Shown: positions 1 through 64,000 of the stretch, in pieces | Layout of the letters: each line of letters opens with the position of its first letter | Position numbering within the stretch: position 1 is the stretch's first letter | Source of the DNA: Microcoleus vaginatus PCC 9802 | GTDB taxonomy: Bacteria > Cyanobacteriota > Cyanobacteriia > Cyanobacteriales > Microcoleaceae | Length of the DNA: 64,000 nucleotides | NCBI GenBank assembly: GCA_022701275.1 | Contig: CP031740.1 | Span: 1,189,001 to 1,253,000, forward strand | Direction: 5' to 3' | Position numbers and translations under genes: made by a program | The notes under the pieces: model-generated | Seen by the model: only the letters and a program-made list of their open reading frames with translations | What the model was told of the DNA's origin: nothing | The model's database searches: none

Positions 1-491
1 AGTGTGAATCCAAGTATGAGAATTGTTCTGGGACACGGAATGCCCAATGGTTCCAGGTTAGCTTGGATGAGGTCTGTGATGACGATCGCATTCACTGAGG
101 GATATACTACCCAACTCAGGAAGTAAGCGAATGCCGCATAGCGACCCAGAAAGGGATTGTTCCTCAGTAGCCTGGTGATATAGTTGGGCGTTCCCCCTGA
201 CATCTCTGGCCAATGTTCCCCTAAGCGTTTCACTTGTAGGTTGAGCATTACCCCCAACAGCACCGCGGGCAGCCAGACGAAAATTGCATTTGGGCCCAGA
301 GCGGCGTACATTGGTGGTGCAATTGTTACCCATGCGATATGACCGCTCAGGCCAAAGCCCCAGGTTTCAATAGAACTCAGGCTTCTCTGGAGGCGCATGG
401 GCGATCGGCTATTCAGATTTTCTGTTGGGGAAGGCTGAGTTGGTTCTGAATGGTAGCCGTTGGCTGGCTGCTGTCGGATGTCTGTGGCCAT
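1..491 (-). CDS. Permease-histidine kinase paralogue, N-terminal part (runs off left edge)
   Basis: The minus strand is open from an ATG at 491 to the window edge. It encodes about 163 residues that align almost residue for residue with the N-terminus of the permease-kinase gene at 811-3741 (shared MATDIR start, ETWGFG, LGPNA, GGTPNYITRLL, YPSVNAI, ANLEPL). It is an APC-superfamily amino-acid/polyamine permease domain with several hydrophobic segments. About 120 bp upstream of both starts is also similar, including a shared stretch near 595-640 and 3842-3890, so the promoter region was duplicated with the gene. Whether this copy keeps the kinase half cannot be seen. Confidence 0.85.
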   Translation of the reverse strand, partial: MATDIRQQPANGYHSEPTQPSPTENLNSRSPMRLQRSLSSIETWGFGLSGHIAWVTIAPPMYAALGPNAIFVWLPAVLLGVMLNLQVKRLGEHWPEMSGGTPNYITRLLRNNPFLGRYAAFAYFLSWVVYPSVNAIVITDLIQANLEPLGIPCPRTILILGFT

Positions 492-742
492 CAATTTTAC
501 CTATATATCATTTTGTGGATGTTGCAGTCGCTACCCGATGTTCCGCTTTATAGAGTGCAACTTTTTTGTGGGAAGTATTTTTGCTAGTCTTAAGTTTTGG
601 CAAAGCTGCCTTCCCCAGTCAACCATTAAAATCTATCTCAATCCCTCTTCACTATTACATTATTACATTTTATTTCTGACGGATTTGGGCTACTTTCTGG
701 TTATTTTAGCCATATTAAATTTCTTCTGCTTTGATTAATTTC

Positions 743-805
743 CTATTTTTTTATTAACAGTGGCTGGATATTTTCTTCTTCGTCGTCTACCACCATTACT
801 TTCAT
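743..805 (-). pseudogene. Truncated response regulator start (20 codons)
   Basis: Directly after the permease-kinase stop (811-813) a minus-strand reading frame starts at 805. An AAGGAG ribosome site lies inside the last kinase codons. It encodes MKVMVVDDEEENIQPLLIKK and then a stop. The VMVVDDE block is the phosphate-pocket strand and acidic pair of receiver domains. A receiver needs about 120 residues, and the conserved Asp and Lys further on are absent. I read it as the remnant of a cognate response regulator lost in the tandem duplication that placed the second permease copy next to it. Confidence 0.7.
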
Positions 806-810
806 TTTTT

Positions 811-3741
811 TTACTCCTTAATTTCTGCTACTTTTTTTGGCAAGGTGATTATAAACTCTGTGTATTTTCCTACTTCTGTTTCGACTTTTAGTTCTCCTTG
901 ATGTTGCTGGACGATAACATCCTGACTGATAGACAGACCTAGACCAGTACCTTCCGCTGGTGGCTTTGTAGTAAAAAAGGGATTAAAAATTTTATCGAGT
1001 ACCTCTGGTTTTATACCTGAGCCATTATCGCGAATGCGGATTTCAATCGCGTCACCAAGATTTCGAGTTCTCACGTCAAGCAGCGGTGAAAATACTTCTC
1101 CCATTTCTTGTTTCTTTTTATAGGTTGCATAGCAAGCATTGCTAATAATGTTAAGAAAAACCCTGCCGATGTCTTGTGGCACGACATCTACTTCGCCAAT
1201 GTCATTGTCATAGTCTGTTTCTATGGTAATGTTAAAAGCAGCTTCCTTCGCTCGCATCCCGTGATAAGCTAGATTGATATATTCGGCGAGTAAACTATTT
1301 ATATCTGTAGCTTCCCAGTGACCGCTTTGTCCGCGAGAATGCAAAAGCATATTACCAACGATTTTGTCTGCTCTTTGACCGTGTTGATTGATTTTTTTAA
1401 GATTAGCTGTGAGATCGGTTAACAGCTCGGCAATATATTCCTTTGTTTCGGGCGCTAAACGTTCTGCTTGATTTCCCAGTTCTTCAAACAGTTCTTCGGT
1501 TAATTCAGCAGAAAGTTCTGAGAAATTGTTGACAAAGTTTAAGGGGTTTCTGATTTCGTGGGCAATGCCTGCTGTTAAACTGCCCAGAGAAGCTAGTTTT
1601 TCTTGCACAACAATTTGATTTTGCATAGCTCTAAGATTTGCTTCAATCTGCTGGCGCTCTTCAATCTCGTTCTGCAATTGTTCTACAGTATAGCGGAGTT
1701 CAGATGTACGATTCTCAACTTTGATTTCTAGTTCCTCATTAGCTTTTTGTAGAGATTCTTGGGCTTGCTTGCGATCTGTTATGTCGCGCAGAATCACCAC
1801 ATATTCTTGTAGCTCCTGATTGAAAAGCGAAGCGTCTTGGGAAAATCGGTCGGAAATGGCAACTTCCAGGATACGTGAGTCTTCAGCGGGCAGGTTCAGG
1901 GTTTGTTCGCTCCGGCTGGGCCACCGTTCTGGCTGATTTGCCAATCCGGGGAGTAGTTTGTTCAAGTGACGCCCGATTAATTGACCAGTGCTTAACTCAA
2001 ATAGACGTTCAGATGCTGGGTTAGCCTGACGGATCATCCCATTTTCATCCAGCACGACAATCGCGTCTATGGCAATTACAAACAGTTGTTCCGCCGCCTC
2101 TCGTGCCTCGTCCATCGAGACGACTTGGGGTAAGCTCGTCCAACAGGCAATGGCCACCCCGATAAAAGTGACTGTCAAGATCAGCACTACCAAGAGATTA
2201 GAGCCAACGCTAGAGTTACTATCTAATGTGGATCTAACAACCCAGCCAATACCGACGGCGCTACAGACTAGCAAAATCAGGACTACAACCTGAAACGCCA
2301 CAAAATCTTCGATCTGGCTCTTGCGCCGGGCCCTGTAATGCCGAATCCACCAGGCCCGATGGAACGGAGCAAAGGAAATGCGACGGATAGCCGCATCCAC
2401 TGCCAAAATAGCCACAGGAAACAGAACGCCGATCGTCAGGTCTTGCCAACCCCAGCCCAAGCCTCCGACCACCAAAACAACTCCATCGAAGACGAAAAAG
2501 CCTGCCCCCCACCAAGGCCATCGCACTTCTGGCGATCCTCGCCGCAGCCACATTCCTAGATAGAGCGCCATCAGCATAATCACGTAACTAGCAGAACACA
2601 CCACCACGATCCTGGTTACATCTCCCCAAACCAGACCGATCAAACCGAGTAAAAGGGAAAATACCAGGGCCGGTTCCAGGACGCCCCGTCTGGAGATATA
2701 AGCGAAGACGGGTGAAACGTGACCGTCTAGAGCGAGTTGGTACAAGATGCGCGGAGAGTTGGAAACGCAAGTGGCGGAAGAAAGAAGACTGCTTGATGCC
2801 AGTAGGAGTGTGACGATCAATGAAGCTGACGGGCCCCAGAATGGTGATGCCGCAGCTAAGAGGTTATTAAACGAGTCTTCGCCCAGTTCTGGGGAGGTTG
2901 CTAAGCGCATCAGTATCCAGGAACTCCCCAGATACACGGGTGGAATCAGCCAAGCGGTTAAGCTCAGAACCCTCAAAGTTTCCCGTGGAAGGCGGCTGTC
3001 GGCGACAAACGAGGAAGCCGTTTCACAGGCGCAGGGACCGTAGATCGCAAAGAATGACCACTTGGCCCAGTCAATAAAGGTTAAAGTTGGCCAACTGCTG
3101 GGGAAAAGTCCGGGGCTATCTGGGGAGAAAGCTAACCATCCCATGCCTTGAATGCTAAACACCAGTAGGAATCCCATTGCCGGGATAATGAAAAATGCGT
3201 GCAGGATCGCTAAGGCGCGACTGCCGCTAAACGCCACAATGTAAGCGATTAATGTGAACCCAATTCTTAGCAACGTTTCTGGACAGGCAATGGCCAATGG
3301 TTCCAGGTTGGCTTTGATTAGTTCGGTGAGGATGATCGCGTTGACTGAGGGATATACAGCCCAGGCGAGGAAGTAGGCGATCGCCGCATAGCGACCCAGA
3401 AGCGGAAAGTTGCTCAGCAGCCTGGTTATATAGTTGGGCGTTCCGCCTGACATTTCTGGCCACTGTTCCCCTAAGCGTTTCACTTGCAGGTTCAGCATCA
3501 CCCCCATCAATACGGTGGGCAGCCACACCAAAAAGGCATTTGGTCCGAGGGCCACGTGCATTGACGGTCCAATGGCAACGGCTGCGATAAGACCAGTCAT
3601 CCCAAAGCCCCAAGTTTCAAGGGGACTTAGGGTTCTCGGCAGGCGCATGAGCGATCGCCTACTAAGATTTTCTGTTGGGGAAGGCTGAGTTGGTTCTGAG
3701 TAGTAGCCGTTTTCCGGCTGGTGTCGGATGTCTGTCGCCAT
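811..3741 (-). CDS. APC permease fused to PAS-histidine kinase
   Basis: This 976-aa protein is a transporter-sensor fusion. Residues about 35-470 form an APC-superfamily amino-acid permease with about twelve hydrophobic segments. Two more membrane segments follow (about 480-540), then a PAS domain (about 550-655), a coiled coil, a HisKA domain with phospho-acceptor His728 in HEIRNP, and a HATPase_c domain with DNGSG (Asp905), FFTTK and GTGLGLS boxes. I chose the ATG at 3741 over a TTG one codon upstream. The fusion suggests that solute transport or binding is sensed by the same polypeptide and passed to a response regulator. The regulator gene expected downstream survives only as 20 codons (743-805), so the partner must be elsewhere or lost. 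Confidence 0.9.
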   Translation of the reverse strand: MATDIRHQPENGYYSEPTQPSPTENLSRRSLMRLPRTLSPLETWGFGMTGLIAAVAIGPSMHVALGPNAFLVWLPTVLMGVMLNLQVKRLGEQWPEMSGGTPNYITRLLSNFPLLGRYAAIAYFLAWAVYPSVNAIILTELIKANLEPLAIACPETLLRIGFTLIAYIVAFSGSRALAILHAFFIIPAMGFLLVFSIQGMGWLAFSPDSPGLFPSSWPTLTFIDWAKWSFFAIYGPCACETASSFVADSRLPRETLRVLSLTAWLIPPVYLGSSWILMRLATSPELGEDSFNNLLAAASPFWGPSASLIVTLLLASSSLLSSATCVSNSPRILYQLALDGHVSPVFAYISRRGVLEPALVFSLLLGLIGLVWGDVTRIVVVCSASYVIMLMALYLGMWLRRGSPEVRWPWWGAGFFVFDGVVLVVGGLGWGWQDLTIGVLFPVAILAVDAAIRRISFAPFHRAWWIRHYRARRKSQIEDFVAFQVVVLILLVCSAVGIGWVVRSTLDSNSSVGSNLLVVLILTVTFIGVAIACWTSLPQVVSMDEAREAAEQLFVIAIDAIVVLDENGMIRQANPASERLFELSTGQLIGRHLNKLLPGLANQPERWPSRSEQTLNLPAEDSRILEVAISDRFSQDASLFNQELQEYVVILRDITDRKQAQESLQKANEELEIKVENRTSELRYTVEQLQNEIEERQQIEANLRAMQNQIVVQEKLASLGSLTAGIAHEIRNPLNFVNNFSELSAELTEELFEELGNQAERLAPETKEYIAELLTDLTANLKKINQHGQRADKIVGNMLLHSRGQSGHWEATDINSLLAEYINLAYHGMRAKEAAFNITIETDYDNDIGEVDVVPQDIGRVFLNIISNACYATYKKKQEMGEVFSPLLDVRTRNLGDAIEIRIRDNGSGIKPEVLDKIFNPFFTTKPPAEGTGLGLSISQDVIVQQHQGELKVETEVGKYTEFIITLPKKVAEIKE

Positions 3742-3904
3742 CAATTTTACCTATTATTTTGGGGATTTTGCTGTCGCGACCCTGAGTTTCAGCTTTATAG
3801 CTTTTAACTTATTTCTGTTAAGCATTGTTGCTAGTTTTAAATTTTGGCAAAGCTGCCTTTCCCAATCCACCCTGAAAATCTATCTCAATGGATCTTCAAT
3901 ATTA

Positions 3905-4225
3905 CCAGGACTTACGCAACTGTCACAGCTCGGTGTACCAGCACCAAAAAAATATACAATAAACATCGAACAAGAAGTTTTAGTTGCTCAATTAAATAAC
4001 TTAATAGTAGCCCGTGTTTAATTTGATCTATTGTTTTACTATTTTTATCGGCTAAAGTTTTGAGCGCCTAAGCCACACAAGTTGATGACAAGCAATATGA
4101 TTTGTTTGAATTCTAGCTTGACGGAAGTGGCAAGATTCTCTCCCGGTTAATTGCTTGAGTTCACTAGGAAATTGCTCCATTTTCCAACCAATAGCACACA
4201 CATGAGTGTACGTTATTCGTGCGCT
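3905..4225 (-). pseudogene. Decayed transposase C-terminus with IS end
   Basis: The minus strand from about 4225 reads YTHVCAIGWKMEQFPSELKQ, then LTGRESCHFRQARIQTNHIAC, before a frameshift. After the shift come IDQIKHGLLLSYLIEQL and a stop. This resembles the C-terminal end of cyanobacterial DDE transposases of the IS4/IS701 type (an ELKQLTG...CRKA...NHLAC pattern, from memory). The adjacent AGGACTTACGCA at about 3907 resembles a terminal inverted repeat of cyanobacterial IS elements. The left end and the catalytic part are missing. Confidence 0.55.
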
Positions 4226-4289
4226 TATTGAGTTTGGTCGTTAGTCGCGACTGTCAAGTTGTCAGTGCTCGGGACTGGTGAAGGTGATG

Positions 4290-4315
4290 GGTGAGGGCGT
4301 GAGCACGCCCTCACC
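4290..4315. repeat. Perfect 12-bp inverted repeat
   Basis: GGTGAGGGCGTG, a 2-nt centre, then CACGCCCTCACC. It would form a strong stem or a symmetrical protein site. No T-tract follows, so it is not a standard terminator. Confidence 0.7.
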
Positions 4316-4347
4316 ATGTGTCAGGGGCTTTAGTCTTGTAGTTATTA

Positions 4348-4516
4348 GTAGGGTGCGCCTCGGCGCAACTTACTACTACAGATAGTGTAAAAATAGAACG
4401 AATGCAGCGTAAATCTTGTTCTTTCCTCTTCCTTCTTCGTTCTGACTTCAGAACTTACGCAAAAAATGGTTCAATCGGCTATTGGTAGAGGCTCTGTGCG
4501 CCGAGGCGCACCCTAC
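4348..4516. repeat. MITE-like segment bounded by 20-bp inverted repeats
   Basis: Positions 4348-4367 and 4497-4516 are exact reverse complements over 20 bp. Each arm is also partly self-complementary (TGCGCC-TC-GGCGCA). The roughly 130 bp inside carries no gene. The layout fits a small non-autonomous repeat. Confidence 0.5.
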
Positions 4517-4574
4517 AAATAAAGTTTGTGCGTTCAGGAGTGTTTTTTCTTGCTTCTTTTTTCTTCCTTCTCAA

Positions 4575-4611
4575 TAAAAAACCCCGGTTTCTTGAAGAAA
4601 CGGGGGTTTTT
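4575..4611. terminator. Bidirectional hairpin with A/T flanks
   Basis: AAAAACCCCGGTTTCTT pairs with AAGAAACGGGGGTTTTT after almost no loop. It can end transcripts in either direction. The CGGTTTCTTGAAGAAAC core also belongs to a dispersed repeat type; a similar AAGAAACCGGGTTTCT lies near 40510. Confidence 0.5.
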
Positions 4612-4722
4612 CCTACCAACTAACAGAGGAGTCACAATTTAACAGGTAGCGGTTGCCGGAATTCTGCATTTCTCGCACAACCCTCTAAACCAAACTACTG
4701 GCAAATTCTAGTTGCAGCTTCT

Positions 4723-4872
4723 TTAAAGCTGTCTCATTTCCTCTTCAAGCACCCGAACCAAATCTTGATTCCCACTGGATCTCGCTACTTCGATGCGGTG
4801 AATCAGTTGCTTGTGAATGTTAGCGCGGTGGGTTTCTGCTACTTTTTTTACGTTTTGACGATTTGTGTTCAT
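4723..4872 (-). CDS. Small conserved basic protein, PirA-like (49 aa)
   Basis: The ATG at 4872 is preceded by AAGGAA about 10 nt upstream. The 49-aa product is helical and charged, with an N-terminal NRQNVKKVAETHRANI and a later HRIEVARSSGNQDLVRVLEEE. This resembles the small cyanobacterial family that includes the PII-interacting regulator PirA, which controls flux into arginine synthesis through PII/NAGK. The match is from memory of the pattern (basic N-terminus, RxEVAR, paired Glu near the end), so the name is tentative. It is monocistronic and the upstream region is AT-rich. Confidence 0.6.
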   Translation of the reverse strand: MNTNRQNVKKVAETHRANIHKQLIHRIEVARSSGNQDLVRVLEEEMRQL

Positions 4873-5037
4873 GGTGGACGTTCCTTATATTAATTTTGGT
4901 GTACCTGCTACTTCTCTAATATAGCGCTAAATTCCAAAAAGTATCTAAATTTACAAAAAATTTACAGTTGTTGACCGCTCGACCAAACTCCTGTATAAGA
5001 TTGGTCATAAGTCAATAGCGAGGTCTTGACAATCAAA

Positions 5038-5105
5038 AAAAAAGGCAGAACGCTAGAGCTGCCGAAGGCAGAAAGCTAGAGCTGCAGAAGGCAGAAGGCA
5101 GAAGT
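5038..5105. repeat. Short tandem GGCAGAA-type repeats
   Basis: Repeated units such as GGCAGAA with GCTAGAGCTGC spacers lie between the small PirA-like gene and the bioF-like gene. Confidence 0.6.
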
Positions 5106-5168
5106 AGAAATTCTCCCCATCTCACAACATTTACTCAAAGGGTAAGGTACTTATGACGTACCCAACAT

Positions 5169-6341
5169 TTACTCAAAACTCACAACTTGCTTCAGCGCCT
5201 CTACCAACTGCTGAAGGTGTGCGATCTCGTGAGTTGCCATCAGCGAAATCCGAATTCGACTGACACTTACAGTCGGAGGCCGAATCGCCGGAGCAAAAAT
5301 ACCCATGTCCTTGAGTTTGCTCCCTACTGTTAAAGCTGCCGCTGCATTTTTTAACGGAAGACTGAAAATAGGCGAGAGGGAATTGCTAATTGGTAATTGG
5401 TGATTGGTAATCGCGCAATATTTGAAAGTTTCGATATTTTGTCGCAACCGAACTCGGCGTTCTGGTTCTTGCTGTACAATCCTCACAGCTTCCAAAGCAG
5501 CCGCCGCATCAGCAGGCGTCAATGCTGTAGTATAAATCCAAGTCGCAGCTCGATTACGCAGAAAATCAATTAAAGCAGCAGAGCCCGCAACGTAACCACC
5601 TAAACTTCCCAAAGCTTTGCTGAGTGTCCCCACTTGAATCAGTGGTGTTCCCGTACACCCGAAATGTTCTGCACAACCGGCACCGCTAGCACCGAAAACT
5701 CCTGTAGCGTGAGCTTCATCTACTAATACCATGCAGTTAAAGGTTTCGGCCACAGCCAACAACTGCGGTAGCGGACACAAGTCCCCATCCATGCTAAAGA
5801 CGCTATCGGTAATAATTAAACACTTGCGGTATCTTGCGCGATTTTGCTCTAGCTTGACCTTTAAATCCTCAAGATTGCAGTGATTGTACTCTAGGGCAGT
5901 TGCACCACTGAGTGTGGCTCCGTTTTTCAGACTCGAATGGTTGTACTTGTCAGATAATATTAAATCGCGCTTGCCGACAACGGATGCGATCGCCCCTAGA
6001 TTCGCCAAATATCCCGAACTGAATACTAAAGCATCTTCAGTTTGTTTTAAATTAGCAATAGCTTGTTCTAGCTGTCGGTGCAAATCGCGGTGTCCGCTGA
6101 CCAACCTCGAACCCGTCGCACCCGTACCAAATTCCTTAGTTGCAGCCATAGCAGCTTGAATTAACCTGTCATGGCCGGCAAGTCCCAGATAATCGTTGCT
6201 GGCAAAGTTAATCAGCCTGTGGCTTGCTAACTTTACCACAGGCCCGGGGCAACTATCGATCGATTGTGGTGATCGATACCAATCGGCACGGCGAATTGTC
6301 TCCAGGGCCTTCTCTATCCAAGCGTAAGGGTCTGCGTTCAT
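5169..6341 (-). CDS. bioF: 8-amino-7-oxononanoate synthase (BioF-like)
   Basis: This 390-aa PLP-dependent alpha-oxoamine synthase would condense pimeloyl thioester with alanine in biotin synthesis. Visible features are [12 protein letters not shown] near the N-terminus, [19 protein letters not shown] (the Asp that contacts PLP) and [12 protein letters not shown] with the Schiff-base Lys. The length is normal for the family. Related AOS enzymes (Kbl, serine palmitoyltransferase) cannot be fully excluded, but the [15 protein letters not shown] segment fits BioF. Near residue 310 a stretch reading [10 protein letters not shown] comes from an in-frame ATTGGTAATTGG-type short repeat (about 5387-5412), an insertion not expected in the family. 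Confidence 0.85.
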
Positions 6342-6407
6342 ATTGGAAAGCGATCGGGTAATACGTTATATTAGCTGGTGATCAGTTCCTCCCTATCACA
6401 GAAGCAT

Positions 6408-7343
6408 ATGCCACTCACTAAAAAATACAGATTAGTCACCCGCAGCGATTTTGACGGTCTTGTCTGTGCCGTTTTGCTCAAAGAACTCGATATGATCGAC
6501 GAGATTAAATTCGTGCATCCTAAAGATATGCAGGATGGAAAAATCGCAATAACAAATAACGATATTAGCACCAATTTACCCTATGTTGAGGGAGTTCATC
6601 TAGCTTTCGATCACCATTTCAGCGAAACTCTCAGACACGAGAAAATCAAAATTAACCACATCATCGATCCCTATGCAGCTTCTGCAGCTAGGGTACTGTA
6701 CCAATATTATGGAGGCAAAGCAAAGTTTCCTGATATTTCTGAGGCGATGATGGCGGCCGTTGACAAATCAGATTCCGCTCAATTTGCCCAAGAAGAGGTT
6801 CTACATCCGCAAGAATGGGTGCTGTTAAACTTCATAATGGACGCCAGAACCGGGTTGGGAAGGTTTAAAGACTTTACCGTTTCCAATTATCAGTTAATGA
6901 TGCAGTTAATCGATTACTGCAAAAATCATACCATCGATGAAATATTGCAGCTTCCTGATGTGAAAGAAAGAGTAGACCTCTATTTCGATCAAGAAGAAAA
7001 ATTTAAAGAGCAAATACAGCGCTGCGCCCAAGTATATAATAATTTAGTTGTTTTGGATTTGCGTAACGAAGAGGTGATTTATGCGGGGAATCGTTTTGTA
7101 ATTTATGCTTTGTTCCCCGAATGCAATATATCGATTCACGTACTTTGGGGACTGAAACAACAAAATACTGTTTTCGCAGTTGGCAAGTCAATCTTTAACA
7201 AAACTTCTAAAACTAATATTGGGGAGTTAATGTTAAGATATGGTGGCGGCGGACACCAGAATGCCGGAACTTGTCAGATTGAGAATGATAAAGCTAGCAA
7301 AGTTTTGACAGAGTTAATTGCCCAGATAGAGCAAAATGGTTAA
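6408..7343 (+). CDS. DHH-family phosphoesterase
   Basis: This is a 311-aa protein if it starts at the ATG at 6408 (MPLTKKYRL). A GTG at 6378 would add ten residues of poor quality. It carries the DHH metal-site motifs SDFDG near the N-terminus and DHHF about residue 67, and a C-terminal DHHA1-type GGGGHQNAGT. Such proteins cleave phosphodiester or phosphoanhydride bonds (RecJ, NrnA, exopolyphosphatase-like). The size and motif spacing suit a small oligonucleotide or cyclic-dinucleotide hydrolase rather than RecJ. It is transcribed divergently from bioF with a short shared promoter region. Confidence 0.8.
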   Translation: MPLTKKYRLVTRSDFDGLVCAVLLKELDMIDEIKFVHPKDMQDGKIAITNNDISTNLPYVEGVHLAFDHHFSETLRHEKIKINHIIDPYAASAARVLYQYYGGKAKFPDISEAMMAAVDKSDSAQFAQEEVLHPQEWVLLNFIMDARTGLGRFKDFTVSNYQLMMQLIDYCKNHTIDEILQLPDVKERVDLYFDQEEKFKEQIQRCAQVYNNLVVLDLRNEEVIYAGNRFVIYALFPECNISIHVLWGLKQQNTVFAVGKSIFNKTSKTNIGELMLRYGGGGHQNAGTCQIENDKASKVLTELIAQIEQNG

Positions 7344-7400
7344 ATTGGCTTTATCTTTTTTGCAGTCAGGACTTGAGTCTTTGATTATTTTATTTTTCAC

Positions 7401-7460
7401 GACTGAAGTCCTTACTACAAACGGAGATTTTCAGGACTGAAGTCCTTACTGCAAACGGGA
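7401..7460. repeat. Tandem copies of a GACTGAAGTCCTTACT repeat
   Basis: GACTGAAGTCCTTACT-ACAAACGG occurs at 7401 and again at 7436 with few changes. The core AGGACT-GA-AGTCCT is palindromic. It looks like a dispersed cyanobacterial palindromic repeat that could also act at the 3' end of the DHH gene. Confidence 0.6.
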
Positions 7461-7462
7461 GT

Positions 7463-7696
7463 TTAGTCCTCAAGGTTTTGAGCTGGCGGGTTCTGGGTAT
7501 TGAGATTTTCTGAACTGTTGCCTTTGACTGGTGGCAAATGGTCTACCAAACCCATATCAAAAGCGATATCCGGCAACTCATCAGCGTTATATTTTCCTGG
7601 CTCAAACAATCGCCCCGGAGTAAAACAAGGCTGTTTCAATCGTACCACTTCCCCCGGTGAAAACATTCCCCTAAACATTTTGCGTTCGAGTCCCAT
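7463..7696 (-). CDS. Conserved hypothetical protein (77 aa)
   Basis: The start is taken at the ATG at 7696, which has AGGAG about 12 nt upstream. A longer reading to 7759 would overlap the glycosyltransferase coding region. The product has an MFSPGEVVRLKQPCFTPGRLFEPGKY-like N-terminal half with no membrane segment or signal peptide, and an Asp/Asn-rich tail. The family was not recognised. The start follows the glycosyltransferase stop (7708) by about 12 nt, so the two are probably co-transcribed. Confidence 0.65.
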   Translation of the reverse strand: MGLERKMFRGMFSPGEVVRLKQPCFTPGRLFEPGKYNADELPDIAFDMGLVDHLPPVKGNSSENLNTQNPPAQNLED

Positions 7697-7707
7697 AATT
7701 TCCGCTC

Positions 7708-8829
7708 CTAAAACAATTCTCGCATTAATCTTAGCAATTTTTGAGCGGCAGCTTCCCAATTAAACAAGTCCGCCGTCTCTCTAGCTTTTTGAGCTACCTG
7801 AAAACGCATCGGGTCTTCAACAATTTTTCGTAACTGTTCGCGAACAGACTGAACATTTGGCTCTGCCCAATGAGGAGCATTTGTAATTTTTAGATACTGA
7901 GTATCGTAACACTTTCCGACGGGAATTAGATCGTAAGCAATGGGATAGCAGTTATTAGCATTGGCGTACTCAGTCGGGCCGCCATACATAGTCATAGCCA
8001 CAGGTAAACCGGCAGCAAAGGCATCCAAAATTTTAATCGCAAAACCCTCGCCGCGAAAAGGAGCTAAAAAAGCATCGGCTGACAAGTATAAATCAGCTAG
8101 TTCTGCTTTATTACAAAATTTAGGCATTATCCGAATTCTTGACTTGAACTTGCCGAATTGTTTTTCAATATTTACGAGATGTTCCACTATAACATCTGAA
8201 TGTTTGCCGCCATCTTTGATTATTAACTCTACCTTAGAATCATCTCTAAACTCTTCCCAAAAAGCTTGAATGGCGAGATCCGTGCCAAATCTATACAAAT
8301 CAAAAGAATTGGTCATGTGCAGAATATACTTTACATCTTTTTGGTCTTTTTGCGGTCGGGAAAAATAGAGTTGCGAGATTAAAGGATTGAAACCTAGAGG
8401 CATGACTGATACTTTGTCAGGCGGACATCCAGCTTTTATTAAGACGTTTTTAGAATATTGGCTGACGGCTAGTTTGTGGGATAAGTTATTGACAGCATCG
8501 TAAATCCAGTAATCATAATCATCAGTGTTTTTGGCGAATTCGTAATTAATAGCAAAAAGTTCTAAATTGAGATGTCCCTTGAGTTCTTTTAAAAAATAAG
8601 GTTTCCAGTAATGAGACCATTTTATCTGAAATAAGTCTGATGGTTCGGTGTTCATCCACTTTTCTAGCAGGTGGTTTTCTTCAGTTGTGGAATTGTCGCT
8701 GATCTGAGAGGCAATTGTTGAAGGTTCGACAGAAATTGGAATTCCCATTTTGTCTAAAGTTTGCGCCAGGGATAGCGTAATATCAGCGAAGGAGTTAAAG
8801 TGTTGAAAACCAACGTTAAAGTGAACCAT
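7708..8829 (-). CDS. Glycosyltransferase, GT4-like
   Basis: This 373-aa protein has the layout of family 4 glycosyltransferases: an N-terminal acceptor half (VHFNVGFQHFNSFADIT) and a C-terminal nucleotide-sugar half with a GEGFAIKILDAFAAGLPV segment that corresponds to the EX7E donor-binding motif. A GGPTEYA segment follows. It probably transfers a sugar to a cell-surface polysaccharide or a protein. The acceptor and donor cannot be told from sequence. It lies just upstream of the 77-aa hypothetical gene. Confidence 0.75.
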   Translation of the reverse strand: MVHFNVGFQHFNSFADITLSLAQTLDKMGIPISVEPSTIASQISDNSTTEENHLLEKWMNTEPSDLFQIKWSHYWKPYFLKELKGHLNLELFAINYEFAKNTDDYDYWIYDAVNNLSHKLAVSQYSKNVLIKAGCPPDKVSVMPLGFNPLISQLYFSRPQKDQKDVKYILHMTNSFDLYRFGTDLAIQAFWEEFRDDSKVELIIKDGGKHSDVIVEHLVNIEKQFGKFKSRIRIMPKFCNKAELADLYLSADAFLAPFRGEGFAIKILDAFAAGLPVAMTMYGGPTEYANANNCYPIAYDLIPVGKCYDTQYLKITNAPHWAEPNVQSVREQLRKIVEDPMRFQVAQKARETADLFNWEAAAQKLLRLMRELF

Positions 8830-8861
8830 ATTTATTGGTTATTACTTATTAGTTATTGGAA

Positions 8862-8906
8862 ACAAAGCCTCCGGGTATGTATTCCCAGACCGAGCCTGGG
8901 AACAAG
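8862..8906. repeat. Dispersed repeat GCCTCC...TTCCCAG...GCCTGGGAA, copy 1
   Basis: AAGCCTCCGGG, ATTCCCAG and GAGCCTGGGAAC recur in the same order at 62541-62580. The TTCCCAG/CTGGGAA arms form a small stem. Confidence 0.65.
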
Positions 8907-8971
8907 ACTAGAACACTAAAATACCACCATAAAAATTAATAAATAAAAAATAACAACTAACTAACTAATGA

Positions 8972-11785
8972 CTAATTGGCCGATCGCACTAAAATGACTG
9001 TACAGTCGCACCCGCGCGCCACAGCTTCCGGGATGTTGCCGTGAATCACCTGCTTCAGCAGCCCTTCGCGGCTAGCTCCCAGGACGATCGCATCGCACTG
9101 ATCGTTCTGAGCCAAATCAATTAAAGCATCAGAAACCGATTTAGCGCAAACCGAAGTCGCTATTATCGAACAGCTAACCCGGCGCTTGATAAACTCCGCC
9201 GCTTGCTTTAATTCACCGCGATCGGGTTCTGCACCAGAAGGCTGGTGAACCTGACACAATTTAATCTCCGGTACAGCACTCGCAGCCACTAAAGCAGGTA
9301 GCAGCCGCAAAGCCGCAGCTTGCTTGTAACCGCCGCGAATAGGCACCAACCAGCGGTGCAAACCCATCAGCGTGTGCAGTCCCAATTCTGGCCCTGGAAT
9401 GTCTGAATTCGGCGGGGAAAGTTCAGTCTCAGGAGTCGCTGATGAATCTGAGGATCTCGCGAATGCGGGATTATCTGCGCCGTCAACTTTTTCGGGATTT
9501 AACTCCCATTCTATAGACGCATATTTCCGCCCGCTGAAAGTGGCGGAAAACTCATTTTTCTTGCGTTTTGCTAATAGTTTTTCGCTCCACTTCACCAAAA
9601 CCACCTCGCAGCCTGCTTGCCTAATTACGGTATCGACAACATCCCCAAAAATGCGTCCTTTTGTGGAAAATTCGCCTTGCCAGCCCATCAAAATTAAATC
9701 GATATGTCGCTCCCTAATTGTCTCCAAAATCGCGTTAGGCACGTCGTGAGCTACCCGTATTTGGGTGTGTACCGGCAAGTTCCAATTGCGAACAATTCGC
9801 TCGGCTTGTTGCAGCAGGCGGCGGCTTTTGGTTGTCCGCACTGCGCTTTCTGAGGGGGAACTGTTGCGCGGTACTATGATGATTTGCAGGCATTCTAATT
9901 CGTAATTGCGATCGCGCGCAATCGCCGCGGCCAGCCGCAGCAAAGCGGGTGCTGTTTGGGGGTTGGAAAGCGGCACTAATAAGCGGCCGTTTCCGACTTG
10001 CGGAGCCCTGGTTTGATAGACAACATAGGAAGGTTCTGGATGCGGGCCCTGGGTTGTTTCTCCGCTGAGGCGATCGGATTCAACTCGGATAATGTCGCTG
10101 CGGGTAATAATTCCCACCAAACGGCGACCTTCTATGACTGGCAAACGGCTGATATTGTAGTTGTTGAGCCTGTACAATACCTCGCTTAAAGTATCCTTTG
10201 GTTTGACTGCGATCGGCTGTACAGTCATAAATTCTTTAAGCAGCGAGTTGCTGGATAAATTGCGCTCGCTGGCATTTGCCAAATCGGTTTGACTGACAAT
10301 TCCGACTAATTTGCCATCTTCAACTACTGGAAATCCTCGGTGGTGCGATCGCGAAAATGCCTGCATCACTTCATCGAAAGTCAGCAGACTCGAAAGAGTT
10401 TCAACTCGGCGCTGCATCACGTCCTCTGCGTACAAGTCGCTCAAAGTATTGCTGGCAGCTTTTGCCTTTGTCAGTTGAATGCCGTTAAACTCCAAAAGGT
10501 GATTGTACAGCGAGCCGCTCTCTACCTTTTCTGCCATTAAATAAGCAACTACACAACAGATCATCAAAGGCAGCACTAATTTGAAATCCGCCGTAATTTC
10601 AAACACAATTACTACCGCAGTAATCGGCGCTCTAGTAACCGCGCAAAAAAACGCTCCCATTCCCGCCAAAGCGTAAGTTACCGGCGAACCGACGCCCAGG
10701 GAATCTGCCTGCACAATGCCCACCATGTGACCTAGTGCAGAACCCATAACTAGGGAAGGGGAAAACAATCCTCCCGGAGCCCCAGAAGCCGAGGCAATAA
10801 TTGTTAGAAAAAAGTGAGCTATAAAAGCAATTAAACTCGTTATGCCACTTGCTTCGCCGGTCAGCATAAACTCCCGCAAACCCGTATTATCGCGGAAAGT
10901 TTCTGGGAGAAAACCTATTACTGCACCGCAGATTAGGCCAGCTATAGCAATTCGCGCTGGTAAGGGTAATTTGAGCGATCGCCTGTTAAATTGCAAGCTA
11001 GCAATAATCCCTTTCGTGAACAAAGCTCCCAGCAATCCAGCTAAAATTCCTAGCAGTATGTAGAAGGGAATTTCCTGAGCCTCAAAACTGCTTTGGTACT
11101 CGCGAAGGTTCAAATTTAAACTATCACCGCCCAAAAGCTGCGACACAACTGCACCGATAAATGAAGCGATAATCGCAGTCCCTAAAGTCAATCCCGAAAC
11201 GTCGTACAGCAGTTCTTCAACTACAAACAAAACTCCTGCAATGGGAGCGTTGAAACCCGCAGCCAATCCCGCAGCAGCACCGCAAGCTATCAATTGTCGG
11301 CGGTAGTCTGGGGAAGTTGGCATCAAGTGACCTATCCAGCCGGCCAAAGATGCTCCTATTTGGACAGTTGGGCCTTGCCTGCCTAAAGTTAAACCGGAAC
11401 CAACGGCTAAAATAGTGGTCAGAAGTTTGGCGACGGCTACTCGCAAATCTAAGGCAAGATTGACGCCGCCCAGAGCAGCTTTGACGTGAGGAATGCCACT
11501 GCCTGCAGTTTCGGGAGCAAAACGCTCAACCAAGAAACCTGTCAACAACCCACCCAATAAACCGACGCTGGGCAGTAATATCCAAGCTGGAATTACTGTC
11601 GAGGTAGCAACTCGCCAACTGCCGAGCCATCCGACTCCTGATTTGAGCAAAACGCCAGCCAGTCCTGAAATTAAACCGATCAGACAAGCTTCAAAAATAG
11701 CGAGGCGTTTCGGCCGTAAAAAAAGTTGAGATTTGATGACCCTGGAAGGTTCGCTAAATTGTTTAGGGATAGTTAGGTACGGCAT
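8972..11785 (-). CDS. ClC-type anion channel/transporter with CBS pair and two Usp domains
   Basis: This 937-aa protein has a ClC membrane domain (about 1-440), paired CBS domains (about 450-570) and two universal-stress-protein domains (about 597-732 and 810-937). ClC signatures are GSGIPHVKAAL, GRQGPTVQIG and VVEELLYD. In GREGP of most coupled ClC exchangers the Glu gates and carries protons. Here codon 11375-11377 gives Gln137, while the internal EE pair is kept. By analogy with E-to-Q mutants of E. coli ClC this may favour channel-like or uncoupled anion flow. The CBS and Usp domains suggest gating by adenine nucleotides. It is a single gene with no partner next to it. Confidence 0.9.
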   Translation of the reverse strand: MPYLTIPKQFSEPSRVIKSQLFLRPKRLAIFEACLIGLISGLAGVLLKSGVGWLGSWRVATSTVIPAWILLPSVGLLGGLLTGFLVERFAPETAGSGIPHVKAALGGVNLALDLRVAVAKLLTTILAVGSGLTLGRQGPTVQIGASLAGWIGHLMPTSPDYRRQLIACGAAAGLAAGFNAPIAGVLFVVEELLYDVSGLTLGTAIIASFIGAVVSQLLGGDSLNLNLREYQSSFEAQEIPFYILLGILAGLLGALFTKGIIASLQFNRRSLKLPLPARIAIAGLICGAVIGFLPETFRDNTGLREFMLTGEASGITSLIAFIAHFFLTIIASASGAPGGLFSPSLVMGSALGHMVGIVQADSLGVGSPVTYALAGMGAFFCAVTRAPITAVVIVFEITADFKLVLPLMICCVVAYLMAEKVESGSLYNHLLEFNGIQLTKAKAASNTLSDLYAEDVMQRRVETLSSLLTFDEVMQAFSRSHHRGFPVVEDGKLVGIVSQTDLANASERNLSSNSLLKEFMTVQPIAVKPKDTLSEVLYRLNNYNISRLPVIEGRRLVGIITRSDIIRVESDRLSGETTQGPHPEPSYVVYQTRAPQVGNGRLLVPLSNPQTAPALLRLAAAIARDRNYELECLQIIIVPRNSSPSESAVRTTKSRRLLQQAERIVRNWNLPVHTQIRVAHDVPNAILETIRERHIDLILMGWQGEFSTKGRIFGDVVDTVIRQAGCEVVLVKWSEKLLAKRKKNEFSATFSGRKYASIEWELNPEKVDGADNPAFARSSDSSATPETELSPPNSDIPGPELGLHTLMGLHRWLVPIRGGYKQAAALRLLPALVAASAVPEIKLCQVHQPSGAEPDRGELKQAAEFIKRRVSCSIIATSVCAKSVSDALIDLAQNDQCDAIVLGASREGLLKQVIHGNIPEAVARGCDCTVILVRSAN

Positions 11786-11933
11786 AAATAGCGTAGATGG
11801 CCTGATAATGGTCTACTCGATCGCACTTTAGCGAAAAATCGTTCGACTTGGCAAAATATAACTAATTTTTAACCTGAGGTGCACCAAAATTAACGCAGAT
11901 GAATTTTACTAATCGGCGTTATTCTGCCGTTGT

Positions 11934-12556
11934 TTACCCTATCATTTCCACCAATGTTTTCAAATCGGACACTTCCCAGTCTGGCTGGCCGCTGGCCGGC
12001 AGTGTCGCCCCAAATCCTGTTTTGTCGTGTCTGCGATTTACCCATTGTTTCTAGGGCTATTTCAGAGTGGCGAGTTGACGGTTTGTACGATCGCACTTGT
12101 TCCGCAGCAATCAACCAGTCGAATTCAACTTTTAAGTGGTGGGCTGTACCAACCAACAAGTCATCGTCAATATTGGAAATTACTGCCCGTTTGTATTTCT
12201 GCTTGAGTGCTGTTAAAGCTGCAACTGTATCGGGAAATGGTTGCCAATTTTCGAGGGAATCAAGCAAACAATTTATTTCAGTTCCTGATGCTGTTTCTGT
12301 CGGTTGAAAATTAAATCTGTGACTGAACTTGTTCACTATTTATTGCAAAATCTCCCGATATCTTATATAAGGATTATTTTGGTTTTCTAGTTGGGATTTA
12401 AATTTCGCAAAAATATCTAAAGTTCCTTCATCGCTGAAATCAATTTCCCGATTTAACAGCAAGTGTTTCAAGGCGGGTAATATCCCCCCTTTCCCAATCT
12501 ATCAGAGTGCCGTAGCCGTCAAAACTAACTACTTCAAATTGATTAAATTCTAGCAT
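11934..12556 (-). pseudogene. HAD hydrolase (type II haloacid dehalogenase-like), three lesions
   Basis: From the ATG at 12556 the frame encodes SFDGYGTLIDWE (HAD motif I; the usual Cys is Gly). It shifts frame at a run of six G (about 12484-12489), after which LPALKHLL continues in another frame. An in-frame TAA then replaces a codon between LQ and IVNKF (about 12337). The longest intact piece (12336-12040) carries VISNIDDDL (motif II) and the Lys in SYKPS. It is then joined out of frame to VNRRHDKTGFGAT...LKTLVEMIG-stop (11934), so about 30 residues, including the motif III region, are missing. All three lesions are visible in the sequence. A nonfunctional gene is the simple reading. Confidence 0.85.
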
Positions 12557-12570
12557 AGTTCGCTCCTAGT

Positions 12571-13527
12571 TTAGGGTTGATATTCGGCAAATATCTCAAT
12601 TTTACCCACAATGTTTTGATTGAATTGAGCCAATTCTTCGGCCGGAATCCAATATTCTTGGTGAATCGAACTGCCCACATTTTGAACCGGATAGTTTTTT
12701 AAGAATTCTGCCGCAACCCGAAAGCGAGTGGCATAGCCGAAATATCCCGATGCTGCATCTCTTGTATTCCAATCTCGCGCGATTTGTATGGCATAGGCTT
12801 TGTGAAGTACGGGATAAAAAGTAGGCTGAAAGGATAAGCGTGGCGGAAATGCCAGAAAATCGCTTTCTTTAATCAATTCCATTTCTTTTTTGCCGACGGC
12901 TCGGAACAGCGTTACTGTCTCTTGGTCTGAGATATTGATATTTTTAAACCAAGCTTTCCAACCGTCCCAATTGTGAACTATTTTCGCCAATTCAGCGTAA
13001 CCGGCGGCGCCGGGATGGGAGCCATCGTTCTCGGTAAGTTCTTTTTGCCAAATTTCCGATTTTTGCAGCGGGGTGCAAACATCTAGATAAGGCACGTTTA
13101 ACTCGCTGCAAACTTGAGAAAACTGTTCGGATAAGTTGGCAATCCGGCTTGTGCGATCGGCATCGATAACTGGCGGTGGCCCTACCATTAAAACTGGGAC
13201 TCTTTCTTGAGCAGACTTGAGAATATATCGGGCATTTTCAATTGATTTCTCAACTTCTATGCGAATTTTTTCGTTTTCTAGGTAAGTGTCATTGACGCCA
13301 AAGGAAAATACTATTCTGCCGTCGCTGTAGTGAGGTAAGCGGCAAGAAACTTCGTTCAACCAACGAGTTTCTATATCGGCACTGGTTTCTCCCCTTATTC
13401 CTAAATTGTAGTAAGTAATATCGTGTCCTTGTCCGCAAGCGGCAGCGCAAATCCGTCCTGTCCAACCGAGACATTTTGGATCACAAGTACCGTTTACAAA
13501 AGAATCGCCGATAAAACAAATACGCAT
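12571..13527 (-). CDS. GDSL/SGNH esterase with extra C-terminal domain
   Basis: The start is taken at the ATG at 13527 (MRICFIGDSF). Upstream codons to 13635 are only translated short repeats. Residues 1 to about 195 are an SGNH hydrolase: GDSF (Ser), GIRGE, FGVND (Asn block) and DGSHPGAAGY (Asp/His). From about residue 205 a second domain begins with TLFRAVGKKEMELI and ends with HQEYWIPAEELAQFN. I do not know its family. The FRAV start and EYW end recall ADP-ribosyltransferase-like folds, but that is only an impression. A protein with both domains (318 aa) is unusual. Confidence 0.75.
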   Translation of the reverse strand: MRICFIGDSFVNGTCDPKCLGWTGRICAAACGQGHDITYYNLGIRGETSADIETRWLNEVSCRLPHYSDGRIVFSFGVNDTYLENEKIRIEVEKSIENARYILKSAQERVPVLMVGPPPVIDADRTSRIANLSEQFSQVCSELNVPYLDVCTPLQKSEIWQKELTENDGSHPGAAGYAELAKIVHNWDGWKAWFKNINISDQETVTLFRAVGKKEMELIKESDFLAFPPRLSFQPTFYPVLHKAYAIQIARDWNTRDAASGYFGYATRFRVAAEFLKNYPVQNVGSSIHQEYWIPAEELAQFNQNIVGKIEIFAEYQP

Positions 13528-13544
13528 ATTATGTGTGGGAATTG

Positions 13545-13660
13545 GGAATGGGGAATTGGTGACTGTTGACTGTTGACTGTTGACTGATGATTGATGACTA
13601 CTAACAACTAACAACTGACAACTGACTACTAACAACTGCTAACTGCCAACTGTCAACTGA
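13545..13660. repeat. Short tandem repeats (TTGACTG / CAACTGA types)
   Basis: About 115 bp of GACTGTTGACTGTTGACTG and CAACTAACAACTGACAACTG units fills the gap between pmbA and the GDSL gene. These are typical STRR-like heptamers of filamentous cyanobacteria. Confidence 0.8.
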
Positions 13661-13662
13661 CT

Positions 13663-14958
13663 TTAGTTTTTGCCGATGACGGACAATCCCTCTACAATTA
13701 GAGATGGTGTGTGGCAAGAACCGTTCCACTCGGAGTCTCCTCCCAATTCTACCAATTGTTTGAGGACGTTGTAGACGTTGCCAGCTACCATTGTGTCTTT
13801 GATCCTGCCGACTATTTGACCTTTTTTGACTCGGTAGCCGAGATCGACATTAATTGAAAAATCGCCGGAAATTCCCGCACTGCCGCCAAGCATTTGATCG
13901 ACTACAATTCCGTCGTCTAATTTAGCGATTAAATCGATTAGCGAAAGCGAACCTGGTTTAATCAAAACATTGAACAAACTCGGCGTCGGATAGCTGCCCA
14001 AACCCGGGCGAAATCCGTTCCCGGTAGTGCCACTGCCCAAGGCTCGACCGGTGGTGCGATCGGTATAAAATAGCTGCAACACTCCGCTGTTGATAAAGAC
14101 GATCGCCCGAGTCGGAGTGCCTTCGTCGTCAAAAGGACAGCTATAGGGCCCGATATCCGGCTGCTGGGAGAGGGTGACAAGCGGCGATGTCACTGGTTGG
14201 CCTAATCGATCGCTCCAAGGCGAAGCGCCTTCGATTACCTGTTTGCCGTTCAACGCCGCACAGACAGTCCCCCACAGCAAATCGGCGGCTTTGGCTGTAA
14301 ACAGCACCGGCACGCGGCCCGTGGCGGGGGCTACATTGTCTTTCGCCCATTCCAAACGTTGCAAAACTCGCCTGGCGCTGGTGTTTAAGTCGAGGGTGCC
14401 GCGTTCGGTTTCGCCTTCCCAAATGTTGAGGAAATCTTCTCCCCGCACTAATTCTGCTGATAAGTAACCGCTGAGGGTGGTGTCGGTGTGACTGGAATCC
14501 AAGCCTCTGGTGTTCACCAAGCGGGTGCTCTCGATTTCGCAGTCGAGTTCGGCGGTGCAGAGGCTTTCTGGATAGGCTTCGCGGACGATCGCGATCGCCT
14601 CTTTGCCCCAGTTTACTAGCTGTTCCGCCGACACTGACACTCCGCGATCGGGATAAACAACTTTCTCACCGGTGCCGAGTTCGATGGTTTCCGGTTCGTT
14701 GAGTTGTGAAAGCGCGATCGCCCTGTCCACCAAAATTTGCAGTTCCACAGGCCCGTAGGCCACCGCCAAACCCGGCCGCCCATCCCGCCACAGCCGCAGT
14801 GCAATGCCTTCTGCTTGGGCGGTTTCTAGCTGTTTGAGGCGGTTTGCTTCAAAAAAGACCGGCCTTGACAGCGATTGCGATTCCAATACCTCAGCAGCTT
14901 CTGCACCTGCTTTGGTGGCTAGTTCTAACAGTTGTTCTGCTGATTGCTGGTTGGTCAT
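13663..14958 (-). CDS. pmbA: TldD/PmbA-family protein (TldE/PmbA-like)
   Basis: This 431-aa protein belongs to the TldD/PmbA family, whose two subunits form a zinc protease that trims modified peptides. The lack of the HExxxH motif marks it as the TldE/PmbA partner. Visible segments are AEAAEVLESQS, a central NTRGLDSSHTDT, and the C-terminal GISGDFSINVDLGYRVKKG and GRIKDTMVAGN conserved in PmbA. A tldD gene is not in the window. It precedes the GDSL gene in the same direction, separated by repeats. Confidence 0.85.
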   Translation of the reverse strand: MTNQQSAEQLLELATKAGAEAAEVLESQSLSRPVFFEANRLKQLETAQAEGIALRLWRDGRPGLAVAYGPVELQILVDRAIALSQLNEPETIELGTGEKVVYPDRGVSVSAEQLVNWGKEAIAIVREAYPESLCTAELDCEIESTRLVNTRGLDSSHTDTTLSGYLSAELVRGEDFLNIWEGETERGTLDLNTSARRVLQRLEWAKDNVAPATGRVPVLFTAKAADLLWGTVCAALNGKQVIEGASPWSDRLGQPVTSPLVTLSQQPDIGPYSCPFDDEGTPTRAIVFINSGVLQLFYTDRTTGRALGSGTTGNGFRPGLGSYPTPSLFNVLIKPGSLSLIDLIAKLDDGIVVDQMLGGSAGISGDFSINVDLGYRVKKGQIVGRIKDTMVAGNVYNVLKQLVELGGDSEWNGSCHTPSLIVEGLSVIGKN

Positions 14959-15398
14959 TGTTCTCGGTGGTTAGTAATGGGCGATCGGTAATACCATTTT
15001 CGATTTTCGATTTTCGATTAAAGAATTGGCAATGACTTACGGGATATGGGTTGGGTTCACGGGCTTACATTTAGATTCTTTTGGGAAACGGGTGCAATGG
15101 GCGATAACAAGATTCTACGCATTTGTGATTGTTTGCATCCTGCCAAGGGCGTCAGTCGATTTTATATTTTAGATTTTAGATTTACTCCACAGATTAATCT
15201 GGGAGCTTTAACTATAATCTAAAACTATGAGCTCTCCACGACAGGATTACGTGGCACGGTATCCGTTTTTGGGCGGGGCCAGAAACCGACTTTTTTGCTG
15301 CGGTTCAGCTCTAAAAGCCGAGATTTTTCCTGAAAAAACCCGGTTGCTTAAATCTGATTGAGAATGCGGCCCGATATTAGTTATTGCCAAGCGAGCGA
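14959..15398. other. Gene-free stretch with two dispersed repeats
   Basis: It holds a CGATTTT short-repeat run (about 15000-15018) and a segment (15020-15096) that recurs at about 41412-41485. A second segment (15151-15280) recurs at about 40566-40727. No ORF with coding character was seen. Confidence 0.7.
15151..15280. repeat. Dispersed repeat A, copy 1
   Basis: It shares GTCAGTCGAT, TTAGATTTACTCCACAGAT, the CTCTCCACGACAGGA block and a GTTTTTGGGCGGG end with 40566-40727. Confidence 0.75.
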
Positions 15399-16259
15399 CT
15401 AAATATTTAGTTCGTGCAGCAGCCAGAATCCTGCAAAAGATTCCGAGTCGGGATTCGACTGAATTGCTAAGAAATGTACTTGTTTTGCTTGTTTTTTCGC
15501 GGCTTCAAATCCTTTCGCTTCTCTCTCAGTTGCTGCGTCTCTGAGATTAGCTAAAATCCAGCGATCATTAGCTCCCGTATCTAATACCAGCCTAGCTGGT
15601 GGGCCGCTCTCAAATTTCAGAAAAGCCAACTCCAAGCCCGACATCCAACCTGCCAGGGCTGTTGCTCTCGACGAGTAGATAATTAGTCCCGGAATTTGCG
15701 TTTCAGGGGCGAGGCGTGTCATCGGTAGCCCGAAAGCTTCGCCAAATCCGATATCCCACTCGGACATTTCGTCAAAAGCGGCGATCGGCAAACTCACAAA
15801 CGTCCATTTTTCGCCGATTAAAGCATCCGGCAGCGCAACTGGCGTTTCGGGTACAAATTGAACGCTCGGGTTCACAACCGCTTGATAGCCGGGTTCGGCG
15901 GGATAAACGTCTTGCATCCGTTCTTCCAGCCACAGGCTGAGGGCGAGGGTGCGGCGGCTGCAGGCGGCGGGAATGTCCAAGTCCTCGCAGGCTTTAGTAA
16001 TCATGTTCGCCATTTGGCGGCGGAAAAAGCGGATTTTTTCGGGCCGTTTCGGTGCTGCGGCGATCGCCTCTTTAAGTGCACCCGCCAGCCACAGGGAATT
16101 CACGGTAGAACTGGAGCAGAATTGCGAGTAGCGAAACAGAGATTCGGCCTTGTCGCCTACATTCAGCGGGCTTTCGCAGATCAACACTTCCCATTTTTTT
16201 TTCTCTCGCTCGTCTAGGATTGGACGGCTGTAAAAGTCGAGTTCCCAAATAGTAGCCAT
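15399..16259 (-). CDS. Tab2/Atab2-family RNA-binding protein
   Basis: This 286-aa protein starts WELDFYSRPILDE and has KKWEVLICES. These are hallmarks of the Tab2 family (DUF1092), which in algae and plants binds psaB mRNA and supports photosystem I translation. A conserved LPDALIGEKWTFVSLP segment and a C-terminal GLELAFLKFESGPPARLVLDTG segment are also visible. In cyanobacteria its exact target is not established, so photosystem biogenesis is an inference. The length fits the family. Confidence 0.85.
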   Translation of the reverse strand: MATIWELDFYSRPILDEREKKKWEVLICESPLNVGDKAESLFRYSQFCSSSTVNSLWLAGALKEAIAAAPKRPEKIRFFRRQMANMITKACEDLDIPAACSRRTLALSLWLEERMQDVYPAEPGYQAVVNPSVQFVPETPVALPDALIGEKWTFVSLPIAAFDEMSEWDIGFGEAFGLPMTRLAPETQIPGLIIYSSRATALAGWMSGLELAFLKFESGPPARLVLDTGANDRWILANLRDAATEREAKGFEAAKKQAKQVHFLAIQSNPDSESFAGFWLLHELNI

Positions 16260-16530
16260 GCCGCGCTGTTAAAAATTAATCCTTTCTCATGTTACCGGAC
16301 AGCGGGCAAGTTTCTGATTTTGACAATTTAAGACTGATTTTCAATCGCGGGCGATCGCACTTTCCCAAAGATGGCCACTTTCCCTTGCAGCTTCCCGTGT
16401 AATTTTTGGCAGCAGTGCACAACCGGAAGCATTAGCAACTCCTCGGAGAACTGTTGCGGAGCAATCTCAACACGCGATCGTTTGTTAAACTTGTGCAAGC
16501 CCGGGAAAACAAACAATATAGCTTGATTCC

Positions 16531-17316
16531 ATGAGACAAATCATTCTCGAAAAGATTGTTTCTACCTTACAACCTTTAGATTTTGTTCTCGCTTTGTGGC
16601 AAGGAGGTTCAGCAGCCCACGGATACACCGACGAGTGGTCCGACCTCGATATTGCGGTTGTGGTTGAAGATAACTGCGTGGAAGAAACATTTGAGATTGT
16701 TGAAAAAGCCCTCGCAGAAATTGCCGAAATCGAACTCAAATATCGAGTTCCCGAACCCGCTTGGCACGGTCAATCGCAGTGCTTCTGGCGGATCAAAGAA
16801 ACCCCACCGTTTTTGCTAATTGATTTTGCCGTTTTTCGGCGCAGTAGCCGCAACGATTTTCTGGAAATAGAGAGACACGGACAAGTCCCGATCGCCTTTG
16901 ACAAAGCTAATCTAATTCTACCCCCTCTTTTGAATAAAAACCAGCATTTATCCCAAATGCAAACCCGATTCAACGAAATTAAAGTCCGTTTCGATTTGCT
17001 GCAACCTCTGGTTAAAAAAGAGATTTATCGCGAACATTTAGTAGATGCGATCGGCAACTATCACAATTGGACGCTTCTCCCCTTAGTCGAACTGTTGGGC
17101 ATGATTTACCGTCCCCACAGATACGACTTTGAACTAAAATATTTCACCCGAGATTTTCCGCCCCAAATAGTCGCTCGCATCGCACCACTTTTCTGCATTG
17201 CCCATCTTGAAGATTTGGCAGCCAAACAGCAAAGAGCTGAAGCTTTTTTTGCAGAAAGTTTACCGCTTGCAGAAGCTAATTTTTACTTTGATAACCCCCT
17301 AACACTACCGCAATAG
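16531..17316 (+). CDS. Nucleotidyltransferase-domain protein
   Basis: This 261-aa protein has a MNT/Pol-beta nucleotidyltransferase motif near the N-terminus: QGGSAAHGYTDEWSDLDIAV, with the GGS block and the DLD metal-binding pair. The remaining helical part has the size of aminoglycoside-adenylyltransferase-like proteins, but no resistance function can be claimed. It could modify a small molecule, a tRNA or a protein. No HEPN partner gene is adjacent, so it is not an obvious MNT-HEPN toxin-antitoxin pair. Confidence 0.75.
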   Translation: MRQIILEKIVSTLQPLDFVLALWQGGSAAHGYTDEWSDLDIAVVVEDNCVEETFEIVEKALAEIAEIELKYRVPEPAWHGQSQCFWRIKETPPFLLIDFAVFRRSSRNDFLEIERHGQVPIAFDKANLILPPLLNKNQHLSQMQTRFNEIKVRFDLLQPLVKKEIYREHLVDAIGNYHNWTLLPLVELLGMIYRPHRYDFELKYFTRDFPPQIVARIAPLFCIAHLEDLAAKQQRAEAFFAESLPLAEANFYFDNPLTLPQ

Positions 17317-17378
17317 GCTCAAGGTTTCGTACCGAAAGCGATTAATATAGTAGCATCAACCTTAAAGAGTAACATCCC

Positions 17379-18101
17379 ATGACTAAACTCAGCGTTAACA
17401 TCAACAGAATCGCCCTCCTCAGAAACTCTCGAAACATCGGTATCCCCAGCGTTACGGAAGCCGCAAAAACAGTAATTGCTGCCGGAGCTCATGGCGTTAC
17501 AGTCCATCCCCGCCCGGACGAAAGGCACATCAAAGCTGCCGATGTTTACGAATTAGCTAAAATGCTAACCGTTGAGTTTAACATAGAAGGAAATCCGTTT
17601 CAGCCGCCATTTATGGATATAGTTTGCGACGTAAAACCGGCTCAGTGTACCTTGGTGCCCGACGCTCCGGACGTGCTAACATCGGATAGCGGTTGGAATA
17701 TTCCCGAAAATCGCGATCGGCTCTTACCAATCATTGAAAAATTAAAAGACAACGGTATCAGAGTCAGCTTGTTTATGGACGCCGATGCTGCTCTCATGCC
17801 GCTAGCAAAAGAAGTTGGAGCAGACAGAGTGGAACTGTACACGGAACCCTACGCGACTGCTTTTCGCGAAGGTAGAGTTGAATTTGTGTTTCAACAATAT
17901 GTCTTAGCAGCTCAAGCCGCTCAATCAGCAGGTTTGGGAGTGAATGCCGGACATGATTTAAATTTGCAAAACTTAGCTAAATTTTGCTCGATTCCTGATA
18001 TACTAGAAGTATCGATAGGTCATGCTTTAATTGCGGAAGCGCTAGAAATGGGCTTGTCCCAAACAGTACAATTTTACCTAAAAATCCTGGCAGGTTCCTA
18101 A
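17379..18101 (+). CDS. pdxJ: Pyridoxine 5'-phosphate synthase
   Basis: This 240-aa TIM-barrel enzyme condenses 1-deoxy-xylulose 5-phosphate with 3-amino-2-oxopropyl phosphate in vitamin B6 synthesis. The N-terminal LSVNINRIALLRNSR, HPRPDERHI, DVKPAQCTLVPD, ELYTEPYA and the C-terminal GHDLNLQNL and SIGHALIAEAL are characteristic. The ATG at 17379 is preceded by AAAGAG. The length matches the family. Confidence 0.95.
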   Translation: MTKLSVNINRIALLRNSRNIGIPSVTEAAKTVIAAGAHGVTVHPRPDERHIKAADVYELAKMLTVEFNIEGNPFQPPFMDIVCDVKPAQCTLVPDAPDVLTSDSGWNIPENRDRLLPIIEKLKDNGIRVSLFMDADAALMPLAKEVGADRVELYTEPYATAFREGRVEFVFQQYVLAAQAAQSAGLGVNAGHDLNLQNLAKFCSIPDILEVSIGHALIAEALEMGLSQTVQFYLKILAGS

Positions 18102-18677
18102 TACGAATTAACCGCGTGTGGCAGGGCGCATTTGCCAGTGATAAGCTCATTTATATCAGAGATACTGACTAAATCTGCCCTAGAAAAATCCAGGATAAAA
18201 ACTTACGAAAACAAGGGTTGGACGCGCTACAAATAGGGTAAGGTGAGGTTGGCAGCGCCCTACATAATTAGACGATCGTCAAAAATGAAGTAACACTACG
18301 GGCTGTGACCCCGTGGGGGTGCTAGCCGTTTTCTAGTAGCAAGGCAGAGCCAGAATCCCAGACACCGCGTTTTTTGGCTGGGGGCATTTCTTTAGCAAGA
18401 TCCTCGGAAAAAGCTTTAATTTTCCTCGACCAAATTACTAATATTCTGTGATGATATTATACGTAAGTAGTATCATGAAAATGTCCCGAGAAACACAGGC
18501 TACTACTTCGCTCCCGCACTGCCAATTTGCTACCAGCAGGTTTTGTGCAAGTACGGGATATTTACGTGTATCCTATATCCTCCTGTAGCCTCTGTGCGAT
18601 CGCCAGATTTAATCCGGTGAAAACAGGCAAACACAAGTAACCATATACAACTCCTTACCCCCCTTCGGAAGTGCGAC
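18102..18677. other. Gene-free stretch before secreted-protein gene
   Basis: No ORF was recognised. It contains a stem of AAGTAGTA with TACTACTT (about 18466 and 18503) and a GTGACCCCGTGGGGGTGCTAGC repeat-like piece near 18305. Confidence 0.5.
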
Positions 18678-19424
18678 ATGAAAAAACTAATTTTACTGAC
18701 TGGAATGCTACTCATGATGACGGCAAAATCAGTATTTGCCAGCCCAGTAGCCCAAAAAATTGCACCGAGCGAGCTGATGGCTGCCTCGGAAATTACAGAA
18801 ACCGTTAACCAACCCGCTACATCTGGATCAGTTCCAAAGCTCGAACCCATTGAGCGAATGTCAACCTCGGAAATCCGAGAAACCATCAACCAACCCACCA
18901 CCTATATTTTTGAAGGCGTCAAAGGGCGGGAACTCACTCTCTCCCTGTGGGCGGGACAACTGACAGCCGAACTGTACAGTCCCAACGGTGAAAATATGGG
19001 GGTTATTGAAAAAACAGATAATCAGTGGATTGGCCAGTTGCCAGAGTCCGGTATCTACCGCGTGCGAGTTACCCCGAAAGGTGAAACCACCAGCTTCGTA
19101 CTGGGACGCGATTTTAACGCCAAGTGGACTTATAGGCCCGATCGCGCAATTCCCATAGCATTCAAGGAAAAACAAGCCACAATCAAACTCAAAATGTCCG
19201 GCTACCAAATCCAGCCCATCACGGTTCAAGGCAAGCAGGGGCAGACAATTAGGGTGACAGCTAACAAAAAAAATCTAGATCTGGCGATCGAATCTCCGTC
19301 GGGACAACTTCTGGATCAAGGCGAAGGTCAAACTTTTGCTCAACTCCCCGAGTCCGGAACCTACCGGGTAATCGTAGTTGCCAAGAGGCCGGTCAAGCCC
19401 TCAATCCGAGTTTCTCTGCAATAG
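18678..19424 (+). CDS. Secreted protein with two PPC-like beta domains
   Basis: This 248-aa protein starts with a Lys-Lys plus hydrophobic signal peptide cleaved near VFASPVA. Two short N-terminal repeats (SEITETVNQPAT and SEIRETINQPTT) follow. Two beta-rich domains each end in a QLPESGxYRVxV motif (about residues 117-128 and 220-234), typical of bacterial pre-peptidase C-terminal (PPC)-like domains. No catalytic domain is present. It is probably periplasmic or extracellular; the function is unknown. Confidence 0.75.
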   Translation: MKKLILLTGMLLMMTAKSVFASPVAQKIAPSELMAASEITETVNQPATSGSVPKLEPIERMSTSEIRETINQPTTYIFEGVKGRELTLSLWAGQLTAELYSPNGENMGVIEKTDNQWIGQLPESGIYRVRVTPKGETTSFVLGRDFNAKWTYRPDRAIPIAFKEKQATIKLKMSGYQIQPITVQGKQGQTIRVTANKKNLDLAIESPSGQLLDQGEGQTFAQLPESGTYRVIVVAKRPVKPSIRVSLQ

Positions 19425-19469
19425 CAAAGATTGCACAAATACTGTCGAGCGATCGAATTTGCGCCACCC

Positions 19470-19506
19470 AAAAAAACAGCTCCCCAATTGGGCGAGCTGT
19501 TTTTTG
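19470..19506. terminator. Bidirectional terminator between convergent genes
   Basis: AAAAAACAGCTC pairs with GAGCTGTTTTTT around a CCCAATTGGG core. It lies between the secreted-protein gene and the TPR gene, which face each other. Confidence 0.85.
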
Positions 19507-19513
19507 CGTAACA

Positions 19514-20536
19514 TTAACCTTGGATCAGCGCTTCAAAACGTTCTTGTTTCCAAATGCAGCTTAAATCCGAGTCAGCTAAAGCTAGCTCTCGGTATAAATT
19601 AGGGATAAACTCAACAGCCCGCTGCAAATTGTCAAGGGCCAAATCAGCAAACCCCAGTAGCGCATAACAGCAAGCTTTATTGTAAAAAGCGTTAGCAAAA
19701 TCAGGATTTATTTCTAAGACTGTTTCGTAGCAAGCAATCGCCTCAGAGTAGCAGCGTTTTCGCGCCAATTCCACACCCCGGTTGTACCAAATCAAATAAT
19801 CTTCAAAGGGACGCTCAGATGTGGGAGTAAACTTGGCATTTCTCTGATTTAAACCTATTAATTTCTCCAAAGCAACTCTCCGTTCGCCCACCGCTTCGGC
19901 TCTGCCCGGTTGTAGAGCGATCGATCGGCTAAAACTAGCCACTGCTTGTTTGTAAAGTCCCATATAGTTCGCAGCTAGACCGCGATTGTACCAAGCCTTC
20001 GCGTCGTCAGGCTTAAACTCGATCGCCCGTTCAAAACTGTTGAGCGCCTGATAGTAAAGCTTGAGTTCCAACAAGGCATTACCTCGGTTGTACCACGCCC
20101 AAGCAGCCTCCGGGTGCAAATTTAAAGAGCGATCAAAACTCAGAACCGCCTTCTCGTACAGCCCCATATCGATCAGCGTCAGTCCCCGGTTGTGCCAAAT
20201 ACTTGCCGCGCACGGACTGAACTCCAGAGCCCGGTCAAAACTATTGAGAGCCTCCAACCACTGGCCCAACTTTCCTAAAGCAATAGCCCGGTTGTGCCAG
20301 CCAAAGCTCGCATTCGGCTCCACCGCCAAGGCCTCATCAAAACTCTTCAGCGCCTCTAAGTGCCGTTCTAATTTCCCCAGAGCCATACCTCGCCCGAACC
20401 AAGCCTTATAATGATCTGATTGCAACTTCAAAGCTCTGTTAAAGTTCGCCAGAGCACCATGATCATCGTTAGCTTCGAGGTGACGCGAACCCAGGTGGTA
20501 GTACCAAGCCGCTTCCAAGTTTTGAATTAAGTTCAT
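19514..20536 (-). CDS. TPR-repeat protein
   Basis: This 340-aa protein is built of about eight tetratricopeptide repeats of 34 residues with the pattern AWYNRGxALxxLxxYxxALxSFDRALEFxP. No signal peptide or fused enzyme domain is visible, so it is probably a cytosolic scaffold. The last repeat region differs (DLALDNLQRAVEFIP). The partner is unknown. Confidence 0.85.
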   Translation of the reverse strand: MNLIQNLEAAWYYHLGSRHLEANDDHGALANFNRALKLQSDHYKAWFGRGMALGKLERHLEALKSFDEALAVEPNASFGWHNRAIALGKLGQWLEALNSFDRALEFSPCAASIWHNRGLTLIDMGLYEKAVLSFDRSLNLHPEAAWAWYNRGNALLELKLYYQALNSFERAIEFKPDDAKAWYNRGLAANYMGLYKQAVASFSRSIALQPGRAEAVGERRVALEKLIGLNQRNAKFTPTSERPFEDYLIWYNRGVELARKRCYSEAIACYETVLEINPDFANAFYNKACCYALLGFADLALDNLQRAVEFIPNLYRELALADSDLSCIWKQERFEALIQG

Positions 20537-20882
20537 AATATTTCGTATCTATCTTAAGGATGATTCTATCTCAAATCCTACTGGGAGTAAAACGGTAATT
20601 CCACTAAAAATCGGAAACTTTTGATACAGGGCGATCGCCGGTACAAACTGCCACTAACAACCTCAACAATTAGCCGTTGATCCTAACTATTTTTCTCTCG
20701 TAAAATGGTCTTTTACCTAATCGCACTCATCGCTTATTGAAGCTGCTGCGAATCTCAAATCAGCCTGAATCACGCCACTATTACCGCATCTCGAATTAGG
20801 TTTGCAGTTACACAAAGAGTCCTAGGGCGCCCCAAGTCTAACTGCAAATCTCATAGTGCGATCGAACTTCTGCTTGCCCTAT
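20537..20882. other. Gene-free stretch
   Basis: About 345 bp without a credible ORF. I see no clear hairpin or repeat apart from short AT-rich runs. Confidence 0.5.
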
Positions 20883-21245
20883 TCAAGCAACCACAACCGC
20901 TGTTTTAGCATTCTCACTCAACAGCAACTGGCCTGTTGCATCAATACTAAAATCTTTGCCCAGCACAAAACCCTTGCCCATCAACCGCTGGCAAACAACC
21001 AGCGCAGTAATCCGGCGAATTTCTTCCATCACGTCAGCAGGAATCAAATAACTCAAACTCCAGAGGACGGACTCGCAGTCATACCAAATCAAACGCTCAA
21101 TACTGACAATCATCAAAGCAGCTACACTGTCAACAGACAGCCGCCCTCTGAGATCTGCAATCAAATCTTTACCAATTAAGCTATTGCGACTCATCATCGC
21201 TCTAGCCATCTTCCCAATTTCTTGTTCGAGTTCTAAATGATTCAT
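20883..21245 (-). CDS. Conserved hypothetical protein (120 aa)
   Basis: Start at the ATG at 21245 (MNHLELEQEIGKMARAM); a GTG three codons upstream is possible. It is a soluble, mostly helical protein with LIGKDLIADLRGRLSVDSV and a C-terminal GKGFVLGKDFSIDATGQLLLS. The family was not recognised. No motif for metal, nucleotide or membrane binding was seen. Confidence 0.55.
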   Translation of the reverse strand: MNHLELEQEIGKMARAMMSRNSLIGKDLIADLRGRLSVDSVAALMIVSIERLIWYDCESVLWSLSYLIPADVMEEIRRITALVVCQRLMGKGFVLGKDFSIDATGQLLLSENAKTAVVVA

Positions 21246-21658
21246 GCTTGGCACTGGCTTTTATTTTTTTAAAGCACTACTAAAAGTAAAAACAGTAGCC
21301 GCTACCAGGCTCTGCCCTAGCGTAGCTGACGCAGGCTCTACCGCAACTCTTTTAACAAAGTATACCTAAAGAAAGATCAAAAATATATCTAAAGGGAGAT
21401 ACCAAAATATTTTTTTTGAAACAAATTTGTCAACCAATTCCCACAAGAGTTTTTACGAGCAGTAAATTGAGTATTTATACTTAGTATGACCCGGAGTAAA
21501 GTCAATCGATTGAAGAATTGAAAAATTGAAGAATTGAAGAATTGGAGAAAGCGACCTCACGGAGGAATCCGGGGGGTTGTACCCAGGCTGCTTTTGGTCA
21601 AAAATGGGTAAATTCGATACATACTTAATAAAGTAGTTACTCCGGAGAAAAAACAGCA
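21246..21658. other. Gene-free stretch before deoC
   Basis: It holds a GCTCTGCC...GGCTCTACC repeat-like piece (about 21310-21340) and GAAGAATTGA short repeats (about 21512-21543). A CTCCGGAGAAAA stretch, 10-20 nt before the deoC ATG, is the likely ribosome site. Confidence 0.5.
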
Positions 21659-22339
21659 ATGGCTGCAAACCAGGCAGACATCGATATTGCCCCCTTGATC
21701 GACTACGGCCTGATCGACCCCACCGCTACGCCAGAGCAAGTAGAAAACTGTTGCCAACAAGCAGAGAGATTTGGCTTTGTCACAGTTTGCGTGTATCCCG
21801 CCTACGTCAGACAAGCAGTTGAGTTGCTGCACGGCAAACGTCCCAAAGTCTGTACAGTTATAGGTTTTCCCACCGGTGCTTCAACTTCAACGGTGAAAGT
21901 TTACGAAGCTCTAGAAGCTGCAGATAATGGAGCCGTAGAGTTAGATGTCTCCGTTAACTTAGGATTGTTGAAAGCTGGAAGAATCGACGAATTCCACCGG
22001 GAATTAGCCCAAATTTGCGAAGAAACAAATCTCACCATCAAAGCAATTATCGAAAGTTCGCTTCTTTCCGATCCCGAAAAACAATTAGCGGCTGAGATTT
22101 GTATGGAAGCTGGTGTGGCTTATATCAAAACCAACACTGGCTTTTTTGGCCCGGCGAAAGTTGACGATGTGCGACTGCTGAAGGAAGTTACGAAGGGACG
22201 GATTGGGATTAAAGCGGCCGGCGGAATTCGTACTCATGAACAAGCTCTAGATTTGGTAGTAGCTGGGGCAACTCGTTTGGGGACTTCTCGTGGCCCCGAA
22301 TTACTCCGCCAGCGCGATAATTTAGATAAAAGTCATTAG
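21659..22339 (+). CDS. deoC: Deoxyribose-phosphate aldolase
   Basis: This 226-aa class I aldolase cleaves 2-deoxyribose 5-phosphate to glyceraldehyde 3-phosphate and acetaldehyde. The Schiff-base Lys is in [10 protein letters not shown], the proton-relay Lys in [10 protein letters not shown], and the Asp in ELDVSVNLG. The start is an ATG with GGAG upstream. In many cyanobacteria deoC is next to recO, as here; the link is probably a shared transcript rather than a pathway. Confidence 0.95.
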
Positions 22340-22375
22340 TCATTAGTCATTAGTCATTAGTTATTAGTTATTAGC
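22331..22375. repeat. CATTAGT heptamer repeat
   Basis: Four or more tandem CATTAGT units with TTATTAG variants, overlapping the last codons of deoC. Confidence 0.85.
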
Positions 22376-22478
22376 AATGGCTAATTGGTCATGGCTAATT
22401 GGGAATTGGTGCGCCCTTACGCACCCTACAACTAAAAGTTCTGCCTATTGGACTGTTTTTGCTACTGTCTAGTAACAA

Positions 22479-22563
22479 TACTTCGGACAGTTTTTGATTG
22501 CCAACAGTAGAATGACTGTTCCAGGTCGATCGACCAACGAGGAAAATGAAACTGTCCGAAGTA
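22479..22563. repeat. 15-bp inverted repeat before recO
   Basis: TACTTCGGACAGTTT (22479-22493) and AAACTGTCCGAAGTA (22549-22563) are perfect reverse complements 55 bp apart. They lie 36 bp before the recO start. It is either a small mobile-repeat relic or a stem in the deoC-recO mRNA. Confidence 0.7.
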
Positions 22564-22598
22564 ATGTAGTAAATCTAAAATCTAGAATTTAAAATCGA

Positions 22599-23474
22599 GT
22601 GACTCGAACTTACAAAGCAACTGGAATCAATCTCAAGAGTGCGCCGATCGGGGAATCTGATCGAGTGCTGACAGTTTTGACGCGGGAATTCGGCTTAATT
22701 CGAGCCGTAGCACCGGGTGTTCGCAAACAGCGATCGACCATCGGCGGTAGAAGCGAATTATTTGTCGTTAACGAATTGCTAATTGCCAAAGGCCGATCGC
22801 TCGACAAAATTACCCAAGCCGACACCGTACAATCCCATCCGGGTTTGAGCCGCAACCTCGGGAAACTCGCAGCCGCGCAATATCTGGCCGAATTGGCGAT
22901 CGCCAGTGCTCTTTCCGACGAACCCCAAGAAGAACTCTTTTGGTTGCTGGGCGAACATTTGAGCCGTTTAGAGCGTTTGTCCGATCGCACAGAAATCCAA
23001 TCCGCCGCCGTGCTTGTCGCCCACCTCAGCCACGGCATTTTTCACTTGCTAGCCTTAGCCGGCCTCGCGCCCCAAGTCCAAGTTTGCTGCGCCACCAGAC
23101 AGCCGCTCATCCCCAATTTCACCGATCCGAACTGGCAAACCGGGTTTAGTATACCCTCTGGGGGAACCTTTAGCTTGTCCGAACTAGCTAACTTAGAGGC
23201 AGAACTCTCTTCAGAAACCGGTAGCTTGTACAAATCGGCCTCCCGTTCCCGCCAAATGAATAGCAGCAAACACTTGACAAATTTCGAGATTAATGCTAAG
23301 GAATTAGCAGCGCTGCAACAGTTGGCTAGTCCAGAACTAGGAGAGGGGATTGCCGATCAAACAACTTGGGTATCAGTAGAAAATATTTTGCGACAATATG
23401 CCCAGTATCATTTAGGTTGCACGATTCGCTCGGGAAGCTCGATCGACACCTACCTAGAGAGTTTTGAGTTTTAA
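22599..23474 (+). CDS. recO: DNA repair protein RecO
   Basis: This 291-aa recombination mediator acts with RecR to load RecA in gap repair. The N-terminal OB-fold segment (YKATGINLKSAPIGESDRVL, LTREFGLIRAVAPGVRK) and the following helical region (AQYLAELAIA) are characteristic. The start is GTG. Cysteines that form a zinc site in some RecO proteins are not obvious. It follows deoC and precedes the MFS gene in the same direction. Confidence 0.9.
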   Translation: MTRTYKATGINLKSAPIGESDRVLTVLTREFGLIRAVAPGVRKQRSTIGGRSELFVVNELLIAKGRSLDKITQADTVQSHPGLSRNLGKLAAAQYLAELAIASALSDEPQEELFWLLGEHLSRLERLSDRTEIQSAAVLVAHLSHGIFHLLALAGLAPQVQVCCATRQPLIPNFTDPNWQTGFSIPSGGTFSLSELANLEAELSSETGSLYKSASRSRQMNSSKHLTNFEINAKELAALQQLASPELGEGIADQTTWVSVENILRQYAQYHLGCTIRSGSSIDTYLESFEF

Positions 23475-23705
23475 ATTTTGAGTGTTGATTTAAATAGGTG
23501 AACGGGCGATCGTACATCGCACCCCCAGCCTGCCGGATACCCGAACCAGCCGGCCATTTCAGATAAATTCTCAAGGTTGTTGCGACATCAGATAATAGAT
23601 AGAGATAAAGTTACGAGATTATTAATAAACTTAGGGGTTAACACCTCAATTTGAAATTCCCATCCCCCCAACCTCCACCATCCCAGGCGATCCCCCCCAA
23701 ATCCT

Positions 23706-25277
23706 ATGATGCGACTGTCCGATTCTGATTTGACAATATCTGTTTTAGCTGTGACCCACCACAAAATGGAAGAACGAGAAAATTTTCCCGATTTTCGCTC
23801 CGATCCCGTCTTGGCCGATCGACAATGGAGCAACGTCCAACCCCCAGAAATGGATAAATATCCCACAACTCCCGAAACAGAGTCCAGCAACGGCAAAAGC
23901 CAACAACCCGAAGCACTCCCCCCGGTCCCCACACCAGAGCTAGCAGCCGAACTCTCCGAAGCAGTAGCCGAAACTCCCGAAAAAGAAACAGGATTTCTGC
24001 CAGTGCTCAAAAACCCAAATTTTCTAGCATTGTGGAGCGGGCAAGTTTTTTCCCAACTAGCAGATAAAGTTTATCTCGTACTGACGATCGCCCTCGTGGC
24101 CAGCCGCTTTCAAGCGCCAGATCAAACCATCAGCAGGTGGGTATCAGCAATCATGATCGCCTTTACCATTCCCGCAGTGCTGTTCGGGGCTGCCGCAGGC
24201 GTGTATGTCGATCGCTGGTCGAAAAAAGCTGTGCTGGTCGCCACAAACCTCCTGCGGGGAGGCTTTGTTTTAACATTGCCCGTACTGCTGTGGCTCTCTG
24301 ACGGGTGGGAACTCGGTCAACTGCCACTGGGATTCTGCTTGCTGCTGCTAGTAACATTCCTAGTCTCGACCCTAACTCAATTTTTCGCCCCAGCAGAACA
24401 GTCAGTGATTCCCCTAATTGTGGAACGTCGCCACCTGCTATCGGCAAACTCCCTCTACACCACAACCATGATGGGTTCGGTGATTATTGGCTTTGCAGTC
24501 GGAGAACCTTTACTAGCTTTAGCCGACACCCTATTTTCCAACCTCGGCGGCGGACTCGGAATCGGCAAAGAATTAGTAGTAGGCGGAAGTTACGCCTTCG
24601 CCGGAGTGCTGTTGCTGTCGATGAAAACAGGCGAAAAAAACGAAGCCGAACACGAAGCGCCACACCCCCTAGCAGATTTGCAAGACGGTCTGCGTTACAT
24701 CAACGATCAACCGAAAGTCCGCAATGCTTTAATTCAACTAATTATTCTCTTTTCCATTTTTGCAGCCTTGGCAGTTCTAGCGGTGCGGCTGGCAGAAATC
24801 CTCCCCGGTATGAAAGCGTCGCAATTTGGCTTTTTGCTGGCTGCGGTGGGCGTCGGAATGGCTTGTGGGGCGGCGACAGTCGGCTATCTCGGCCATAAAT
24901 TGTCTCACTCCCAACTGAGTTTAATCGGATCGATCGGCATGGCACTTGCTTTGATGGGCCTTTCTGCATTTACACACCATTTGTGGCTCTCGGTGCTGTT
25001 CATTACCCTGTTGGGTTTATTTGCCTCATTGGTGGGAGTGCCGATGCAGACTACAATTCAAGCAGAAACCCCAGAAGAAATGCGGGGAAAAGTCTTCGGG
25101 CTGCAAAACAATGCCACTAATATCGCTTTGAGTTTACCCTTGGCTTTGGCCGGGGTAGCCGAAACATTTCTGGGTTTGCCCACAGTATTTTTGGCTTTAG
25201 CAGGATTAGCGATCGCTGGCGGTATCTTAACCTGGTATATTTCCCGTAGCAGTAATAGCAAAGTCGATCGAAGCTAA
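23706..25277 (+). CDS. MFS transporter
   Basis: This protein of up to 523 aa has a long, acidic, Pro-rich N-terminal segment. The major-facilitator domain starts near residue 100 (LKNPNFLALWSGQVFSQLAD) with about twelve membrane segments and a DRWSKK-type loop after TM2-3. A later start at the ATG at 23850 (MDKYPTTPE) is equally possible; no ribosome site decides it. The substrate is unknown; many homologues are annotated as efflux permeases. A glycosyltransferase gene follows after 26 bp, suggesting one transcript. Confidence 0.8.
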   Translation: MMRLSDSDLTISVLAVTHHKMEERENFPDFRSDPVLADRQWSNVQPPEMDKYPTTPETESSNGKSQQPEALPPVPTPELAAELSEAVAETPEKETGFLPVLKNPNFLALWSGQVFSQLADKVYLVLTIALVASRFQAPDQTISRWVSAIMIAFTIPAVLFGAAAGVYVDRWSKKAVLVATNLLRGGFVLTLPVLLWLSDGWELGQLPLGFCLLLLVTFLVSTLTQFFAPAEQSVIPLIVERRHLLSANSLYTTTMMGSVIIGFAVGEPLLALADTLFSNLGGGLGIGKELVVGGSYAFAGVLLLSMKTGEKNEAEHEAPHPLADLQDGLRYINDQPKVRNALIQLIILFSIFAALAVLAVRLAEILPGMKASQFGFLLAAVGVGMACGAATVGYLGHKLSHSQLSLIGSIGMALALMGLSAFTHHLWLSVLFITLLGLFASLVGVPMQTTIQAETPEEMRGKVFGLQNNATNIALSLPLALAGVAETFLGLPTVFLALAGLAIAGGILTWYISRSSNSKVDRS

Positions 25278-25303
25278 AAAATAACAAACTCTGATTTACT
25301 CGA

Positions 25304-26530
25304 ATGCACATCGCTTGGCTAGGAAAAAAATCACCTTTTTGCGGTAACGTCACTTACTCCAGGGAAGTCACCAACGCACTATTAGACCGGGGATACCAGG
25401 TCAGTTTCCTGCACTTCGCCCAAGAAGCGGGCCCACTGGACAGGAACACTACGGGGTGGAACATGGCAAATGGTTCATGGGGAAAGGGAATTGCTCAAAC
25501 CTCATATACCAATTCACTATCGCCCGCTAGTTGCAACGAAGTGTCTTTACCCTGTCACTACAAGTCGCAAATTTATACGATTCCCACTCTCAAGTCGCGC
25601 ACAGTGCTGATGAAATCTCTGCGGCGGCTGAAACCCGATGTTGTTCACGCTTCCCTGACGCTTTCGCCTCTAGACTTTCTGCTGCCGGAAATTTGTCAAG
25701 AATTGAATTTGCCTCTGGTGGCGACTTTTCACCCGCCCTTCGATCGCAAATTGCGGAATTTGACATCGGGAACTCAACACCTGATGTATCAACTTTACGC
25801 TCCGTTTTTGGCGAACTACGACTCGACGATCGTATTTTCTTACATTCAGCGGGATATTTTGGTGCGCTTGGGAGTGCCGGAAGAACGGGTGGCTGTGATT
25901 CCCAACGGCGTGGATGCTGTTAAATATTCTCCAGGGCCTTCGGGGTTGAAGTCGGAATTAAAGGCCGATCGAATTTTTGTTTACCAAGGCCGCATTGCCC
26001 AGGAGAAAAATGTCGAGGCTTTGCTCAAGGCATGGAAACAGTGCAATTTTGGCCCTGGGAACGTATTGGCGATCGTAGGCGACGGGCCCCTAGCAGCCTC
26101 GCTGCAACTGTTTTTCGGCGAAGATGATGGCATTGTGTGGCTCGGATTTGTTGCCGAGGAGGAACGCCGGATCGAAATTCTGCGGGGGGCAGATGTATTT
26201 ATTTTGCCTTCTTTGGTGGAGGGACTGTCGCTGTCGTTGCTGGAAGCGATGGCCTGCGGTTTAGCTTGTTTGGCAACCGATGCCGGTGCTGACGGCGAGG
26301 CCTTGGAGGAAGGCGCGGGGATAGTTTTGAACACTCAGCGGGTACGGAGTCAGTTGCAAACCTTGCTGCCGCTGTTTTGCGATCATCCTGAGTTGGGAAT
26401 GCTGCTTGGTCAAAAAGCACGCCAACGGGCGATGGAGCGATACACTCTCAGTCAGAATATTACTGAGTTGGAAAAGCTGTACTCAGAGGTTTTGCAAAAG
26501 CAGCGCGTACCAATTCGCGGTTTAGCATAA
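25304..26530 (+). CDS. Glycosyltransferase, GT4 family
   Basis: This 408-aa GT-B glycosyltransferase has an N-terminal half with GNVTYSREVTNALLDRG. The C-terminal half carries NGVDAVKYSP, YQGRIAQEKNVEAL and an EX7E-type GLSLSLLEAMACGLACLATD. The glycan target is unknown. Residues about 46-75 are low in family character (NTTGWNMANGSWGK) and may come from an inserted repeat. It sits 26 bp after the MFS gene. Confidence 0.85.
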   Translation: MHIAWLGKKSPFCGNVTYSREVTNALLDRGYQVSFLHFAQEAGPLDRNTTGWNMANGSWGKGIAQTSYTNSLSPASCNEVSLPCHYKSQIYTIPTLKSRTVLMKSLRRLKPDVVHASLTLSPLDFLLPEICQELNLPLVATFHPPFDRKLRNLTSGTQHLMYQLYAPFLANYDSTIVFSYIQRDILVRLGVPEERVAVIPNGVDAVKYSPGPSGLKSELKADRIFVYQGRIAQEKNVEALLKAWKQCNFGPGNVLAIVGDGPLAASLQLFFGEDDGIVWLGFVAEEERRIEILRGADVFILPSLVEGLSLSLLEAMACGLACLATDAGADGEALEEGAGIVLNTQRVRSQLQTLLPLFCDHPELGMLLGQKARQRAMERYTLSQNITELEKLYSEVLQKQRVPIRGLA

Positions 26531-26620
26531 TTCAGCAGGAAGAAGGAACTCCTAACCAGTTGAAATTAATCCGTGTATCCGTGTCAAAATTCGTGTCGTG
26601 CCTTCCTTCTTCCTTTGCAA

Positions 26621-27049
26621 ATGACTTACCGAAATCCTGCTCCTACAGTTGATATTATCATCGAATTAGCCGATCGCCCCCATCGGCCGATCATACTCAT
26701 CGAACGCCGCAATATTCCCTACGGCTGGGCACTTCCCGGCGGTTTTGTCGATTACGGGGAAGCGGTAGAAACGGCGGCCAAACGCGAAGCTTTAGAAGAA
26801 ACAAGCTTGAATGTAGAATTAATTGAGCAATTTTACGTTTATTCTGACCCCAATCGCGACGCCCGCGAACACACTATCAGTATTGTATTTTTAGCCTCTG
26901 CAACGGGCGAACCTCAAGCCGCCGACGATGCTAAAAATTTACAGATTTTTGAATCTTGGCAGATTCCCCATCAATTATGTTTTGATCACGATCGCATTTT
27001 GCGCGATTATTGGCGTTACCGTCATTATGGATTGCGTCCGCGTTTGTAG
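26621..27049 (+). CDS. Nudix hydrolase
   Basis: Start at the ATG at 26621; the upstream GTG at 26573 adds residues without family character. The 142-aa product carries the Nudix box [20 protein letters not shown], followed by TSL, which binds Mg2+ and cleaves nucleoside diphosphates linked to X. The [10 protein letters not shown] form is seen in ADP-ribose pyrophosphatase-like members. The substrate is not certain. Confidence 0.9.
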
Positions 27050-27060
27050 GTTGAGGATTT

Positions 27061-27142
27061 TTTAACCGCAGATGCACGCGGATTAACGCAGATTGATTAC
27101 TATGATTTATCTGTAATTTATCTGTGTTAATCTGCGGTTAAA
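27061..27142. repeat. Nested inverted repeats of TTTAACCGCAGAT type
   Basis: TTTAACCGCAGAT (27061) pairs with ATCTGCGGTTAAA (27130), and GATTAACGCAGAT (27081) pairs with ATCTGTGTTAATC (27120). The motif resembles a repeat near 47660 (CATCTGCGGTTAAAA). It lies in the spacer between the Nudix and gpsA genes. Confidence 0.7.
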
Positions 27143-27160
27143 TTCATTAAACTAAATTCT

Positions 27161-28078
27161 ATGCCAAACTTGACAATATTAGGCGGAGGTGCTTGGGGTT
27201 CGGCACTGGCAAATCTGGGAGGCAAAAAAGGATCTCGAGTTAATTTGTGGTCGCGCAGCAGTTCTTTTAATCTAGAATCAGTTATAACAGGTGCGGATGT
27301 TGTTGTTTCCGCAGTTTCGATGAAAGGAGTTGGAGCAACAGTCGATCGGCTGCTGGCGTTAGAGTTAAGTCCCAGTACAATTATAGTTACTGTTACTAAA
27401 GGTTTAGACCCCGCGAGTACGCGCACTCCATCTCAAATTTGGCAAAATGCCTTTCCTAACAATTCAATAGTGGTACTTTCTGGCCCCAATCTTTCGGAAG
27501 AAGTTCAGCAGGGATTGCCGGCTGCAACGGTAGCGGCGAGTTCGGATTTAGCGGCGGCCAAACAAGTCCAAAATATTTACAGTTCTGATATTTTTCGGGT
27601 TTATGTGAATGAAGACCCGCTGGGGACTGAGTTAGGTGGAACTTTGAAAAATGTATTTGCGATCGCCGCTGGTGTTTGCGACGGTTTACAATTAGGAACT
27701 AATGCTAAATCTGCTTTGCTGACTCGCGCTTTGCCGGAAATGATTAGGGTGGGAGTTCGCTTGGGAGCTCGCGCAGAAACTTTTTATGGTTTGTCTGGTT
27801 TGGGAGATTTACTGGCTACTTGCAACAGTCCTTTATCGCGCAATTATCGGGTTGGTTTCGGATTAGCTAAAGGCAAATCTTTGGAGCAAATATTGCACGA
27901 ATTGCAGAGTACGGCTGAGGGAGTTAATACTACTAATGTGTTGATTGATTTGGCTAATCAACGCGAAATTGAAGTTCCCGTTTCTCGTCAAGTTTATCGC
28001 TTATTAAATGGTGAAATTACTCCCGAACAAGCTGTTTTATCGCTGATGGAACGAGCTTTGAAACCGGAGATTTTATAA
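27161..28078 (+). CDS. gpsA: Glycerol-3-phosphate dehydrogenase [NAD(P)+]
   Basis: This 305-aa protein makes sn-glycerol 3-phosphate for lipid synthesis. It has an N-terminal Rossmann motif (LGGGAWGSALANL), VVLSGPNLSEEV, GGTLKNVFAIAAGVCDGL with the catalytic Lys, and FYGLSGLGDLLATC, all typical of GpsA. The length is a little short of the usual 330 aa because the loop after the first strand is trimmed (GKKGSRVNLWSRSS), but all key motifs are present. Confidence 0.9.
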   Translation: MPNLTILGGGAWGSALANLGGKKGSRVNLWSRSSSFNLESVITGADVVVSAVSMKGVGATVDRLLALELSPSTIIVTVTKGLDPASTRTPSQIWQNAFPNNSIVVLSGPNLSEEVQQGLPAATVAASSDLAAAKQVQNIYSSDIFRVYVNEDPLGTELGGTLKNVFAIAAGVCDGLQLGTNAKSALLTRALPEMIRVGVRLGARAETFYGLSGLGDLLATCNSPLSRNYRVGFGLAKGKSLEQILHELQSTAEGVNTTNVLIDLANQREIEVPVSRQVYRLLNGEITPEQAVLSLMERALKPEIL

Positions 28079-28342
28079 CCTGTACGACTAGACAGGTAAG
28101 GACTTAAGCAAAGCCTAAGTCCCTACGGGTAACTGAAGTTCAAAAAGTGGTGTCACGAGTTGCTAGTTATGAATTAAGAGTTCTAAGCGACATTGGTTGA
28201 GCGGTCAGATTGAGGTTTTGAGCGCTCGGTAGAGAAAGAGTTTAAGGAATTGAAGATGAGTTGTGAATTCAAAACTCTTTATTTAACTCATAGCTGCCAC
28301 TTAACTTATAACTCATAGCTTGCAGAGCTAGTGGAACCAGCT

Positions 28343-28573
28343 TTACATCTTGCCTTGCTGCATTACCTGTTGAAGGTGCTGCCGAATTTCCTGCGCGTGT
28401 TCCATGTCAGCTTGCTGCAATTTTTGAAACAGCTCAGCACAAGGCTGAGAACCCATTTCCTGAGCATCTTTCATGTAAGTGTCGTAGGCTTTCAAAGCTT
28501 CAGACTTGTTTTGCAAAACTGTTAACAAATCATACTCGAGGTTGCTGATGACGGAATTTCCGTTGGTGCTCAT
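28343..28573 (-). CDS. Small conserved helical protein (76 aa)
   Basis: Start at the ATG at 28573 (MSTNGNSVI). An entirely helical protein with NLEYDLLTVLQNKSEALKAY and a Gln-rich C-terminus. It resembles a small cyanobacterial family of unknown function. The heptad pattern suggests a coiled coil or ferritin-like bundle fragment. Confidence 0.65.
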   Translation of the reverse strand: MSTNGNSVISNLEYDLLTVLQNKSEALKAYDTYMKDAQEMGSQPCAELFQKLQQADMEHAQEIRQHLQQVMQQGKM

Positions 28574-28655
28574 AAACTGACCCTCTGCTAGGATTTGTCC
28601 CAAGTTTGACCGATCCGGGGATGACTGTTCATCTGTCTAGAAGGGTAGATAATTT

Positions 28656-28961
28656 TTACTTTCCGCCGTAATAAAACGCAACTTCTTTATCTTTCAGTGG
28701 TGCGAAGTCAGCAGCAACGAGCATTTTATCGAGCTCGTTTTGAGGCAGATGTTTGACACCGATTCGGACAATGCGCGATCGCATTGTATTTGACACGCCA
28801 CTGCGCTGTCTGCCGGCTTCTAATCCCATCACTTGCTTGTAGAGGTCTAATTTTGCTTGCGGAATCGGAGTACCGTCAAAGTCGATTCCGGAGGCGATCG
28901 CCACATCGATCGCATCTGCACCAGTTGTAGATTGAGCCGCTGAGTTTGTTTCTGAAGACAT
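28656..28961 (-). CDS. Conserved cyanobacterial protein (101 aa)
   Basis: Start at the ATG at 28961 (MSSETNSAAQ). The longer reading to 29120 has an unconvincing N-terminus. It has a flexible N-terminus, then SGIDFDGTPIPQAKLDLYKQ, LEAGRQRSGVSNTMRSRIVR and a C-terminal KDKEVAFYYGGK. It looks like a conserved cyanobacteria-restricted family, but I cannot name the function. It is transcribed in the same direction as the 76-aa gene 82 bp downstream. Confidence 0.65.
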   Translation of the reverse strand: MSSETNSAAQSTTGADAIDVAIASGIDFDGTPIPQAKLDLYKQVMGLEAGRQRSGVSNTMRSRIVRIGVKHLPQNELDKMLVAADFAPLKDKEVAFYYGGK

Positions 28962-29086
28962 TGTGCTATTAAACCGAAGTTTGTTGTGGAAGCATTTTAT
29001 CAGATCACTCTTTAATTTTGTCACATTTGTCAATATTTTGGGTTTGCATGAATATTTGACGTTTGCATGAATATTTGGCGTTTGCG

Positions 29087-29228
29087 CGAAAGTCCCCGGG
29101 GGTTTTAACCCCCGTCTCACAAAGCAAGTCCACTTCAGTGGACTAAATATAAAAATAAAAAATCCTTTGCAGTCGTTTTTAGAGGACTTTTGCTATTAGA
29201 CACAGGTTTAAACGCCGGGGGACTTTCG
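29087..29228. repeat. MITE-like element with inverted ends
   Basis: CGAAAGTCCCCGGGGG (left) and CCGGGGGACTTTCG (right) are near-perfect reverse complements 140 bp apart. Inside are a GGGGGTTTTAACCCCC palindrome and a GTCCACTTCAGTGGAC palindrome. A GCATGAATATTTGACGTTT unit is tandemly repeated just left of it (29046-29085). Confidence 0.65.
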
Positions 29229-29255
29229 GACTGACGAACTAACAAAGTGGCAGAC

Positions 29256-30245
29256 TTAATTATAGTGAAAAAACCTATCTACTTCGCTCAAATCCACATT
29301 TCCCCCACTAACAATCACGCCAATCCTCGCATCTTCAGCCTTCACAACACCTGACAACAAAGCCGCCGCCGCTAACACTCCCGTCGGTTCCGCAACTATC
29401 TTCATGCGTTCCCACATAAAAAACATTGCCTGGCGAATTGCGTCTTCGGAAACTGTTACCATATCGTCCACATAATGGAGCACCAAAGGAAAGGTTAATT
29501 TCCCCAAAGATGGCGTGCGCGCACCATCAGCAATCGTATCCGGGTTAGTAACAGTTTGCAGCGTTTTCGTGCGGAACGATCGCGCCGCATCGTCTGCTTG
29601 CTCGGGTTCTACTCCTATTACTTTACACTGCGGAGACAAAGTTTTTGTCGCGATCGCACACCCGGAAAGCAAACCCCCGCCACCGCAGCAAACCAGCAGC
29701 AAATCCAACTCCCCAACTTCTGCGATTAATTCCAGCGCCGCCGTACCTTGTCCCGCAATCACCCACGCATGGTCATAAGGAGGAATAATTGTCAAGTGGC
29801 GTTCTGTGGCAATTTTAGCAGCTAACTCTTCGCGGGAAACTTGAGTGCGATCGTACAAAATAATCTCTGCACCGTAGCCGCGAGTCGCCTCTTGCTTGAC
29901 TTTTGGCGCATCTGCCGGCATGACAACAGTAGCAGGAATTTCTAGCAACCGTGCCGCAAGGGCGATCGCCTGCCCGTGATTTCCCGAAGAAAAAGTCAGC
30001 ACTCCCCGCTGTTTTTCGGCTTCAGATAGCTGCATCAAAGCATTGCAAGCACCCCGAAATTTAAACGAACCCGTGCGCTGAAAGTTCTCGCACTTGAAAA
30101 ATACCTGAGAATTCGTCTGTTTGTTGAAAGTTTCCGAAGTCAGCACCGGCGTCTTGAAAGTTTTGCCCTGCAAGCGATTTGCCGCCGCCTCCACATCGGC
30201 GAAACTTACTGACAAGGAATTGTGGGCCCAGAAGTCGGCACTCAT
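29256..30245 (-). CDS. Threonine dehydratase / serine racemase-like PLP enzyme
   Basis: This 329-aa fold-type II PLP enzyme has GSFKFRGA with the Schiff-base Lys, the SSGNHGQ substrate loop, the GGGGLLSG phosphate-binding loop and a C-terminal SGGNVD. It lacks the C-terminal regulatory ACT domains of biosynthetic IlvA. The length suits catabolic threonine ammonia-lyase, serine racemase or hydroxyaspartate ammonia-lyase; sequence alone does not decide. It is monocistronic. Confidence 0.85.
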   Translation of the reverse strand: MSADFWAHNSLSVSFADVEAAANRLQGKTFKTPVLTSETFNKQTNSQVFFKCENFQRTGSFKFRGACNALMQLSEAEKQRGVLTFSSGNHGQAIALAARLLEIPATVVMPADAPKVKQEATRGYGAEIILYDRTQVSREELAAKIATERHLTIIPPYDHAWVIAGQGTAALELIAEVGELDLLLVCCGGGGLLSGCAIATKTLSPQCKVIGVEPEQADDAARSFRTKTLQTVTNPDTIADGARTPSLGKLTFPLVLHYVDDMVTVSEDAIRQAMFFMWERMKIVAEPTGVLAAAALLSGVVKAEDARIGVIVSGGNVDLSEVDRFFHYN

Positions 30246-30885
30246 AGATTTTATATTTGGGCGATCGAGGACTCTATTTGTAGGCGGGGGATTGCCCGCT
30301 TCACTCCTACCATTAAACTATAAATTTTTATCATAAGCTTATTAATAATTATCATTAGCTGTGACGCTTAATTGTTAAAAAAGCTGTTGACTAAAATCAA
30401 AGTTATGACAATTTACTATCAAAAAGTAAAGGGTCATTTGTACTTGCACAGGAGAGGAATTAATGAATACAAATTTAACCACCGCCCGATTAATTGTAGG
30501 GAAACGGCACGGCGCCGTGTGCTGATTTTGGGTAATATCAAATTCCTTGGCATCGGAATTATTCATCTCTCTATTCCCTTTGTCTGTGCCCTCGGTGTCC
30601 TGTGCGGTTTAATCATTCCCATACAACCGGAATCGATATAACGGGTAAAATAAACCGGATTGGATGGTGAAATTGCCTTCAGAGTGCGATCGGCTCCAAC
30701 CATCGACAACAAGGGAAAAGAAGACACGGCAATGCCATTTCCCTACTTAAAAAATAGCGACTAAATTGTTTAACAATTACCAAAAAAAAGGACACAGCAT
30801 GCCTGTGTCCTTAACTCTGTATTGTAGGGACACAGCATAGCTGTGTCCCTAACCGTACCGATATCCCGATTAGGATTCTTGCCGT
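30246..30885. other. Gene-free stretch with hairpins
   Basis: It holds an 89-codon plus-strand ORF (30372-30641) that I do not trust, a CACGGCGCCGTG palindrome near 30508, and two tandem hairpins at 30788-30850. Confidence 0.5.
30788..30850. terminator. Two tandem GGACACAGCAT hairpins
   Basis: AAGGACACAG-CATGC-CTGTGTCCTT (30788-30812) and AGGGACACAGCATAGCTGTGTCCCT (30826-30850). They lie just past the 3' end of the RTX gene, so they could end its transcript, although no strong T-tract follows. They may also be copies of a palindromic repeat. Confidence 0.6.
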
Positions 30886-33800
30886 TTAGAACAAGAACAA
30901 TTCAGTATTACCGGTCGGTCCCAAATTGACATCCACAGTGGCAAACAAACTGTTACCACCAACCGTAGAACCGTTGCTATCGTAATACAGTTTAGTAGAC
31001 AAACCGTCGTAGATAGCCATGATGGACGGCCCGGTTAAAGTTGCTTCAAACACAGTTACATCAGACACTGTGCTGCTGTAAGCGTAGAAACTCGAACCCA
31101 AAGGCCCAGATCCGGTTGTAAAGGCTGCAAAACCAGTGCTGTCGAGGTTAATTACATCATCAGTAATGCTGTAATTGGTAATGAAATCCCCGCCGTCAGC
31201 AGTAGTTCCGCTGAACACAAACACATCCAAACCAGCACCGCCGTTGAGAACATTGGTTCCTACACCGCCGATTAAAGTGTCATTCCCCTCGTCGCCGAAG
31301 AGACTGTCGCTACCTGCGCCGCCGAAGAGACTGTCGTTACCCAAACCGCCGGAAATGCTGTCGTTACCCAAACCGCCGTCGAAAATGTCGGCACCAGAAC
31401 CGCCGCTGAAGATGTCAGCAAACTCAGTACCCGTGACGCTGTTATCAGTCGCATCTCCGGTAAACAAGACAGGAGTGGTGAAGTTGTAACCGCCAGCACC
31501 TGAACCGAAATTGTTAAAGGCGATGGGGAAAGTATTTCCAGCCGTAGTTAAATCAGCAACGCTGCCTGAGTTGGTAGTAGTACCAGTAACAGTAGTGCCA
31601 TTGGCAGAAGCGGCGATCGTACCTGTGAATACAAAGTCCGCCGTTCCCAGATTGGTAGCAGCAGTACCCAAATTCGCAATCAAGGTAGAACCATCGGCTG
31701 CGGTACCGTTCGAGTCAAAATACAACACAGTCTCGTTCGAGGCATTCGTAAATGCGAAGAAACCAGCCGTTGTAGAATTGCCCAGGGCTTTAGCTTGTGC
31801 ATCTTGCAAAGAGGCATAACTTCCGCCTGTGAAAATCACTAACTCTTGGCCAGTAATGTCAGGATTTGAACCCGTCACACCGTCAAAGTTAGTCGTAGTC
31901 AAATTGCCGAATTCGCTCGCGGTAAACTGGAATTTGTCACTTCCAGAGGTAAAGTCGGCAATTGTATCACCGCCTTCGCCTGCTGCTTTGTAAACAAACA
32001 GATCCCCACCAGCACCGCCAGTCAGAATATCTGCACCGCTGCCGCCGCTAAAGATGTCAGCAAACTCAGTACCCGTGACGCTGTTAGCACTCGCATCTCC
32101 GGTAAACAAGACAGGAGTGGTGAAGTTGTAACCGCCAGCACCTGAACCGAAATTGTTAAAGGCGACGGGGAAAGTGTTCCCAGCAGCAGTTAAATCAGCA
32201 ACGCTGCCTGAGTTGGTAGTAGTACCAGTCACAGTAGTGCCATTGGCAGAAGCGGCGATCGTACCTGTGAATACAAAGTCCGCCGTTCCCAGATTGGTAG
32301 CAGCCGTACCCAAATTCGCAATCAAGGTAGAACCATCGGCTGCGGTACCGTTCGAGTCAAAATACAACACAGTCTCGTTCGAGGCATTCGTAAATGCGAA
32401 GAAACCAGCCGTTGTAGAATTGCCCAGGGCTTTAGCTTGTGCATCTTGCAAAGAGGCATAACTTCCGCCTGTGAAAATCACTAACTCTTGGCCAGTAATG
32501 TCAGGATTTGAACCCGTCACACCGTCAAAGTTAGTCGTAGTCAAATTGCCGAATTCGCTCGCGGTAAACTGGAATTTGTCACTTCCAGAGGTAAAGTCGG
32601 CAATTGTATCACCGCCTTCGCCTGCTGCTTTGTAAACAAACAGATCCCCACCAGCACCGCCAGTCAGAATATCTGCACCGCTGCCGCCGCTAAAGATGTC
32701 AGCAAACTCAGTACCCGTGACGCTGTTAGCACTCGCATCTCCGGTAAACAAGACAGGAGTGGTGAAGTTGTAACCGCCAGCACCTGAACCGAAATTGTTA
32801 AAGGCGACGGGGAAAGTGTTCCCAGCAGCAGTTAAATCAGCAACGCTGCCTGAGTTGGTAGTAGTACCAGTCACAGTAGTGCCATTGGCAGAAGCGGCGA
32901 TCGTACCTGTGAATACAAAGTCCGCCGTTCCCAGATTGGTAGCAGCCGTACCCAAATTCGCAATCAAGGTAGAACCATCGGCTGCGGTACCGTTCGAGTC
33001 AAAATACAACACCGTCTCGTTCGAGGCATTCGTAAATGCGAAGAAACCAGCCGTTGTAGAATTGCCCAGGGCTTTAGCTTGTGCATCTTGCAAAGAGGCA
33101 TAACTTCCGCCTGTGAAAATCACTAACTCTTGACCAGTAATGTCAGGATTTGAACCCGTCACACCGTCAAAGTTAGTCGTAGTCAAATTGCCGAATTCGC
33201 TCGCGGTAAACTGGAATTTGTCACTTCCAGAGGTAAAGTCGGTAATTGTATCACCGCCTTCGCCTGTTGCTTTGTAAACAAACAGATCCGCACCAGCACC
33301 GCCAGTCAGAACATCTGCACCAGAACCGCCGCTGAAGATGTCAGCAAACTCAGTACCAGTGACGCTGTTAGCACTCGCATCTCCGGTAAACAAGACAGGA
33401 GTGGTGAAGTTGTAACCGCCAGCACCTGAACCGAAATTGTTAAAGGCGATGGGGAAAGTGTTCCCAGCAGCAGTTAAATCAACAATGCTGCCTGAGTTGG
33501 TTGTAGTACCAGTAGGAGAAGAGGCGATGGTACCTGTAAATACAAAGTCCGCCGTTCCCAGATTGCTAGCAGCAGTACCCAGATTCGCAATCAAGGTAGA
33601 ACCACCTGCTGCGGTCCCGTTCGAGTCAAAATACAACACCGTCTCGTTCGAGGCATTCGTAAATGCGAAGAAACCAGCAGTTGTAGAATTGCCCACGGCT
33701 TTAGCTTGTGCAGCTTCCAAAGAGGCATAACTGCCGCCTGTGAAAATCACTAACTCTTTGCCAGTAATGTCAGGAGAGACCCCGGTAACACCGTCAAAGT

Positions 33801-36800
33801 TAGTCGTAGTCAAATTGCCGAAAGCGCTCGCGCTAAACTCGAATTTGTCTACCCCAACAGTAAAGTCGGAAATTTTATCGCCGCCTTCTTTAGTTGTCCT
33901 GTAAACAAACAGATCCGTACCACTGCCACCGCTGATGCCATCCAAACCGAGGCCGCCGGTGATGGTATCGTTGCCGTCGCCGCCCTTGAGGCTATCGTTA
34001 AAGTTGCTGCCGACAATCTTGTCATCGCCTGCTAAACCATCGTAATTAACTGGGGCCGGAGAAGTGGTGAAATCCACATTGTCAGGGCCGGCAGTACCGA
34101 TAGGAATATTTAGTGGCGGGCCCGTGAAGACAAAGTTACTGACTTGCAGGCGAATGTTCAGCGCGAAACTGGCCACAATTTCAAAGCGCGCCCCAACAGC
34201 AAATACCAGTACAGAACGGCCGGTAGCGGCATCTGTAAACTGACAGAAAATAGGCGCCTCTGGGTTGCCACCCAACTGTGCAAACCGGGCTTGCAAAGTC
34301 GCGATGCTGGTAACACTGGTATCCAGAGTGAAGTCGAGCAAATTAGCGCTGCCGATCGACCCAGGAGCAGAATTAAGAGTAATGTCCAGTCGGGTCAAGC
34401 TAGAAACGCTGAGATTACCAAAAGCTGCCGTAGAAAGCTCTAAAACATCGTCAGTGACATTAAAGTCAGTAATAAAGTCAGCTTCTGCAACTGTTTGAAT
34501 CTCTTGGCGGGAAGTGCGGTAAATAAAGCTATCCTTTCCAGCACCCCCAGTGAGAATATTGGTTCCTAGACCACCTTCGATCGAGTCATCATCATCGCCA
34601 CCTTTAATTTTGTCGTTGCCCAAGCCTCCTTTTATTTTGTTTTTGCCTTTACCGACTTCGATATCGTCATCGTCATCGCCACTGTCGATATCGTTATCGC
34701 CATCGCCGACTTTAATTTTGTCCTTGCCTTTGCCGCTGATGATTTTGTTTTTGCCTTTACCGACTACGATATCGTCATCGTCATCGCCGCTGTCGATATC
34801 GTTATCGCCATCGCCTGCTTTAATTTTGTCCTTGCCTTTGCCACCGATGATTTTGTCCTTACCTGTGCCGGCTGTAATGTCATCGTCACCATCGCTGCCT
34901 TCGATGTCGTTATCGAGCGTCGCAGAACCGACAATAACTTGAGGTTCTGTAGTGCCAGCAAAGTTAAAGACATTTTGCTCGACATTGACGCTAAAACGCT
35001 GGCTGGGGAACTCTGCTCTGCCGTTGCTAACTTTAAAGCCAAAACCAGCCTTACCCTTATAACCTAATGTCGCTTTGAAACTTACGAAGCCTGCGTTAAT
35101 GTCTGCTTGAGTGAAGGTCGAACCGGGTTGTACGGCGACTCCCTTAAAGAATAGTTGGCCGGTTGTAGGATCGGGCAGCTCGGTTACCGTGTAGGTTATG
35201 CCGCTAGGACCTTGCTGGTCATCGACAAACTCCAACAACTCACGACTAATAGTTTGCTCGCCGCCGCTGGAACCAGCAACGCCGTTCTTATTAGCTCCGA
35301 CTCGCGGAGGGTTAAAAATCGGGTTCGCAGTTGGAGTTGGAGTTTGAGTTGGAGTTTGATTTGGAGTTTGAGTTTGAGGATCAACTCCTAAAAAGTCGCT
35401 AGCATCGATCTGCGTTGCGTTGACATTCGACAATTGCACCAGCGTCTTGTTATTGACCCGAATTTCGGTATTGGCCTGGACTTGTACAAAGCTCAAGCTG
35501 TTAAAGTTTAAGCCGCCAGTCAGCATAAACTTGTCTTTGCCGTCTTCGTAGTCACTGATGACTGCACTTGCCCCAGAGTTACTGTCACTCAGGCCATAAA
35601 CGTCATTTCCACCACCGCCGATACAGGTATGGTTGCCAGTACCGCCCATCAGCGTATCGTTGCCGTCGCCGCCCATCAGCGTATCCTCGCCGTCGCCGCC
35701 GCCGCTAACGCTGTCGTCGCCGTCGCCGCCGTCTGCCACGTCATTGCCGTCGCCAGTCACCAGGGTATCGGTGCCGCCACCGCCCATCACACTGTCGTCG
35801 CCAGCACCGCCCATCACGCTGTCGTCGCCGTCGTTGCCTTCACACTTGTCGTTGCCGTCGCCGCCCATCAGGGTATCGTCGCCGATGCCGCCGCTAACGC
35901 TGTCGTCGCCGTCGTCGCCGCTAACCTGGTCGCTGCCGCCACCGCCACTCACGGTATCGTTGCCGGTGCCGCCGCTAACGCTGTCGTCGCCGTCGTCGCC
36001 TTCACACTTGTCGCTGTCGGCACCGCCGCTCACGGTATCGTTACCGGTGCCGCCGCTAACGTTGTCGTTGCCATCGTCGCCACTGCAAACGTCGCTGTCG
36101 GCATCGCCGCGCACGATATCGTTATCTTTGCCGCCGTTAACGGTATCGTTGCCAGCGCCGCCGCTAACGTTGTCGTTGCCTCGATCGCCGCGCACGATAT
36201 CGTTGCCTTCGTCGCCCCCGCAATCGTCGTCGTCTTTGCCACCGTAGATGCTATCGTTGCCGGCGCCGCCCTTAACGTTATCCTTTCCTTCGTTGCCGTG
36301 GGCCCAGTCATCGCCGTCATCGCCTTGGCAGGTGTCGTTGCCTTCGCCGCCCATCACGGTATCGTTATCTTTACCGCCGTTAAGGGTGTCGTTGCCTTTG
36401 CCGCCCTTAACCTTGTCGTTGCCACGATCGCCCCTTACTTCATCGTCCTCATCGCCGCCCTCGCAATCGTCGTCACCTTTACCCGCGTAGATTTTATTTT
36501 TGTTGCGACGGTTTCCTTTGATTTCGTCCTTGCCTTCTTTGCCGTATATCTCATCCTGATTGCCGGTGGCGACAATTAAGTCATCGTCATTGCTACCGAC
36601 GACTCGGCGGCGCGGTTCCATGCCGTTGCCATCATCTAAGTCCTCGTCATCATCGTCATCAGTACCTCCAAAAGTCTGGAAAGCGATGCCGCTGTCATCA
36701 GCGTCGTCGCCCGCACCTTCTTCGGGTACGGCGTTAAACTCAGTCGTAAATTGGTCGTTATCGGCCACGATGCCAAGGCCAAGCTCTCTTTCGAGCGCTT

Positions 36801-36936
36801 CATTAATTAAGTTGGTTGAGTCCTCTGCGGAAATTGTAGGGGTGTTAGTGTCTAAACCCCCGACAGAATTTTGTGTTTCATCTGGCTTGGGAAAAAGTGT
36901 TCCCGATTCATTTTCTAACGCCAATCGTTCTTCCAT
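30886..36936 (-). CDS. Giant RTX-type calcium-binding repeat protein (2016 aa)
   Basis: The protein has an acidic N-terminus (about 1-115), then a long RTX beta-roll block (about 118-460) of GGxGxDxx nonapeptides. A Gln/Thr/Pro linker (about 525-545) follows, then a cadherin/CSPG-like domain (EQTISRELLEFVDD, ADINAGFVSF) near 550-660, a Lys/Asp-rich GKGKDKIKAGDGDND block, and four copies of a 214-aa module (about 1000-1840). It ends with another RTX block and FLF. The 214-aa module pairs GSGADILTGGAG repeats with a DFTSGSDKFQF-type domain. RTX proteins leave the cell by type I secretion and fold with Ca2+. No ABC exporter is nearby. It is probably a surface or matrix adhesin; a toxin role is not supported. 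Confidence 0.9.
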   Translation of the reverse strand: MEERLALENESGTLFPKPDETQNSVGGLDTNTPTISAEDSTNLINEALERELGLGIVADNDQFTTEFNAVPEEGAGDDADDSGIAFQTFGGTDDDDDEDLDDGNGMEPRRRVVGSNDDDLIVATGNQDEIYGKEGKDEIKGNRRNKNKIYAGKGDDDCEGGDEDDEVRGDRGNDKVKGGKGNDTLNGGKDNDTVMGGEGNDTCQGDDGDDWAHGNEGKDNVKGGAGNDSIYGGKDDDDCGGDEGNDIVRGDRGNDNVSGGAGNDTVNGGKDNDIVRGDADSDVCSGDDGNDNVSGGTGNDTVSGGADSDKCEGDDGDDSVSGGTGNDTVSGGGGSDQVSGDDGDDSVSGGIGDDTLMGGDGNDKCEGNDGDDSVMGGAGDDSVMGGGGTDTLVTGDGNDVADGGDGDDSVSGGGDGEDTLMGGDGNDTLMGGTGNHTCIGGGGNDVYGLSDSNSGASAVISDYEDGKDKFMLTGGLNFNSLSFVQVQANTEIRVNNKTLVQLSNVNATQIDASDFLGVDPQTQTPNQTPTQTPTPTANPIFNPPRVGANKNGVAGSSGGEQTISRELLEFVDDQQGPSGITYTVTELPDPTTGQLFFKGVAVQPGSTFTQADINAGFVSFKATLGYKGKAGFGFKVSNGRAEFPSQRFSVNVEQNVFNFAGTTEPQVIVGSATLDNDIEGSDGDDDITAGTGKDKIIGGKGKDKIKAGDGDNDIDSGDDDDDIVVGKGKNKIISGKGKDKIKVGDGDNDIDSGDDDDDIEVGKGKNKIKGGLGNDKIKGGDDDDSIEGGLGTNILTGGAGKDSFIYRTSRQEIQTVAEADFITDFNVTDDVLELSTAAFGNLSVSSLTRLDITLNSAPGSIGSANLLDFTLDTSVTSIATLQARFAQLGGNPEAPIFCQFTDAATGRSVLVFAVGARFEIVASFALNIRLQVSNFVFTGPPLNIPIGTAGPDNVDFTTSPAPVNYDGLAGDDKIVGSNFNDSLKGGDGNDTITGGLGLDGISGGSGTDLFVYRTTKEGGDKISDFTVGVDKFEFSASAFGNLTTTNFDGVTGVSPDITGKELVIFTGGSYASLEAAQAKAVGNSTTAGFFAFTNASNETVLYFDSNGTAAGGSTLIANLGTAASNLGTADFVFTGTIASSPTGTTTNSGSIVDLTAAGNTFPIAFNNFGSGAGGYNFTTPVLFTGDASANSVTGTEFADIFSGGSGADVLTGGAGADLFVYKATGEGGDTITDFTSGSDKFQFTASEFGNLTTTNFDGVTGSNPDITGQELVIFTGGSYASLQDAQAKALGNSTTAGFFAFTNASNETVLYFDSNGTAADGSTLIANLGTAATNLGTADFVFTGTIAASANGTTVTGTTTNSGSVADLTAAGNTFPVAFNNFGSGAGGYNFTTPVLFTGDASANSVTGTEFADIFSGGSGADILTGGAGGDLFVYKAAGEGGDTIADFTSGSDKFQFTASEFGNLTTTNFDGVTGSNPDITGQELVIFTGGSYASLQDAQAKALGNSTTAGFFAFTNASNETVLYFDSNGTAADGSTLIANLGTAATNLGTADFVFTGTIAASANGTTVTGTTTNSGSVADLTAAGNTFPVAFNNFGSGAGGYNFTTPVLFTGDASANSVTGTEFADIFSGGSGADILTGGAGGDLFVYKAAGEGGDTIADFTSGSDKFQFTASEFGNLTTTNFDGVTGSNPDITGQELVIFTGGSYASLQDAQAKALGNSTTAGFFAFTNASNETVLYFDSNGTAADGSTLIANLGTAATNLGTADFVFTGTIAASANGTTVTGTTTNSGSVADLTTAGNTFPIAFNNFGSGAGGYNFTTPVLFTGDATDNSVTGTEFADIFSGGSGADIFDGGLGNDSISGGLGNDSLFGGAGSDSLFGDEGNDTLIGGVGTNVLNGGAGLDVFVFSGTTADGGDFITNYSITDDVINLDSTGFAAFTTGSGPLGSSFYAYSSTVSDVTVFEATLTGPSIMAIYDGLSTKLYYDSNGSTVGGNSLFATVDVNLGPTGNTELFLF
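31400..33960. repeat. 642-bp tandem repeats inside the RTX gene
   Basis: Matching segments recur with an exact 642-bp period (for example at 31511, 32153, 32795 and 33437). The two middle copies differ by only a few bases; the copy nearest the protein N-terminal side (33.4-33.9 kb) is diverged and lacks a short segment. 642 bp equals 214 codons, so copy-number change keeps the frame. Confidence 0.95.
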
Positions 36937-38353
36937 CGTTGATATTTCCCAAAAAATGGTAAGCTTCTTACAATCACTTTATCACTAAGCAGGAGGCAGC
37001 AGAAGAAAAAATCTAACTTCATACTTTCGCCTACTAGAGGAGCTTATCTCCTCATCTTTACTATTATAGATGCCACTTAAACTGCAAGGGTTTTTTTCAC
37101 TGTATTGCGAGTTTTATCTTCTGCCCTTGCCAACCAAAATTAATTGATCCGCCACCTACACCGTAAGCGCTGCGCCGAAGCGCCGAGCTGTTTAGATGTT
37201 CTCCGTAGTTTCTACAGTAAGCTGCGCCGAAGGGCTCTTGATTGTAGATTTTCTACGTAATTTCTACAGTGAAAGAGCTTAATTTAAACTCGCAACTTAC
37301 AACTCCCAAATAACTACCCAAAACCTGTATCCCCAAAATTTTCCCCTTGCTTTTCTTGCGAACTCGGCTGAGTGCATTGAATTTTTCTAACACTCCCAGC
37401 TTTGACAAATCCTTCCCTGACTTAGGATTTGAATCTCTTGACTAAACGACTGCACGCTTCTAATTTTAGTTCCCGATGAGTAATTAGAAATTTAGATAAT
37501 TCCCCCCTGCAAATATTTGTTCTAATTTTTAGTTGCACAATTTTCTCTCGATTCGAGGAAACCTCGGGAACTGAGAAAAAAAAATTTTTTCGGATCAATA
37601 CTAAGACTTAAACCAAAATATATCTATCTCAAGACAGATTGCCAAATGTGGAATTAAGTAGTATAAGGTAAAGTCATTTTTGGTGAAAGTTGCAAGCTCG
37701 ATCGGCATTTTGAGCGGGAATGACCCACGGCGAGGCTGCGAAACCCTATTGTTTTGTAGAGGCTTCGCTACCAAATCCAATAATTCTCCGAGAAACCGGC
37801 CTGATGAGGCGTAATCCTCTAGATGCCAAAAATGATGGTTGCTTGAGAGTACCGGAATAATTTGATGGCCGTTGTATTGTTGAGAGTTCTTGGCTGGTTA
37901 CGTTTATTTTTGCTGCTTAACTTTAACTAGATTAAGAGAGTTAAATAAAAAGTTTTCTATATCATGAAAGCGGTAAATTAGCAATAAGTTATTAGCAATT
38001 ATTGATGGTCAACAATCGATTACCCATCGCCACTGAGGTCTTAAGGATGAGGGCGGAGGGCTTACGGATGAGAACCCAGGGCTGACCAATTAATTAATTG
38101 ACACAAAATCAAGATTACACATGGGGGGTTGGTGGTATAGGATAAGCGGTAAAGACCGATCGACCGATCGCCAAAAAAAATAAAATACTCAACTTTGCCT
38201 GCGATATTGCCCTGAAACCGGTTGGCGTGAGCTGAAGTAATTTTAATAAGAACTAGAGATCCGCCTGGTAAAGTGCCTCCAATTTAACTTTACTCAGCAA
38301 TGAGAAACTCAAGTTCACGACGAATCTAAAGGGGTCTGCGGTAGAGGTGCAAA
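36937..38353. other. 1.4-kb stretch without a credible gene
   Basis: It should hold the RTX promoter and leader. I see a GAGGAG-CTTAT-CTCCTC hairpin at about 37036, two copies of a TTTCTACAGT-containing repeat (about 37199-37215 and 37253-37271), GCGCCGAAG repeats, and AT-rich runs near 37575. No ORF was supported. Confidence 0.55.
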
Positions 38354-38608
38354 ATGTTAAAGATAGGAAGATTGGAGAAAATTCGGCTTTCACCGAGCCA
38401 CAGGGCAATCAAAACTAATAAACTGTTATTAAAGTACAACTTTTATATTCTCAAAGTGTTTGAACAAATATATATGACCCTAGCGATCGCCCGATCGGGG
38501 GAAGCGCATTCAGAAACTTTGATAGAAAGAGTAAAAAATATGTTGCCGAGTGCTATTGCTAGCCACAAAAACGCAGGCAAATTCAGAATTAAGGCGGGAG
38601 GGCGCTAA
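38354..38608 (+). CDS. Possible small protein upstream of the CHAT gene (84 aa)
   Basis: An ORF from the ATG at 38354 to TAA at 38608 ends 4 nt before the CHAT GTG start. GAGG lies about 7 nt upstream. It is basic, with LIERVKNMLPSAIASHKNAG near the end. The tight spacing is the main support. No family was recognised and it may be a chance ORF. Confidence 0.3.
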   Translation: MLKIGRLEKIRLSPSHRAIKTNKLLLKYNFYILKVFEQIYMTLAIARSGEAHSETLIERVKNMLPSAIASHKNAGKFRIKAGGR

Positions 38609-38612
38609 ATCC

Positions 38613-40313
38613 GTGAGCCAGGAATTTCAACTCTCAGTCACCCCTGTTGGGGACGACGAATATCTAGTGCGGACAGAAAGGGTTGCACCCGGTGTACCCT
38701 TAGCCGAACAACAAGTCCGCTGGCCGATCGACGAATGGCTTGCACTGTCTGCTCAACTGATGAACGACCCGCTGGTGGGCTTGCTCCAGGGAAAAGTAGT
38801 ACAGGGAAGCAATTTGGCTGGTCGCGGCCTCTCCCGTTCGGGAAACAACTCAGCGCCCAATTTAGTAGCTCTGGGGCAACAATTATACAGCGGGCTGTTT
38901 CAAGGAAACTTGCGCGATAGCTGGACTTGCGCTCAAGGCATCGCCCAGCACCGCCGAGAAGTGCTGCAACTGCGACTCGGACTCAAAGGCCGGCGCTTGC
39001 CGCGGCTGCCGTGGGAAGTTCTGCACGCCGGCGATCGCCCTTTGGCAACCGGCACCGATGTCGTGTTTTCTCGCTACCAACCAGGTACAAGTTTGTTCAA
39101 ACAAACCCGGATACTGCCTAGTAGCGGGCCACTAAAAATTTTAATGGCGATCGCCTCTCCGAGCGATCGAGACAGCTTGCAGCTCAAGCGAGAAGTGCTC
39201 CACCTGCAACAAGAACTCCAAAACCGCACCGCTAATCCTCTCAAAAACAGCCCGCATTCCCCGGAAATTCAACTGACTATTCTCGAACAGCCCGATCGAG
39301 AACAACTTACTCAAGCCTTAGAACAAGGACACTACCAAGTCCTGCACTACGCAGGCCACAGCAACTTAGGTTCCAGAGGTGGCGAACTCTACTTAGTCAG
39401 CAGCCGCACCGGCTTAACCGAAACCCTCAGTGGCGACGACTTAGCTGGATTGCTTGTTAACAACGGTATTCAGATGGCCGTGTTCAACTCCTGCCGTGGC
39501 GCCTACGGCGACCCATCAGACCTCGCGGACGACAGCCCGGAACGGAACTTAACCGAAGCTCTAGTGAAGCGGGGCATTCCGGCAGTGCTAGCAATGGCAG
39601 AAAGCATCCCCGACGATGTAGCCCTAACTCTGACCCGGTTGTTTTACCGCAACCTCAATCAAGGCTATCCAGTCGATCTCAGCCTGAGCCGGGCCAGAGC
39701 TGGGCTAATTTCTGCCTACGGTTCTCACCAGCTATACTGGGCTTTGCCCATTCTCTACCAGCACCCGGACTTTGACGGCTATCTGATCGGCGGCCCAGCC
39801 CACAGCGCGACATCCGGGTCTCGGGTGCAAATAATCGCGTCGGGAACGCCGCCGGCTCTGGCGGGTACAGAATGGAGTGCGCCACCTTCACTCTCGGCGA
39901 TCGCCCAATACCCCCCAATCCCAGCCAATCGATCGCATGAGTCAGACAGTTCTGACGGCGAAGTCTGGGAATACTTTCCCGACCAATTAAAAGATCGCAG
40001 GGATTGGGTTCACCAGAACGATCGATTCGATGCTACTAATTCACCGAACTCACCGACGGCTTCGCCGTCCTCTATTCCTAATTCTGAGTCTTCGGCGATC
40101 CAAGCAACTCGCGCCGCTGCACCGACTCAGAAACCCTTAAAAAAACCGGGGTTGAAAAAATCTGTCGCTCTAATGCTTTGCTTATTGCCCGTGGCTTTGA
40201 GTGCTGGCTTTTTTGGGTGGCGCTACTCGCACCAGCGAGACACGAAACCTGAAGAGTTACTACCGGCGGTACGGACTCCCCTGTCGCAAAATTACCTGCA
40301 ACAACGTCACTAA
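38613..40313 (+). CDS. CHAT-domain (caspase-like) protein with C-terminal membrane anchor
   Basis: Start at the GTG at 38613 (SQEFQLSVTP), with GGGAGG upstream; the 566-aa length supports this choice. After an N-terminal beta-rich region the CHAT protease core carries His249 in HYAGHSN and Cys294 in NSCRGAYGD, the expected catalytic dyad. A low-complexity Ser/Pro region (about 450-510) leads to a single membrane helix (VALMLCLLPVALSAGFFGW) near the end and a short cytosolic tail. CHAT proteases cleave partner proteins in signalling and in some defence systems. The partner is unknown. Confidence 0.85.
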   Translation: MSQEFQLSVTPVGDDEYLVRTERVAPGVPLAEQQVRWPIDEWLALSAQLMNDPLVGLLQGKVVQGSNLAGRGLSRSGNNSAPNLVALGQQLYSGLFQGNLRDSWTCAQGIAQHRREVLQLRLGLKGRRLPRLPWEVLHAGDRPLATGTDVVFSRYQPGTSLFKQTRILPSSGPLKILMAIASPSDRDSLQLKREVLHLQQELQNRTANPLKNSPHSPEIQLTILEQPDREQLTQALEQGHYQVLHYAGHSNLGSRGGELYLVSSRTGLTETLSGDDLAGLLVNNGIQMAVFNSCRGAYGDPSDLADDSPERNLTEALVKRGIPAVLAMAESIPDDVALTLTRLFYRNLNQGYPVDLSLSRARAGLISAYGSHQLYWALPILYQHPDFDGYLIGGPAHSATSGSRVQIIASGTPPALAGTEWSAPPSLSAIAQYPPIPANRSHESDSSDGEVWEYFPDQLKDRRDWVHQNDRFDATNSPNSPTASPSSIPNSESSAIQATRAAAPTQKPLKKPGLKKSVALMLCLLPVALSAGFFGWRYSHQRDTKPEELLPAVRTPLSQNYLQQRH

Positions 40314-40565
40314 AAGCGATCGCCCACTGCAATGCGGAATTTAGACCCTCTTGGCATGGCTCCAAACTGGGTGGGGTTTTTGCTGGCCATTCGCGATCGG
40401 CTGTCGGTGGAACAGTGATCAAAAGTATGCTGCTCGATCGAATCTCGGACTTACCTTCATCAAGCCGGTTTTTACCGAAAATAAGCAGCAGCGCAACCAA
40501 GCATCTAGCAAGAAACCGGGTTTCTCGTCGAGAGAGTAAGTCCGGGACTGCTTGATATAGAATTC

Positions 40566-40727
40566 GTCAGTCGATTGTAGATTTTAGACTTCGGCTTGAG
40601 CCCTGAGTCGAACGATTTGAGATCTTAGATTTACTCCACAGATGAATCTGGAAGCTTGAACAAGAGTCTAAAATTTTGATCTCTCCACGACAGGAGTCGG
40701 TGGCTTGTATGCGTTTTTGGGCGGGCT
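40566..40727. repeat. Dispersed repeat A, copy 2
   Basis: It carries the same blocks as 15151-15280 in the same order: GTCAGTCGAT, TTAGATTTACTCCACAGAT, CTCTCCACGACAGGA and GTTTTTGGGCGGG. Confidence 0.75.
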
Positions 40728-41411
40728 GATTCGGCAGCAGGAGCATTCGTCATTCGGCACAAGACAATAAAAGCCAGAGTTGCAACAATTAAGAACGTCC
40801 TCACCGTCAGTGCGGTTGGTATATTTCACAATAATTAATTATGGAAGCGGCTGTGAGTTTGACGCGCCCCTCCAGTTGGTGCATAAATTTTGAGAGTCTG
40901 GCAGTTTACAGGCCATGAGTGGAAACCAATACATTTCCATCGAAACTCCCTGTTGGGAACCGCTGCTAATTTGTAGTGCATCAAACATTTAAGCAGTTGT
41001 GCATTTAACTCGGTCTTTTTCAATTCCCCTGTGGAAATAACCTCAAATTCTTTGGCTTGGGGCCGTAGGAGGAAGATTTTCCCGAGTTCCCCCGAGACAT
41101 CTACTGATTCGTAGCGAAGTGTTAAGAGTCGCGAAGCAATCTCGCCCGATCAAAACTATTCCCCTCTTAGTGGCTGCCCGATGTTTCTGCCGCCCCCATT
41201 GAGTCGGGTTTTAGCTTAAACCCGTTCACCGAAGAGGTGAAATTTCCTTCAATTTTTAGCGGATTGCCTTCCCCAGACTGCGTTCTGTGCAAGTTATATG
41301 CCCAACACCTTAATAGAAGATTGCTCGTTGGTATTTGGGGTTTTGAGGGGATTTCGATCCCGAAAAATCGGGTTTATACCATTTTAGATTTTAGATTTTA
41401 GATTTTAGATT

Positions 41412-41485
41412 GAAGAATTGGGAATGACTTATTCCATAAGGGTTTGGAGCACGGGCCTACCGTTGGATTCTTTTTGTAAACTGGT
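41412..41485. repeat. Dispersed repeat B, copy 2
   Basis: It matches 15020-15096: GAAGAATTGG, AATGACTTA, a GGGTT core, CACGGGC and GGATTCTTTT blocks occur in the same order. Confidence 0.65.
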
Positions 41486-41860
41486 TTTGTAAGTAGCTGG
41501 CAGGGGCATCGAGAACAAGTGCTGCCTCCCCTTGTTGAGGTAAAAGTTAACCCCGGCAGGTAAATGCTGTCGGCAGATTTGCAGCGGCTGCGCTCTAGGT
41601 ATTTCGATTCATGGCTGTCTTGTTTTTACCTTGACCACAGACTCGATCAGGGATTGGTGAATGCAGGGAACAGACTTTACTGTAAAAAAGTAAAGCATTT
41701 AATTTGCGACAATAATTTCCCGCGCGATCGCTCCGAGGCTTACACAAGCATGTGGGCCACAAGCAGCAAATTGATCGCCCTTCGAGCATCCTTACTTCTA
41801 CCCCCCGTCTTGAGACCGCAGAAATTTATCCAGAATTTTAAATATTGAGAATTATTAGTA

Positions 41861-41889
41861 TTGACAGTGAAACAAAGTTAATCTAATGT
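41861..41889 (+). promoter_or_regulatory. Sigma-70-type promoter before cyAbrB
   Basis: TTGACA (41861-41866), a 17-bp spacer, then TAATGT (41884-41889), about 45 bp before the ATG. The fit to the consensus is good. Confidence 0.6.
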
Positions 41890-41933
41890 GTTGTAATTGA
41901 TATAAGTAAAGTCCAATAAGCGAGGTACGGTCA

Positions 41934-42344
41934 ATGGCAGAAACAGCTACAGCACCCTTAACAGGAAAAGGTCTGCTTCAAAAAATCAAAGGCAGTGATT
42001 TGCCACGCAGAGAACTTGCAAAGCTTTGCGGCTACTTCACTGTCAGCAAAAGTGGAGAAACCCGGATTAATCTGGCTGAGTTTTACGATGCAGTGTTAGC
42101 TGCTAAGGGCATTGAGCTAGAGAAGTCGAAAGCAGACGGACGCGGGCGAGAAGCGAGTTATCGAGCTAGCGTTCACAAGAATGGCTCGATCGTGATCGGC
42201 GCAAATTATACCCAAGAAATGGGATTAAAGCCGGGAGACGAGTTTGAAATTAAGCTCGGATACAAGCACATTCGCTTGATTCAGATCGATATGGACAGAC
42301 CGGATGTGGAATTGGATGATGAAGAGGAGGATACAGAAGAATAG
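41934..42344 (+). CDS. cyAbrB-type transcriptional regulator
   Basis: This 136-aa protein belongs to the cyanobacterial AbrB-like family, which controls carbon/nitrogen-responsive genes. It begins MAETATAPLTGKGLLQK and has LPRRELAKLCGYFTV, GRGREASYR and a C-terminal DNA-binding half with SVHKNGSIVIGANYTQEMG and KPGDEFEIKLGYKHIRL. In this group the AbrB-like domain is at the C-terminal end. The acidic tail (DDEEEDTEE) is notable. Whether it is cyAbrB1 or cyAbrB2 cannot be told here. Confidence 0.9.
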   Translation: MAETATAPLTGKGLLQKIKGSDLPRRELAKLCGYFTVSKSGETRINLAEFYDAVLAAKGIELEKSKADGRGREASYRASVHKNGSIVIGANYTQEMGLKPGDEFEIKLGYKHIRLIQIDMDRPDVELDDEEEDTEE

Positions 42345-42434
42345 AGGCGATCGCGGTGCAGTCAGCCGATAGCAAGGCGACTGGATTTGGCATTCGCTAC
42401 ACGAGTATTTGCGCGCCACCCTTCGATTGAACTG

Positions 42435-42902
42435 ATGAGCTGTCTTGACTATTTCTATTTTCTCTTGTCCCGCAAAGACTACAGTGCCTCTGAACTTCGC
42501 AAAAAGGGGCAAGAGAAAGGTTTTGGCAATGAGGAAATATTGGAGGCGATCGCGCAAATTCAAGACCGCGGCTATCAGTCCGACACTCGCTTGGTGGCAA
42601 ACTCGATCGCCTCTGCAGCAGGCAAATACGGGAAGTCGGCCATCAAGCGCAAGTGCCTGCAAAAAGGAATTACCAACGATTTGTTCGAGCAAGTCTGGGA
42701 AGAAGAAATTGCCGAAAATCAGGACTCCGAAGCAGAAAAACTGGCCGAATTAAAAGCCAAAGTCATGCGGAAATACAAGATCGATACTTGGGGTAAAGCA
42801 GATCCGAAAACCAAGGGCAAAGTCTTGAATTACCTGCAATACAGGGGCTTTAATGCCTTTGAAATTTGGCGACAGTGGCAAACAGAAGAAGATGACGAGT
42901 AA
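42435..42902 (+). CDS. recX: Regulatory protein RecX
   Basis: Start at the ATG at 42435 (MSCLDYFYFLLSRKDYS), giving 155 aa, typical for RecX. A TTG at 42387 adds residues without family character. RecX binds RecA filaments and limits recombination. The tandem three-helix repeats (YSASELRKKGQEKGF, LVANSIASAAGKYG, VLNYLQYRGFNAFEIW) fit the family. No recA gene is near. Confidence 0.85.
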   Translation: MSCLDYFYFLLSRKDYSASELRKKGQEKGFGNEEILEAIAQIQDRGYQSDTRLVANSIASAAGKYGKSAIKRKCLQKGITNDLFEQVWEEEIAENQDSEAEKLAELKAKVMRKYKIDTWGKADPKTKGKVLNYLQYRGFNAFEIWRQWQTEEDDE

Positions 42903-43003
42903 ATAGTAGGGCCACGCAAATAGGTGCGGCCCAGATAGGCAAGCACAACTACACTGCTGCCGACGGGGCTAAAGTGTAAGTTCTGAGTTTTTGTAAATGT
43001 ATG

Positions 43004-43519
43004 TCAATCCTCAGCGTTGACTAAATAAGATTCGTACATCTGTCGGTGTCTGGCTAAAAGCTCGAGATATTTCTCGTTGATTTTGGCCAGCATCCATTTT
43101 TCAAGAAAAATGGCGGCGGATTCTGCTTTCAGCGGATCTGCTTGTAGGGGCAAAATATCTTTTCGAGCTGCGGTTTGCTCTGCAACAGACTTCAGCTTCT
43201 GAGGGTTTTGCTGGTATTTTCGACCGCTTTTGTGGTTGGCGTAGCGACGCGATCGAGTATACCCCATCTGCAAGAACTTGCGGGCCATGTCGGCTCCCAC
43301 AAAATCTTCGCGATCGAGATACTCTAAAAACAAGGAGTAAATTTTGCTGCTGGACTCCCTGGCAATTTCAGGAGTCTTAAATCTCCAGAAAGGCAGAATT
43401 TCTCCTTTGTAAGGTTCCACCAACAGCACTCCCTGTTCTCCCCTCCCTACCCGATAGAGTTCCGGGTGCTGTCGAAAGTCAATATTCTTAAAATCCAAAG
43501 AGTAGTCGAACTGCTTCAT
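43004..43519 (-). CDS. DUF4385-family protein
   Basis: This 171-aa protein begins MKQFDYSLDFKNIDFRQHPE and has YRVGRGEQGVLLVEPYKGEI, typical of DUF4385, a family of unknown function. Its ATG overlaps the DoxX gene stop (ATGA at 43516-43519), so translation is coupled. Confidence 0.85.
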   Translation of the reverse strand: MKQFDYSLDFKNIDFRQHPELYRVGRGEQGVLLVEPYKGEILPFWRFKTPEIARESSSKIYSLFLEYLDREDFVGADMARKFLQMGYTRSRRYANHKSGRKYQQNPQKLKSVAEQTAARKDILPLQADPLKAESAAIFLEKWMLAKINEKYLELLARHRQMYESYLVNAED

Positions 43520-43941
43520 TGGGTCTTTTCTGTTCTATCGGGAACTATAGAAGCCCGGGGTTTACCTTCGTCTGGTTGGGTATAAACCCAGGCCCAAGCA
43601 ATGAAGACAGCTTGAAAAGGCAGCCTGAACCAATACAGTAATTGGTTGTGGGGAATCCCTTCTATCGGAATGTTGTTGACGGCTTGATTGATATTAGCTG
43701 GAAACACGGCAATAAACAAGGCAATTAATCCCCATGCCGCCGCCCTGCTGACAGGAGGAACTAACAGCCCAATGCCACCCAAAATCTCGAAAAAACCGCT
43801 GATATAAACCAAGGCTTCTGGGTAAGGAAGCTGGGGCGGCACGATTCGGATAAAAGGTGTCGGCACTGCAAAGTGCAGCACGCCTACAATACAGAGAGCT
43901 ACTGCGAGGATAACTCGCCAAATTTCTTTTTGACTTTTCAT
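43516..43941 (-). CDS. DoxX-family membrane protein
   Basis: The start is at the ATG at 43941 (MKSQKEIWRVIL). The 141-aa protein has four hydrophobic segments with FFEILGGIGLLVP and PANINQAVN, typical of DoxX/DoxD-like membrane proteins. The substrate is unknown. Its stop overlaps the start of the DUF4385 gene by 4 nt. Confidence 0.8.
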   Translation of the reverse strand: MKSQKEIWRVILAVALCIVGVLHFAVPTPFIRIVPPQLPYPEALVYISGFFEILGGIGLLVPPVSRAAAWGLIALFIAVFPANINQAVNNIPIEGIPHNQLLYWFRLPFQAVFIAWAWVYTQPDEGKPRASIVPDRTEKTQ

Positions 43942-44816
43942 GGGCAATGGGTAATTAATAATTGTTAAATTGCTGCGAGAATACTTGCAAAAATTTGCTA
44001 TGTGCGATCGAGATGACAAGAAAACTGAGATCCAAAAATTCCAGCTTTCCGGGTTTGTCTGCTCTTGCTGGTAGCTGTAACGATTTTATTTCGTAGAAAA
44101 ATCAGGTTTATGGGTAACTCCCAGACAAGTTTTCACCGCCCCAAACTGGAGGAAGCGAGAACTGGAATCGAAGGCCTGCGCGTTGACTGCCGGCAACAGA
44201 GAGCGCGCATTTTGATAAAAAGATTTTAATGTCTAGTTCCCTGCTGCGGTCTCTATCTTCGGGTAGTAAAACATGATTTTTGGTTCGGGCTCTGGCTCGG
44301 TTAGTGACCAAACCAGCGGGGGATTTTCTTGAGCGACAAATGCGCCACAGCCTAACATTAAATAAATCATCGCGGGAATTGATGAGTGCGATTACTGTTA
44401 ATTTTGACCTTGCCTTGCAGGCGATTCCCTACCCTTCACCGAAGGCACGCGCATTCGGGATAGCTTCGCTCGCGCGTACTTTGATTAAACTAAATAATGC
44501 GAGTAATTTGTCAAGAAGTTTTAGAATTATTTAAGATTTGCGCTTTAAGAATTATTGGGAGAGGCAATTCGAGAACGCTCTGTAATTAAAATTACCGTCT
44601 AAAGTAAGGGTTTTGTCAACTTCCCACAGATGTTAGAATCGATGAAATTATCGAATTTGCTAAAAAGTCGATCGTCGTAGCAACTTCCAAACCATCCTGC
44701 TGGAATTCAAAATTGTCACCAACGGCAGGAACTTTTTAGCCGCCACATGATTCAAAAAGATTGAGCCTCCAAGCGCTGTGTCATTTTTATCTACACGCAA
44801 GCAATCACCGACGACC
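43942..44816. other. Gene-free stretch before the DUF4168 gene
   Basis: About 875 bp. Several 60-85-codon ORFs show no family character. A GCGCGCATTCGGGA...TCGCTCGCGCG repeat-like piece is at about 44449-44476. I see no RNA gene. Confidence 0.5.
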
Positions 44817-45308
44817 ATGAACACCTCACTTAACACCTCTAAATTTGCCCTCAACCGGATGCTGCGACAATCGCTGTTGCTTGGCATCTTTTCTGCAGCA
44901 GCTTTAGCTAGCGGATGGGCACCCGGTTTGTATGGACAATCCCCAAACCTCGTTTTCGGAGCAGCAGCCCAAGCTCAAGAGATTAGCAGCGAGGAAATTA
45001 CTAGCTACGCTCGCGCTGTGTTGGCAATAGAACCTAGACGGGTGGAAGCTTTTAACGAAATTAAAGGAATGGCTGGGGGCTCGGTTCCCAGAGTCGTGTG
45101 CAACGAAACTCAGCAAATTAATAGGTTGTCTGGAAGTGTTCGCGGCATCGCGGTGAATTACTGCCAACAAGCTAAAAAAGTTATCGAAACCAATGGTTTG
45201 ACAGTTAGTCGCTTCAACCAGCTCACTTTGCTCCAGCAAGCGGATCCGGCAGTCAAACAGCGAATTCAAGCCGAGCTGCTGCGACTGCAACAAGCGGGCA
45301 ATCAATAA
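44817..45308 (+). CDS. DUF4168-family secreted protein
   Basis: Start at the ATG at 44817 (MNTSLNTSKF), giving 163 aa. A signal peptide (LLLGIFSAAALASGWAPG) precedes the mature part. The DUF4168 signature EEITSYARAVLAIEPRRVEA and a C-terminal NQLTLLQQADPAVKQRIQAEL follow. The family is common in cyanobacteria and has no known role. A Cys pair in the mature part may form a disulphide. Confidence 0.85.
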   Translation: MNTSLNTSKFALNRMLRQSLLLGIFSAAALASGWAPGLYGQSPNLVFGAAAQAQEISSEEITSYARAVLAIEPRRVEAFNEIKGMAGGSVPRVVCNETQQINRLSGSVRGIAVNYCQQAKKVIETNGLTVSRFNQLTLLQQADPAVKQRIQAELLRLQQAGNQ

Positions 45309-45380
45309 GCTTGATGGTTTGAGTCTTTCTTCCTCTCCCGTTCTATTAGACTTCTCCATAAAAGTAGGTTTTGGGCAGGC

Positions 45381-45424
45381 AGGATGCCTAACCCCTATTT
45401 CCCACAACAATTATTGGAGATTTA
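45381..45424. repeat. Dispersed repeat C, copy 1
   Basis: GGATGCC, CCCACAA and ATTATTGGAGAT recur at 57252-57287. Confidence 0.65.
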
Positions 45425-45644
45425 AATTGTTCGAGTGACTAGACGGTATGCAAATTTTTTTTAAAAAAAAGCGATCGTCTGTAATAAAGTGCTTGACAAA
45501 ATAATATAAATTTGGTTAAAAAGCCCGAACGGGAGGGGTTCAGAAAGATGAATATTTTTCCACTTGCTATAAATCGCAATGAGAAATAGCCATCGCCGAC
45601 ACGATTAAGACGTTTTTAATTTCTGAAACATGAGCTGAAGATTG

Positions 45645-45729
45645 GAACTTGAGTCTTCCTTATTCCTTCGGCTATAAAAAAAATATATTCCTCAAAAACT
45701 CAAGTTCAAGTGAATTGCTCTGAGGAATA
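45645..45729 (+). promoter_or_regulatory. Structured ureE leader candidate
   Basis: GAACTTGAGT (45645-45654) can pair with ACTCAAGTTC (45698-45707), and TATTCCTCA (45686-45694) with TGAGGAATA (45721-45729). The two stems cross, so they exclude each other. The second lies within 20 nt of the ureE ATG. This is the layout of a switch or attenuator, but no ligand-binding core is recognised. Confidence 0.4.
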
Positions 45730-45739
45730 GAATATAAAA

Positions 45740-46177
45740 ATGCTAACCCTCACAAAACATTTACCTGCAAATCCCGATGCTATTGTCAGCTTTACTTTAC
45801 AAATGACATCGGACGATCGCACTCGCAGCCGTCACCGATTCGAGACGGATACGGGGGAAAAGCTGCACCTGAGTTTGCCCAGAGGTACGGTACTGCGCGA
45901 TCGAGATTTATTGCAGTCGGAAGACGGTACCTGTTTGGTACTGGTAAGTGCAAAACCCGAACTGGTACTGACAGCGCGGGCATCAAGTCCGCTGCTACTG
46001 ATGCGGGCGGCTTATCATTTAGGAAACCGTCACGTAGCTTTAGAAATTGCGGATAATTATTTAAGATTTTCTCCCGACTCTGTGTTGCAGGGAATGCTCG
46101 AAAAAATGGGTTTGGAAGTAACAGAGGAAATTGTGCCGTTTCAGCCGGAAATGGGGGCTTACGGGCACAACCATTAG
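45740..46177 (+). CDS. ureE: Urease accessory protein UreE
   Basis: This 145-aa nickel metallochaperone hands Ni2+ to urease. The N-terminal domain and a C-terminal [20 protein letters not shown] are characteristic. The tail ends GAYGHNH, a short His tail that can bind nickel. It is followed in the same direction by ureF and ureG. Confidence 0.9.
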
Positions 46178-46184
46178 ATTTTTG

Positions 46185-46300
46185 ATTTTAGATTTTAGAT
46201 TTTAGATTTACTCCCACCCTGGAATCCGAGGGCTTATAACCAAATTAGTTTCGCTCATTCAAGAAGGAAGAAGTCAACACTCAACAGTCAACAGTCAACA
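46185..46300. repeat. TTAGATTT and CAACAGT short repeats
   Basis: GATTTTAGATTTTAGATTTTAG (about 46185-46209) and ACACTCAACAGTCAACAGTC (about 46275-46300) fill the ureE-ureF gap and reach the ureF start codon. Confidence 0.75.
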
Positions 46301-46990
46301 GTGAACAATCAACTTTTATGTTTGTTACAGCTAGCTTTTGCACCTGTGGGAGCTTATAGTTATTCTGAGGGAATCGAAAGTCTGGTAGAAACCGGTGCGA
46401 TCGACAGCGAGATTACTTTGAGAAATTGGTTAGAAAATTCGCTGCAATTCGGGGCTGTTCGAGTAGAAGCCGCTGTGGTGGTAAGGGCTTTGAGGGCGGC
46501 ACAGATAGGGGATTTGACGGCTTTGAATTACTGGAATGCTTGGGCGACTGCTACTAAGGAGACAGAAGAATTGCGCTTGCAAAGTTGGCAAATGGGGCGG
46601 ACTTTGGTCAGGTTGCTGCTGGATTTGCGATCGCCCGTTGCTTCTGGGTTAACAACAATTGTAAAAGAATTCGTGGAATCTGGCACCAATCAGTGCAATT
46701 TTGCGATCGGCTTTGGCATTGCCGCCGCAAGTTGGCAGATTGAAGAGGAAGTGGCTGTGTTAGGATATTTGTACAGTTGGGCTGCTAATTTGGCGAGTGC
46801 AGGCGTGAAACTGATTCCCCTCGGTCAAACAGTCGGTCAACAGTTACTGTTAGATTTGCAGTCTCAAATTAGCTGCACGGCGCAAGAAGTTTTACACTTA
46901 GAAGATGATGACCTTGGTAGTTGCAGTTGGGGGTTAGCCCTAGCTAGTATGGCGCACGAAACTCAGTACACTCGGTTATTTCGGAGTTGA
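46301..46990 (+). CDS. ureF: Urease accessory protein UreF
   Basis: This 229-aa protein works with UreD and UreG in urease activation. The N-terminal [18 protein letters not shown] is a UreF hallmark. The start is GTG at 46301, which lies inside a CAACAGT short-repeat run, so no Shine-Dalgarno is visible. The length is normal. Confidence 0.9.
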
Positions 46991-47027
46991 AAATCAGAAA
47001 ATCTAAAATCTAAAATCTAAAATCGCT

Positions 47028-47624
47028 ATGGGTGCTTTTCGTGTAGGAATTGCTGGGCCGGTTGGTTCAGGGAAAACTGCTTTACTTGATGCTTTGTGCA
47101 AGGCGCTGCGGCAGCAATACCAGATTGCGGTTGTTACTAATGATATCTATACTCAGGAAGATGCACAGTTTTTGGTTCGGAGTCAAGCTTTGGACAGCGA
47201 TCGCATTTTGGGCGTAGAAACGGGAGGCTGTCCCCACACAGCCATCCGCGAAGATGCTTCCATTAACTTAGTAGCTATAGAAGAGTTAGAACAAAAATTC
47301 ACTGAGTTAGATTTAGTGTTTGTTGAAAGCGGTGGCGATAATTTGGCGGCAACATTTAGCCCGGAGTTAGTAGATTTAACAATTTACGTAATCGATGTCG
47401 CTGCCGGCGATAAAATTCCGCGCAAAGGCGGGCCAGGAATTACTAAATCAGATTTATTAGTAATAAATAAAACAGACCTCGCACCTTATGTAGGAGCAGA
47501 TTTAGGCGTGATGGAACGGGATACGAAAAAAATGCGAGGCGATAAACCTTTTGTTTTTACTAACTTGAAGACCAAAGAAGGATTAGAATCAGTAGTTAAA
47601 TTCATCCACTCCCATATTATGTAA
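47028..47624 (+). CDS. ureG: Urease accessory GTPase UreG
   Basis: This 198-aa SIMIBI GTPase drives nickel insertion. The P-loop is [11 protein letters not shown], with [29 protein letters not shown] (the CPH metal motif) and [10 protein letters not shown]. ureD and the structural genes are not in the window. TCTAAAA short repeats separate it from ureF. Confidence 0.95.
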
Positions 47625-47694
47625 AACATTAGCCTTCATCTGGGTTTATCAAGGTTTATCTGCCTTCATCTGCGGTTAAAACTCCTAAAAACTA

Positions 47695-48795
47695 TCACCG
47701 CACCACCAATTCCCTCACCAAATTAGCCAAACGTTCTGTACTGTCTGTCACCGCTAATTGAGCAGCAGCTTTAGACATTTTTTCCAAATATTCGGAATCT
47801 CTTAACAAATACAACACTTTGCTTTGCAACACATCTGCTGTCAGTTCGCTTTGACGGAATACCACGGCGGCGCCGGCTTTAGCAAATACTTCCGCATTAA
47901 ATCTTTGGTGGTCGTCAGCGGCGTGAGGAAAAGGAATTAAAATAGAAGGTACTCCCGTCACTGCTAATTCTGTCAGAGCACTGGCGCCCGATCGACTAAT
48001 TGCTAAATTTGCTCGCTGCAACAAACTCGCCACATTGTCGTAAAAGGGCATCGACAAATATTGCTCATGTTTCAAACTCTCAGCATCCGGGTCATTATTT
48101 CCGGTGAGGTGAACCACCCAAGCACCCGCATCAAACCAAGCCGGAGCACACTCGCGCACTAACTTATTGACTGCGACAGCACCTTGAGAGCCACCCATGA
48201 CTAAAATTACAGGTACACTGTCAGGAATTGGCAAATTTAGAGGTTGGCGGGCGAGGAATTGCGATCGCACCGGTGTACCAGCAACCACGGTTTTCGCGCG
48301 GGGTAAATGCTGGGCTGCGGCTTCAAATCCGATCGCCACAGCAGTGCACAAAGGACTAAACCAGCGTGTCACCTTTCCGGGAATTGCATTAGATTCATGG
48401 AGAATTACCGGCAAACCCAAAGAACGGGCCGCTAGAATTGCCGGTGCTGCGATGTAACCGCCGGTAGTAAAGACTCCCTGAAAATTTCCCGCTTTGAGCA
48501 ACTTCCGCACCTGAAGGATCGAGCCGGCGAGTCCGCCCAAAATTCGCAGTGTACCGAGTCCCAATCCCTGCTGAAAGCCTTCAACGGCAATCGTGTGGAG
48601 GGGGTAAAGGGATGAAACTAACTGGGTTTCCATGCGGTCTGGGACTCCTAGCCATTCGATCTGACAGTCGTTCAACTGCCCAGCGGTGGCGATCGCGGGA
48701 AATAAATGTCCACCAGTGCCGCTAGCTGCAACCAACAACCGGAGGGGGGCTTTTGTCAAGGTATTTGTTTCTTTTTTTACAAGTACAAGTTCCAC
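47695..48795 (-). CDS. murG: Undecaprenyl-PP-MurNAc-pentapeptide GlcNAc transferase MurG
   Basis: This 366-aa enzyme makes lipid II in peptidoglycan synthesis at the inner face of the membrane. GTGGHLFPA, HESNAIPGKVTRWF, GGSQGAVAVNK and SRSGASALTELAVTGVPSIL are the MurG motifs. The start is GTG at 48795. Confidence 0.95.
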   Translation of the reverse strand: MELVLVKKETNTLTKAPLRLLVAASGTGGHLFPAIATAGQLNDCQIEWLGVPDRMETQLVSSLYPLHTIAVEGFQQGLGLGTLRILGGLAGSILQVRKLLKAGNFQGVFTTGGYIAAPAILAARSLGLPVILHESNAIPGKVTRWFSPLCTAVAIGFEAAAQHLPRAKTVVAGTPVRSQFLARQPLNLPIPDSVPVILVMGGSQGAVAVNKLVRECAPAWFDAGAWVVHLTGNNDPDAESLKHEQYLSMPFYDNVASLLQRANLAISRSGASALTELAVTGVPSILIPFPHAADDHQRFNAEVFAKAGAAVVFRQSELTADVLQSKVLYLLRDSEYLEKMSKAAAQLAVTDSTERLANLVRELVVR

Positions 48796-48980
48796 AGGTC
48801 GATCAATTTTCTATTTGAGGTTTTAGATTATTATGCTTATTATTCCGGCAGTTTCAGCCAATTTTGAATCAGCCATCTAAAATTAGATTGTGCCGTGTCC
48901 CTGCTTCCGTTGTCAGTTTTCGTTGCAGGCGAACAGTTGCCCAAGCTACGACCCCTGACAAATAACCAAATTATCATCTA

Positions 48981-49886
48981 ATGCGTAATTTTTTGAATTT
49001 AGTGCCAAGTGCATCTCAGTATTTTTCCAGCCGTCGGGACAAAAAACCCGATCGGGCGATCGTTTTTGGCTTTAACTGCGGGCAGTCGATCGCTCAAATG
49101 TTGTTATGTTTAACAGTGGTAAGTGCTGGCGTGCTGCATCCTAGTGCGGCAAGAGCGATCGGTGCGATCGCGGCGACTCCCCGAACGATCGCCCAAACCC
49201 CTGCAAATGCGCCTGCCCCACTCACAAAAGTGCTAACAGAAATTGACGCAGCGGCCAACCGGCGTGATGTCAAAGCAGTCATGGCATTTTACAGCCCGAG
49301 TTTCACTCATTCTGACGGCTTAAACAGCCAAAGCATGGAAAAAGCCCTCACCCAACTCTGGGCTCGATATCCGAGTTTAAATTACCGCACCGAGCTCAAA
49401 TCTTGGAAAACCGAAGGTAACGCGATTCTCGCAGAAACCATAACTACAATAGCGGGCACTCAAAAAAAGGATGGCAGAGAATTAAATCTCAAAGCTACAA
49501 TCCGTTCCCAACAGCGTTTTGAAGGTGAAAAGATAGTTAAGCAAGAAATTTTAGCCGAACAAACTCAGCTTAGTTCTGGTCAAAATCCTCCCACAATTCA
49601 AGTGAATTTTCCGGATCAAGTTAAGGTGGGCGAAGAGTACCATTTTGATGCCATTGTTCGAGAGCCGATCGGCGATGATATTTTAATAGGGACTGTTTTG
49701 GAGGAACCCATTACCGAAAAAACATTTTTTAATCCCTCAGAAGTCGAGCTGGAGTTGCTAAATTCCGGGGGGATTTTTAAAGTAGGTAAAGCTCCGGCTA
49801 CGCCGGAAAATCGGTGGGTTTCAGCAGTTTTGATGCGACAAGGTGGAATTGCAACAGTTAGTGTGCGATTGCGGGTGGTCAAATAA
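48981..49886 (+). CDS. Secreted NTF2-like domain protein
   Basis: This 301-aa protein has an N-terminal hydrophobic signal/anchor (about residues 30-60). An NTF2/SnoaL-like region (LTEIDAAANRRDVKAVMAFY, SHSD-type loop) follows, then a beta-rich C-terminus with VNFPDQVKVGEEYHFDAIV. The family is common in cyanobacteria and has no known enzyme activity. Confidence 0.7.
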   Translation: MRNFLNLVPSASQYFSSRRDKKPDRAIVFGFNCGQSIAQMLLCLTVVSAGVLHPSAARAIGAIAATPRTIAQTPANAPAPLTKVLTEIDAAANRRDVKAVMAFYSPSFTHSDGLNSQSMEKALTQLWARYPSLNYRTELKSWKTEGNAILAETITTIAGTQKKDGRELNLKATIRSQQRFEGEKIVKQEILAEQTQLSSGQNPPTIQVNFPDQVKVGEEYHFDAIVREPIGDDILIGTVLEEPITEKTFFNPSEVELELLNSGGIFKVGKAPATPENRWVSAVLMRQGGIATVSVRLRVVK

Positions 49887-50070
49887 TAAAATAGGTGTTA
49901 TGGGTTATTTGGGTAATTTCTGTAGTGGCGGTTTAAGTAAAATCTCTAATAAAAAAGAGAGAACCAGCTAAACCTGCCTCTACAATAATTATGGTTAATT
50001 GACCCGACTTAATCTTATACCAAGTTAAAAAATCCTCTTTCCTCTTCCCTCTTCCTTCTGATTATTAAAA

Positions 50071-50859
50071 ATGATTTCTATCCAAAACCAAATTGTTTTC
50101 ATTACAGGTGCCAGTAGCGGTATCGGAGCAGCCTGTGCCAAGATCTTCGCCAAAGGAGGAGCAAAACTAATTTTAGCAGCCCGCCGCCTTGAAAAGCTGG
50201 AGCGACTGGCAAACGAACTTGTAGAAACAAAATCGATCGCATCGGCGAACGAGATTTATTTGCTCGAATTGGACGTGCGCGATCGCCCGCAAGTGGAATC
50301 GGCGATAACTGCGCTTCCCGATGCCTGGAAAAGCATCGATATTCTGATTAACAATGCGGGATTGAGCCGTGGTTTAGACAAACTGCACGAAGGCAACTTT
50401 CAAGATTGGGAAGAAATGATTGATACCAATGTTAAAGGCTTGCTTTACATGACTCGCGCGATCGTGCCGGGAATGGTAAGCCGAGACCGCGGCCACGTAG
50501 TGAATATCGGCTCCATAGCAGGCCGCCAAGCTTATCCGAAAGGTAATGTTTATTGCGCTTCCAAAGCAGCAGTGAGAGCTATTTCCGAAGGGTTGAAACA
50601 AGACCTTTTGGGAACACCCGTGCGGGTGACGGAAATAGAGCCGGGTTTGGTGGAAACAGAATTTAGCAATGTCCGGTTTCACGGCGATGCAGAAAAAGCC
50701 AAAAATGTCTATCAAGGATTGACACCGCTGACTGCGGACGATGTAGCCGATGTCGTGTATTTTTGCGCGACGCGATCGCCCCACGTCAATATTAGCGAAG
50801 TCTTGCTAGTTCCGACAGACCAAGCTAGTGCAACTCTGGTTCACCGAAAAGAGTTGTGA
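50071..50859 (+). CDS. Short-chain dehydrogenase/reductase
   Basis: This 262-aa classical SDR has the TGASSGIG coenzyme motif, NNAG and the catalytic YCASK. The pattern AARRLEKLERLA and VRVTEIEPGLVETEFS resembles the YdfG/3-hydroxy-acid dehydrogenase (NADP) subgroup. The substrate is unknown. The 3' side ends in the tandem hairpin array. Confidence 0.9.
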   Translation: MISIQNQIVFITGASSGIGAACAKIFAKGGAKLILAARRLEKLERLANELVETKSIASANEIYLLELDVRDRPQVESAITALPDAWKSIDILINNAGLSRGLDKLHEGNFQDWEEMIDTNVKGLLYMTRAIVPGMVSRDRGHVVNIGSIAGRQAYPKGNVYCASKAAVRAISEGLKQDLLGTPVRVTEIEPGLVETEFSNVRFHGDAEKAKNVYQGLTPLTADDVADVVYFCATRSPHVNISEVLLVPTDQASATLVHRKEL

Positions 50860-50935
50860 GTTTTTAGTGGTAAGTGTCCGGATTGCGCTGGAATTCTCAG
50901 GAAGCTTAATTGGTAGATGCACCCTGATTAATTAA

Positions 50936-50969
50936 CTCCCGACCAATTTTGGTTCGGGGTTTTTTTTTG
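50936..50969 (+). terminator. First hairpin of array; likely SDR terminator
   Basis: CTCCCGACCAA...TTGGTTCGGGG plus T9, starting 77 nt after the SDR stop. Confidence 0.75.
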
Positions 50970-52164
50970 CGCTCACGCGCCCTCGCCACAAATTCTCCTA
51001 AATTCGGCCAAAGTGTCCTGAAAGAGCTGCTGTGAGACGGGAGACTAAATTAGTAGATGCACCCTGATTAATTAACTCCCGACCAATTTTGGCCGGGTTT
51101 TTTTTTGCGATCACGCGCCCTCGCCACAAATTATCGCAAATTCTGCCAAAGTGTCCTGAAAGAGGTGTTTTGAGGCGGGAGATTAAATTAGTAGATGCAC
51201 CCTGATTAATTAACTCCCGACCAATTTTGGCCGGGTTTTTTTTTGCGATCACGCGCCCTCGCCACAAATTATCGCAAATTCTGCCAAAGTGTCCTGAAAG
51301 AGGTGTTTTGAGGCGGGAGATTAAATTAGTAGATGCACCCTGATTAAATAACTCCCGACCAATTTTGGTTTGGGGTTTTTTTTTGCGGTATCGACGGTGA
51401 TGCTGAAAAAGTTTGAGGTTGTCCGGATTGCGCCTCGAATTCTCAGGAAGCTTAATTGGTAGATGCACCCTGATTAATTAACTCCCGACCAATTTTGGTT
51501 TGGGGTTTTTTTTTGCGGTATCAAGGGTGATGCTGAAAAAGTTTGAGGTTATCCGGATTGCGCTCGAATTCTCAGGAAGCTTAATTGGTAGATGCACCCT
51601 GATTAATCAACTCCCGACCAATTTTGGCCGGGTTTTTTTTTTGATATCGCCACCCAAACCACAAATTTTCGCAAATTGTCCCAAACTGCCCGGAACAGGT
51701 GCACCTCGAACCGGAGACTAAATTAGTAGATGCACCCTGATTAATTAACTCCCGACCAATTTTGGCCGGGTTTTTTTTTGCCATCGCCACCCAAACCACA
51801 AATTTTCGCAAATTGTCCCAAACTGTCCGGAACAGGTACACCTTGAACCGGAGACTAAATTAGTAGATGCACCCTGATTAATTAACTCCCGACCAATTTT
51901 GGCCGGGTTTTTTTTTTGATCTCGCACGCCGTCGCCACAAATTTCCGCAAAGTCTACCAAAGTGTCCTGAAAGAGGTGGTGTGAAGCCGGAGACTAAATT
52001 AGTAGATGCACCCTGATTAATTAACTCCCGACCAATTTTGGTTTGGGGTTTTTTTTTGCCGATCGCACGCCGTCGCCGCCAATTTTCGCAAATTCTGCCA
52101 AAGTGTCCTGAAAGAGGTGTTTTGAGGCGGGAGATTAAATTAGTAGATGCACCCTGATTAATAA

Positions 52165-52195
52165 ACCCCAGCCAATTTTGGCCGGGGTTTTTTTT
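52165..52195 (+). terminator. Last hairpin of array
   Basis: CCCCAGCCAATTTTGGCCGGGG plus T8, 28 nt from the convergent OB-fold gene stop. It probably separates the array from the minus-strand genes. Confidence 0.75.
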
Positions 52196-52222
52196 GCTCA
52201 AAAGCTGCATTAACCAATTAGG

Positions 52223-52444
52223 CTAATTCGCCTCAAAAGACTGCACCTCAAGAACCGGGCCGATCATAGCAAAAGTCATCACATCCTTACGCACTTCACC
52301 TTTAACACTGACTTTCAAACCAGCTTTTTTCAAATCAGAAGGAGCATCCTTAAGTTCGTAAGTTTCCCCATCTTCGCCGACCAAAGCCCAAGTACCGGGA
52401 CCCAATCCTTTGCGTTCAATTACACCTTTGACAGTAATACTCAT
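52223..52444 (-). CDS. Small OB-fold-like protein (73 aa)
   Basis: Beta-rich small protein: SITVKGVIERKGLGPGTWAL, GETYELKDAP, then VSVKGEVRKDVMTFAMIGP. The five-strand layout suits an OB fold. Its ATG overlaps the subtilase stop by 4 nt (ATGA at 52441-52444), so it is co-translated with the upstream protease. A role as an inhibitor, partner or regulator of the protease is possible but not shown. Confidence 0.7.
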   Translation of the reverse strand: MSITVKGVIERKGLGPGTWALVGEDGETYELKDAPSDLKKAGLKVSVKGEVRKDVMTFAMIGPVLEVQSFEAN

Positions 52445-54210
52445 GCCGATCGCACCTCTGTTTTAATTGCTAAACGCGCCAGTCCGAAACACAGTAAAGC
52501 ATTGACAATCAAAAATGTTTGTGATACCAAACCTGTGCCCAATCCCCAGACTGTGGGAGACACAAAAGCATTCACCGCTAAACTGCTGGCAAAACCGATC
52601 GAAATTGCGATCGCGATCCACTTCCACTGTTGATGTCCCAACAGCAAAGCAATCAAAATCCCAGGAATCAAAACGCTAGCAAAAAAGGGATTCAGCATAC
52701 TGCTGCCATTAATTGCACCGCCGAGTTCGGGAATAGAACTGCCCATCACCCGCATCGGCCACTGTGGCAAGTCAAATACAAACAAGTTCCGCAGGAAAAA
52801 GAACCCAGAACTCCCAGCCATCAAGCCGCCGGAAAAGCCCCAAGTCCACTGGAACGGAAAATAATTCCGCAAAAAGAAAGCCAGCAGGTAAGAACCGAGC
52901 ACCATTGCAATTTTAGGCAACAGGGCGACTGCACCGCCGTCAATCCAAAAGCGGGGGTTGAGATAGCCGTTATCGCGCAGCCAGCGGAAGAAATCGCGGA
53001 AGTTGATTTGTCCGCGCTGGGCTAGCTGAACTGCTGCGGCTGCGTCTAGGTGTCCTGAACCAAAATGGTTTAACGGATCTTCAGTGACAGTTCGCGAGGA
53101 CTGCAAGAGTACGCTGCGAATTTCGTCTGGTTCTGTGATGCCGGAAGCCTTGACAAGGGCTGCAACGGCTGCAACGTGGGGAGAAGCCATGCTAGTGCCT
53201 TGGTAGCCTTCAAAGACTTCGGCGCCTGTTTCCGGGTCGATCGTACTTTGCAGGATCTTGCCCATTTCAGAACCGCCGGGGGCTGCAATGTCAACCCCTG
53301 CGCCGAAATTCGAGTAAGTGGCTTTTTCGTCGTCGGGGCCCAGGGCCGAAACGCCGATGACGTGGGGATAGCGGGCGGGATAGGAAGCGGAACTGTCGCC
53401 GGAGTTGCCGGCGGCTGCGATGACGACAACGCCTTTAGAGTGCGCGTAGTCGATCGCCTCTTCCATTAACTGACTTTCGCCGCCACCGCCTAAACTCATG
53501 TTGATGACATCTGCGCCGTTGTCAGCAGCAAATTTAATTGCTTCGGCGATGTCGGAAACCGTGCCGCCACCGCTGCCGCTTAACACTTTTAGCGGCATTA
53601 AAGCTGCTTCGTAGGCAATGCCCGCAACGCCGTAATTGTTGTTAGTTGATTGGGCGACTGTACCGGCGACGTGAGTACCGTGGCCGTTGTCATCGTAGGC
53701 TTCGGCGCGATCGTTTACAAAGTCGTAGCCCGGTACAAATTTGGTTTCTTTTAAGTCAGCGACTGGAGTAATACCCGTGTCAATTATCGCTACTGTTGTG
53801 CCGCTGCCTTTGGTTTCGTTCCAGGCAGATTCTACGTTGATACTGCGGAGATTCCACTGCTTGGTATACATGGGGTCGTTGGGAATCTCGAAAGCGCTGT
53901 AGACGTAGTTCGGTTCAATGTATTCGGTATCTTTAGCCAAATTTGATTTTCTCAGGGCGTTTAGCAAAGTGCGATCGCCCTTAACTACATATACATTGTC
54001 GCCCCCTGAGAATTCGCTGTTGAGTTGCGGTGCGATTTGGTACTGTTGGGCGATCGCATTTACTTCTTTCGCAATCTCAGCAGCACCCAAATCTTCGCGG
54101 AAATCAAGCACAATCGAGTCGTAAGTGCCTTGAGTAGCAAGTCCTGGGAAATTAGAAATCGCCCAGCCGAGCCCGATTAAAAATAAGCACAGAAGGAAAA
54201 ACTTTTTCAT
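52441..54210 (-). CDS. S8 family subtilisin-like protease with C-terminal membrane domain
   Basis: Start at the ATG at 54210 (MKKFFLLCLFLIGLGWAI, a signal/anchor), giving 589 aa. After a prodomain (VLDFREDLGAAEI...) the peptidase has the triad Asp144 (IIDTGI), His177 (NGHGTHVAG) and Ser340 (GTSMASP), and the oxyanion Asn in AAAGNSGDS. From about residue 405 a C-terminal part has about five hydrophobic segments (LLPKIAMVLGSYLLAFFL and later), which would anchor it in the membrane. It probably processes secreted or envelope proteins. The OB-fold gene is translationally coupled downstream. Confidence 0.9.
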   Translation of the reverse strand: MKKFFLLCLFLIGLGWAISNFPGLATQGTYDSIVLDFREDLGAAEIAKEVNAIAQQYQIAPQLNSEFSGGDNVYVVKGDRTLLNALRKSNLAKDTEYIEPNYVYSAFEIPNDPMYTKQWNLRSINVESAWNETKGSGTTVAIIDTGITPVADLKETKFVPGYDFVNDRAEAYDDNGHGTHVAGTVAQSTNNNYGVAGIAYEAALMPLKVLSGSGGGTVSDIAEAIKFAADNGADVINMSLGGGGESQLMEEAIDYAHSKGVVVIAAAGNSGDSSASYPARYPHVIGVSALGPDDEKATYSNFGAGVDIAAPGGSEMGKILQSTIDPETGAEVFEGYQGTSMASPHVAAVAALVKASGITEPDEIRSVLLQSSRTVTEDPLNHFGSGHLDAAAAVQLAQRGQINFRDFFRWLRDNGYLNPRFWIDGGAVALLPKIAMVLGSYLLAFFLRNYFPFQWTWGFSGGLMAGSSGFFFLRNLFVFDLPQWPMRVMGSSIPELGGAINGSSMLNPFFASVLIPGILIALLLGHQQWKWIAIAISIGFASSLAVNAFVSPTVWGLGTGLVSQTFLIVNALLCFGLARLAIKTEVRSA

Positions 54211-54465
54211 TGCCGATCGTCCGTTTAGGGAAGGCGTGTTCACCACAATAACCCAATTTTCACCGCCAGCGCCAGTTTTCCTTGCTGTGGCTTGTGGATA
54301 TCTCGCACGCGGGCGTTTGGTAGTTTTCGGCGGTGGCTGTTGCTCGAACAAAAATTGCTCTAATTTCTCGTTTAAATTGCAGAGCAAGTTGTAGGAGTTC
54401 AATTAATTGTATCATGAGAGAAGATGACCAACAGAACAAGCGAGTATTTTCAACAAGGGTATTGC

Positions 54466-54882
54466 ATGGAAAGAGGTTTAATGTGGCTGCCGCTGCTGGC
54501 AATTTTTATTTCTCTGGCTTGGGCTGGATGGAACGAGTATCAAAAGCTTGAAGCCTATCGTGTCTGGGCCGAACAATTCGCTAAAGCCAAGTACGATATT
54601 TATGCTGTACTCGGTCAGCAAGAAGACAGTTTAACGTGGGGAAAACCTACTCGCAGCGGGCCGATAAATTTGCAAACTTTTTCTTTAAAAGACGTGGAGT
54701 CGCTGCGGTTGTTAGTCAACTCTCAGGCAGTTGATTTAGAGTCGCCGCCGAGTTCTGGAAGCCCAATCGCCCTCGAATTTTTGTTGAAAGATGGTGCTGC
54801 GGTGCAGGTTCCCTTTACAGAAATTCCTCTAGCGACTAAATGGGGAAAATACTTGCAGCAAGAATTGCAGCGCTTTAGGTAA
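54466..54882 (+). CDS. Conserved single-membrane-helix protein (138 aa)
   Basis: Start taken at the ATG at 54466 (MERGLMWLPLLAIF), with AAGGG upstream; the ATG at 54424 is an alternative (152 aa). An N-terminal membrane helix is followed by a soluble domain with EAYRVWAEQFAKAKYDIYAV, LTWGKPTRSGP and FLLKDGAAVQVPF. It looks like a cyanobacteria-restricted family. It is divergent from the protease gene. Confidence 0.65.
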   Translation: MERGLMWLPLLAIFISLAWAGWNEYQKLEAYRVWAEQFAKAKYDIYAVLGQQEDSLTWGKPTRSGPINLQTFSLKDVESLRLLVNSQAVDLESPPSSGSPIALEFLLKDGAAVQVPFTEIPLATKWGKYLQQELQRFR

Positions 54883-55305
54883 AAACACTCTCCGGCGGGG
54901 CAGCGTATAGGGAGCATCTCAATGAAAGCAACCAACCTAGAAATTCGAGTTTTGAGGCAGGAGACAGGAGGCAGGAGGCAGGAGGAAATAGGGAGAAGGA
55001 AAGAGCCAGAAGAAGTGTTTTTACCACTATGAGATGCTCCCAGCGTATAAGATGTTAACTCTGCTGCTTTAAGTTACAAAAGTTTTTAAAACTGGTAGTA
55101 GAAATAGAACTTACGCAACAAATCCTTTGAACTGCCATCTATAGGGTAAAGTACCCAGGGATCGCCCGGAGGACATGAGTTCTTGCAGTAAGTAGTAAGA
55201 GTAGTGTCCCCGTGCGCCCGCTCGTGTTCCGTGCGTACCTTCCAGTTAAAGTTATTGACCAGCGCGTCCTAAAACAGCTAAATTGCCAGCCCCCCAATCA
55301 GCGGA
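54883..55305. other. Gene-free stretch before pentapeptide gene
   Basis: GGGAGCATCTCA (54911) pairs with TGAGATGCTCCC (55030), and both are next to AGCGTATA. GGAGGCAGGAGGCAGGA short repeats lie between. An AACTTACGCA IS-end-like piece is at about 55109. Confidence 0.55.
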
Positions 55306-57006
55306 ATGCAAACACAAGAATTTTTACAGCGCTATCAACAGGGAGAGCGCAACTTTGGTCACATTGACCTCAGCGGCGCTAGTTTAAGCGGTGTTAACCT
55401 GCGAGAAATAGACCTCACTGGTGCTAACTTGACCGGTGCTAATTTGAGCTGGTCTTTTTTGAGCAATGCCAAGTTGATAGGGGCTTGTTTGCGGCGCGCG
55501 GATCTCCGCAGTGCGGGGCTGAGTGGGGCCAATTTGAGCGGGGCAAATTTGAGCGGGGCAAATCTTGCTAAAGCGGATTTGCGCCTTGCTTGTTTGGCAG
55601 CAGCAGAACTCAATTGGGCCGCGTTTCCCGAAGCGGATTTGGGCGGTGCTAATCTTCAAGGAGTTAAATCTGACCAAATTAATTTTGCCGGGGCTAAACT
55701 CGACGGCGCGAAGTTGATGGCGGCGGAATTGATGGAGGCCAATCTCAACCGCGCCAGTCTTGTTGGTGCTAATTTAACGGGCGCTAATTTGCGGGAAGCG
55801 CATTTAGTGGAAGCGAATTTGCGATCGGCAATTTTAATCGGTGTAAATTTGATTGAATCTGACTTAAATGGCGCTCAAATGCGATCGGCAAATCTGACGG
55901 GCGCTGACTTGCACCGAGCTGTGCTGGCGGGGGCGGATTTGACTGAGGCGGTGCTGGATAACGCTGATTTGAGTCGAGCTAATCTGGCGGGTTCTTATTT
56001 ATTGAAAGCGAGTTTTAAGAAGGCACTTTTGCTGCGAGCTAACCTGCAAGGAGTGTATTTGCTGCGGGCGGATTTGAGCGAAGCTAATTTACGCAGTGCA
56101 GATTTGCGGAAAGCTGATTTGAGCGGCGCTTATTTGATGGATGCGATGTTGGGTGAGGCGGATTTAAGAGAAGCTTGTTTGATTGAGTGCCGTTTGATTC
56201 GGACGAATTTGGAGGCGGCCCAGCTTACGGGTTGCTGCATTCAAAATTGGCAAGTTCAAGATGTCGATCTGTCGAGAGTTGACTGCAGCTATGTTTTTAC
56301 TCAGTTTGATTATAGTGCGAAAGTTGCGGCAAATCGCTTGCCGATCGATCGCGATTTTGAGTCTGGGGAATTGGGGCGGCAGCATCAAGAGGACAGTTCT
56401 ATTGTAAAGGTGTGTTTTGCCCAATCTCCTAATTGGGAGGCTTTGGTTTTTACGATGCGTCGGGTGGAGTTGGAGAGCCGCGAACTTAAGTTGAACGTTC
56501 AATTTTTTGAGTCGGCGGGAGAACAAAGTTTACTGAGGCTGAGTGCGAACCGTTTGGTGAACGGCAAGATTTTGGGCGATCGCATTTTGGAGCTTTATCC
56601 AGATATGTTGGAAAAGGTTTTAGCCAAGGACGCTGAAATTTTGAGTTTGCTCGACTTGGCTATTCCTAGTAACAGTGTGGAGCCGAGTCACAAGGAAATA
56701 TTGCTCAGAAGACAGGAAATCTACCAGCGGATGGTCCGCCAAATTTCGTTTATTTTGATGTCTCAGACGCCGGATAAATTCTCCGAAAGCGTGCAGCGGC
56801 TGTTGGAGTATTTGAAGCAGCAAGGTATCCCGACAGAGCAGATTCAAAAGAAAGTCATCAGTCAGGCGATCGTACAGCGGGCAAAGCAAGATCCGGCTTT
56901 TCGGGAACAGTTGCTCAGGTGGGAGAAAACGGCGTCCGATCGCGTTCGTTGTTCGATGATGGGGGAAGCGGTGCGGTATGCGATCGCCCTTTTAATCGAT
57001 GATTAA
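55306..57006 (+). CDS. Pentapeptide-repeat protein (566 aa)
   Basis: Residues about 20-340 are about 60 A(D/N)LxX pentapeptide repeats (LSGANLSGANLSGANLAKAD), which form a right-handed beta helix. The C-terminal part (about 360-566) is a separate helical domain with FAQSPNWEALVFTMRRVELE and VRQISFILMSQTPDKFSES. The function of pentapeptide proteins in cyanobacteria is mostly unknown. The gene tail is duplicated downstream (57082-57216). Confidence 0.85.
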   Translation: MQTQEFLQRYQQGERNFGHIDLSGASLSGVNLREIDLTGANLTGANLSWSFLSNAKLIGACLRRADLRSAGLSGANLSGANLSGANLAKADLRLACLAAAELNWAAFPEADLGGANLQGVKSDQINFAGAKLDGAKLMAAELMEANLNRASLVGANLTGANLREAHLVEANLRSAILIGVNLIESDLNGAQMRSANLTGADLHRAVLAGADLTEAVLDNADLSRANLAGSYLLKASFKKALLLRANLQGVYLLRADLSEANLRSADLRKADLSGAYLMDAMLGEADLREACLIECRLIRTNLEAAQLTGCCIQNWQVQDVDLSRVDCSYVFTQFDYSAKVAANRLPIDRDFESGELGRQHQEDSSIVKVCFAQSPNWEALVFTMRRVELESRELKLNVQFFESAGEQSLLRLSANRLVNGKILGDRILELYPDMLEKVLAKDAEILSLLDLAIPSNSVEPSHKEILLRRQEIYQRMVRQISFILMSQTPDKFSESVQRLLEYLKQQGIPTEQIQKKVISQAIVQRAKQDPAFREQLLRWEKTASDRVRCSMMGEAVRYAIALLIDD

Positions 57007-57081
57007 CAGTTAAGTGTTAACCCTTGAAGCCGCAGAGTGGCTAATACCCGCACTGGCCCTTCTGCGTCGGAAACTGCAAGC

Positions 57082-57216
57082 ATGGTGCAGCGGGCCAAGC
57101 AATACCAAGTTTTTGGGGAACAGTTGCTCAAGTGGGAGAAAACGGCTTCGGATTGCGATCGTTGTTCGCTAATGGGGGAAGCGGTGCGGTATGCGATCGC
57201 CCTTTTGGGGGAATGA
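57082..57216 (+). pseudogene. Duplicated tail of the pentapeptide gene
   Basis: A 44-codon frame (ATG at 57082) repeats the last codons of the preceding gene: EQLLKWEKTAS and MGEAVRYAIALL match EQLLRWEKTAS and MGEAVRYAIALL (about 56900-57000). It lacks the rest of the protein. It arose by a local duplication and is probably not functional. Confidence 0.75.
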
Positions 57217-57251
57217 ATAGACATAGAAGTCAAAAGCCAGTCCAGGGAGGG

Positions 57252-57287
57252 CCGGATGCCTGTCCCACAATAATTATTGGAGATGTA
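57252..57287. repeat. Dispersed repeat C, copy 2
   Basis: It matches 45381-45424 (GGATGCC, CCCACAA, ATTATTGGAGAT). Confidence 0.65.
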
Positions 57288-57289
57288 TA

Positions 57290-57511
57290 GTGATAAGATT
57301 CTGGAGGTTTTACCCAAAAGAAGGCTGCGTGAGTTATAACGATAATTTAGGAATTGAACAACAGCGACTTAGACATTATGAGGACAGTGATTATCCATGT
57401 GTCAGTTTTGTAAAAATTCTCGAAGTTAGCAGAGTTTGGGGTGGAGAATTTGAAACTGCGGTGAGGGGCGTAGATTTTGAGGAAATAGAAGTTGTTAAAC
57501 AAAGTACCTAA
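57290..57511 (+). CDS. Doubtful small ORF (73 aa)
   Basis: GTG start at 57290. It has RHYEDSDYPCVSFVKILEVS and no recognised family. It follows a dispersed repeat directly. It may be the remnant of a longer gene or a chance ORF. Confidence 0.25.
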   Translation: MIRFWRFYPKEGCVSYNDNLGIEQQRLRHYEDSDYPCVSFVKILEVSRVWGGEFETAVRGVDFEEIEVVKQST

Positions 57512-57629
57512 AAATGGCTAAATCAAAAAGTAAGTATGACAGCTAAAACCTCATAAATGTTAGTTAGTTTCCCTAAAAGCGCCCTTCTTCCCTCTTTCTT
57601 TCCTCCTATATAGGCCGTCACGATAGCAA

Positions 57630-59315
57630 TCAACCCGTTTTAGCAATAGCATAGGCAAAATATACAATTGCCACCGAAATGATGAGTTTGAGCCAGAAGG
57701 CCAAACTGTCCCACGCAAAACCCTGAAGAATCCACCAAATCCATAGAAATACAATGCACAAGGCTAACAACAACAGCAATGGCGCTAAGTAGGGGGCCAT
57801 TCGCGAAATCAATTTAAACTTGGCTGAAACTTGCTCGATTGTGAGGAGATTCGGGGGATAAGAGCGATCTCCATCCAATATGAATGCAAGAATACTGGTA
57901 TGGTTTTCCTGATCAAGAGGCTCTCCATGCCCTCCGTTGTAATAGCAGACCTCTTGTGTACGATCATCATCGAAATAGAAACCGTCAAATCCACCAGTAC
58001 CAATATCTTTCATTCCAAGTCCACGTAAACCACTGCACAGAATTCCCACTGGCCAATCCCAACAACTTCTGTCATTCCGAAACTCCCTAAGCTGACCTAA
58101 ATCAAAGCGCTCTTGCCAAGGATACTCACGAGGTCAAACACTACCTGCCAAGTAGATTCGATTAAATCTCATAGCTGACACTCTTTTCAAACTTTCTCCA
58201 AGAATGTATGTACCGTTGCTATGACCAATGAAAAGGAATTCTGTCTTGGGATTTAAGGCAAAGCGATAACTGTACTGATCTTGAAACCAGCGAATATTCT
58301 GCCGCCTGAGCCAGGGAAAGAAAAAATTAAAAGCAGAAAAATAACCATATGTAGAGCGCACTACTGTAATTTTTCCCTGGGTAAGATTCCTAATCTTATC
58401 TTCCAACTGGCTAGCCCAACCACTGTTACTATCGCGTATACCATGTATGACAAAAACAGTTGTGGTTTCAAATGCGCTTTCTGTAGGGTTAACCATAACA
58501 CCATCCCTGAGTTCAGAGGGAATTTGCTCGGGTTTTTGAGGCTCGCATTGTAAAATGGCCCACTTCAGGAATTTATAGCGTAGATTCCATTCTTCACTTG
58601 CTTCACTATTGCGTCCTTTAGGACGGTAAAGATTGTCATGGTTTACATCAGCAATATCAAACTGAACACCGTTAGGAAATTGCTGAATATCAATGCTATC
58701 TTCTCTCTGGACAATACCATCTTCAGTGCCAAGAATCTGAATCATCATTATCGGTTCTGCACCCTGGAAGCTTGAAAAATAGCGAATCCAAGCGATCCGT
58801 AAGTTGGTAACAAAAGCAGATCCCTGAACGGTATCGCGTAAATTTGGGAACCAGCCCGTTGCGCTTGACCAATCTACGACTGCTGATACCAAGAAATTAT
58901 TAGCTTTAAATCCTCGGTTGGTCGATGCAAGTAGAACAAAGCGACTAACTTTTCCCACCCAAGGAATTGCACTTTTGACACTTCCGGGGTAAGCTCCAGC
59001 CGCTACTAAATAAGCTTGTCTTACAATTAGCCCGCCAATGCTATGACCAATGCAAATAATATCGTCAAAAGGTTCACCGCTAACAACGGCTGCCTGCCAA
59101 TGCTGCTCAATTTTAGATTTCAATTCAAGCGATAGTGTTTCAATTGATTTAGTAAAGAACTTACTAAAGGCATGAAAATTCCAAAATCCACAATGATTAA
59201 AAGTTAACCACTTGCTGCCGGCTATTAAATCTTCTTCATGTAGTTGGTTTAGTAGAGGTCGCCATTTTTGAGGCGATCCATCAGTCCCAGTGGCCAATAC
59301 AATTAATCGCTTCAT
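57630..59315 (-). pseudogene. Tandem alpha/beta-hydrolase gene with in-frame TGA and C-terminal membrane segments
   Basis: The minus strand from the ATG at 59315 encodes 393 residues, then TGA (58134-58136), then 167 more in the same frame to a stop at 57630. The first part has two hydrolase halves, each with GHSxG (GHSIGGLIV and GHSNGTYIL). It would be a lipase/esterase-like protein with duplicated core. The frame after TGA (PREYPWQERFDLGQLR...) continues the second domain and adds two membrane segments near the end (LAPLLLLLALCIVFLW and LIISVAIVYFAYA). The exact continuity argues for one ancestral gene of about 560 codons. The TGA may be a nonsense mutation, or the two pieces may be used separately. 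Confidence 0.7.
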
Positions 59316-59460
59316 ATGCTCAGCTTCTAATTAAGTAAGGTTAATTACATTACATAACAAGTTCTAACACCCGTTTACAGTGTATAAAACTGTAAACATT
59401 CGATCCATAAACTTACGCTTTTCTACAGGCTATACCGCTTCCCGGCGCCAACCCTCTTGG

Positions 59461-59742
59461 CTACCAAAGTAAACCCATCCATCCCATCAAAGCACCGACA
59501 CCCAACGTCGTCAATAGGATACCCGTTACAACCGCCAAAGAACGTGCAGATGTCGCCACCCTTCTCATTTTCGTCGGACGCACTAAAGAATTCACAGCCT
59601 GAGCAATCTGCCCCTTTTGTTTCTCAACTGCCACCCGTTCGTAAGTCGCCAGAGTCTTATTAATCCGCGCTAAAAAGCGAGCATCGCACGCTAACTCTTG
59701 AGCAAGGGTGGAAGAGCAGGCATGATTAATTTTCCGAGGTGT
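59461..59742 (-). pseudogene. N-truncated membrane-protein remnant
   Basis: An open minus-strand frame reads LACDARFLARINKTLATYER, AQAVNSLVRPTK and a final hydrophobic segment (LAVVTGILLTTLGVGALMGW), then a stop at 59461. No ATG start in a normal position is visible (a GTG gives 57 aa). It looks like the C-terminal end of a longer gene. Confidence 0.35.
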
Positions 59743-59760
59743 CTAAAGGATTGTTTCCAC

Positions 59761-61854
59761 TTACCAGTCTTGGCTGCGGAGCCGGCGATCGGCTAAGGCC
59801 CGGATTTGCTCGTCGGCGTCGGAAACGGAAAGCGATCGCAACAAAGGCACAACTCCGGGATTTTCGGGATAATGTTCGATAATCGCTTCAAGTGCTGTAA
59901 ATCGGGGATTGTAAGGAAAAGAACCGTTTTGATTGTCAACATCGCTCAAAGCTCGATCGCGCAAAAATTCAAACATTCCCGGCTCGTCTTTCCATCCCCG
60001 CATTAACTCTACCAGGGCGATCGCCCGCACCTGCGAATCTTCATCTTTTTGAGCTCTACTTTTGACCCACTCGAAAGTTTGAGACTGATTTGTCCACCCA
60101 CGCGCTAACTTTTGCAAAGCCATTTGCCTGACAGCCGGAGTCTCATCGCCCTCTGCTTTAGCCTCCAGCAGCATCCAAGTTTCAGGATTGTCTGGCCAGT
60201 TGTAAGCAAGTTCAAGCACCGCCGCTTGCCGCACCAGCGCTTCCCCAGAATCGAGCTCAATTTTCAGCCAAGGCAAGGTTTCTGGGTGGTCGGGCCAGCG
60301 CCGCACGATCGCCCGTACTAGCACGCTCAGCAGGTGAGAATCATACTCACACTCTACCCGGCTTTTGAGGAAAGGCAGTGTCTCGCCGCGGTGAGACCAG
60401 CGTTTTGCGATCTCTTCCACGGCAGTTTCTCGGACGTTGAGGTGTCTGTCTGACTCGGCGAGATTTTGCAACCAAGCAAAGACTTCGAGACTGGCTGACC
60501 CCAGTGCGGCGACAGCTTCCACTACTACTTGCCGCACAGTCCAGTAATCCTCGGAATCAGCTATTTTTTGCAGCAGGGGCAGGGTTTCTGGGTGGTCGGG
60601 CCAACCTGCGGCTATCTGTTTTAGGGCTATTTCGCGCAGGTCGGCGTCGCTATCGCCCAATGCTATATTTTTCAAAAAAGTCAGAGTTTCGGGGTTCCCC
60701 GGCCAGCCAAAGGCAATTGCTTGGACTGCTGCGCGCCGGACGCTCGAACTCGGGTCGGACTCGGCTTTAGTTTTCAGCAGCGGGTAAATGTCGGGCTCGC
60801 CGGGCCAGTGCGAGGCCAATTCTTCTAAGGCTGCTGTCCGCACTTCTTTGCTGCTGTCGGATTCAGCTAGGGTTTTCAGTAAGAGGCAAACGTCTGCCGC
60901 GGCGGGCCAGCGCGCTGCCAACTCCCGCACCGCTACTGTTCGCAGGATAGAACTTCCTGTCTGGGCAAGGTTTTTGAGCAGGGAGGCCGTGCCTAAAAGG
61001 CTGTGCCAACCTTTGGCTATTCCTTGCCACGCTGCGACTCGCACTCCCAAATTTTCGTCGGATTCGGCGGCGGTTCTCAGCATCAGCAAGGTATCTGTGC
61101 GATCGGGCCAATTAGAGGCCAACTGTTCGAGTGCTGCGGTGCGGACTGCGGGACTTTGATCAAACTGAGCCAGGGCAGCCAGCAGCGGCCAGGTATCGCT
61201 CGTGTCTGGCCAACCAGAAGCCATTTCTCGCACACAGGTCGATCGCACTGCCCAGCTTCCATCGGATTTGACGAGGTTTTTGAGCATCAGGTAAATTTCT
61301 GGCTGGTCTGGCCAACCACGGGCTATTGCTTCGACTGCTGTGGCTCGGACTTCGCCGCAGTCACTGGAGTGAGCGAGTATTTTCAGCCAAGGTAGGGTTT
61401 GCGGGTCGTTTTTCCAAGTTTGGGCGATCGCCGCGATCGATCGATTGCGAATTTGATAAGTTTCCTGCAATTCTTGAGCGCTTTGATAAAGAATCAGGAA
61501 ACCCGTACCGTATTGCGATAACTTTTTTAAAGCGTTTAACAGTTTTTTTTCGGTTTTTTTATTAACATCATTTTTAACTTTTAACAGGCATTGCGCTGCT
61601 AAAAACAAATTAATAAATTTTTCTTGTTGACCGTTTTGAGCTGTGAGATATTCAATAATTTTGCTGGCTGTTTCTTTGTCGAGCTTAGCTGCAATTTCTC
61701 TGAGGACTTCGTGCAAAGATTCGTCCCGCCAGTGCTGGCCGAAAACTTCTATGTTGAGATCGCCCCAAGTCAGTTGACCGATTGTGAGTTGGGTATAAAT
61801 TAACTCTGCTACAGTCTGGGGATTATTTTCGGAAACAAGTTTTTTTAACAACAT
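59761..61854 (-). CDS. HEAT-repeat protein resembling the C-terminal part of NACHT-HEAT proteins
   Basis: This 697-aa protein has an N-terminal segment (HWRDESLHEVLREIAAKLD, INLFLAAQCLLKV) of the kind found after the NTPase in cyanobacterial NACHT-HEAT proteins. About 18 HEAT-like repeats follow, with the pattern GWPDxPETxxLLxxxAxxD. No NACHT/P-loop is present, and the frame is closed upstream near 61965. It may be a 5'-truncated STAND-type sensor or a free HEAT scaffold. Confidence 0.75.
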   Translation of the reverse strand: MLLKKLVSENNPQTVAELIYTQLTIGQLTWGDLNIEVFGQHWRDESLHEVLREIAAKLDKETASKIIEYLTAQNGQQEKFINLFLAAQCLLKVKNDVNKKTEKKLLNALKKLSQYGTGFLILYQSAQELQETYQIRNRSIAAIAQTWKNDPQTLPWLKILAHSSDCGEVRATAVEAIARGWPDQPEIYLMLKNLVKSDGSWAVRSTCVREMASGWPDTSDTWPLLAALAQFDQSPAVRTAALEQLASNWPDRTDTLLMLRTAAESDENLGVRVAAWQGIAKGWHSLLGTASLLKNLAQTGSSILRTVAVRELAARWPAAADVCLLLKTLAESDSSKEVRTAALEELASHWPGEPDIYPLLKTKAESDPSSSVRRAAVQAIAFGWPGNPETLTFLKNIALGDSDADLREIALKQIAAGWPDHPETLPLLQKIADSEDYWTVRQVVVEAVAALGSASLEVFAWLQNLAESDRHLNVRETAVEEIAKRWSHRGETLPFLKSRVECEYDSHLLSVLVRAIVRRWPDHPETLPWLKIELDSGEALVRQAAVLELAYNWPDNPETWMLLEAKAEGDETPAVRQMALQKLARGWTNQSQTFEWVKSRAQKDEDSQVRAIALVELMRGWKDEPGMFEFLRDRALSDVDNQNGSFPYNPRFTALEAIIEHYPENPGVVPLLRSLSVSDADEQIRALADRRLRSQDW

Positions 61855-61945
61855 ACCGATACCCTGCCCCTGAAGTTTGTTTGTATTGACAATCCTCGCC
61901 TCAGCTCCGATATTAGTGGAGATTTTTTTGAGCGAGCCGCGAGTA

Positions 61946-62062
61946 TGGAACCAATCGACTCTATTTTAGACGAAAAATACGGAGTCGGGAGGGCCCCAAT
62001 GCAAAATCCGCCAGCACCCGCAGGAATGTTAGGTGGTGGCGGATGGCGATCGAATAATTAAG
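61946..62062 (+). CDS. Possible micro-ORF (38 aa)
   Basis: ATG at 61946 to TAA at 62062: MEPIDSILDEKYGVGRAPMQ, then a Gly-rich end (PAGMLGGGGWRSNN). TTGACA (about 61894) with a TATTAG 19 bp later forms a possible promoter. The Gly-Gly-Gly-Gly-Trp tail recalls precursor peptides, but there is no modifying enzyme nearby. Very tentative. Confidence 0.25.
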
Positions 62063-62071
62063 CCAGTGAAT

Positions 62072-62431
62072 CTAACTAACAGCTACTTGGACGCGATCGG
62101 CTACAACCCGAACCGCAAAAGTAGGAATCTTTACCGTTTCATCGTCCAGACATTGCCCGGTAGTCAGACTAAAGTTTTGTTTGTAAATGGGAGAAGCAAC
62201 TTTGAGAGTGCCGTTGCGATCGCCCACAATTCCCCGCGACAAAACAAAAGCTTTGCTAAACGGGTCGTAATTGCTAAGCGCATAAACTTCCTGCCCGTTT
62301 CCCACTCGGAAAATCGCCACTTGTTCGCCTTTAACTAAAGCGCAAACTCCAGTATAAGGGGCGATCGCATGCAGAGAACACACATCTACCCAAGTTGTTA
62401 CTGTATCGGAAACCGATAATGATTGAACCAT
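62072..62431 (-). CDS. nirD: Nitrite reductase [NAD(P)H] small subunit
   Basis: This 119-aa Rieske-like protein without the Fe-S ligands (TTWVDVCSLHAIAPYTGVCA, VGNGQEVYALSNYDPF, FSLTTGQCLDD) is typical of NirD. It pairs with NirB, upstream in the same direction. Confidence 0.85.
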   Translation of the reverse strand: MVQSLSVSDTVTTWVDVCSLHAIAPYTGVCALVKGEQVAIFRVGNGQEVYALSNYDPFSKAFVLSRGIVGDRNGTLKVASPIYKQNFSLTTGQCLDDETVKIPTFAVRVVADRVQVAVS

Positions 62432-62540
62432 TTTGTTTTCCTGTTAATTTACTTCAATCTCGTTCCCAGCCGGAGACTGGAAACCTAGGTTTTGAGGCTA
62501 TGCCTCACGGTTCGAGGATGCCTCGCCTCGCGGAAGGAGG

Positions 62541-62580
62541 CAGAGCCTCCCGGAATTCATTCCCAGGAAGAGCCTGGGAA
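62541..62580. repeat. Dispersed repeat GCCTCC...TTCCCAG, copy 2
   Basis: Same blocks as 8862-8906, between nirB and nirD. Confidence 0.65.
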
Positions 62581-62628
62581 GAGGTGATCTTGCTGCCTCC
62601 CCTTAGCAAGGGGAGGGCTGGGGAGAAG

Positions 62629-64000
62629 TTATTCCGAAACTCCCGCCAGAGCCTTTTCATGTTCGTTAGCCGGCCGCGTTTGTCCTCGTTCTGCAACACG
62701 AACAATACTCGGATCGGGCAAATCGGAATTCACAAAATGCTGGAACCGCTGCACCTTGTGTGGGTCTTCAATCGTCGTTTTCCACTCACATTGATAAGTA
62801 TTCACTAAATGTTCCATCTGCCCTTCTAATTCCGCACAAATGCCCAGAGAATCCTCAATTATCACCTGTTTCAAGTATTCAATCCCGCCCTCAAGTTTGT
62901 TCAACCAAGTAGCAGTGCGTTCTAATCTGTCGGCGGTGCGGATGTAAAAAACCAAGAATCGATCGATATACTTAATCAGCGTTTCCTTATCGATATCCGT
63001 CGCCAGCAAAACCGCGTGCTGTGGCTTAATTCCCCCGTTGCCGCACACGTACAAATTCCAACCATTCTCTGTCGCAATTATCCCAAAATCCTTGCTTTGA
63101 GCTTCCGCGCATTCGCGAGTGCAGCCAGAGACAGCAGATTTGAGCTTGTGGGGCGATCGCAAACCACGATACCGCAATTCAACCTCGATCGCCAAACTCG
63201 TTGAATCCTGCACCCCAAAGCGGCACCAAGTGCTGCCAACACAAGATTTTACAGTACGCAGAGCCTTACCGTAAGCGTGTCCCGACTCAAATCCCGCATC
63301 AATCAACCGACGCCAAATATGGGGCAATTGATCCACGCGAGCTCCAAACAAATCAATCCGTTGCCCGCCAGTAATCTTAGTATAAAGCCCAAAATCCCTG
63401 GCAACTTCTCCCAAAACAATCAACTTATCGGGAGTAATTTCTCCCCCCGGTATTCGGGGCACCACCGAATAAGTACCGTCGCGCTGAATGTTTGCCAAAA
63501 AGTAATCGTTTGTATCTTGCAAAGCGACGTGAGACTTCTCTAAAATATGGTCATTCCAAGTAGAAGCCAGCATCGAAGAAACAGTGGGTTTGCAAATTTC
63601 ACAGCCCTTACCTTTGCCGTGTCTTTCAATCAACTCCTCAAAGGTTTTAATTTCTTGAGAGCGCACCAAATGGTACAATTCTTGACGCGAATATTCAAAA
63701 TGTTCGCAGAGATGATTTTTGACGGCGAACCCAGCTTTTTTCATCTCCGCCTTGAAGATATCCGTCACCAAAGGCACGCAGCCACCGCAGCCCGTCCCAG
63801 CTTGAGTGCATTTCTTGACGCTGGCAACATCGGTTAAATTGCGATCGCGAATCGCTTCACAAATCTGCCCTTTGGTAACATTATTGCAAGAACAAATTTG
63901 AGCCGAATCCGGCAAACTGTCTACTCCGAAGCCTGCCACTGCTCCCCCTTCTCGCGGCGGCATTAACAAATCTTCAGGATGCGGCGGCAGAGCAATTTCA
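62629..64000 (-). CDS. nirB: Nitrite reductase [NAD(P)H] large subunit, C-terminal part (partial)
   Basis: The frame is open to the right edge (EIALPPHPEDLLMPPREGG before the internal ATG at 63963). Visible are a BFD [2Fe-2S] region (CSCNNVTKGQICEAIRDR, CGGC) and the siroheme/4Fe-4S sulfite-nitrite reductase half (KSCVGSTWCRFG with Cys-x5-Cys; SGCTRECAEAQ with Cys-x3-Cys). It reduces nitrite to ammonium with NAD(P)H, with NirD as small subunit. The N-terminal FAD/NAD domain is outside. Most cyanobacteria use ferredoxin-dependent NirA instead. Confidence 0.9.
   Translation of the reverse strand, partial: EIALPPHPEDLLMPPREGGAVAGFGVDSLPDSAQICSCNNVTKGQICEAIRDRNLTDVASVKKCTQAGTGCGGCVPLVTDIFKAEMKKAGFAVKNHLCEHFEYSRQELYHLVRSQEIKTFEELIERHGKGKGCEICKPTVSSMLASTWNDHILEKSHVALQDTNDYFLANIQRDGTYSVVPRIPGGEITPDKLIVLGEVARDFGLYTKITGGQRIDLFGARVDQLPHIWRRLIDAGFESGHAYGKALRTVKSCVGSTWCRFGVQDSTSLAIEVELRYRGLRSPHKLKSAVSGCTRECAEAQSKDFGIIATENGWNLYVCGNGGIKPQHAVLLATDIDKETLIKYIDRFLVFYIRTADRLERTATWLNKLEGGIEYLKQVIIEDSLGICAELEGQMEHLVNTYQCEWKTTIEDPHKVQRFQHFVNSDLPDPSIVRVAERGQTRPANEHEKALAGVSE

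Follow-up and report, generated by a model that had tools for sequence, protein, structure and literature searches.

The tandem array at 50877–52196 (+) probably consists of ten separate NsiR1 genes, every one of them equipped with a DIF1-type promoter and a terminator-like end; these genes would belong to the HetR/HetZ circuit and repress translation by base-pairing. The evidence obtained here comprises the family membership of the RNAs, the fixed spacing of their promoter boxes, a locus in common with hetF-nsiR1 arrays, and the co-occurrence of NsiR1 with HetR.

Ten tandem units match the NsiR1 family

Ten occurrences of a conserved block lie at 50915–52145 of the window (the whole 64-kb stretch of DNA analysed), with spacings of 140, 138, 138, 130, 129, 138, 137, 139, and 141 bp, and TRF reported a tandem repeat at 50908–52197 (period 138, 9.4 copies, score 1258). 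The original prediction of ten tandem units, each closed by a hairpin and T8–T10, was borne out, except that the predicted unit length of 129–140 bp has to be widened to the observed 129–141 bp. The ten head-to-tail units, counted with their boxes and RNAs, are as follows:

NsiR1 copy 1, 50911–50967 (+): RF02399 58.2 bits; DIF1 box TCCGGA, 50877–50882; T run, 50960–50968
NsiR1 copy 2, 51051–51106 (+): RF02399 47.1 bits; box TCCTGA, 51016–51021
NsiR1 copy 3, 51189–51244 (+): RF02399 47.1 bits; box TCCTGA, 51154–51159
NsiR1 copy 4, 51327–51383 (+): RF02399 52.9 bits; box TCCTGA, 51292–51297
NsiR1 copy 5, 51457–51513 (+): RF02399 56.5 bits; box TCCGGA, 51422–51427
NsiR1 copy 6, 51586–51641 (+): RF02399 49.6 bits; box TCCGGA, 51552–51557
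NsiR1 copy 7, 51724–51779 (+): RF02399 47.1 bits; box CCCGGA, 51689–51694
NsiR1 copy 8, 51861–51916 (+): RF02399 47.1 bits; box TCCGGA, 51826–51831
NsiR1 copy 9, 52000–52056 (+): RF02399 53.2 bits; box TCCTGA, 51965–51970
NsiR1 copy 10, 52141–52196 (+): RF02399 57.2 bits; box TCCTGA, 52106–52111; T run, 52188–52195

Each unit includes, in order, a TCCGGA-type box at −34/−35, the 5′ block T[G/A]GTAGATGCACCCTGATTAA, a hairpin, and a run of 8–10 T residues, the last as predicted in all ten units. All ten units matched the Rfam NsiR1 model (RF02399) end to end (model positions 1–60) with 47.1–58.2 bits, against a gathering threshold of 39 bits, and the conserved block noted ahead of the T residues corresponds to the 5′ end of this model. 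Because every unit exceeds the threshold, the array is no new RNA family. The covariance-model search thus supports a candidate small-RNA array with a plan like that of NsiR1, as had been proposed, and corrects the accompanying statement that the sequence differs from NsiR1. A 16-mer complementary to the block had ten exact matches, all of them in the array, and one match elsewhere with 3 mismatches (0.32 matches expected from shuffles at up to 3 mismatches).

Mean identity between units was 94.6% over the first 38 nt of the RNA versus 62.3% over the 40-nt promoters and 60.0% over the spacers, that is to say, the RNA rather than the whole unit has been held constant. The terminator hairpin had been described as the same in all units; hairpin and T run are indeed present throughout, but the hairpin sequence has four variants across the ten units, and the four units folded have stems with a mismatch or bulge (−9.6 to −17.1 kcal/mol; z-scores of −0.67 to −2.84). 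A strict terminator scan, which required an unbroken stem of 5 pairs, found none in the array versus a mean of 2.5 in shuffles; therefore, not all ten hairpins are strong terminators on their own. A sigma-70 scan returned 2 promoter-like sites, both on the opposite strand, versus a mean of 1.7 in shuffles.

The source genome (one contig of 6,698,371 bp) contains 13 NsiR1 matches by Rfam and one further copy, at C1:2063433, found through its 5′ block. Comparison with the hetF arrays of Nostoc/Anabaena PCC 7120 and Nodularia spumigena CCY9414 revealed that the RNA (by the Rfam model), the tandem plan, and the DIF1-type −35 box are common to all, with the following differences in the present array: (i) the host has no nifD above cut-off; (ii) hetF is not adjacent; (iii) there is no antisense overlap; and (iv) the commonest box is TCCTGA. 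A single RNA gene, as opposed to ten in tandem, has been described in Limnospira indica PCC 8005, which neither forms heterocysts nor fixes N2; its 57-nt product RNA162 was described as NsiR1-like, and the accessible text of that account includes no promoter or distribution analysis (PMC8400943).

Two promoter classes of NsiR1

A DIF1-type box is located at −34/−35 in all ten units, as exact TCCGGA in four and with one mismatch in six; the published DIF1 set also tolerated one mismatch (PMC6133370). TCCTGA, the commonest variant in the array, also precedes patX in 6 of 11 stretches, namely all those that yielded a patX frame; the array shares its DIF1-type box with patX in the present genus. 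The patX-hetR system comprises protein and peptide genes, and the accessible published text does not name NsiR1 within the widespread hetR-patX set. Strains of Leptolyngbya sp. BL0902 with deletions of hetR, patX, and patX-hetR have been published (PMC11298460).

For the 39 genomes that belong to families other than that of Nodularia, copies were assigned to a DIF1 class (box with at most one mismatch) or a palindrome class (GGGGTNNNACCCC with at most two mismatches). Among the 216 copies scored, 171 carry the DIF1 box, 42 the palindrome, and 3 neither, compared with shuffle expectations of 11.7 and 1.9 for the two classes. The DIF1 box starts at −35 or −34 in 146 of the 171 copies, and 3 of the 42 palindrome copies carry a DIF1 box as well. 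DIF1 copies exist in 37 of these genomes and palindrome copies in 29. These counts come from a 5′-block re-scan of the retrieved stretches, which set aside 3 copies lacking a T run, 2 at the edges of stretches, and 2 duplicates. An earlier count used 133 of the 237 NsiR1 matches listed in the 39 genomes, excluding repeats inside arrays and weak single matches, and gave 109 DIF1, 22 palindrome, and 2 neither; 20 of the 28 weak matches thus excluded were then classed (14 palindrome, 4 DIF1, and 2 neither), the last two of which have no 5′ block and probably represent false matches. In the Nodularia family (11 stretches), all copies scored belong to the DIF1 class. Among the matches listed, the palindrome class also occurs in named heterocyst-formers (e.g., L023, L071, L080, and L115), and the palindromes of L065 (Nostoc) and L090 (Nodularia) have three mismatches.

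HetR binds GAGGGGTCTAACCCCTC and requires GGGnnnnnCCC (PMC4192349), and the palindrome class of NsiR1 copies fits this published recognition pattern. In two NsiR1-like copies of the source genome (L358, G000:C1:2063433; L164, G000:C1:5344365), such a HetR-operator-like palindrome replaces the DIF1 box. Assignment of the palindrome class to NsiR8 or NsiR9 was rejected, since the lengths of 171 and 122 nt do not fit. We found no mention of palindrome-class NsiR1 in the accessible literature on NsiR1, on NsiR9, and on HetR-binding sites together with sRNAs, most of it outside subscription journals.

NsiR1 and HetR across cyanobacteria

The absence of relatives had been named as an argument against a small-RNA array. 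Across 386 cyanobacterial genomes drawn from the whole phylum, NsiR1 was found above cut-off in 79 and HetR in 79, so this objection does not hold. Both were present in 77 genomes, each alone in 2, and neither in 305 (phi 0.968); because the genomes are related, this and the following co-occurrence figures are descriptive and do not count independent cases. The association with nifD is lower, with a phi of 0.706 for the 73 genomes with matches at E up to 1e-90 and 0.580 for the 60 above cut-off; 12 of the 13 genomes between these limits have what look like interrupted genes, and the nifD match in G114 may be a paralogue only. For membership of the Nodularia family, phi was 0.689. Outside that family are 37 of the 79 NsiR1 genomes, and for 21 of the 37 the nifD search gave nothing at E up to 1e-90. 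NsiR1 is known as a marker of heterocysts, the cells that fix N2, and these counts correct the label “heterocyst-specific” for the NsiR1 gene family. In the genomes sampled, NsiR1 thus appears to go with HetR rather than with heterocysts.

The two genomes with NsiR1 and no HetR match are G227 and G306, where a renewed search with the full HetR protein again found none; G227 has four palindrome-class NsiR1 copies despite this. Conversely, G058 and G083 have HetR with only sub-cut-off NsiR1 matches. Fifteen genomes have a sub-cut-off match only, 13 of them without HetR, and such matches can arise by chance, as an E. coli control also yields one. Among the matches listed, sub-cut-off ones in named contigs include L055 and L100 (Microcystis) and L082 (Hydrococcus). 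L100 and L082 share the 5′ block, have a different hairpin, and carry neither box nor palindrome; the Microcystis/Hydrococcus RNA is perhaps an older parent RNA.

In the source genome, hetR is present (257.8 bits), and an adjoining 75-residue frame with the motif RGSGR matches NCBIfam PatX (41.6 versus a cut-off of 30). The best nifD match reached 47.6 bits against a cut-off of 653.55. Judged on nitrogenase alone, the host therefore does not fix N2 as the heterocyst-specific label would imply.

The locus and its relation to hetF

As predicted, the array lies between an SDR gene and convergent genes. The neighbouring genes of interest are as follows:

SDR gene, 50071–50859 (+): 262 aa, left flank; adh_short 182.9 bits
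Small protein, 52223–52444 (−): 73 aa, right flank; weak Pfam match below cut-off (DUF5818, 22 versus 27 bits)
S8 (subtilisin-type) protease with DUF5942, 52441–54402 (−): right flank; Peptidase_S8 192.2 bits, DUF5942 329.5 bits
hetF, shortened open frame, 38613–40313 (+): Nodularia HetF search, E 4.1e-152; CHAT domain

In genus-mates G193, G201, and G334, the array likewise has the SDR gene on its left. On the right, the 73-residue protein clusters with its counterpart beside hetF-nsiR1 loci, and the S8-DUF5942 architecture also adjoins nsiR1 in L284, L252, and L289. The Nodularia genome G282 carries hetF, the nsiR1 array, small proteins, and the S8-DUF5942 protease in succession; this order is repeated in 4 of the 39 genomes from other families (G060, G195, G227, and G358), with one further frame inserted in G195. 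An nsiR1 copy with hetF nearby was found in 9 of the 39, G227 included. Five of these nine HetF proteins were checked and matched nearly the whole NCBIfam HetF model with 759–928 bits, below the cut-off of 1200; the remaining four were assigned by clustering.

The present array is not directly upstream of and antisense to hetF, but its other flank, with the small protein and the S8-DUF5942 protease, is that of the hetF-nsiR1 arrays elsewhere. The differing neighbourhood put forward in the original prediction is therefore correct in that hetF is not adjacent and incorrect for the right flank, and hetF itself lies within the window, at a distance of 10.6 kb on the left side. This displacement would be accounted for if the hetF-SDR segment had been inverted. 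The hetF open frame (window 38550–40313) stops after the N-terminal CHAT part, and the NCBIfam HetF model is matched over its N-terminal part only (636.7 bits; cut-off 1200). At E up to 1e-30, no match to the HetF C-terminal part was found in the source genome, G039, G201, G334, or G352; G193 has one.

Single NsiR1 copies also keep fixed places: among the 39 genomes from other families, 21 have one next to lgt, 20 have one next to a precorrin methyltransferase gene, and 16 have both, the two gene names having been checked in the source genome. Close linkage of a single copy to hetR was considered and rejected: the distance is 12.8 kb in the source genome and 3.6 kb in G350, but it reaches 50 and 111 kb elsewhere, and thus no linkage is claimed.

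Other features of the window include an AbrB-like regulator gene between hetF and the array (41934–42344; PF14250, 107.9 bits), a 2016-residue frame (30886–36936) with long Asp/Gly-rich tandem repeats that look RTX-like by eye, and short heptanucleotide tandem arrays at 41381–41411, 46174–46209, and 46998–47024. Cyanobacterial AbrB proteins have been named as brakes on heterocyst differentiation (PMC9045159).

Predicted targets of the array

In Nostoc, NsiR1 depends on HetR and represses hetF as an antisense RNA; it also prevents translation of the hetP-like gene alr3234 by acting at the start codon (PMC9045159). In Anabaena, altered nsiR1.1 changed the signal of a hetF promoter reporter little (PMC8406250). 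Because hetF is no longer beside the present array, its NsiR1 should act in trans. We rejected hetF as a trans target: the predicted duplex has −17.7 kcal/mol versus a background median of −16.2 kcal/mol (with the start one base off), and seed complementarity upstream of hetF was at background (p 0.19–0.99) in the 5 of 11 cases with a start located by motif.

A search of the source genome for near-complements of the 5′ block with up to 2 mismatches gave 8 sites outside the NsiR1 copies, 6 of which were inspected; a backwards control pattern gave 0 matches. One near-complement abuts the ATG of a 71-residue frame, the product of which we take to be HetP-like from a motif. This protein has no Pfam or NCBIfam match and one plasmid match, annotated as hypothetical. 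In 5 of 6 genus members, the site ends at the ATG of this gene, with scores of 32, 26, 24.5, 23, and 22, where 99% of background windows score at or below 20.5 and the 26 is the source genome's own site, selected by the search itself. In the sixth member, G193, the complementary site is absent at that place. Start-site scoring used one row per genome for the 30 of 34 genomes with a match, the G358 row being wrongly framed; in the other 24 genomes, the best match had a p of 0.018 (G183), and conservation was thus seen within the genus, among close relatives. The 71-residue HetP-like gene is the best predicted NsiR1 target in the present genus.

Three further near-complements lie upstream of frames that, judged by eye, encode two DUF4347-like proteins and one SDR; L356 and L357 (G000:C1:1404874 and 1409328), 4.5 kb apart, are each located shortly before a DUF4347-like frame.

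By analogy with the published Nostoc work, HetR would, through HetZ, switch on the DIF1 promoters of the array, all ten together, and ten copies would supply a large dose of the ~57-nt RNA. The RNA 5′ end, T[G/A]GTAGATGCACCCTGAT, would then pair with translation starts and block ribosomes. The NsiR1 of the array would act in this way in trans, and at the best predicted target, the HetP-like gene, the start codon closes the complementary site.

Alternative explanations

An unlikely alternative is that NsiR1 here is a HetR-independent sRNA and that its co-occurrence with HetR reflects only the shared ancestry of filamentous lineages. The two genomes that keep NsiR1 without a HetR match and the related, palindrome-free RNA in Microcystis and Hydrococcus contigs are in its favour, but 213 of the 216 copies scored have a DIF1 box or HetR-type palindrome, and even the single copy of G306 has a box with one mismatch. 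We consider it slightly less probable that the array is a functionless relic of a heterocyst-forming ancestor, as the host without nifD above cut-off, the shortened and moved hetF, and the mismatch in six of the ten boxes might suggest. Against this, the RNA has been kept while promoters and spacers diverged, copy number is high in genus-mates too, and 37 genomes outside the Nodularia family, of which 21 lack a strong nifD match, have NsiR1 above cut-off with intact boxes.

That the array mainly serves antisense control of hetF, like nsiR1.1 in Nostoc, is very unlikely, although hetF is still in the same window and Nodularia, together with 9 of 39 genomes from other families, shows the hetF-nsiR1 neighbourhood. 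The distance to hetF is 10.6 kb, its pairing with the RNA is at background, and changes in nsiR1.1 altered the hetF reporter little in Anabaena (PMC8406250), although repression of translation is reported in PMC9045159. A mobile or selfish repeat whose hairpins resemble terminators and which has no regulatory role would explain why copy number differs among genus-mates and why single copies exist elsewhere in the genome, but it is hard to reconcile with the fixed box-RNA spacing, the near-invariant 5′ block, and the fixed positions of single copies, such as the place next to lgt shared by 21 of 39 genomes, and its probability is close to negligible.

Implications

An NsiR1-like RNA in a non-heterocystous strain was already known (PMC8400943); what is new is that NsiR1 forms a tandem array although its host has no nifD above cut-off, that this array is separated from hetF, and that across the phylum the RNA follows HetR. 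The evidence is about evenly balanced for a wider proposal, namely that NsiR1 predates the heterocyst and, in filamentous cyanobacteria, serves the HetR system as its standing RNA output, kept with or without N2 fixation or heterocysts and under two promoter classes; an older sRNA switch on HetP-like genes would then have been put to use in heterocyst commitment only later. NsiR1 with its DIF1 boxes or HetR-operator-like sites would provide a direct reporter for the role of HetR where heterocysts are absent.
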